Origin: a virus
Direction: 5' to 3' (one strand)
DNA: 24,143 nucleotides
IMG/VR virus record: IMGVR_UViG_3300042899_000043
Span: 1 to 24,143 of that record
The notes beneath the pieces are model-generated. The model was not told the origin of the DNA. It saw only the letters and a program-made list of their open reading frames with translations, and searched no databases. The position numbers were made by a program, and so were the translations under genes. Positions 1 to 24,143 of the stretch are shown here, one piece after another. The number at the start of each line of letters is the position of its first letter. Position 1 is the first letter of the stretch.

Positions 1-1303
1 CAGTCTGCTGACTTCCGTTATATCTTATCGTTGGCTCATCATAAATAGCATTGAGTGCATCATACAACGGCAAGCCACCACCAAGAATGCCATAAACAGG
101 ATGGTCAAGAATGAATGGGAACTTACGCATTGATGCAAAGTCAAATACTATTTTATGCTGATCAATTCCAATTGAATGCTTGATTCCAGTAACTATTGCA
201 AACTGTTCAAATGGATCGCCAATTGCATTAGGCGTAAACACAATTTTGTAAACATCTTGTAATTCGATTTGTAACAACTTGCCTTGTTGCTCCGCAGTCT
301 TATCGTGCAAATTAACTTCCACGGTGTTAATTCTTAAATCAGGTTCATCATAAACACCTAATAAATAATTTGCTAAATCTAAAGATGCCTGATCATCAAC
401 TAACAACAAATCATCTAAGGCTAGTGTCTGGATTCCGTATAAGGCTTGTGAGTTAAGCGAGTCTGCAATTTGTGCTGAGCCACCTTTACGAGTTACAACT
501 ACACGATTGTAAAGATTCTCAGAACCATAAGTTACTTCTATGTCGCTGTAATTAACATAAGTTGCAGAAGTTGCAGTTCCGTGTGTACCGTCACTAAAAA
601 TTAAAGTTTCTGTTAGCGGTGGTCCAACGATTCGATCCTGAAAATTTAATGCGCCATCTTTATCCATAAACAAAGAACCAACTTCTGTTGATTCGATTAG
701 TTGTAAATAGGTAAGCAAGTTTGTATTTTGTGAAACTACATCTGCTTGTAAAGTTCTGTTGCCTTGTTCGATAATTCTATTGCCCGCTGGCCAAGCAACT
801 TCTGGTCTGTTTAGTATTGTTACAATTCGATCACCAGATTGTTGTTCAACATTTGTAAACGCATTTAATTGTGTGCCATTAAGTTGTAAAAAACCATCTA
901 CACAACGAACGCTTGCAAAAGATTTGTTTCCTAGTTGATAACTTAAATCCCAATCATCAATGAATCCCGAATACTGTCTTATGCCATTTGTTTCAATAGC
1001 AACTTGTTTGCGTGGAACGATCTGTGTGTAATAAGGACCATCAACATAGAATGGATCAAAGTATCTGTTGTCATTGTGTAAAGTAATCGCAGCGTTACCA
1101 GATGTATATCTGTCTAGTTCATCAGACTTACCACGCGAAATAGAAACACTTGTAACTTGATTAGTAACATCAAATAAAACATCGCCACCAAGAATGTAAT
1201 TGCTATTTAAAACACCACGCACAGTATCATCAAGTGCAAAGTAAGAACCGCCAGATGATGTTAAATCGAATGCAATAAAAACTTTAGTTTCTGGAACAGA
1301 CAT
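1..1303 (-). CDS. Distal tail / baseplate hub-like minor tail protein (3' end cut by window edge)
   Basis: An ATG at 1303 directly follows the tape-measure stop (TAA 1306-1304), and the frame is open for 434 codons to the window edge, so the C-terminus is missing. The N-terminal part contains VTSVSISRGKSDELDRYTSG, followed by a beta-rich stretch with NDNRYFDPF and a repeated G-x-I/F-DDW pattern. This matches a family of actinophage and prophage minor tail proteins encoded just after the tape measure, which resemble Dit/gp27-like hub proteins and sit at the tail tip. Position after the tape measure supports a distal tail role. The exact family (Dit versus Tal) cannot be decided from a partial protein. 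There is no sign of frameshift in the visible part. Confidence 0.8.
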   Translation of the reverse strand, partial: MSVPETKVFIAFDLTSSGGSYFALDDTVRGVLNSNYILGGDVLFDVTNQVTSVSISRGKSDELDRYTSGNAAITLHNDNRYFDPFYVDGPYYTQIVPRKQVAIETNGIRQYSGFIDDWDLSYQLGNKSFASVRCVDGFLQLNGTQLNAFTNVEQQSGDRIVTILNRPEVAWPAGNRIIEQGNRTLQADVVSQNTNLLTYLQLIESTEVGSLFMDKDGALNFQDRIVGPPLTETLIFSDGTHGTATSATYVNYSDIEVTYGSENLYNRVVVTRKGGSAQIADSLNSQALYGIQTLALDDLLLVDDQASLDLANYLLGVYDEPDLRINTVEVNLHDKTAEQQGKLLQIELQDVYKIVFTPNAIGDPFEQFAIVTGIKHSIGIDQHKIVFDFASMRKFPFILDHPVYGILGGGLPLYDALNAIYDEPTIRYNGSQQT

Positions 1304-3472
1304 TTATGCACTCGCAAATACTGGTCCACTTGCGCGTTCATACCTTTTAATTGCATCAACAATTTCTCGACCAACTTGAGTGCCGTTTGTTCCAATTCCT
1401 GCATTAACTGTGATGTTGTAAGTATTACCAGTCATTGCATTTTTACCGCTTAAAGGTATTACTGCTTCTGGGCCTGCTTCACCGATCATTGCAAGTGTTG
1501 GCTTGTTTACAACGCCACCGTTTGCTAATTTAGGTACGCCACTAAGCAGGTCATTTAATTGCCCAACTTGCTTCTTAGATAACTTGCCAGAATCTAAAGC
1601 CTTTTGTAAATCTTTAGGCAACGCGGCAAAGCCACCAACGATCCTGAACCCCGATTTTTTAATTGCAGCAATAATGCCATTGACCATCGCCTGACCTTGT
1701 GTAACACCTGCTTTGTAGAAAGCGTTTGCGCCTGATTGTCCTAACGCAGTCGCAGCAGTTTCTACACTCTTAACTAAAGCGTTGGTTTCTGTTATCGCGC
1801 TTGCGCCACCCTTGATAAGTTCATCAGCAATCTTGCCACCTGCATCTGCGCCCGCTGCAAGAACTTGTTGAATTGCTGTTTCGGACAATCCCATTTTTAT
1901 AAGTTGCTGAATCTTGCTAGCAAACGAAACTATGCCTGCTGCTTGTGCTCGCAAGTTTTGTAAGAACGTTCCCGTTTCAGCACTTGCTGCTTCGCCAAAA
2001 TTAAGCAGGCTGTTAATCGAGTCGCGAACTCCATCACGGAATGATGCAAACGCTTCTTTAGCAGCAGCAAGTTTTTCTCTAGCAGCCGTTAGTTTGTTGT
2101 TCATTTTGTCTAGTGCTGCGGTTGCTCGCTTAGTCGCATCGGAAACAAGTTTTGCCATAGCAGCAGCAGCCTTAGCAGCCTTAGCAGCCTTATTGCTACT
2201 GCCACCGCCACTATCATCCTTTGGTTTCTTAACAGGTGTGAAAAGACTTTTACCTTGCTGCTTGCGAATCTTGTAAAAGTTTAGTGCGGCAGTCTGCGCT
2301 GCATCATCTAACTTGGTTGCTGCTAATGCAGCAGCGTTAAGTTGAACGGTAACTCCATAATAAATGTTGTCACCGTATTTTTGCCAAACCGTACCCTCAC
2401 TAACAACAAAAGAAATGGTTTTATCCATTGCCTGTGCTTCAATGCGGGTATTTATAATTTCAGCAGCCAATGCACCAAAGGCAACAATGAGTAAACCAAT
2501 GCCCGTACTAGCAAGTGCGGTTTTCATTACACCAGTTGCAATCTTTGTTGTAGTTGCAACTCCCTCAATTGTCTTTGCTGTTGCAATCCAAGACGCACGT
2601 AATGCAAAAACCAACGGCGCAACTATTTTAATGCCGATGAATACTAAAATTAGATTTTTAACAGTCTTAGCAGTTCCATCAAGATTGTAAATAACATTAC
2701 TTATTTCTGTTGCTATTGCTTCAAGTCCACCACCTACACCCTCGAACTTAATTGCTTGAACAACGCGATCGATTGCAGGCATTACATTGTTTATAAATAT
2801 ATCAACCAACTTAGTTAGAATTGGCATCAATAAACTTCCGATTGTTTCTTGTGCTTCCGTCAATCGTTCGCGCATAATTGCTAACTTTCCAGCAAAAGTT
2901 TGCGCAGCAACGGCAGCCTGACCGCCGAACAAAGTGTTTAAGTGTTTTTGAACTTGTGCAAAATCTTTAGACTTCTTTATGTTGTCTGGGATAACAATTC
3001 CAAGTTTGCTCAATCCAGCAAAGTTACCGCCTAATGCTTTCGTTAGCGAAAGTGACACAACCTGTAAAGATTTTCCTGAGCCTGCACTAACATCTAAACC
3101 TAACTTTAATAAGTCTTGTGCTTGAGCAAGATCACCAGTGCCACGTACAAGATTTTCTAAGGCAGGCCGAAGTTCATTATCATTAACACCAGTTGCAAAT
3201 TGCATACTAGTAATAAATTTTTCATTAGCAGCGATCTGTGCATCTGTTGCCTTAGTAACGTTCTGTAAAGTCTTAGCAAGTTTCAATTGTGCTTGCTGAT
3301 CTTGAGCAGCAGCCTTAACTGCATCAAATGCGAACTTACCAGCAGCAGCACCTAACGCACCGAATGCTAATGCGCTAGTTTTAGCAACACCATTTAATCC
3401 CTTAAATGCGCGTTGGGCTTTAGTTACCCCAGAAGCATCGAATGTAGAAAGAATAGGAAAAATGACAGCCAT
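1304..3472 (-). CDS. Tape measure protein
   Basis: The 722-aa product is Ala- and Lys-rich and has the usual tape-measure layout. The N-terminal helical part is followed by hydrophobic segments near residues 270-300 and 320-345. A low-complexity Ala/Lys coiled-coil stretch lies around residues 420-475, and the C-terminal motif GEAGPEAVIPL near residue 670 is a hallmark of phage tape-measure C-termini. Tape measures set tail length; by the usual rule of about 0.15 nm per residue this one would imply a tail of roughly 110 nm (inference). It is preceded by GGTAGG about 7 nt upstream of the ATG, lies 7 nt after the gp10-like gene, and is followed without spacing by the distal tail gene. Confidence 0.93.
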   Translation of the reverse strand: MAVIFPILSTFDASGVTKAQRAFKGLNGVAKTSALAFGALGAAAGKFAFDAVKAAAQDQQAQLKLAKTLQNVTKATDAQIAANEKFITSMQFATGVNDNELRPALENLVRGTGDLAQAQDLLKLGLDVSAGSGKSLQVVSLSLTKALGGNFAGLSKLGIVIPDNIKKSKDFAQVQKHLNTLFGGQAAVAAQTFAGKLAIMRERLTEAQETIGSLLMPILTKLVDIFINNVMPAIDRVVQAIKFEGVGGGLEAIATEISNVIYNLDGTAKTVKNLILVFIGIKIVAPLVFALRASWIATAKTIEGVATTTKIATGVMKTALASTGIGLLIVAFGALAAEIINTRIEAQAMDKTISFVVSEGTVWQKYGDNIYYGVTVQLNAAALAATKLDDAAQTAALNFYKIRKQQGKSLFTPVKKPKDDSGGGSSNKAAKAAKAAAAMAKLVSDATKRATAALDKMNNKLTAAREKLAAAKEAFASFRDGVRDSINSLLNFGEAASAETGTFLQNLRAQAAGIVSFASKIQQLIKMGLSETAIQQVLAAGADAGGKIADELIKGGASAITETNALVKSVETAATALGQSGANAFYKAGVTQGQAMVNGIIAAIKKSGFRIVGGFAALPKDLQKALDSGKLSKKQVGQLNDLLSGVPKLANGGVVNKPTLAMIGEAGPEAVIPLSGKNAMTGNTYNITVNAGIGTNGTQVGREIVDAIKRYERASGPVFASA

Positions 3473-3479
3473 TTTTTAC

Positions 3480-3992
3480 CTACCTTTTTTTAAGTCTTTG
3501 AGTGTATTCTTTTTGCAGTTTTCTAATTGTATCGCGCACTTCATTTTCAACTAAAGGCAATAAAGATTCCGCAGCAGGATAAACAAATCGAGATGCTTTG
3601 CCAGATGTGTTGTTAAGTTCCCTGATCATTGCTCGACCTGATCGTGTTTTTCCATTCGATCGCCTGCCAGCCATATCAGCAATTTCGAATGCAGCACCAC
3701 CTAATCCTTTACTGCCTGCGACTACTGACACAAGTTGCGATCCTCTGCGTTGTGCCTTTTTAGAAAAGTTAGTTTTAACAACTACTTTTACACCAGATAA
3801 ATTCCATCCAGTTCTACCCGTGTGCATCATTCCGCGTAACGGTGCTTCACGTGGAATGTTTGATTTAACAGAAGCAACAATTGGTTGCGCTGCGGTTCTT
3901 AAATCTTTCCGCGCACGTTTAACTATGTCTTTGTCAATACCATTTAAAACAAGAACAACTTCCGCCATTCCAGTTGGTTTAACGCCAAGCAT
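3480..3992 (-). CDS. HK97 gp10-like tail/virion component
   Basis: The 170-aa basic protein has an N-terminal VVLVLNGIDKDIVKRARKDL segment, a central Gly/Arg-rich part containing PLRGMMHTGRTGW and a C-terminal helical part, resembling HK97-gp10-type or minor tail proteins of actinophages. Its ATG at 3992 overlaps by one base (TAATG) the stop codon of the frameshifted chaperone, not that of the unshifted chaperone, so translation is coupled to the frameshifted frame. An alternative start at Met9 (position 3968) is possible because the family resemblance begins there. The protein may link the tube to the neck or help tail completion. Family assignment is by pattern only. Confidence 0.65.
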   Translation of the reverse strand: MLGVKPTGMAEVVLVLNGIDKDIVKRARKDLRTAAQPIVASVKSNIPREAPLRGMMHTGRTGWNLSGVKVVVKTNFSKKAQRRGSQLVSVVAGSKGLGGAAFEIADMAGRRSNGKTRSGRAMIRELNNTSGKASRFVYPAAESLLPLVENEVRDTIRKLQKEYTQRLKKR

Positions 3993-4392
3993 TATGTCCC
4001 CTGACTATTCCGCCAGCGCAGATACATTCCCATTGTGTAAAGCATACGGTCAGATTCATTCATTAAAACTGTCGGAGCAATGCCAGTTTCAACAGATAGA
4101 TAAGCCAAATACCAATGTTGGGATGAGTCACCCAACCCAATTATTTTGGGCTGTCGTCACTCGCTTCGATCGTATCAACATCATCGCACCATTCGTCAAA
4201 ATCTTTTTTAGTTTTTCCAAAACGATGTAGCCAATGCCACGCAATCCATAACAAGTCTGTAATTCGAAAATCAGTTTCAAGTGATGCTACTGACTTTGTG
4301 AACTTATCCTCAAACGCAACAAGGTCACGCGCAGTTGCAGAAACTTCTTCAACTGATTCATCATTAAAAGTAACGCGCAGGTTGATTCTCAT
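3992..4392 (-). CDS. Tail assembly chaperone, -1 frameshifted long form (G-T type)
   Basis: If ribosomes slip back one base on CCCAAAA (4150-4144), reading continues as ATA ATT GGG TTG and stays open for exactly 50 codons to a TAA at 3994-3992. The extension contains SSQHWYLAYLSVETGIAP and ends YLRWRNSQGT, which looks like a real protein and resembles T-domains of siphovirus chaperones. The long form would be 133 aa (83 plus 50). A 6-bp hairpin (GTTGGG at 4136-4131 with CCCAAC at 4122-4117) lies 7 nt downstream of the heptamer, the spacing typical of frameshift stimulators. The next gene starts at a TAATG formed by this frame's stop. The coordinates are the outer limits of join(4392..4144,4144..3992). 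Confidence 0.85.
4117..4150 (-). promoter_or_regulatory. Programmed -1 ribosomal frameshift signal
   Basis: The heptamer C CCA AAA is in the zero frame at 4150-4144. It is followed by a 7-nt spacer that includes the TAA stop and then by a hairpin with a 6-bp stem and 8-nt loop at 4136-4117. This is the canonical arrangement for -1 frameshifting in siphovirus tail chaperones. Confidence 0.85.
4141..4392 (-). CDS. Tail assembly chaperone, short (unshifted) form
   Basis: The 83-aa product begins MRINLRVTFND, ends DSPK, and is rich in Asp/Glu near its C-terminus. It lies between the tail-tube gene and the tape measure, the position of lambda G-type chaperones that bind the tape measure during tail assembly. 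I start it at the ATG at 4392, 2 nt after the tail-tube stop, and not at 4434, which would overlap the tail-tube gene by 40 nt in another frame. Its last codons are AGC CCA AAA followed by TAA, so the slippery heptamer CCCAAAA touches the stop codon, as expected for a programmed -1 frameshift gene. Confidence 0.85.
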   Translation of the reverse strand: MRINLRVTFNDESVEEVSATARDLVAFEDKFTKSVASLETDFRITDLLWIAWHWLHRFGKTKKDFDEWCDDVDTIEASDDSPK

Positions 4393-4394
4393 AG

Positions 4395-4802
4395 TTAAGA
4401 AGTTGCCCGAACTACTGTGCCACTTGTTGGCCACGTAACGCTGAACGTGGCAATGTCACCAACAGAACTAGCGTGTGGTGAATATGAGTTCACTAAACAT
4501 AGTGCGGTGTATGACGGATTAGTTGCAGAAACAGTTGCAGATGTCGGAACGATTACAACAGTTGCCAAAGTATTAAACAATGGGAACAATGTTGCATCGA
4601 TCGAAGATGCTGCAAAGTCTTGCATAAATTGTAGTGTTAATGATCCCGTTTTAAGACCACCAATGCGTTCACGGAAAGTTCCACCGAATGCAGTTGTTTC
4701 TAAGTCATCGGATTCCAATGCCAGTTCAACTTGATTTAGATTTGTGGAAAAGTTAGTGCCATTTATGGTCACCTTGTAATCCGTGGCTGAAAATTTTGCC
4801 AT
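4395..4802 (-). CDS. Major tail (tube) protein
   Basis: The 135-aa product begins MAKFSATDYKVTINGTNFS and has a beta-rich pattern with LETTAFGGTFRERIGGLKTG and SLTLQFMQDF, matching the compact major tail proteins of actinophages that polymerise into the tail tube. The start has a clear ribosome-binding site, AGGAGC, about 8 nt upstream. The neighbours are a tail-completion protein upstream and the frameshifted chaperone downstream, which is the standard order. The C-terminal SVTWPTSGTV segment fits the final beta strands of the fold. No extra Ig-like domain is present. Confidence 0.85.
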   Translation of the reverse strand: MAKFSATDYKVTINGTNFSTNLNQVELALESDDLETTAFGGTFRERIGGLKTGSLTLQFMQDFAASSIDATLFPLFNTLATVVIVPTSATVSATNPSYTALCLVNSYSPHASSVGDIATFSVTWPTSGTVVRATS

Positions 4803-4815
4803 TCTTTTTTTGCTC

Positions 4816-5223
4816 CTAGTCTGCGTAACAAAGTATTATGAACTCTGCTGAGAAATAGTTTACATCACCAGCAGACACTTCACCATAATTTCGAACTTCT
4901 GACACTCGAACGTCATAAGCCTTACCGCCAAGTGTCTTATCTGATTCTATTGCACGTTTGATTGAGTTCGTTCCTGTCGAGGAAACCCACGAGTCAAGAG
5001 TGTCTTGACCTGTTCTTTCAGAAACTCTACTTACCAAAAGAAGTACGGAAAAATTGTATGTTGTCATTCCACCGTGGAACGCACCATCATAAGTTACAGA
5101 TTGCGGTAAGACAATTGCAACAGGTGGTTTCGGATCGTCAGGAACTTTTGCTGCTGTTCGTAATCCAGTTATGGTTGCGAGATTTGTTGCAAGTCCCGTT
5201 CTAAGTTCTGCGACTGATGCCAT
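4816..5223 (-). CDS. Tail completion / tail terminator-like protein
   Basis: The 135-aa product begins MASVAELRTGLATNLATI and contains PPVAIVLPQSVTYDGAFHGG. It ends with a strand-rich part (YFSAEFIILCYAD). The position between the head-tail connector and the tail-tube gene, together with the alpha then beta layout, matches the tail-completion or tail-terminator proteins found there in many siphoviruses. It starts at a TAATG junction, overlapping the connector stop by one base. No catalytic motif was seen. The function is inferred from synteny and pattern. Confidence 0.65.
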   Translation of the reverse strand: MASVAELRTGLATNLATITGLRTAAKVPDDPKPPVAIVLPQSVTYDGAFHGGMTTYNFSVLLLVSRVSERTGQDTLDSWVSSTGTNSIKRAIESDKTLGGKAYDVRVSEVRNYGEVSAGDVNYFSAEFIILCYAD

Positions 5224-5828
5224 TATGCAAAGTTTCTTGTCGATCGATACGGCGCAATCAACTGTTCTACATCTGGGTCAAGATAACGGCTAACACGGAC
5301 AGCACCCATATCACCAAATCCAGCAACGCCAAGTGGTGAATCTAATCTTTTAAACAAACGTGACGATTGAATAACACAAGCCTGCGTGATCGCTATCGGA
5401 ACTGACGGCCAACCAAACACCGCAGTAACTTTTACTAAAGCCTGATCCGCTTCTACTGGATACAAATAATTTTCTACTGCGCGGATGCGTGTGTATGGAA
5501 CGGTTAAACCATCGGTGTATCCGTTAGTTGGTTCAAGTTGATAATCGCCAACAGCCCACGTTGTATCGAATACGCCATCACCCGCGGATGAAGTTTGCAA
5601 AGTGATTGCCGTTCCCGCAATGTCATCGGTCTGAACGATGTAAGAATCATCTGCTGCGTAATAACGGGTTGCTGTTCCGAATGAATAGAACGATCGCATT
5701 GCATAACCGTCTATTGCCCGCGATGCAGATTCAACTGCCATCTCGATTAGCGTGTCATCGATGTTGTCAGTTATACGCATTGCGGATTTAACTTGCGTTA
5801 ATGTCGCGTATCCGTTTGTGATTGCCAA
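5223..5828 (-). CDS. Head-tail connector (adaptor) protein
   Basis: The 201-aa product has the layout of HK97 gp6-like adaptors: N-terminal helices (LTQVKSAMRI, IEMAVESASRAIDGY), a beta insertion (ITLQTSSAGDG, YQLEPTNGY), and C-terminal helices containing ITQACVIQSSRLFKR. Such proteins form the ring under the portal. The start is TTG at 5828, supported by AGGAGC 6 nt upstream. The gene follows the bidirectional terminator at 5874-5895, so it needs its own promoter or readthrough; I saw no convincing -35/-10 pair in the 40 nt between. Its stop overlaps the next start (TAATG). Confidence 0.8.
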   Translation of the reverse strand: MAITNGYATLTQVKSAMRITDNIDDTLIEMAVESASRAIDGYAMRSFYSFGTATRYYAADDSYIVQTDDIAGTAITLQTSSAGDGVFDTTWAVGDYQLEPTNGYTDGLTVPYTRIRAVENYLYPVEADQALVKVTAVFGWPSVPIAITQACVIQSSRLFKRLDSPLGVAGFGDMGAVRVSRYLDPDVEQLIAPYRSTRNFA

Positions 5829-5873
5829 AGTTTGCTCCTAGAGTCTTAACTATTCTATGCCAGACAAAAAGAA

Positions 5874-5895
5874 AACCCCTGACGGATCAGGGGTT
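5874..5895. terminator. Bidirectional intrinsic terminator after the three-gene accessory unit
   Basis: AACCCCTGA and TCAGGGGTT form a perfect 9-bp stem with a 4-nt CGGA loop. On the minus strand it is followed by TTTCTTTTTG, and on the plus strand by GTCTTTTTATTT. It closes the minus-strand unit 6570-5910 just upstream of the connector gene. Confidence 0.9.
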
Positions 5896-5909
5896 GTCTT
5901 TTTATTTAT

Positions 5910-6152
5910 TTAGCGGTGGTATCTATCATCGCATCCAGTGCAAGGAATCAGTGTTCCAAGTTGTGTTACTGCATCTGCGTATGCTTCTCTAGCCGTATCG
6001 CCTGAAGCAGTGAACCCGTGACCATCTTCGTGACCTGACCATTGTTGATTCCAAGCATCCATCATTACTACAACGTAACCGTCACCGAATTCGATTTCGA
6101 TTTCCACGTTTGCTTTCTTTGCTTTGTTAAGTAACTGTTGTTTTGTTGCCAT
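5910..6152 (-). CDS. Hypothetical protein, third gene of the minus-strand accessory unit
   Basis: The product has 80 aa and a basic start (MATKQQLLNKAKKANVEI), then alternating hydrophobic residues (GDGYVVVMMDAW) that suggest beta strands, a helix (DTAREAYADAVTQLG), and a C-terminal CTGCDDRYHR with a CxxC pair. The beta-beta-alpha look and the sequence DTAREAYADAV recall small double-stranded-RNA/HicB-like or WGR-like folds, but I cannot assign it. It starts 2 nt after the stop of the preceding gene and ends about 15 nt before the terminator stem. It is probably a late or lysogenic accessory product of unknown function. Confidence 0.7.
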   Translation of the reverse strand: MATKQQLLNKAKKANVEIEIEFGDGYVVVMMDAWNQQWSGHEDGHGFTASGDTAREAYADAVTQLGTLIPCTGCDDRYHR

Positions 6153-6154
6153 CG

Positions 6155-6367
6155 TTATGCACCTACCTTTGTTGCTGTCCAGTTCTTGCCGTCAATTACT
6201 AGAGAGATCAATCCACGATTTGCAAGTGACTTAAATGTTGTTAATGAATAAATTTTGTCGGTGTTTGTAAATGTCCAACCGCAGTTAATTTGACTTAATG
6301 CATTTCTTTGAGTGTTGCTTAAATCGGCGTTAGCGTGATGGCTAATCATTCCGTTGTGACGATTCAT
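6155..6367 (-). CDS. Hypothetical protein, second gene of the minus-strand accessory unit
   Basis: The 70-aa product begins MNRHNGMISHHANADLSN. Its C-terminal two thirds (SLTTFKSLANRGLISLV then GKNWTATKVG) looks like a winged-helix-type pattern: a helix, then NRGLI and a strand. A DNA-binding role is therefore possible but unproven. It starts at a TAATG junction with the 67-aa gene, so the two are translationally coupled. It was not recognised as a named family. Confidence 0.7.
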   Translation of the reverse strand: MNRHNGMISHHANADLSNTQRNALSQINCGWTFTNTDKIYSLTTFKSLANRGLISLVIDGKNWTATKVGA

Positions 6368-6570
6368 TATGCACCTGCCTGTGCGAATTGCTTTGCTGAT
6401 TTTAGTGTGTCGAATACGAAACCCTTGAATGTAAAAACTACGCCTAAACCGATTGCATCAACTTTGTAGATAGTTCCGAAAACGTAACCCTCATTTATTG
6501 CGATGTATTGAACGATGTTGTTGTCGCTATCGCGAACTGTTTGATATCGAACTGTTGTCTTTGTATTCAT
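6367..6570 (-). CDS. Hypothetical protein, first gene of the minus-strand accessory unit
   Basis: The 67-aa product begins MNTKTTVRYQTVRDSDNNIV and appears to be mostly beta strands (YIAINEGYVFGTIYKV, GVVFTFKGFVF) with a short C-terminal helix (TLKSAKQFAQAG). There is no membrane segment or known catalytic motif. AAAGGA lies 7 nt upstream of the ATG, at the end of a structured leader driven by the promoter at 6644-6616. That leader is shared with the plus-strand unit starting at 10350. The function is unknown. Confidence 0.75.
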   Translation of the reverse strand: MNTKTTVRYQTVRDSDNNIVQYIAINEGYVFGTIYKVDAIGLGVVFTFKGFVFDTLKSAKQFAQAGA

Positions 6571-6654
6571 TTGCTTTTCCTTTGTCCTAGCAGGTTTCCC
6601 TGCGCTTATAAGAACATCATACGCCTTTGTATAACAGTTGTCCAGTTAATTTAC
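6571..6654 (-). promoter_or_regulatory. Sigma70-type promoter plus structured 5' leader, copy 2
   Basis: TGGACA (6644-6639), a 17-nt spacer and TATGAT (6621-6616) form a near-consensus promoter. The leader carries a hairpin, GCAGG-GAAA-CCTGC (6603-6590), then TAGGACAAAGGA and the ATG at 6570. The same arrangement, with most bases identical, precedes the plus-strand gene at 10350. Confidence 0.88.
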
Positions 6655-7542
6655 AAACTTTTTTTTACCTAGTTCTGCAAGGCTTTTGCGCTCTAATAAG
6701 GCTTTTCGGATGCCGTCACGCAAAGAAATCTGAGGAACAAAGTATTGATGCGACAGGTGCGGATCACCTACGCGAAAGAGAACGCCTGTCGGCTTTTCGA
6801 TTATGTGATTAAAGGTCGGAGCATAACCAACTTCATCGCAAACCATTTTCGCTAACTCATTAAATGAAGTTGCGAATCCTGAACACAAATTAAATGTTCC
6901 AACGTATCCCGTCTGCACGTGCCATAAAACCGCTTGCACAATGTCATCTATGTGAATAAAGTCGCGTACCTGTTCGCCGTCACCCCAAATATCAAATGGA
7001 TCAGACTTAGACAATGCGCGATCTATAAAAGATGGGAACGGATAATCAGAATCTTGATCTGATCCATAACCGCTAAACGGTCTGAACACAAATAATTTTG
7101 AATCAGTGATGAACTGCGCTAAGTATTCGCCTGTTAGTTTTGCCCATCCATAAGTTAGATCAGGATTTGCAACTGCATAAAGATTAAGATCGTGTTCTGC
7201 CAATCTAAGTAGTCGATGTTTATTTTGCAAGTCAATCGGATACGCAGCGGAACTAGAAAAATACACAACATTTTTTGGCTTAGTTCTTTCGACCCAGTTA
7301 AAAAATTCGGCATCAATAGATAGATCAGTTGCAACACTTAACGGTTCATTCTCGATCGTTGCCCTGCCACCGACAATTGCTGCGAGATGGATTACTAGAT
7401 CGAACTGTTCTGTGTTGATCTTAAAAAAGTCGCGACAGTCATTGCCATCTTTTAAGTCGATTCCAGTAATGTCGCTATCGGGTAACGCCTTTACAAAGTT
7501 ACGGCCAACGAATCCTTTATGACCTGTAATTAAAATTTTCAT
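6646..7542 (-). CDS. NAD-dependent sugar epimerase/dehydratase (extended SDR)
   Basis: The 298-aa protein has the Rossmann motif ITGHKGFVG near residues 5-13, HLAA at 52-55, FSSSAAYP at 95-102, the catalytic Y131-x3-K135, and RDFIHIDD at 193-200. These are the marks of nucleotide-sugar epimerases and dehydratases of the extended SDR family, which act in the cytoplasm on UDP-, GDP- or dTDP-sugars; the substrate is not predictable here. I start it at the ATG at 7542, which overlaps the preceding glycosyltransferase stop as ATGA; the GTG six bases earlier is less likely. It is the last gene of the four-gene glycosylation cluster and probably supplies its sugar donor (inference). Confidence 0.88.
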   Translation of the reverse strand: MKILITGHKGFVGRNFVKALPDSDITGIDLKDGNDCRDFFKINTEQFDLVIHLAAIVGGRATIENEPLSVATDLSIDAEFFNWVERTKPKNVVYFSSSAAYPIDLQNKHRLLRLAEHDLNLYAVANPDLTYGWAKLTGEYLAQFITDSKLFVFRPFSGYGSDQDSDYPFPSFIDRALSKSDPFDIWGDGEQVRDFIHIDDIVQAVLWHVQTGYVGTFNLCSGFATSFNELAKMVCDEVGYAPTFNHIIEKPTGVLFRVGDPHLSHQYFVPQISLRDGIRKALLERKSLAELGKKKFVN

Positions 7543-8216
7543 AACCACGCCTTTACGTTTGCCACATCGGTTGCAAATTCGGTGGCTAGGTATTCCGCAA
7601 AAATAGCCTGATCCCCGTTATGCATTTCTGAATTATTTACGGCTGCATATCTTTCATCGTGTTCCGCTTTGCCGTTCGTGTAATGCAGGTGTTCAATAAT
7701 TACATCTGGTAAATAGTTTGCGTTGCCTAAAGCCTGACCCATCGCCAGCCAATAATTATCTAGAAACAAATGCTTTAGGTTAGGTGGTGACATAAATCCT
7801 GTTGCCCTGATTATCTTGCTAGACATAACTACTGCTGTCGGTAAATTCTCGCCTTGTAATAAATCGTTGCCATATGAAATTCCAACATCGCTTCCTATCG
7901 CTTCTGCAAGTTTCGTATCCCATCCACCTGTGCGCGGTAGGTGATCATCGCCCATAAAACAGATGTAATCGTAATCAGGCGAAAACCATAATGCCCAATG
8001 ATTAAGTGTGCCGTTCATTCCCATACGATCAGCAACAACAACTTTAACGTTATCTAGTCCAGCGGTTTTATCCACTAACCCTTGATAAGTTTTTAGATCA
8101 TCATTATCAATTGCAAACACAACTTCTGTAAAGTCTGCTGTTGCGTTGATCGCTTCGAACAATCTGATTGCGTTATCGTTACGGCCACGTGTCGGGATTA
8201 TTGTAAGCATTCTCAT
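7539..8216 (-). CDS. GT-A fold glycosyltransferase
   Basis: The 225-aa product begins MRMLTIIPTRGR, which is typical of GT-A enzymes, then AIDNDD near residues 36-40 and YICFMGDDHLPR around 84-95. GDDH stands where the metal-binding DxD motif is expected. The start chosen is the ATG at 8216, overlapping the previous stop as ATGA; an earlier ATG at 8234 would extend into that gene. The enzyme would transfer a sugar from a nucleotide donor; the acceptor is unknown. It lies inside a coupled block with two GT-B-type enzymes and an epimerase, between capsid and connector genes, so a virion protein acceptor is plausible. Confidence 0.82.
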   Translation of the reverse strand: MRMLTIIPTRGRNDNAIRLFEAINATADFTEVVFAIDNDDLKTYQGLVDKTAGLDNVKVVVADRMGMNGTLNHWALWFSPDYDYICFMGDDHLPRTGGWDTKLAEAIGSDVGISYGNDLLQGENLPTAVVMSSKIIRATGFMSPPNLKHLFLDNYWLAMGQALGNANYLPDVIIEHLHYTNGKAEHDERYAAVNNSEMHNGDQAIFAEYLATEFATDVANVKAWL

Positions 8217-9007
8217 TGTTGTACCAGTCTCCAAAATGTGTTACCTGCCTTGTCAATCATTTCTCGTAAAGCATCTGCATCATTCCAATCTTGAACAGAT
8301 GTAATTCCTACGTTGTCGTTTGTGTGTATTTTGCAACCTGACAGCACCGCTTCCATTACGGCGCGACATTCCGATTCGAATGCTAAAGGTAAATGCACAA
8401 ACCATTCGCATCTAGCCATCGCATCTAAAACTACGGAACGATCAACATCACTTAAATCTAGAAAAGGCAAACCATTCTCTAATGACCAAGCGTGTGCTTT
8501 CAATCTACCTTTTAGTGGATGATTCCGAGCAGCCCACAACGCCATTGATTTCTTATCGAAATGATCGTGACATTTAGTTGTGTCGAAGTAAGAAAGAACC
8601 TGTGCAGTTTTACGTGGTTTTGCCCAAGATAATTCACGGCGCATATGCGCAGGCGTATGAGTAACGAATAAGCGAGAGCCACGAATCAAAGCGTTCAGCC
8701 CTGCCCGCGGTGTTTGTAAATGATGAACGAATACGAACGGATCATATTCACTTAATCTAAACAGTTGCTGATCGGTGAATAAGTCTGTTCCTGTAACAAC
8801 GATCGAATCGAATTTGTGTATGTCGTGTGTATCGAAATCCTGTGGCGTGACGATCTGTATATCAAAATCTAAGGGTGCTTGTTGTTGGTATTCGTAATCT
8901 GACATTTCAGCACCACCCGCGAACTTTCCGCTGAATAGCCATTCTTGCCCCTCAGAGCAAATCTCAGGGGTTTTTACAACGTGGTGGGTGTACCAACCTA
9001 TGTTCAC
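8213..9007 (-). CDS. GT-B-like glycosyltransferase
   Basis: The 264-aa protein begins with GTG at 9007 (NIGWYTHHVV), overlapping the upstream stop as GTGA. An ATG at 9061 would overlap that gene by 58 nt in another frame and is disfavoured. KFAGGAEMSDYEY near residues 28-40 resembles the N-terminal substrate loop of GT-B enzymes. Near the C-terminus, FESECRAVMEAVLSG carries an E-x7-E pattern like the GT4 nucleotide-sugar site. It is shorter than usual GT4 enzymes (about 350-400 aa), so it may be a reduced or partner-dependent enzyme. A plus-strand terminator-like hairpin lies inside the gene at 8948-8975. Confidence 0.75.
   Translation of the reverse strand: MNIGWYTHHVVKTPEICSEGQEWLFSGKFAGGAEMSDYEYQQQAPLDFDIQIVTPQDFDTHDIHKFDSIVVTGTDLFTDQQLFRLSEYDPFVFVHHLQTPRAGLNALIRGSRLFVTHTPAHMRRELSWAKPRKTAQVLSYFDTTKCHDHFDKKSMALWAARNHPLKGRLKAHAWSLENGLPFLDLSDVDRSVVLDAMARCEWFVHLPLAFESECRAVMEAVLSGCKIHTNDNVGITSVQDWNDADALREMIDKAGNTFWRLVQQ
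8948..8975 (+). terminator. Terminator-like hairpin antisense to the GT-B-like gene
   Basis: On the plus strand, CCCCTCAGA and TCTCAGGGG fold around GCAAA with a single C-C mismatch, immediately followed by TTTTT. It sits within a minus-strand coding sequence, so it could stop antisense transcripts or be coincidental. It is only a weak candidate because of the mismatch. Confidence 0.4.
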
Positions 9008-10191
9008 GCTGTTGGCCGTTCTACGGAACGCTGTGCAAGAATTTCCAATGTTGGTTTCCAATGCTTCTCATAGACAAAATCCGCGCTGTAACTTTTAGCA
9101 AATTCAATTGCTTTCTCAGATCGTTCCTGACCACGTTGATATGCTGCTTCTAAAGATTCAACGATTTTCGGAACTGACGGCATATGAAACCACGCTGTCT
9201 GCGGAGCATCCCAAAGCGGTTGCCCATCTACTAACCAGCCATCACCTAGAAGTTCTGTTGATGCCGCGAACTCTGAAACGATTACTGGTGTACCGCAGGC
9301 CTGTGCTTCGATCGTAGGAATTCCAAAACCCTCGCCATAAGAAGTCGCAAGCAATACATCCATCGCTGTATAAATAGTCGCAAGTGTTTGCTGTTCGATT
9401 CCTGTGCGGTAAACGTAAGGATCAATGAATTTGTATTGATGTTCTTTTAATCCAACTGCGGTTAGTAAATCAGTTAATCGAATACCGCCTAGTGCGCCTA
9501 TTGAATCTGTGTGCAAATAAAGGATCGCATCATCGTGCTTTTGTGCAAACATCGAGAACGCCAAAATGTTTTCACCAAATGCTTTTCGATTAGGGCTAAC
9601 ACCCTTATTCGCTGCATTCATTCCGACAATAAATCTGTCGTTAGAAATTCCAATGTAATCTCTGCCTGTAATTCCTTTATGTCTTTTCATTGGCTTAAAC
9701 ACAGATTCAATTCCGTGCGGAACATATAAAGATTCGATGCCAACATTTTCTAACATCGCTTGTCCGTACTGACTCATTGCAATCGGCGTTACGAAATCCT
9801 GCCGACACCACGCAGCAACTTGTGGCGGTGCTGGAACGTGATCGATTGGAACCCAACTTGCAACATTCCAATCTGACCATCGCTTACCTTTGAAAACCCA
9901 CACATCATAAAGTGTAAAAAGAATATGCGGTTGCTTAGGATCGATCATTGTCCAATCGTGCATATGCGCGGGAACAACATCATTCGAATAGAGATCAGCA
10001 CCGCGTTGGTAAATCGGTATGCCGTTCCAGTCTGTGTTGCTTCCCTCTAATCCGTAGTTTGAAAAAATTGCAACATCGTGTCCCTGTTCTTTCATTCGTT
10101 GCGTAACTTGCGCAGTTTGCGTTCCGTATCCAGTTGCAGCCCACGGCGCGTTGCTGTTCCAGCCGATTCTTAATGAGGATTTATTTGACAC
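9004..10191 (-). CDS. GT4-family (GT-B) glycosyltransferase
   Basis: The 395-aa protein has RIGWNSNAPWAATGYGTQT at its N-terminus, the glycine-rich acceptor-side loop of GT-B enzymes. Near residues 287-295, EGFGIPTIE gives the E-x7-E signature of GT4 enzymes, followed by ACGTPVIVSE. The length is normal for the family. The start is GTG at 10191, supported by AGGGAG about 6 nt upstream. It is the first gene of a four-gene cluster lying between the capsid terminator and the accessory unit at 6570. It probably initiates or extends a glycan on a virion component (inference). No convincing promoter was identified in the 158-bp divergent intergenic upstream, which is shared with the plus-strand unit. 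Confidence 0.88.
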   Translation of the reverse strand: MSNKSSLRIGWNSNAPWAATGYGTQTAQVTQRMKEQGHDVAIFSNYGLEGSNTDWNGIPIYQRGADLYSNDVVPAHMHDWTMIDPKQPHILFTLYDVWVFKGKRWSDWNVASWVPIDHVPAPPQVAAWCRQDFVTPIAMSQYGQAMLENVGIESLYVPHGIESVFKPMKRHKGITGRDYIGISNDRFIVGMNAANKGVSPNRKAFGENILAFSMFAQKHDDAILYLHTDSIGALGGIRLTDLLTAVGLKEHQYKFIDPYVYRTGIEQQTLATIYTAMDVLLATSYGEGFGIPTIEAQACGTPVIVSEFAASTELLGDGWLVDGQPLWDAPQTAWFHMPSVPKIVESLEAAYQRGQERSEKAIEFAKSYSADFVYEKHWKPTLEILAQRSVERPTA

Positions 10192-10349
10192 AGGTTCTCC
10201 CTAGATTTCTTACAGCGTAATTTAACAACCCTGAAAAGTCTAATAACCACGCCACAAAATAGTTGTGTAAATCAACTAGACAAATGTTATACAACACTCT
10301 ATGATGGTAGTAACAGCGAGGGGAAACCCTCTAGGACAAAGGATAAGAA
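10192..10349. other. Divergent intergenic region
   Basis: This 158-bp gap separates the minus-strand glycosyltransferase cluster (GTG at 10191) from the plus-strand accessory unit (ATG at 10350). It holds the plus-strand promoter and leader described separately and the AGGGAG ribosome-binding site of the minus-strand gene. I could not identify a good minus-strand promoter in it. Confidence 0.7.
10267..10349 (+). promoter_or_regulatory. Sigma70-type promoter plus structured 5' leader, copy 1
   Basis: TAGACA (10277-10282), a 17-nt spacer and TATGAT (10300-10305) form the promoter. A hairpin GAGGG-GAAA-CCCTC (10318-10331), then TAGGACAAAGGATAAGAA, precede the ATG. Together with copy 2 (6654-6571, minus strand), it shows the same spacing through the hairpin, the same GAAA loop and the same ribosome-binding region; copy 2 has one extra base just before its ATG. 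Confidence 0.9.
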
Positions 10350-10697
10350 ATGAGAACACCAATCAAGACAACAAAGAAAACCATCGAAGATTTAGGTGGC
10401 GCATATGATACTTACGATGCAGAAGTTAGCAGTGGAGAATACGAAGCAGATCTTTGGGATATGGATGAAAGTTCCAACACGATTCTTTTGGATCACGCAA
10501 AAGGTGCGGCGATGTTTCTAGATTGTCTTTACGGCGAGATCCAACATTGTGAAAACGTAATGTGCGAAGAACCAGAAAGTTACGGCATCGCATACAGAAT
10601 GATCAAGCGAATGAGAAAACTGGAAGAACTTGTCTTAGAAAAGTTTGGCGATCAGATTGAACGTGGACCATATGGAAATTGGATGGTGAAGAACTAA
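10350..10697 (+). CDS. Hypothetical protein, first gene of the plus-strand accessory unit
   Basis: The 115-aa protein begins MRTPIKTTKKTIEDLGG and is acidic and probably helical. One helix region spans HAKGAAMFLDCLYGEIQHCE and another is IAYRMIKRMRKLEELVLEKFG. There is no membrane segment and no recognised family. It is preceded by a strong promoter, a structured leader and AAGGA 7 nt before the ATG. It is one of only two genes on the plus strand in the window, placed between convergent capsid and divergent glycosyltransferase genes, a pattern typical of moron cassettes expressed independently of the lytic programme (inference). Confidence 0.82.
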   Translation: MRTPIKTTKKTIEDLGGAYDTYDAEVSSGEYEADLWDMDESSNTILLDHAKGAAMFLDCLYGEIQHCENVMCEEPESYGIAYRMIKRMRKLEELVLEKFGDQIERGPYGNWMVKN

Positions 10698-10903
10698 TGA
10701 AGAAATGTTGCAGCCTGATCTACTGGAAGCACGATGACGGGTGGGATGTATTTCGTAAATCAGATTGCGAAAAGAATTGGGATGGAACTTACTTCCCGAC
10801 AGGATTCGATTGCGCTTTAACTGAGGATCACGAAACTAAGCAAGCAGCAATCAATGAGATGAAAGAATGGCATCGATATGGGATCTGCTTGGTCAGCATC
10901 TAG
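10697..10903 (+). CDS. Hypothetical protein, second gene of the plus-strand accessory unit
   Basis: The 68-aa product begins MKKCCSLIYWKHDDGWDVF and has several Cys and Trp residues. The first half looks strand-rich, then there is a helix (TKQAAINEMKEWHRYG) and a short C-terminal strand (ICLVSI). The start is the ATG at 10697, overlapping the upstream stop as TAATG; an ATG at 10679 in the same frame would lie inside the first gene. A strong terminator follows within 3 nt. The function is unknown. Confidence 0.78.
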   Translation: MKKCCSLIYWKHDDGWDVFRKSDCEKNWDGTYFPTGFDCALTEDHETKQAAINEMKEWHRYGICLVSI

Positions 10904-10905
10904 AT

Positions 10906-10949
10906 AAGAAAGAACCCCGACAGCCTGCGCTCTGTCGGGGTTCTTTCTT
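10906..10949. terminator. Strong bidirectional terminator between capsid gene and accessory unit
   Basis: Two 18-nt arms (10906-10923 and 10932-10949) are perfectly complementary around an 8-nt loop. The core is GAACCCCGACAG, and the outer ends are A/G-rich on the left and T/C-rich on the right, giving T-rich tails on both strands. It ends the plus-strand unit and the capsid transcript from the other side. Confidence 0.93.
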
Positions 10950-10962
10950 TGTTCCTAAATGA

Positions 10963-12153
10963 CTAGGATGCTCCACCAGCAAAATACTTCACGTGTGAAG
11001 TCTGGATTAGATTTCCATCCACGCGCATTGTTGCGCGGAATGTGATCAAGTCATTCTGGAATGCGTAATCATCCGAACGATCCAAACGCAATCCACCAAC
11101 TGTGCGAACGTAGTAACTTGGCAAGTGACCAAAGATTACTGACTTCGCGGAAGTTGCTGGATTCACTAATGCTGGATTCTCGAAAATAGGATATCCAAGC
11201 AATAGATCGCGAGCATCTGCAGATAAGGATGGCTGGAACAAATACTGTCCTGCTGAATCCTTTAACTTACGAACAGCAGCGATTGAACGGCTATTCATTT
11301 GGAAACCAGTTCCTGGCAATGTGCGGCCTGCGGTATCAACGCTGTAAACAAGATCGATCAAGTTGTCAGCGGTGAATGCACCTGATACGGCAGTTGAACC
11401 TGTAATACCTGAACCAGCAGCAGTAACGATTCCTGTTGGCTGTGTCGTACCAGTGCCAACAGTTAGCGCGTTATTAACTGCGTAACCAAGTGCGTTACCA
11501 GTCTGTGCAGATAGGAATCCAAGAATATCCACGCCTGCATCTTCAACCATTTCGCGGCTGATCTGTGTAAGGAATGAATACTTGTATGCGCCTAGAGTTA
11601 CGAACGAATTGAATGTTGGATCACTCTCGCCAATGGCTGCTGCTTCTGCGGATACTGTGCCTGTGCTGTACGCGCTTAGGCTAGGAATCTGCAAGTTCTC
11701 GCCACCTGCGGTTGCAAGTGTGGTTGAAGTTTCAAGCATCGGTCCAACGTGACGGGCAAGCATAATCACTTGATCGTAGAAAGAAGTTGGAACTGGTGAA
11801 CCAGTTGATGACTTTAGAACATCGCGCTTTTCAAATGAATGTGAACGGATTTCGCCACGAGCAAGTGAACGGATTAGTTCTGCATCATCGATAGATGGTA
11901 CAGATAGTTCTGGTCGTGCCTGTGCTTCGAATCCTGCCATTGCTTCGGCAGCGCGTTCTTCACGTTCTGCTTGTGCTTTGATGGTGTCGATCGTTGCAGC
12001 GCGCTGATCTAGATCAGCCATAATGCGTTCGTAAGTTTGGTTTTCTTCAGCAGACAAATCGCGCTTTTCTGATGCGGCGGAATCGAGCAATGCTTTTGCT
12101 TGTTCCCACGCTTTAGCACGAGCATCTACTTGCTGACTGATGTAATCAGACAT
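10963..12153 (-). CDS. Major capsid protein, HK97 fold
   Basis: The 396-aa protein has an N-terminal coiled-coil (residues about 1-75, with KAWEQAKALLDSAASEKRDL), the delta/scaffold domain normally removed by the prohead protease. It is followed by a capsid part with PVPTSFYDQVIMLARHVGP, SREMVEDAGVDI and the C-terminal LRLDRSDDYAFQND. This is the standard architecture of HK97-type actinophage capsids that lack a separate scaffold gene. The ribosome-binding site is AGGAGC about 6 nt before the ATG. The gene is preceded by a terminator and its own promoter and followed by a strong terminator, so it forms a separate, probably highly transcribed unit. Confidence 0.94.
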   Translation of the reverse strand: MSDYISQQVDARAKAWEQAKALLDSAASEKRDLSAEENQTYERIMADLDQRAATIDTIKAQAEREERAAEAMAGFEAQARPELSVPSIDDAELIRSLARGEIRSHSFEKRDVLKSSTGSPVPTSFYDQVIMLARHVGPMLETSTTLATAGGENLQIPSLSAYSTGTVSAEAAAIGESDPTFNSFVTLGAYKYSFLTQISREMVEDAGVDILGFLSAQTGNALGYAVNNALTVGTGTTQPTGIVTAAGSGITGSTAVSGAFTADNLIDLVYSVDTAGRTLPGTGFQMNSRSIAAVRKLKDSAGQYLFQPSLSADARDLLLGYPIFENPALVNPATSAKSVIFGHLPSYYVRTVGGLRLDRSDDYAFQNDLITFRATMRVDGNLIQTSHVKYFAGGAS

Positions 12154-12199
12154 ATGTTGCTCCTAAGTTTGTTGGTTGTTGTGTTCTTAAAAAATCTGC

Positions 12200-12239
12200 G
12201 TGGCTCCACAACAGTAAACGCAATGGTGGCTCCACTCAA
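12200..12239 (-). promoter_or_regulatory. Capsid-gene promoter with two operator-like repeats
   Basis: On the minus strand, TTGAGT (12239-12234), a 17-nt spacer and TACTGT (12216-12211) form a promoter-like pair for the capsid gene. The 10-mer GTGGAGCCAC, itself having GTGG/CCAC dyad ends, occurs twice: at 12235-12226, overlapping the -35 box and spacer, and at 12209-12200, over the expected transcription start. The -10 box fits only the loose TAnnnT pattern, so the promoter call is tentative; the repeat is certain. Confidence 0.5.
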
Positions 12240-12265
12240 TTGCATAACTTAATTATGCCACAAAA

Positions 12266-12303
12266 AAATAGGCCTAATGGCTTCCCCTCCATTAAACCTA
12301 TTT
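12266..12303 (-). terminator. Intrinsic terminator upstream of the capsid gene
   Basis: The arms AAATAGG/CCTATTT and TAATGG/CCATTA form a stem with one internal 2x2 mismatch and an 8-nt loop. On the minus strand the stem is followed by a run of T residues (12268-12262). It lies just after the 58-aa gene and separates the portal-protease transcript from the capsid unit. Confidence 0.82.
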
Positions 12304-12314
12304 CTAAGAAAAGA

Positions 12315-12491
12315 TTAACGTGTTTCAGTTACATCCGCAATTCGTGTTTCTTTAACAGGCTGAAAAGATTTAACCTCAGAATGTTCAGCAACAATTGCTT
12401 CACAAATAATGTCAGCAAAATCTACGAACACGCCAGACTGCGGATTACCAAGCACGGATAGATATGTTTTTTTTACATCTTCAAAATTCAT
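12315..12491 (-). CDS. Small hypothetical protein between protease and capsid
   Basis: This 58-aa gene begins MNFEDVKKTYLSVLGNPQSG and ends ADVTETR. Its ATG overlaps the protease stop as TAATG, the same coupling used at many other junctions here, and a terminator lies just downstream. The N-terminal half is amphipathic (VFVDFADIICEAIV) and looks like a helix; the rest is polar. The position between protease and capsid suggests a head-assembly helper, but this is inference. No family was recognised. Confidence 0.7.
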   Translation of the reverse strand: MNFEDVKKTYLSVLGNPQSGVFVDFADIICEAIVAEHSEVKSFQPVKETRIADVTETR

Positions 12492-14575
12492 TAGAAAACC
12501 TTTGCCATCAAATCAAGTTGCTTGCGCTTTAGTTCTAGCAATTCAAGATTGCTTGGTTGTTCGGCGCGTAGTTTAGAAACCACCTCAGAAATTAAATCTG
12601 CGTGTTTTGGTTCTAAAGTTTCGCCTGCTTCTAGTCGAGTGATCGCATCGCTTAACGCATCAACATCTACGGCTGTGCGTGTTGCAAGAATGTCTAGAGA
12701 TCGAACAGATGCAGTTGTTGCTTGATACGCGGGAAATCCTGTAACAATAGAAACCTCGTGTAAACGAATCTGATGCAGTTCGCGTGTTGCTCCATCCTCT
12801 GACCATCGATCGCCACGCGGGGGAACGCTAAAACCAAACGACATTGAATTCACATCGCCACGTTGCATTAGTACCGATAGATCACGGCCAGCACTTGTAT
12901 CTGGCAGATCTGCTTCCGCTAGTAATCCGCGTGAATCCTCGCTGAGTCTTAGAGTTCCTGCGCGACTCGAACCAAGAACAACATCTGTGTTGTGATTCAT
13001 AAACAATTTAATTTCGTTGCGCGACTTTAACGAACGCTGAAATGCACCACCCTTGATAATTTCTGTAAATGGCAAAGGTTCTGATGGTGAATCGAATACG
13101 GCTGCGTATCCAGTGAAACTCATTCCATCGCTTGATGCTTCGCCGTTCCGAACATCAAACTCAACTGTGTTCACACGACGTTCTACTGTTGTTGTCATTT
13201 GTTGCCTTTCATCGTTGTTCAAGTTTAGTGCAATAGTTTTCCATTTTTCGTTTTGTTCCGCGTTCCGATCTTGCTGTTCATTTCTAATTCGTTCGACAAC
13301 GCGTTCTGCATAAGCCATAGTGCGCCGTGCTTGTTCTTTCGTTGCTCCCGATCCCCACAAGAAATGTGCCACGACACCAGCACTAGGATACTTTTCATTA
13401 CTAGGGCTGGCAGCGGGAGCATCTAAGTCAGGCATATGCCGCGCAATCCACGCTGCAATTCGAATCCACTTATCATCGGAAACTTGTCCATCAGCCATCA
13501 GTCTTGCTTCCCGAACAGTCTTATCAGTTAAGCCATCGCCCGCTTTTCCATCGGCATAAAATTCTAAACCACGACGAGCAGCAGCGCGCATAAAACTTGG
13601 CGCATCTTGATTGATTGCTCGATCCTCTAAACTGCGCGAACTTTTTGGATGTCCTACTGGTAACAAATCATTGTCTTGCACATAACTCGATTTTTCAGGT
13701 TTACCATTACGCAACAAATACAAGTAAGAATTAACTCTTGCAATCGCCCATTGTCCGCGTGTCATTCCTGGTCTATGAGAAACCGAAAACGCACCAGCAC
13801 CTCTACGATAAACAGCCTTGACTTGTCCAAGTGATGCGCGTGTCCAATCTGGTCGATTGTCTTTTGACATTTCATCGTTGTGTTCTTTAACTTTATTTTT
13901 TAATGCAGTTGTTGCTGCTTCATCAAATTTAATTCCACCACCAGATCCGCTTGCACTTCCCTCTGGATTTTCATCACTACCTTTAATCTGATCTTTCTTT
14001 GGTGCGGGTGCGCGTTCCTCATCGTCATCGTTTTCATCAGACGGAACATTTGGAATATCAGATACATCTAATGCCGTAATTCCTAGTTCTTTAAATGCTG
14101 CGCGGTTATCTGGATTGTTATCGATCGCAAGAATAACGTTGTATTCCTTGAGCAACATTTCTGCGGTTGCTTTCTTAAACTCAACAGAATTAACTGAACT
14201 GTTTTCTTTCATAAACAAACGATCATAGTCAATACCTAATGAATCTAATTCGGCAACAGTTTCATCTCGATCCGCAACGACACGCGCAGTAACAATAAAA
14301 ATTTCTGTATCTGACATATCATCTAAATAGTTGTAAGTCTTTTCAATTAGAATGCCGTCATTAGAAATAAGTGTGCCATCAATATCTACGATTACAGCAA
14401 GTGGTCCAGACTCGATCCGCTCACCGCCAACTTCTATGTCCTCTGAAATTGAAACGGCAACCATCTGATCTATCGCATCCTGTTTAGTAGCGTGACAACC
14501 GATGACCTCGCCATCATCTTTTATAGTTGCCCAACCTGAACAGTCAGGTGATTTATCTGTGATGAAGTACGGCAT
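12491..14575 (-). CDS. Fusion protein: HAD-like phosphatase domain + conserved phage domains + HK97 prohead protease
   Basis: From the ATG at 14575 (TAATG overlap with the decoration gene) the product is 694 aa; an upstream ATG at 14599 is less likely. Residues 1-45 (KSPDCSGWATIK, GEVIGCHATK) form a small domain seen in actinophage head proteins. Residues 58-170 are HAD-like: DIDGTLI with D64/D66, VTAR at 95-98 and IDNNPD at 151-156. A Ser/Gly linker leads to a domain at about 215-310 (YRRGAGAFSVSHRPGMTRG, DNDLLPVGHP) and another at about 328-430 (LEFYADGKAGDGL, WIRIAAWIARHMPDL). The HK97 prohead protease (peptidase U35) follows from Met460, with H528 in FMNHNT and Ser in DVNSMSFGF (577/579). 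Usual proteases are only about 200-240 aa. An internal start could yield the protease alone. Confidence 0.85.
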   Translation of the reverse strand: MPYFITDKSPDCSGWATIKDDGEVIGCHATKQDAIDQMVAVSISEDIEVGGERIESGPLAVIVDIDGTLISNDGILIEKTYNYLDDMSDTEIFIVTARVVADRDETVAELDSLGIDYDRLFMKENSSVNSVEFKKATAEMLLKEYNVILAIDNNPDNRAAFKELGITALDVSDIPNVPSDENDDDEERAPAPKKDQIKGSDENPEGSASGSGGGIKFDEAATTALKNKVKEHNDEMSKDNRPDWTRASLGQVKAVYRRGAGAFSVSHRPGMTRGQWAIARVNSYLYLLRNGKPEKSSYVQDNDLLPVGHPKSSRSLEDRAINQDAPSFMRAAARRGLEFYADGKAGDGLTDKTVREARLMADGQVSDDKWIRIAAWIARHMPDLDAPAASPSNEKYPSAGVVAHFLWGSGATKEQARRTMAYAERVVERIRNEQQDRNAEQNEKWKTIALNLNNDERQQMTTTVERRVNTVEFDVRNGEASSDGMSFTGYAAVFDSPSEPLPFTEIIKGGAFQRSLKSRNEIKLFMNHNTDVVLGSSRAGTLRLSEDSRGLLAEADLPDTSAGRDLSVLMQRGDVNSMSFGFSVPPRGDRWSEDGATRELHQIRLHEVSIVTGFPAYQATTASVRSLDILATRTAVDVDALSDAITRLEAGETLEPKHADLISEVVSKLRAEQPSNLELLELKRKQLDLMAKVF
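13198..13210 (-). promoter_or_regulatory. Internal ribosome-binding site and ATG for a stand-alone protease
   Basis: GAAAGG (13210-13205) lies 6 nt upstream of an in-frame ATG at 13198 that opens MTTTVERRVNTVEF exactly at the protease domain boundary. Translation from here would give a 235-aa protein (13198-12491), the size of ordinary HK97-type proteases. Whether it is used is not visible from sequence. Confidence 0.5.
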
Positions 14576-14841
14576 TAGTTCATCGTCTGCCTTAACCAAG
14601 AGATCGTGTGAGAACCTGATGCGCTAATGGCATAAAGAGATTCGCCTGGATTAAGTTCGAGTTCGATGCTGTCAAGTTTTAACAGTTGCAAACCTGTTGA
14701 AGTTGTGACGGAACTCCCGCCTAAAAAAATCGAGTTTGTATTGTCGTTATTGTGAACGTGTAATTTTGATGGGTTCGCTGAAGTTCCATCGACTTGAACT
14801 GCGCTAGTTCCAACAGTCACCTGACCTGATGTAATTGCCAT
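14575..14841 (-). CDS. Small beta-rich virion protein (head decoration/fiber-like)
   Basis: The 88-aa product is almost entirely beta-strand in character: VTVGTSAVQVDG, SIFLGGSSVTTSTG, SIELELNPGESLYAIS and HTISWLRQ. Such proteins occur between portal and protease in actinophages and fit capsid surface or decoration proteins, though some copies may belong to the tail. It starts at a TAATG junction with the portal stop and ends in a TAATG with the protease fusion. There is no catalytic motif. Confidence 0.65.
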   Translation of the reverse strand: MAITSGQVTVGTSAVQVDGTSANPSKLHVHNNDNTNSIFLGGSSVTTSTGLQLLKLDSIELELNPGESLYAISASGSHTISWLRQTMN

Positions 14842-16196
14842 TATTTAACTCCATAAACTGATTCGGGATCGGCAGGATCAATCTGCGCGATTGCTTGTAG
14901 TTGTGTAGATGGTAATCCTGTATGCGAGATCGGTGCTAAATCTAAAGCAGCGAGAACGCCAGCAGGATCAAAGCCAGACAGAATAAGTTTCTGCGCCATC
15001 GTGACACGCTTATCGGTTTCGACAAGTGAAGCAGCACCCAAATCCACGTTAGCCAAAGGAACGCGATAAACATCACCACCATCCACAGGCAGTAAATCTT
15101 CGAACCCACGAATGTCATTAACTGATAAAAATCCTGCTTGCGATCCAATTGAATAACCGTTCATTCTTGTTGCGAAGTCACCACGCAATAATCCATCTAC
15201 ATTAAAACGAATGAATGCACCCTCAGGTAATAACGTGCTGTAAGCATCTTCCATCTTTGCAATGTACGGTCGTAAAGTATGAGTTACAAAATTTATGTTT
15301 TGTTGCTCTACGGAATTGTAAGACATACCGCCAGATGTAATTCCTATCATCGGTGGTGGTACGCGGAAAATTCTTGCAATCTGCTCGACAGCAAACTTTT
15401 GTGAGTCAAGCATTTGTGCTTCATCAGGATTAACACCTGTGCGAACGAACTTTGCACCGCCAGTTAGAATGCCAGTCTTGTGCGCCTTGCGGAATCCTTT
15501 GTGACGAGAATCGAAACCATCAACTAATTCTTTTGCTTGTTCTCGATTTAATCCCATTGGTGTTTCGATAACACCAGAAGTTGTAGCACCTTGTCCAAAG
15601 AATCTAGATGCAAAAGATTGTAATGCGCTAGCCAATCCAAGATTATCTTTTAGTTCAGAAACTCTACTTACACCGCGAAGTTCACCAGCCTTGCGCATTT
15701 CTGTCATATGCAACATATCTCTTGTTGTAACTGGATATGTGTTGTTCTCATCAATAATGTAGATCAGTTCCCGTGTTACTGCGGTGCGCGTGACCTTAAC
15801 TCTGTTCGGATCGATTACGACTAAGTTTGCAACCTGTCCAGTCTGATCTCTATAAATACGAACGAACGCATTGCCATCTAATAGCAGAGAGATTAAAACT
15901 TGTTGATAATGTTCCGTGCGTAAGAGATCAACATCTGGTCGCTGAACCCAAGATGGTTGTGGTCGATAAGGTTCACGGTTGCCATCTATACGGCGAAAGG
16001 AATCAACAGGAAGTGTAGAAATTGTGTCAGAGATTAATAGAACACACGCATAGAAAGCATTGATGCGCATCGATGTAATCTGATCAATGTTTGTTCCCGC
16101 TTCGGTAGTAAATGCAAAAGAATCACCAGCACCCCAAATAGATTGGAAACTGATTGCCCGATCCTCTTGCTTGTTATTCGATAAACGCAAAAGCAT
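14841..16196 (-). CDS. Portal protein, HK97 family
   Basis: The 451-aa protein shows the HK97-type portal pattern: ITSMRINAFYACVLLISDTI near the N-terminus, LLLDGNAFVRIYRD, and a central GQGATTSGVIETP. VEQIARIFRVPPPMIGI is followed by SVEQQNINFVTHTLRPYI, then GDFATRMNGYSIG. It forms the dodecameric ring through which DNA enters the capsid. The length is normal. It starts at a TAATG overlap with the small membrane gene downstream of the large terminase and is followed by TAATG coupling to the decoration gene. Confidence 0.94.
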   Translation of the reverse strand: MLLRLSNNKQEDRAISFQSIWGAGDSFAFTTEAGTNIDQITSMRINAFYACVLLISDTISTLPVDSFRRIDGNREPYRPQPSWVQRPDVDLLRTEHYQQVLISLLLDGNAFVRIYRDQTGQVANLVVIDPNRVKVTRTAVTRELIYIIDENNTYPVTTRDMLHMTEMRKAGELRGVSRVSELKDNLGLASALQSFASRFFGQGATTSGVIETPMGLNREQAKELVDGFDSRHKGFRKAHKTGILTGGAKFVRTGVNPDEAQMLDSQKFAVEQIARIFRVPPPMIGITSGGMSYNSVEQQNINFVTHTLRPYIAKMEDAYSTLLPEGAFIRFNVDGLLRGDFATRMNGYSIGSQAGFLSVNDIRGFEDLLPVDGGDVYRVPLANVDLGAASLVETDKRVTMAQKLILSGFDPAGVLAALDLAPISHTGLPSTQLQAIAQIDPADPESVYGVK

Positions 16197-16336
16197 TACT
16201 CGTTACCTTTCTCAAATGCTAAACCTATGACAACGCAACTGATGCCCGTTGCAACAATTCCTAAAGGCAAACTGAATAAACCTAATCCAAAAGAAATGCA
16301 AGCAAGTCCAACTAATTGTAAAATTGTTGCTAACAA
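16196..16336 (-). CDS. Small two-helix membrane protein between terminase and portal
   Basis: The 46-aa product (LLATILQLVGLACISFGL, then LPLGIVATGISCVVIGLAF, ending EKGNE) consists of two hydrophobic helices with a short turn. The most likely start is TTG at 16336, 6 nt after GGGAG; the TTG at 16339 is 3 nt away and an ATG at 16432 would overlap the terminase gene by 86 nt in another frame. Similar tiny membrane genes sit at this exact spot in many actinophages and actinobacterial prophages; their role is unknown. The stop overlaps the portal start. Confidence 0.72.
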   Translation of the reverse strand: MLATILQLVGLACISFGLGLFSLPLGIVATGISCVVIGLAFEKGNE

Positions 16337-16346
16337 CAAACACTCC

Positions 16347-17867
16347 CTAAAAACTAAAGAACTGTGGAACAACAGGTTCGTCACGTGAAACAGTTGCCCT
16401 ATCAAATCCAATGATACTAGCAACGGCCGCATCTATCTTGCGTGGTGATCCGCGGTGTTCTTTTACAATGCGTGGTCCGATTCGATCAGTCTTAACAACA
16501 GCATTAGATAAATGTCTAGTAAGCAACGGATTACCATCGTGTGTAAGTTTTCCCGAAACAACCGCATCATAAAATTTTGCACACGCTGGAACCATTCGCG
16601 CTGGTGATGTTGATGGCCACTCAACGATTGGGAAACCCGCTTCATCTAAAACTTGCATTGTTCGTTGCCACCTAAAAGGATCACAGGCAATTTCTTTTAC
16701 GTTATGTGTGCCACAAAATTCAATGATTGTATTTTCAACATCTAGGATATCTACGCGCCAATCATCTTCATCATCTGGTTGTTTTTCCCAAGCCTTAACC
16801 ATAAAGACATAGGGCTGTTCCTCGCAAGTAACACCAATGATTACGGAAGCATCACCAGAAAAAGAACCATCGAAACCTAGTATGACTGGTGTATCAGAAT
16901 CGATAACACGCTCAATCGCTAGTGGTTCCCACGATCCGTTAGGTAACCAAGACAGTTGCGAACTTACCCATTGATTGCATCGCTTAGTTCGAAACTCTGC
17001 TTCTGGTGTACGTTTTACCATCGCAGCAAAATCTGCTGGATCGTTTAGATCACCAAAGGCAGGGTTCGCTGCTTTCCAAGTTTTTTCAATTGTGTGATCC
17101 GCTTCATTCTGTGCTTCCCACCACGCCATAAAAAAAGTTGGATCATCAACTTCTTTCGCAGCAACTCTCTTACCGTACTGATACAAATTGTATGCAGTTG
17201 AATCTTGTCCAGTCGAATCCGATTTTACTCCAGCAGTTGTAATTGCAATTGCCATAGGCTCACGGCGCGCACCCATACCAAGCAACATCGTGTCCCAAAG
17301 TTCACGATTAGGTGCTGCGTGTAGTTCGTCAAAAATAACCATCGTTGGTGATAAACCCTCTTTGGTAAATGCTTCACTTGATAGAACGCGATAGACAGAA
17401 CCAGTTGCGGGAACTTCGATTGCATCGCGGTACACGTTACACAGTTCGGATAGTTCGGGTTCGGCTTCAATCATTTTCTTAGCATCGCCAAAAACAATTC
17501 GCGCTTGTTCTTTATCGGCTGCACACGAATAAACTTCACCACCGTGCGCACCCATAATCAAGGACCATAAACCGATGCCAGAACCTAACGCACTTTTGCC
17601 ATTCTTTCTTGCCATTCCGATCAGAGCAGTTCTGTGCTTAAACTTTCCCGCAGTATTCACGGCAAACAAATTATTTAATAGTTCAGATTGCCACGGGCGC
17701 ATTTGCATTGGATCGCCCGAATAACCTGCAACTGTTTCCTTAGTCTGAATTGCAAATGTATTTATAAAATCAGTTACTTCAAAACCACGAGATTTTTTCA
17801 AGGCAATTTTATTGACAGGCGTTAATAGAGTTGGTGGCCAAGATTCAATTTTAACTTTGGCTGGCAC
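16347..17867 (-). CDS. terL: Terminase large subunit (HK97/Terminase_1 type)
   Basis: The 506-aa motor-nuclease has the ATPase motif ARKNGKS (residues 86-92, a Walker A variant), Walker B VIFDE (177-181) and a following ITTAG coupling-like motif. The RNase H-like nuclease acidic residues are D333 in GFDGSFSGD, D396 in EIACDP and D479 in KIDAAVA. Length and order match HK97-type large terminases that translocate and cut concatemeric DNA. The gene overlaps the small subunit by 17 nt. No intein or insertion is present. Confidence 0.95.
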   Translation of the reverse strand: MPAKVKIESWPPTLLTPVNKIALKKSRGFEVTDFINTFAIQTKETVAGYSGDPMQMRPWQSELLNNLFAVNTAGKFKHRTALIGMARKNGKSALGSGIGLWSLIMGAHGGEVYSCAADKEQARIVFGDAKKMIEAEPELSELCNVYRDAIEVPATGSVYRVLSSEAFTKEGLSPTMVIFDELHAAPNRELWDTMLLGMGARREPMAIAITTAGVKSDSTGQDSTAYNLYQYGKRVAAKEVDDPTFFMAWWEAQNEADHTIEKTWKAANPAFGDLNDPADFAAMVKRTPEAEFRTKRCNQWVSSQLSWLPNGSWEPLAIERVIDSDTPVILGFDGSFSGDASVIIGVTCEEQPYVFMVKAWEKQPDDEDDWRVDILDVENTIIEFCGTHNVKEIACDPFRWQRTMQVLDEAGFPIVEWPSTSPARMVPACAKFYDAVVSGKLTHDGNPLLTRHLSNAVVKTDRIGPRIVKEHRGSPRKIDAAVASIIGFDRATVSRDEPVVPQFFSF

Positions 17868-18300
17868 GTGATTTCAATTCCTCAAGTTTTGATTGTCGCT
17901 TAACTTCCGCAACACCTAGTCGTGTTCGATCCGTTGGCGTGAATCCTAGTAAGGAAAGATTTGCAACAAGTTGTCGATCTAATTCACGCAATGCTTTTCT
18001 TTCATCTGGTCTGTTGCTGCTCATAACTTGAATGCGCAAATTCCAACGTTCATCTAGTAACTCACAAGTCATAAGTAATAAATCAATGTCGGTTGTAGGG
18101 CTAATCCAACTTTGCCCCATTCCCCAAATACGATCCCAGAGTTGTTGTCCAGCAGAAAGTAGTGGTCTGTGAGGTTCGGGAATGCTGTAAGCAGATGGCA
18201 GTAAAACCATCTCACCTTGATTCGGTAAAGGTCGCTTGCCAGGATTGCCGATCATTCTTTTTTGTTCAGTTGGCTTTGGTGGTCTGCCACGTGTAGCCAT
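17851..18300 (-). CDS. terS: Terminase small subunit, P27 family
   Basis: The 149-aa protein begins with RGRPPKP (residues 4-10) and GNPGKRPLP (18-26), both hallmarks of P27-type small terminases, followed by a helical part (AGQQLWDRIWGMG, DIDLLLMTCELLDERW, ELDRQLVANLSLLGFTP). It recognises packaging initiation DNA. GAGGG lies about 11 nt before the ATG. It directly precedes the large subunit with overlap, and follows the epimerase gene after 19 nt. Confidence 0.92.
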   Translation of the reverse strand: MATRGRPPKPTEQKRMIGNPGKRPLPNQGEMVLLPSAYSIPEPHRPLLSAGQQLWDRIWGMGQSWISPTTDIDLLLMTCELLDERWNLRIQVMSSNRPDERKALRELDRQLVANLSLLGFTPTDRTRLGVAEVKRQSKLEELKSRASQS

Positions 18301-18319
18301 AATTTTTTTATCCCTCTAG

Positions 18320-19339
18320 TTATTTATTTGACGAAAACCAAGTAATGCCATCGTTCTCTCTAAACCAATCGACAGTTTCACTTATTCCATCTTGCAAAGA
18401 CTTAAAACTTTGATGATCTATTCCTATTGCTGTAAGCGTAGAAACATCTGCACTAACTACTGTACCAAGTTCGCGCATAACTCTACGAACATCAATGCTT
18501 CGCAAGTAAGGATTAACATCAAGAACACTATGAACAACAGTCATTAACTTTTCTTGCGTATCTATCGCACCGCCAAATGGTTCGCCTGCGCGCATCGGTA
18601 CAGTTTCGATTGTGCCGCCATCAACATTTGCAATAACTTCATTAGCAACTGTAAGAACATTTGTTGGTATCTTGTTGCCAACATCGATCGGATGATCTGG
18701 AACATTGCCTTTGCTTGCTTCCTCTAACGCGGTAACAAATACGCGGGCAACATCGCCCACCCAAACCGAATCGCTAATTTGTGTGCCGTCACCATAGACA
18801 CGTAACGGTTCACCGCTTAACGCAGATGTTACGAATGACGGAACAATCTTTCTAACCTTTGATGAACCCTTAGGTGCTGGCGCACTTTGTCGTGGTCCAT
18901 ACGCATTCATTGGTCGAACGGAAGTCACACGCAGACCTCGATCCATTCGGTACATATCAACAAATCTTTCGCTTGCTGATTTTGTAATGCAGTAAGTTCC
19001 CCGCGCAATGTTTGCGTTACCAACGGCTGCAAACACAACGGGTAAGTCGTAACGTGTCGCTGCTTCAAAAACATTAAGAGTTCCGATGATGTTTGTTTCT
19101 GCTGCTGGTAGCGGAGCATCGATTGTTTCAACTGTTCCTAATACGGCTGCGAGATGAATGATGCCATCAACGTGTGCTGCAAGTTCATTAACGATCGTAC
19201 TGTCCCGTACATCACCAAGCATTCCATTTTCTGCTCGCCCGCGATGATCGAGAATAAGCGGTGTGTGTCCACGCTTTTTTAATTCCTCGCAAACATACGA
19301 ACCAATAAAACCTGAACCACCAGTTACACCAATTTTCAT
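18320..19339 (-). CDS. NAD-dependent epimerase/dehydratase (extended SDR)
   Basis: The 339-aa protein has GVTGGSGFIG at residues 4-13, DVRD, HLAAV near 62-66, Y116-x3-K120, RPMNAYGPRQ and VYGDGTQISDSVWVGDVA. This is the core of UDP-sugar epimerases and dehydratases. The usual S/T-rich strand end before the active-site Tyr (SSS or STT) is replaced by AAVGNAN at 104-110, so the third catalytic residue looks absent or relocated. It starts 2 nt after the TAGT-like glycosyltransferase and may make its donor sugar (inference). AAGGAAATAG precedes the ATG. Confidence 0.88.
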   Translation of the reverse strand: MKIGVTGGSGFIGSYVCEELKKRGHTPLILDHRGRAENGMLGDVRDSTIVNELAAHVDGIIHLAAVLGTVETIDAPLPAAETNIIGTLNVFEAATRYDLPVVFAAVGNANIARGTYCITKSASERFVDMYRMDRGLRVTSVRPMNAYGPRQSAPAPKGSSKVRKIVPSFVTSALSGEPLRVYGDGTQISDSVWVGDVARVFVTALEEASKGNVPDHPIDVGNKIPTNVLTVANEVIANVDGGTIETVPMRAGEPFGGAIDTQEKLMTVVHSVLDVNPYLRSIDVRRVMRELGTVVSADVSTLTAIGIDHQSFKSLQDGISETVDWFRENDGITWFSSNK

Positions 19340-19341
19340 TT

Positions 19342-20199
19342 CTATTTCCTTTTGTATTTTTCATTGATTATTTTAGGGACAGCGTTATCCCATTTGATTG
19401 AATGATGAAAACGTCTATCAGTTCTGCCCATCGTTCCGATACTTACGCAAGATGGTGCCATCATTACTGTATAAAAACTTTTTGTGTATGTGCCAGAATC
19501 TTTGTAAAATTCAGACATTCCACCAGATGCTTGTTGTGTCTGCACCTGATTTAATTGCAAAGCCATTGTTGTTAAGAATAGTGAACCTCGCTGTCCATAG
19601 CAAACGTAAGAATTAACATCATCATTAACTCTGCCAATAAAATTTATTGGTGTATCTGTGCGACAAAAAAATGAATTCATTGCTTTACGCAGTAAACCGT
19701 TTTTTATTTTGCCATCTACTCCACCCATATGATCGCCACCTTGCGACATAGCGACTGTTAGAGCATTTGTGCTTTCTAGTAGATCGAGCATTGCATTGAC
19801 TATCTTGTCAAAGTTAGTTACTTGTTTTGAACAAATTTTGTCACCCTTAACAAACCTGTGCAAAAAAACCGTGTAGTCATCATCGAGTTGTAGGAAATAA
19901 TCAAGATTTAATTCTTTAGCAATTTCGAAGCAAGCATTTCTAGCATAAACAATTGCGCGATGATCATCACCCGAATAAGCATCATCAAAAGTTTTTGCAA
20001 TTGCTTTCTTGTCAAACATAAACACGTTTTCTTTTCCGAACTTGTCTATGTAAGTTTGTCCCTGCGTATCCTCATTATCAATTACGAAATAAGTTTTGCC
20101 AGAATAGTTTGCTTTCTTTAATGACTCTAAAGTAATTACATTGTCTGGTCTGCCGTGTGTCAAAATAAAAATAGCAAAATTCTTTTTATCTCTAGCCAT
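19342..20199 (-). CDS. TET-associated glycosyltransferase (TAGT)-like GT-A enzyme
   Basis: The 285-aa protein has ILTHGRPDNVITLESLKKA at residues 12-30, VIDNEDTQGQTYI at 39-51, VYARNACFEIAKELNLDYF at 84-102 and LQLDDDYT at 104-110. It continues with MSQGGDHMGG, MNSFFCRTDTPINFIGRVND and SGGMSEFYKDSGTYTKSF. From memory of the family this is the TAGT group, proposed to glycosylate hydroxylated DNA bases made by TET/JBP oxygenases in phages. It overlaps the ParB-like gene by 8 nt, a linkage expected for such loci. No oxygenase is visible in this window, so acceptor identity is inference; a protein acceptor is the alternative. Confidence 0.8.
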   Translation of the reverse strand: MARDKKNFAIFILTHGRPDNVITLESLKKANYSGKTYFVIDNEDTQGQTYIDKFGKENVFMFDKKAIAKTFDDAYSGDDHRAIVYARNACFEIAKELNLDYFLQLDDDYTVFLHRFVKGDKICSKQVTNFDKIVNAMLDLLESTNALTVAMSQGGDHMGGVDGKIKNGLLRKAMNSFFCRTDTPINFIGRVNDDVNSYVCYGQRGSLFLTTMALQLNQVQTQQASGGMSEFYKDSGTYTKSFYTVMMAPSCVSIGTMGRTDRRFHHSIKWDNAVPKIINEKYKRK

Positions 20200-20953
20200 C
20201 TTGTTTTTCTAACAGTTCGATTGTTTCCATAAATTTCACATAACCATTTTTAATTGCATCCGCCATATCAATAATTACTAGGGCTGACTGCTCCATTAAT
20301 TCTTGTGTGTCCTTATCGCAATGCGCGTAGTATTCAGCAATCAATTTATAGTTAAAAACTAAATGCCTGTATGTTCCTAAGATTAAAAATTGTTCAACAT
20401 TTTTATCCGACAAATTCTTGGCATAAATTTCCTTTTGCAAAAACTTTGTTTTGCTTTCGTTCACTAAGGATTCACTTGTTGGTTTCTCGCCAACTATTTC
20501 GTACTGCGGAATGTTTACTGATTGTGTGTAAAGATTCTCGTGATCATCGGGATTACCTAACGGTGGTTGCAGTTCAACAAATCCAAACTCTTGTAGTTCC
20601 CAACCGACAGCATCAAGTTCTAACATCTGTTCTTTAAGAACTTCCGCATTCCATTCCGCAAGTTCAGCAGTTCGATTATCGGCAAGTGCGTAGGCTTTGA
20701 TCTGATCCCAACTCCAACCAATCGGTGTTCGACTTATTGCTATTTCAGTCCAACCTAATTTCTGTGCTGCTTCAAGAGTTCCGTTACCAGCAACAACGAT
20801 GTTGTCGGGCGTAACAATAATCGGTTTACGCTGCCCGAATAATTTAAGCGATCCCGCAATTGCATCTAGATTTTTTGCATCGTGTTTTCTGGCGTTCGTA
20901 GGATCGAACTTCAATAAATCAATTTTTACATTTTCAATTCGCAGATCAGTCAT
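20192..20953 (-). CDS. ParB-like nuclease-domain protein with conserved phage C-terminal domain
   Basis: The 253-aa protein starts at ATG 20953; a GTG at 21124 in the same frame would extend through the upstream hairpin and promoter and is rejected. The N-terminal ParB/sulfiredoxin-like domain shows GQRKPIIV (40-47), VVAGNGTLEAAQKLGW (53-68) and YALADNRTAELAEW (88-101). The C-terminal half carries VNIPQYEIVGEKP (147-159), YRHLVFNYKLIAEYYAH and SALVIIDMADAIKNGYV, a conserved region I associate with phage ParB proteins encoded near DNA-modification and terminase genes. It is probably DNA-binding or nicking and linked to base modification or packaging. It overlaps the TAGT-like gene by 8 nt. Confidence 0.85.
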   Translation of the reverse strand: MTDLRIENVKIDLLKFDPTNARKHDAKNLDAIAGSLKLFGQRKPIIVTPDNIVVAGNGTLEAAQKLGWTEIAISRTPIGWSWDQIKAYALADNRTAELAEWNAEVLKEQMLELDAVGWELQEFGFVELQPPLGNPDDHENLYTQSVNIPQYEIVGEKPTSESLVNESKTKFLQKEIYAKNLSDKNVEQFLILGTYRHLVFNYKLIAEYYAHCDKDTQELMEQSALVIIDMADAIKNGYVKFMETIELLEKQDG

Positions 20954-20960
20954 AAATCGG

Positions 20961-20988
20961 ATGTTACAGGAAAAACGTGGAAAATCAA
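20961..20988 (-). promoter_or_regulatory. Leaderless-type promoter of the ParB-like gene
   Basis: On the minus strand TTGATT (20988-20983), a 16-nt spacer and TAACAT (20966-20961) are followed by exactly 7 nt and then the ATG at 20953. No Shine-Dalgarno sequence lies between. The expected transcription start coincides with the A of the ATG, as in actinobacterial leaderless genes. Confidence 0.6.
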
Positions 20989-21107
20989 CAACTGTTCTAA
21001 AAAATCCTTTTAATTCGGGGTTTTTTGGAAAACTGGGAATTTTGCGACAATGCCTACATAGATGGATTCTGGGTATCGCTTCCGTATGCATACAAGAAAA
21101 TGCCCTA

Positions 21108-21129
21108 CCCCCGATAAATACCACGGGGG
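21108..21129 (-). terminator. GC-rich hairpin after the HNH gene
   Basis: CCCCCG (21108-21113) pairs with CGGGGG (21124-21129) around a 10-nt loop, starting 2 nt after the HNH stop. On the minus strand it is followed by TAGGGCATTTTC, a weak T tract. Termination is likely but the imperfect tail leaves room for another role such as a packaging signal. Confidence 0.55.
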
Positions 21130-21131
21130 AT

Positions 21132-21449
21132 CTAAGGATTGATTACTGGTTTGTTACCTCTAGCAGCGTTACAGGCTGCGTGTGCGGGCATTAGAACACT
21201 TCCCTTAACTCCAGCAAGCACATGATCTGCCTGTATCTGTGATCGATCTGTAAAGGCTTCCCCGCATAACCAACAATGAGTTGCGAATTCTTTTATCAGT
21301 CTTGCTTGTTTCCGATGACTAGCATCATAAAGAGTGCGCTGTGCTTTTCTCGCATTAACTTTAGAATCGATTACTGCTTGATGATCCGCGCATCTTGATC
21401 CAAGTCTTGTAAGTTTTCCGCAGTCCAAGCACGGTCGCTGAAATGCCAT
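21132..21449 (-). CDS. HNH endonuclease-like protein
   Basis: The 105-aa protein has two Cys pairs (CLDC at 7-10, CWLC at 59-62), ADH at 74-76, and the final MPAHAACNAARGN at 87-99, which together make a zinc-supported HNH fold. It lacks the usual long DNA-binding extension. Small HNH proteins encoded near the terminase are often required for packaging cleavage in HK97-type phages; here it lies upstream of the ParB-like, glycosyltransferase and epimerase genes rather than next to the terminase. It starts 2 nt after the Ntn-hydrolase stop. A homing-endonuclease role is less likely because of size. Confidence 0.85.
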   Translation of the reverse strand: MAFQRPCLDCGKLTRLGSRCADHQAVIDSKVNARKAQRTLYDASHRKQARLIKEFATHCWLCGEAFTDRSQIQADHVLAGVKGSVLMPAHAACNAARGNKPVINP

Positions 21450-21451
21450 CG

Positions 21452-22003
21452 TTAGTTCTTAAAAACATTCCCGCTTGGATGTGAAATCCATTTGTCGATA
21501 GTTCCGCGTGTGTTCGGATCGTGCATTGTTGCAACTTCCATTGCTCTTAGCACAGATAGGTCGTGATTCTTATTCCAGTCAGGATGGTATTGACTATTGG
21601 CTAAAACTCCTAATGCTAATTCAGCACCAGAACCAATTGCCCAATAAGGTTTAGCCGATAACACACTCAGGTTCTCGCTTACTAAGAATGATTGCGCGTG
21701 TGTTACGAGCAAGCACTCAGCATCCATTTCACTATCTTTAATCACATCATCTATTAAAGGAATCACATTGACAACAATCCACTTCATCCAATCGCCAGAC
21801 TTAATAACATCTTGCGGTGGTGTCGGGTATTCGATTAGATACTGCAACTGATCGCAGACTCTAGCGTTACCGGCAACACCGATCAACCACGAATCTTGCT
21901 GCACTATCTTTTGCATATCGGGATGTATTAGATCGCTTGTTATTCCTCGATCAGCAACTAATGTTGTTGAGTTATTACCGCTTGTTGTAATTATCGTGGT
22001 CAT
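21452..22003 (-). CDS. Proteasome-beta/HslV-like Ntn hydrolase
   Basis: The 183-aa protein begins MTTIITTSGNNSTTLVADRG, so after removal of Met the N-terminus is Thr1 with Asp17 in VADRG and a Lys at about position 31 (MQKI), the Thr-Asp-Lys set of proteasome and HslV active sites. WLIGVAGNARVCDQL and YWAIGSGAELALGVL match the proteasome fold's conserved Gly-rich strands. The ATG at 22003 is preferred; an upstream TTG would hide the catalytic Thr. The gene begins 2 nt after the methyltransferase stop. No ATPase partner such as HslU is present here. Its substrate is unknown. Confidence 0.82.
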   Translation of the reverse strand: MTTIITTSGNNSTTLVADRGITSDLIHPDMQKIVQQDSWLIGVAGNARVCDQLQYLIEYPTPPQDVIKSGDWMKWIVVNVIPLIDDVIKDSEMDAECLLVTHAQSFLVSENLSVLSAKPYWAIGSGAELALGVLANSQYHPDWNKNHDLSVLRAMEVATMHDPNTRGTIDKWISHPSGNVFKN

Positions 22004-22005
22004 AG

Positions 22006-22653
22006 TTATTCGCAAATGCTGACTAAGTGATTTATTAATTCCTTTGGGATTTCACTGCGGTTAAGGTAGTCGCGCTTATTCGCTTCACCGTGCACGCCGT
22101 GCCTGTGATCAACATTTGTTGATCTACAAATTGGACTGAATGCTGGCCAATCGTGATTTGTCCAAATGTCCGTTGGCTTTTTTATGTAAAGGTTTTCATA
22201 GCCTTTGGCATTACCTTTGCGACCATAAGAACAATAAGAAATAGTGTGCCGCATTCGACCTTGAACAAAAGGCATATGTCGCATTCTTCCTCTTGGATTT
22301 TCTACAAAATAATAGCGTGATCCTGCTTCGATTAGTTCATCAATAAGTTTCCACATAACAATGTTTATTTCATCATCTTGTTTTGCTAATGCAGTTTTTG
22401 CAACTAAGCCATCGGATAATGTTCGGTGTCTGTGTGTGGCTATCGAATAAGTTGTGCACTGTGGACTTGCCCAAATAACATCAGGTAATCCATCACACAA
22501 TTCAATTACTTTCGCAACTGTTAATGTTTTTATGTCTATATGTAATTCTGCTTCAACTTTTTCTGACCAATCAACTCTATAAGCCTGATGGCCACGTTCT
22601 TTAAATGTTGCACTTATCGAACCTTGCCCACTAAATAATTCTAAAAGTTTCAT
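22006..22653 (-). CDS. Compact C5-cytosine DNA methyltransferase-like protein
   Basis: The 215-aa protein from the ATG at 22653 opens with motif I (ELFSGQGS, 5-12). WASPQCTTYS (61-70) stands in for the motif IV PPC loop with Gln for the second Pro and C66 as the likely nucleophile. VENPRG (117-122) stands for motif VI ENV, and QGRMR (131-135) for the QxRxR motif VIII. KPTDIWTN (159-166) is typical of a phage family annotated as DNA cytosine methyltransferase. Classical enzymes exceed 300 aa, so the target-recognition domain is reduced. AGGA lies about 9 nt upstream of this ATG; a longer start at 22680 is possible. The target sequence is unknown. Confidence 0.8.
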   Translation of the reverse strand: MKLLELFSGQGSISATFKERGHQAYRVDWSEKVEAELHIDIKTLTVAKVIELCDGLPDVIWASPQCTTYSIATHRHRTLSDGLVAKTALAKQDDEINIVMWKLIDELIEAGSRYYFVENPRGRMRHMPFVQGRMRHTISYCSYGRKGNAKGYENLYIKKPTDIWTNHDWPAFSPICRSTNVDHRHGVHGEANKRDYLNRSEIPKELINHLVSICE

Positions 22654-22697
22654 TTGAAAAATCCTGGTTCTCCACGGCATCAGAATAGCCTATCTGT

Positions 22698-22817
22698 TCA
22701 GTTGTATTCCCGTTCAGATGCTTTTAAGGCTTCCTCTAACCACTTAATGTATAACTGATGTGTTCCTAAGTTGCTTTTCATCTTGGCAATTATCTCTGCC
22801 AGTCTTTGTTCTAACAT
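22698..22817 (-). CDS. Tiny helical protein, paralogue of the 52-aa gene
   Basis: The 39-aa product (MLEQRLAEIIAKMKSNLGTH, then QLYIKWLEEALKASEREYN) looks like two amphipathic helices. It starts at a TAATG overlap with the HNH gene. Its segment KMKSNLG..Q....LE..L matches the 52-aa protein encoded at 23332-23490, with a 19-base identical DNA stretch. The function is unknown. Confidence 0.65.
   Translation of the reverse strand: MLEQRLAEIIAKMKSNLGTHQLYIKWLEEALKASEREYN
22763..22781. repeat. 19-bp direct repeat, copy A (second copy at 23409-23427)
   Basis: The 19 bases TTCCTAAGTTGCTTTTCAT occur at 22763-22781 and 23409-23427 in the same orientation. They encode MKSNLG in the same frame of the 39-aa and 52-aa genes. 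Confidence 0.9.
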
Positions 22818-23098
22818 TATTCATCCCAACTATTCTTTAACCAACCCTCAGCCTTACCTTGTGCGGGGTTCTGTGTAATTAACGTATGACACGGTCTGCA
22901 AAGTAACGCTAGATTTTCACGATCGGTAATGCTGCCACCTCTAGCACGTGTCTTGATTTCGTGTACGTCTGTTGCGTAAGCCACCGCGCATCGCTGACAC
23001 GGTGGAAAGTCGCGCAGTAATTCGGCTACTAACTTACGGCGTTCAGTTGCGTAAAGGCTTGCCATCTTTTTAGAACGATGCCTTATTGGTTTAGACAT
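22817..23098 (-). CDS. HNH endonuclease
   Basis: The 93-aa protein has C34-x2-C37, DVHEIKTRARGG with H46, N62 in ENLALLC and C67-x2-C70-H71, the complete zinc-binding HNH set (H46, N62, H71). A basic N-terminus (KPIRHRSKKM) could bind DNA. It overlaps the zinc-ribbon gene by 8 nt and is followed by the 39-aa gene at TAATG. It is flanked by two related tiny genes, which could mean it arrived with a duplication or homing event. A role in DNA processing is the other option. Confidence 0.85.
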   Translation of the reverse strand: MSKPIRHRSKKMASLYATERRKLVAELLRDFPPCQRCAVAYATDVHEIKTRARGGSITDRENLALLCRPCHTLITQNPAQGKAEGWLKNSWDE

Positions 23099-23348
23099 TG
23101 AACACGGTGTCTCGAACTATCGCTTCACATCGGTTGCGCATTATTTCCATACCCATCTTTATGTCGGGTTCAGAGTGACTTACCTGAATGTCTTTGATCC
23201 GTTCTAGCAGCGTGTCGCGGTACGCGTTAAGACTTACGTTGCGATAACAACTAGGACAAAGGTAATAGTGTCTTTGCAGTTCTATTACCTCCATCCAGCC
23301 GTCAGTTGATTTCGCTTCACGTTTGCATTGATTACATTTTGCTTTCAT
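23091..23348 (-). CDS. Small zinc-ribbon protein
   Basis: The 85-aa product has C5-x2-C8 in AKCNQCKREA and C31-x2-C34 in LCPSCYRN, a four-Cys zinc ribbon separated by about 22 residues. A polar helical C-terminus follows (MGMEIMRNRCEAIV). Such proteins bind nucleic acid or act as adaptors; nothing more specific can be said. GAGGAG lies about 9 nt before the ATG. The gene overlaps the 52-aa gene by 17 nt and the HNH gene by 8 nt. Confidence 0.75.
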   Translation of the reverse strand: MKAKCNQCKREAKSTDGWMEVIELQRHYYLCPSCYRNVSLNAYRDTLLERIKDIQVSHSEPDIKMGMEIMRNRCEAIVRDTVFNV

Positions 23349-23490
23349 AGATTTTCATCTCCTCGATCTCAAGAATCTTTTCCAAATCCTTTGCCCATTC
23401 TTGACTGCTTCCTAAGTTGCTTTTCATTCTTGCTACTAACTCAACTAAGGCGTGGAACTCTGGTTCAAGAATTTTGTGACTCAAAGCCAT
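23332..23490 (-). CDS. Small helical protein, paralogue of the 39-aa gene
   Basis: The 52-aa product begins MALSHKILEPEFHALVELVA and contains RMKSNLGSSQEWAKDLEKIL. It overlaps the upstream membrane gene by 26 nt and the downstream zinc-ribbon gene by 17 nt in other frames. The second helix matches the 39-aa protein, and this shared segment is the best evidence that both are real. AGG lies about 6 nt before the ATG; an internal ATG at the MKSNLG position is a weaker start. Confidence 0.65.
   Translation of the reverse strand: MALSHKILEPEFHALVELVARMKSNLGSSQEWAKDLEKILEIEEMKIYESKM
23409..23427. repeat. 19-bp direct repeat, copy B (first copy at 22763-22781)
   Basis: This is the second occurrence of the 19-base identity described for copy A, inside the 52-aa gene. 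Confidence 0.9.
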
Positions 23491-23665
23491 ACTGCCTATC
23501 TAACTGATGTGCAATTGGTGTTCCGCTTTGTAAATCCTCGATTGTAAACTTTCTAAAAAAATCTCTGTCCGATAACTCTCTGTGCTTATTTGATAACCAA
23601 TAACCGTATCCGATAGAACACGTTGTAATTAGAACCGTTAGTGCAATAGTTATAAATGTTGTCAT
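23465..23665 (-). CDS. Small single-pass membrane protein
   Basis: The 66-aa product has one N-terminal hydrophobic helix (FITIALTVLITTCSIGYGYW, about residues 4-23) followed by a charged tail of about 40 residues (NKHRELSDRDFF, ending ESQNS). It resembles single-span inner-membrane proteins with a cytoplasmic tail. AAAGGAAAAG lies 6 nt before the ATG. No lipobox is present. It lies 24 nt after the SSB gene. Confidence 0.72.
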   Translation of the reverse strand: MTTFITIALTVLITTCSIGYGYWLSNKHRELSDRDFFRKFTIEDLQSGTPIAHQLDRQYGFESQNS

Positions 23666-23689
23666 TTCTTTTCCTTTGTTAGTTGTGAC

Positions 23690-24058
23690 TTACAGCCACG
23701 GATCCTCTGCTGGTGTGATTACTGATTTTGTTCCTTTAACAACTGCTGCGATTTCCTCAGCAAGAATTTCTACACTTTGCCGTTCTGCGCCGTTCTTATC
23801 CTCATACTTGCTGATCTTAACTTTGCCGACAACTAAAATGGTTTGACCTTTCTTAAATTGATTACCTGCTGCATCTGCTAATCCTCGCCAAACAATAATG
23901 TCAAAGAAAGATGTGTCACCGTCTATCCATTCGCCGTCTTGCTTCTTTCGTTCGTTACACGCGATCCGCATTTTGCATCTGCTGATCCCGTTTGCTGTTA
24001 CTCCAAAGTCTGGTTCGAAAACCAAATTACCTATCGCCGTGATTGTTGGTAGTGTCAT
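23690..24058 (-). CDS. ssb: Single-stranded DNA-binding protein
   Basis: The 122-aa protein has the bacterial SSB OB-fold pattern: ITAIGNLVFEPDF, then CKMRIACNERKK, SFFDIIVWRGLADA and VVGKVKISKYEDKNG. It ends EDPWL, a short acidic tail reminiscent of but different from the usual DDDIPF tip, and lacks the long Gly-rich linker, so it is shorter than host SSBs. It binds single-stranded DNA during replication or recombination. AGGAAAAT lies just before the ATG. Confidence 0.92.
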   Translation of the reverse strand: MTLPTITAIGNLVFEPDFGVTANGISRCKMRIACNERKKQDGEWIDGDTSFFDIIVWRGLADAAGNQFKKGQTILVVGKVKISKYEDKNGAERQSVEILAEEIAAVVKGTKSVITPAEDPWL

Positions 24059-24059
24059 T

Positions 24060-24143
24060 TTATTTTCCTACTTCCTGTTTGCGTTCTCGATAAGTTCGAG
24101 ATCGTTTTGCTGTTGATGTTTCGACTTGAAACATACTTTTGTA
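24060..24143 (-). CDS. 3' end of an upstream gene (partial)
   Basis: Reading from the window edge on the minus strand, the frame is open for 27 codons and ends in TAA at 24062-24060, 1 nt before the SSB start. The tail is basic (AKRSRTYRERKQEVGK). An in-frame ATG 3 codons in could alternatively start a 24-aa peptide. Too little is visible to assign a function. Confidence 0.4.
   Translation of the reverse strand, partial: YKSMFQVETSTAKRSRTYRERKQEVGK

Follow-up and report, generated by a model that had tools for sequence, protein, structure and literature searches.

A covarying 5' hairpin leader on unrelated accessory units of actinobacterial-type phages, a candidate start module for interchangeable genes

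Two accessory units with matching leaders

The window, by which we mean the whole 24.1 kb virus record analysed here, carries a head-tail module on its minus strand; its terminase, HK97-type capsid and tape measure proteins match PHROG families. Two small accessory units lie in it (Table 1). The first, convergent with the capsid gene, occupies a site, P1, flanked by that gene and a glycosyltransferase gene; the second occupies a site, P2, between an epimerase gene and a head-tail adaptor gene. Among isolates, Pontimonas phage phiPsal1 comes closest (55% identity in the terminase and 45% in the capsid), which points to an aquatic actinobacterium as the probable host. The covariance model of the leader described below had no match in phiPsal1, and BLAST searches of isolate phages with the region, the leader and the protein encoded from 10350 gave nothing useful.

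Table 1 Features of the two accessory units in the window.
Feature	Position	Strand	Basis and remarks
P1 promoter	10277..10305	+	-35 TAGACA 10277-10282, -10 TATGAT 10300-10305; predicted, consensus scan, letters checked
P1 promoter spacer dyad TGTTATACA	10285-10293	+	homologous in relatives
P1 leader hairpin GAGGG-GAAA-CCCTC	10318..10331	+	covariation, folding
P1 TAGGACAAAGGA element with ribosome-binding site	10332..10343	+	alignment of 25 copies; letters checked
P1 cargo gene 1, 115 aa, family F0	10350..10697	+	relatives at P1 and P2 of other phages
P1 cargo gene 2	10697..10903	+	open frame; ATG at 10697; overlaps stop codon of gene 1
Bidirectional terminator of P1 unit and convergent capsid gene	10906..10949	.	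fold; equivalent in empty P1 sites
P2 promoter	6616..6644	-	-35 TGGACA 6644-6639, -10 TATGAT 6621-6616; predicted, letters checked
P2 promoter spacer dyad TGTTATACA	6636-6628	-	letters checked
P2 leader hairpin GCAGG-GAAA-CCTGC	6590..6603	-	covariation, folding, letters checked
P2 TAGGACAAAGGA element with ribosome-binding site	6578..6589	-	alignment of copies, letters checked
P2 cargo gene 1, 67 aa	6367..6570	-	open frame
P2 cargo gene 2, 70 aa	6155..6367	-	relative in another leader unit (L073)
P2 cargo gene 3, 80 aa	5910..6152	-	relative in another leader unit (L075)
P2 terminator AACCCCTGATCCGTCAGGGGTT, then T-rich tail	5874..5895	-	absent from 27-30 bp empty sites

A sequence-only reading of the window had held that the two leaders are homologous and that their hairpin stems carry compensatory changes. 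Pairwise alignment and a letter-by-letter check of the coordinates bear out the homology. The -35 boxes differ in one letter (TAGACA at P1, TGGACA at P2); both leaders have in common TGTTATACAA, a 17-nt spacer and the -10 box, and in both the hairpin starts 12 nt past TATGAT and is followed by TAGGACAAAGGA and then the ATG. In the window, TAGGACAAAGGA occurs only at these two leaders. The compensatory changes are equally clear: two of the five base pairs differ between GAGGG-GAAA-CCCTC and GCAGG-GAAA-CCTGC, each by a double change that preserves pairing. The same reading gave each unit a strong terminator of its own, which agrees with the predicted terminator at P2, whereas the terminator of the P1 unit is common to the capsid gene and has its equivalent already in empty P1 sites. 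An Rfam 15 search of the window returned 0 matches at or above the gathering threshold, and assignment of the leader to a known RNA family was rejected.

A leader family among related phages

Scanning IMG/VR with the pattern GC-N5-GNRA-N5-TAGGACAAAGG recovered about 20 loci with a perfect 5-bp stem and promoter context; chance matches in that scan formed 1-3 pairs and had no such context. Pattern matches without promoter and leader context (L004/L005/L007/L008/L011/L015, L021/L022/L025/L040 and L026/L027) were likewise discarded as chance. We then ran the covariance-model search that the first reading had proposed, with a model built from the two window leaders and the IMG/VR copies. Many related records scored at E 1e-7 to 1e-11, training copies matching by construction; 20 of the 21 records had 1-3 copies each, among them divergent ones whose stems measure 4 or 6 bp. 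The capsid of the window has 560 relatives in IMG/VR. Altogether the leader turned up in about 20 contigs from related phages, frequently with 2-3 copies each; the contigs are fragmentary, and the search patterns favoured copies containing TAGGAC.

Among 84,980 bacterial and archaeal species genomes searched with two exact patterns there was no real copy. The only match (L042, a cyanobacterium) forms two of the five pairs and is ascribed to chance, so that an element borrowed from the host was rejected and, as far as these exact patterns reach, the leader seems to be restricted to phages.

Selection on the hairpin structure

We aligned 25 distinct copies, most of them picked by their geometry of a 5-bp stem and a 4-nt loop, and related to one another, so that sequence counts overstate independent events. 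In this alignment 98.4% of stem cells are paired, double changes occur in four of the five stem pairs, several pair types are seen per stem position and G-U pairs are absent. None of 500 shuffles scored as high on pairing or on covariation, slid controls were at most 60% paired, and the RNAalifold consensus consists of the identical five pairs. Loops vary as well, among GAAA, GCAA, GATA, GACA, GTTA, GCGA and AAAA.

Because most rows had been preselected by geometry, the more independent evidence for selection on structure is a scan in which no hairpin was demanded, together with single pairs of leaders. That scan (CTAGGACARAGGA-N(3-9)-ATG) gave 27 copies with phage-promoter and leader context, and all 27 have a stem of 4-6 bp; the roughly 43 stemless matches lack this context too, and two others (L130 and L146) have a chance stem and no context. 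Copies with the primary sequence kept and the stem broken, which the sequence-only reading had named as evidence against itself, were searched for without success. Stems are weakest (GAGG-GTCAAA-CCTC) in L018/L122 and L108, two related copies in which the closing pair alone is gone and four pairs remain. Among single pairs of leaders, those of L154 and L155 are identical over 86 nt except at both partners of the closing pair, A-T in one and C-G in the other; further upstream, these two contigs (also L034 and L016) first differ 119 nt away.

The covariation over 25 copies and this isolated double change support selection on RNA structure. Pairing is kept while the letters vary: what the stem conserves is structure rather than sequence, suggesting that the folded RNA matters.

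Insertion sites, leader classes and cargo

Both sites are empty in many relatives. P1, followed over 75 loci, is empty in 54, holds a class A leader (the GNRA-type hairpin leader of the window) in 13 and a class B leader in seven, and in one (L187) has no recognisable cassette, its gap being the product of a partial glycosyltransferase match. P2 is empty in 18 of the 28 loci in which both flanking genes were seen, and filled P2 sites hold leaders of class A, C or D; L190, to which the script gave no class, carries an A leader on inspection. The P1 gap measures 107-193 bp in empty relatives and 446-1043 bp when filled, and the P2 gap 27-30 bp against 407-821 bp. By this pattern of occupancy, the window units behave as morons.

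The hairpin differs between classes. In sister phages at the same site, class B has GTTGG-TTCG-CCAAC, once with a TTAG loop, and TAGGACA is missing. Class C reads GG-GCGG-GNNA-CCGC-AT-n-ACAAAGGAG. Class D has the same promoter and no hairpin, with TAGGACAGAG mostly kept. One promoter, TTGCAT or TAGACA plus TGTTATACA, can be recognised in all four. At P1, phages with leader A have capsids that share 89% identity or more with that of the window, and those with leader B 86-87%.

The cargo is diverse, in line with the first reading, which called the two encoded genes unrelated: we count 32 families among 53 first genes, so that at least 32 protein families follow such leaders. Leaders A, B and C head the same gene families (F1, F5, F6 and F8 each follow more than one class of leader), and a relative of the window's P1 gene heads P2 in L203/L076. 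In five early-region units one and the same GAACC hairpin precedes five different first genes; a conserved string comes next, traced in three of the five to a protein matching Pfam SSAP_Sak.

The proposal of a mobile or co-regulated moron cassette holds in part. The units do sit at sites empty in many relatives, but the same leader is found ahead of an early operon that encodes a Sak annealing protein, and so is not specific to morons, and some homologous cassettes bear the same promoter without the hairpin. The leader appears to mark autonomous non-late units generally. Co-regulation is consistent with the common promoter and its conserved dyad. We regard the leaders as a family of structured 5' leaders that, behind a sigma-70-like promoter, would start autonomous units in a large group of actinobacterial-type phages, for the most part small cassettes of the moron type, and an early operon.

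Proposed function of the leader

The geometry of the leader is regular. From the 3' foot of the hairpin to the start codon there are 17-22 nt in 34 of 34 class A units and 17-18 nt in class B. Folding of class A leaders gives the hairpin a mean probability of 0.96 and leaves the Shine-Dalgarno region unpaired with a mean probability of 0.86. None of 44 hairpins is followed by a T-run, and a role as terminator or attenuator was accordingly rejected. Beside the hairpin stands TAGGACA[A/G]AGG, which includes the ribosome-binding site; TAGGACA is invariant in the aligned class A copies, an invariance partly imposed by the search patterns.

We propose that the leader is a generic start module that stabilises the mRNA and insulates its translation start for interchangeable genes, a reading in which our confidence is evenly balanced. 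Covariation and reuse on unrelated cargo are read from the sequences, and from them we infer the function. With promoters and start sites based on consensus, transcription would start a few nucleotides (about 6-12) before the hairpin, as judged from the position of the -10 box, and the mRNA would thus begin with a stable tetraloop stem-loop. Its foot, 17-22 nt before the start codon, would meet the 30S subunit at its upstream edge during initiation; hairpin and ribosome together would leave almost no free single-stranded 5' end to RNases. Being self-contained, the hairpin would also hold the ribosome-binding site single-stranded for any gene that follows, and conservation of the leader would provide short homologies allowing cargo exchange by recombination. 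Stem-loops at the 5' terminus are able to stabilise bacterial mRNA (reviewed in PMC7509114), and in one B. subtilis case a stem-loop too near the Shine-Dalgarno sequence lowered mRNA stability (cited in PMC7509114). The replacement of the hairpin by another in sister phages, at the same site and behind the same promoter, argues for a requirement of shape.

We extend this proposal only tentatively, to a standardised expression socket: the covarying hairpin and ribosome-binding-site leader, joined to the dyad promoter, would let small genes be plugged in at fixed sites with predictable, co-regulated expression, GNRA and TTCG hairpins being equivalent in sister lineages.

Some observations sit less easily with stabilisation. 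A purely structural stabiliser does not need a strict TAGGACA, bearing in mind that the search patterns favoured it. The predicted ribosome-binding site of class B is less open (0.60). Class D cassettes have the promoter and do without the hairpin, which is hence not indispensable.

In the main rival reading, an RNA-binding protein of phage or host would read the same TAGGACA together with the hairpin and switch translation of all leader-bearing units at once. The invariance of TAGGACA in the aligned copies beside a GNNA-type loop would fit, as would the use of the leader on an early operon and not on morons alone; the strongest reason for keeping this alternative in view is that TAGGACA persists in some class D leaders that have no hairpin. 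We nevertheless consider it unlikely, given that in sister phages the loop at the same site is TTCG and TAGGACA is missing, that stem letters are free and loops variable, and that no candidate binding protein was found.

Recombination could also be the main reason why the promoter-leader block persists, as a short homology for cassette exchange, any effect of the hairpin on expression being secondary. Identical leaders do stand before different genes (L154/L155 and the five early operons), gene families are common to different leaders and sites, and the phage group encodes a Sak-type annealing protein. Exchange by homology needs identity, yet the stem letters change with pairing kept, and we think this improbable.

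An element acting as DNA, in which the inverted repeat would be an operator or cruciform site for a DNA-binding protein, strikes us as highly improbable: inverted repeats at the start of transcription units invite the idea, and the separate spacer dyad TGTTATACA does look operator-like, but a dimeric protein would conserve the letters of its half-sites, whereas here most stem letters vary with pairing kept, and loop type and the distance to the start codon are conserved. That the hairpins are inherited without function, their compensatory pattern due to chance or hitch-hiking among related copies whose counts overstate independent events, is scarcely credible in view of double changes at four pairs with several pair types per position, the isolated change between L154 and L155, and other hairpins taking the same site.

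The leader can be used to flag autonomous accessory units across a large group of uncultured phages of actinobacterial type. The classes amount to a natural experiment on the role of a 5' hairpin, with a GNRA hairpin, a TTCG hairpin or none behind the same promoter at the same site, and the role of start-associated elements in actinophages would become directly testable. The covariance model could moreover be used to list small cargo genes, plausible candidates for counter-defence or host takeover.

Comparison with known systems

Cluster K mycobacteriophages have SAS and ESAS elements of unproven role, which are likewise short conserved elements before the start codons of unrelated, mostly non-structural genes, and the ESAS is an inverted repeat beside a ribosome-binding element. 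Membership in either was rejected. The SAS consensus GGGATAGGAGCCC had 0 matches in the window with up to 3 mismatches. ESAS repeats, which lie upstream of the SAS, are imperfect, 17 bp long, with a consensus per genome and spacers of 4-13 bp, whereas the leader described here has a covarying, mostly sequence-free stem of 4-6 bp and a loop of 4-6 nt, typically a tetraloop.

The stem-loop of the PeSL cassettes of T4-type phages is said to have been described as a terminator by Arbiol in 2010, and the title of Comeau 2014 calls it a transcription terminator. As cited in PMC4503421 and PMC3950731, these cassettes resemble ours in combining an early sigma-70-like promoter and a stem-loop, repeated along a phage genome, with small, dispensable, shuffling genes. 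In the present units the hairpin is part of the 5' leader; it stands downstream of the promoter, abuts the ribosome-binding region and has no T-run in any of the 44 cases; it is not a terminator, and we rejected membership. As to gene shuffling, which PeSL cassettes mediate, what we see here is the recurrence of the same gene families behind different leaders and sites.

Lambdoid morons (PMC1524935) comprise one or more genes with a promoter and a terminator between genes adjacent in relatives. The window units are inserted in this way at both P1 and P2, with predicted promoters and, at P2, a predicted terminator, that of P1 being common to the capsid gene. They differ in the standard structured leader common to the cassettes, in the equivalent of the P1 terminator found in empty sites, and in G+C, which does not set them apart (P1 genes 0.42, P2 genes 0.41, window 0.42).

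The ompA type of 5' UTR (PMC7509114) places a stem-loop close to where the transcript begins and leaves the ribosome-binding site downstream of it open, as predicted here. It belongs to single chromosomal genes, whereas here one module, for which stabilisation is a proposal, is reused on many unrelated phage genes.

In the haloarchaeal virus HGTV-1 many ORFs are preceded by a repeated TATA-like element with an inverted repeat (PMC3950731); it is an archaeal virus, and the part of that text drawn on reports no covariation. Literature searches found no published description of the present element, which is weak evidence of novelty. Its closest published kin in kind are the SAS/ESAS elements, the PeSLs and the HGTV-1 motif.

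A putative operator and the early-operon slot

Both leader-headed units of the window, one at P1 (between the capsid and glycosyltransferase genes) and one at P2 (between the epimerase and head-tail adaptor genes), carry in the promoter spacer the dyad TGTTATACA, which resembles an operator site that a dimeric regulator would bind. Its inverted form, TGTATAACA, is found in related phages at comparable spacing upstream of the leader (loci named for the dyad: L073, L075, L188 and L203). In early-operon promoters a dyad-like motif instead overlaps the -10 box. The GAACC leader is identical in the early operons of L073, L075, L078, L080 and L036; as the first gene behind it differs from phage to phage in these five operons, with conserved genes following, the slot immediately 3' of this leader resembles an exchange point.

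Elements upstream of the adaptor and capsid genes, tandem units and a possible protease

The TAGAATAG box preceding the adaptor gene looks like the -10 element of a late promoter. In empty P2 sites it overlaps the epimerase stop codon, placing the P2 cassette directly upstream of it. Three related loci have at P2 two class D units (same promoter, no hairpin) in tandem, spaced by ~211-214 bp. Upstream of the major capsid gene, GTGGAGCCAC is present in two copies, possibly a second leader element that serves a late gene; the second copy is kept in relatives.

Coordinates of elements in the window and of tandem units in relatives
Feature	Position	Strand	Context
Spacer dyad TGTTATACA	10285-10293	+	P1 unit promoter
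Spacer dyad TGTTATACA	6636-6628	-	P2 unit promoter
TAGAATAG, then TAGGAG	5857-5850	-	upstream of adaptor gene
GTGGAGCCAC, two copies 26 nt apart	12235 and 12209	-	upstream of major capsid gene
Tandem class D units, L169	4057/4268		P2 site
Tandem class D units, L207	8650/8864		P2 site
Tandem class D units, L215	8201/8415		P2 site

The second gene in the P1 units of L161, L162 and L166 encodes a 184-aa cargo protein (family F7). This protein contains a HELAHH motif and weakly matches, below the cut-off, a YgjP-like metallopeptidase domain; it is possibly a phage-encoded protease.

Follow-up and report, generated by a model that had tools for sequence, protein, structure and literature searches.

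A candidate DNA glycosylation cassette formed by a TAGT glycosyltransferase and its genomic partner domain upstream of phage terminase genes

A TET-associated glycosyltransferase (TAGT) and a domain lacking a Pfam model, here called TPD (TAGT-partner domain), constitute an obligate genomic pair, frequently located close upstream of the terminase genes in phages. As judged from gene neighborhoods, the best reading is that this cassette is exchanged at the packaging locus with TET and other DNA-modifying enzymes. We give about even chances to a more specific interpretation, that is, a TET-independent glycosylation cassette guided by ParB and TPD and probably acting on DNA.

The window, i.e., the whole analyzed stretch of 24,143 bp (IMG/VR record G000), is an incomplete genome of a tailed phage with nearly all genes on the minus strand, in the order SSB, HNH, methyltransferase (MTase)-like, HslV-like, HNH, ParB-like, TAGT, epimerase, small (TerS) and large (TerL) terminase subunits, portal, prohead protease, major capsid protein, the second glycosyltransferase cluster and tail genes. 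The region 19342–22653 had been described as a possible DNA hypermodification locus; its genes and coordinates are confirmed, all of them being open frames on the minus strand, with an 8-nt overlap between the ParB-like gene and TAGT and a 2-nt gap between TAGT and the epimerase.

The glycosyltransferase and its two-domain partner

The gene at 19342–20199 (minus strand) belongs to the TAGT family, as originally proposed: it matches PF20691 over the whole length with 126 bits (the curated cut-off being 27.5), and also PHROG 842. In the alignment of 113 sequences, residues R17, D44, R87, D107, D108, K172, D194, Q222, H265, and H266 are invariant. Structure prediction, suggested earlier as a check, yields a confident AlphaFold2 (AF2) model of the GT-A fold (pLDDT 93.9), with the acidic metal motif DDD at 106–108, including the invariant D107 and D108, and the C-terminal HH pair at 265–266. 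The nearest solved folds are GnT-I (VIA Z 14.2) and GalNAc-T2 (Z 13.8), and the near matches include many protein glycosyltransferases (GalNAc-Ts, SunS, ColGalT1); a shared GT-A fold does not identify the acceptor of TAGT.

The ParB-like gene (20192–20953, minus strand) most likely starts at ATG 20953, and not at 21124, the end of the listed open frame. It encodes two domains, the N-terminal ParB/Srx fold (ParB-N, 20540–20953) and, in the region where ParBs have parS-binding or clamp domains, the separate helical TPD of about 110 residues (20195–20539). Hence, the original description of the gene as ParB-like holds for its N-terminal part, while the TAGT-specific domain had been missed. The ParB Pfam score is 17.7, under the cut-off of 26.3; still, the AF2 model matches CTP-type ParB with Z 15.6 across 124 residues, and profile matches to Noc/ParB chains are observed among PDB sequences. 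Thus the protein shares the N-terminal fold with the ParB CTPase family (ParB, Noc, KorB), but is predicted from its sequence and model to carry TPD in place of the C-terminal part.

In the ParB/TPD alignment the N-terminal part is variable and the C-terminal part is strongly conserved, residues Y143, Y152, R197, A207, D230, and G238 of TPD being invariant to within rounding (numbered from codon 20954–20956, one ahead of the likely start). The model is confident for ParB-N and for the helical TPD core, and conserved residues near 143–150 and 234–238 fall in low-confidence stretches, which may become ordered on TAGT. Stand-alone TPDs have no match in the Pfam profile search. The PDB sequence search with the ParB-TPD profile gives matches mainly on ParB-N and none for TPD, and the PDB fold search with the whole model retrieves only ParB-N matches. 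Hence TPD is a domain without a description in Pfam, although TPD or the TET-less TAGTs may have been noted previously (Iyer et al., 2013; Burke et al., 2021).

Genomic pairing, distribution, and accessory genes

Two hundred and six genes have been identified with the TPD-only profile, and TAGT is adjacent in all 205 cases with room for it, directly downstream of TPD in 203 and directly upstream in two (L060, L061). The same adjacency is seen in the loci gathered by the ParB/TPD search itself, represented by the best 80 of 593, so that distant TPDs are unsampled. Approximately 34–38 TPD genes have no detectable ParB-N; these are mostly stand-alone proteins of 130–150 aa, as in Vibrio phage pv27, a few being longer or cut by contig ends. 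The correlation with TAGT distances is higher for TPD (r 0.38) than for ParB-N (r 0.11), with a bootstrap difference of 0.17–0.33. Natural TPD-TAGT fusions are absent among about 200 loci.

The TAGT family splits into TPD-linked and TET-linked branches. In the tree of 96 proteins, 74 TPD-linked TAGTs (tandem copies included) are separated with support 98/90 from 22 others, that is, 21 TET-linked TAGTs and the T6 enzyme, whose placement is unsure as it forms a long branch; the window TAGT is nested within the TPD-linked part (99/98). Accordingly, the larger sampled branch now has a named obligate partner, for which Pfam holds no model. The beta-glucosyl-HMC-alpha-glucosyltransferase of T2 and T6 is similar to the window TAGT in belonging to PF20691 and transferring sugar to phage DNA (PMC13216743, PMC13390438), but depends on the dCMP-hydroxymethylase route and adds a second glucose onto glucosylated HMC in DNA (PMC13216743). 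The T6 enzyme, on its long branch at the TET-linked side, is not recognized by the profile of the window clade even at E 10.

In close relatives (L002–L007) the order ParB–TAGT–epimerase–TerS–TerL is kept at 88–99% identity, and in L008–L012 ParB–TAGT alone is retained. The pair is also found close upstream of the terminase in Nocardia phage NTR1, Lactobacillus phages c5 and jlb1, archaeal HHTV-2, E. coli Rac-like prophages and Porphyromonas phages, thus spanning phages of Bacteroidota, Bacillota, Pseudomonadota, Actinomycetota, and archaea. By alignment search, bacterial genomes yielded 35 prophage loci, and viral sequences no fewer than 544 loci, 80 of which were retained. The terminase, encoded in the window at 17851–18300 (TerS, PF25673) and 16347–17867 (TerL, PF03354 and PF20441; both on the minus strand), adjoins TAGT in 64 out of 99 copies with room, and some TAGT copies in large phages lie away from it. 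Matches to the DNA of the pair are present in 1572 out of 5426 complete E. coli genomes, and in 885, about a sixth, they cover at least 80% of the pair, which makes it directly testable in E. coli. A sugar modification with such a spread could have consequences for studies of restriction and CRISPR and for phage therapy. In K-12, only the N-terminal part of the ParB-TPD gene survives, as ynaK in Rac (L217:9378-9641), and TAGT has been lost.

Several accessory genes accompany the pair. The NAD-dependent nucleotide-sugar epimerase/dehydratase (18320–19339, minus strand; PF01370, 7e-40), which begins 2 nt after TAGT, is optional: its homologues are found in 21 out of 199 TAGT loci, the closest ones directly downstream of TAGT. 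A radical SAM gene is located near TAGT in 16 out of 199 loci, in gut Bacillota prophages and phages (L030:10857-11816 and 15 others), directly downstream in the sampled cluster. In four out of 199 loci a P-loop (kinase-like) domain, for which neither a clear Pfam match nor a PDB sequence match is found, is fused to the N-terminus of TAGT (L033:6498-7901, L160:6699-8090, L167:7441-8913, and L172:6738-8159). Tandem TAGTs occur in several loci, e.g., in a 115-kb phage contig, where a single TPD precedes five TAGT genes (L125:5416-10840). The accessory genes and tandem copies suggest that further sugar tailoring may take place.

The packaging slot and searches for hydroxylating and methylating enzymes

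ParB-N is not restricted to TPD; it exchanges partners in the slot upstream of the terminase. In Mycobacterium phage Nigel, ParB-N is followed by TET, a P-loop kinase, and the terminase, and ParB-N lies upstream of TET in all 18 Nigel-type loci. Of the 80 TET loci akin to L095, 70 have room for the upstream neighbor, and ParB-N is directly upstream in 69 of them; in 22, a TAGT-like gene lies in between. Both TET samples are narrow, stemming from two queries, and among their 98 loci TPD is present only in L095, which has the TPD-TAGT pair plus a separate ParB-N, a second PF20691 protein, TET, TerS, and TerL. Hence, the TET-linked cassettes (Coopervirus; L095 and relatives) resemble that of the window in having ParB-N upstream of the modification enzyme followed by the terminase, and, in the L095 type, TAGT, but differ by the presence of TET and, in 97 out of 98 loci, the absence of TPD.

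Also upstream of the terminase, ParB-N is fused to DUF4417 (Streptococcus phage Javan28) or to PAPS reductase (Methanoculleus virus L4768); these proteins share the N-terminal domain and the position of the window gene, while their C-termini are other enzymes or domains instead of TPD. Such a fusion of ParB-N and PAPS reductase goes under the annotation "DNA modification methylase" in an archaeal virus (L206:1242-2486). Moreover, the window ParB-N aligns with the N-terminal portion of a DNA-MTase PHROG (2e-29). ParB-N thus recurs in packaging-side DNA-modification genes, TPD-TAGT being one of several exchangeable partners. Since TET, DUF4417, and PAPS-reductase-type domains are found in the same slot, and given the ParB-MTase PHROG match, the window locus is probably involved in DNA modification, in line with the original prediction.

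The mechanism proposed initially, with cytosine methylated, oxidized by TET and then glycosylated, is not supported for this locus. No TET/JBP oxygenase is seen within the window, as had been noted, and, as the record is incomplete, with the rest of the phage genome outside it, the absence of TET is not demonstrable from the window alone. However, TET (PF12851) is absent in 61 record searches covering about 60 related records (11 and 50, two being shared), including complete phages c5, jlb1, HHTV-2, and NTR1. As a positive control, TETs of Mycobacterium phages Nigel and Zemanar, taken because a scan of 396 genomes from one phylum found none, were detected by the same search at about 5e-8, whereas Xp15 was not detected. 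TET is present in one TAGT locus, L095, out of 199. The thymidylate-synthase-like hydroxymethylase (PF00303) is absent in 40 relatives and matched in one record (Vibrio phage pv27) of a set of 11, overall in one out of 46.

The MTase-like gene (22006–22680, minus strand; also delimited as 22006–22653) matches PHROG 757, "DNA methyltransferase" (6e-24), and has no Pfam family and no PDB sequence match. Its segments LELFSGQGS, SPQC, and ENP, seen by eye, were compared with C5-MTase motifs I, IV (PC), and VI (ENV), respectively. We reject this gene as a member of the cassette despite its proximity, as no homologue is found in 199 TAGT loci, 134 of which include 2.5 kb or more of upstream sequence, and its homologues in L317 and L318 are not accompanied by TAGT. 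Thus, the sampled loci link TPD-TAGT to neither TET, nor the thymidylate-synthase-like enzyme, nor the MTase, and in the tree the window TAGT groups apart from the TET-linked ones. Of the two alternatives offered originally, we prefer the one in which TAGT acts on a different base or acceptor, and an oxygenase outside the window is less favored, given its absence from the relatives searched.

Possible acceptors and mechanism

Under the favored interpretation, TPD, here fused to ParB-N, would bind TAGT in a physical complex, which the ParB domain would bring onto phage DNA around the time of packaging; this targeting step is weakened by the stand-alone TPDs, which show that ParB-N is dispensable. 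The many protein glycosyltransferases among the nearest folds and the large-phage copies located away from the terminase likewise speak against this interpretation. TAGT would then transfer a sugar, possibly altered by the product of the neighboring epimerase gene, to phage DNA, and DNA glycosylated in this way may block restriction or other DNA-targeting defenses. As no base-hydroxylating enzyme accompanies the cassette, the acceptor would not be TET-oxidized 5mC, and might be a canonical base or some other DNA group. It is possible, if rather doubtful, that TPD-TAGT directly glycosylates unmodified DNA, at a canonical base or at some other group, without prior hydroxylation; to our knowledge, this has been described in no phage, and we know of no hydroxyl acceptor on unmodified DNA for the PF20691 family.

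A protein acceptor is an unlikely alternative. The target could be TPD itself, by analogy with glycosyltransferase–acceptor pairs, or the terminase or a virion protein, and then adjacency to the terminase would reflect late expression only. The peptide and protein glycosyltransferases among the top fold matches (SunS, ppGalNAc-T, ColGalT1), invariant or near-invariant Tyr and Ser in TPD, and the failure to find a maker of the DNA hydroxyl in the related records searched all agree with it; on the other hand, a shared GT-A fold reveals no acceptor, this slot repeatedly combines ParB-N with DNA-modifying enzymes, and the characterized PF20691 members work on DNA (PMC13216743). We consider it improbable that TAGT modifies a base hydroxylated by an unrecognized enzyme, be it a divergent oxygenase, a radical SAM protein, or one supplied by the host: the radical SAM genes and P-loop fusions described above could point in this direction, but most loci, including that of the 31.8-kb phage c5, have no such genes beside the pair. 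Very improbable, in our opinion, is glycosylation of 5mC produced by the MTase and oxidized by a TET encoded in that part of the genome which is absent from the record. The MTase-like gene is indeed just 2 kb upstream in an incomplete record, and one relative, L095, has TET on the same contig, but TETs of L095 and related phages adjoin their own ParB-N and, where present, their own TAGT, the slot in the window has no TET, and neither the TET searches nor the neighborhoods of the MTase homologues agree with such a chain.

Several other features of the window were observed. An HslV/proteasome-like peptidase is encoded at 21452–22015 (phrog_1040, 3e-19), flanked by the HNH and MTase genes. The region 12491–14599 is a single frame of 702 aa combining the prohead protease, DUF5824, and a HAD-phosphatase-like region, and a part of this fusion is missing from close relatives. 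The second sugar cluster (6646–10191), between the capsid and tail genes, comprises genes for an epimerase, a GT2-like protein that matches phrog_14945 as well as DNA-MTase PHROG 2675, a protein with no match, and a GT4, and is possibly involved in virion glycosylation.
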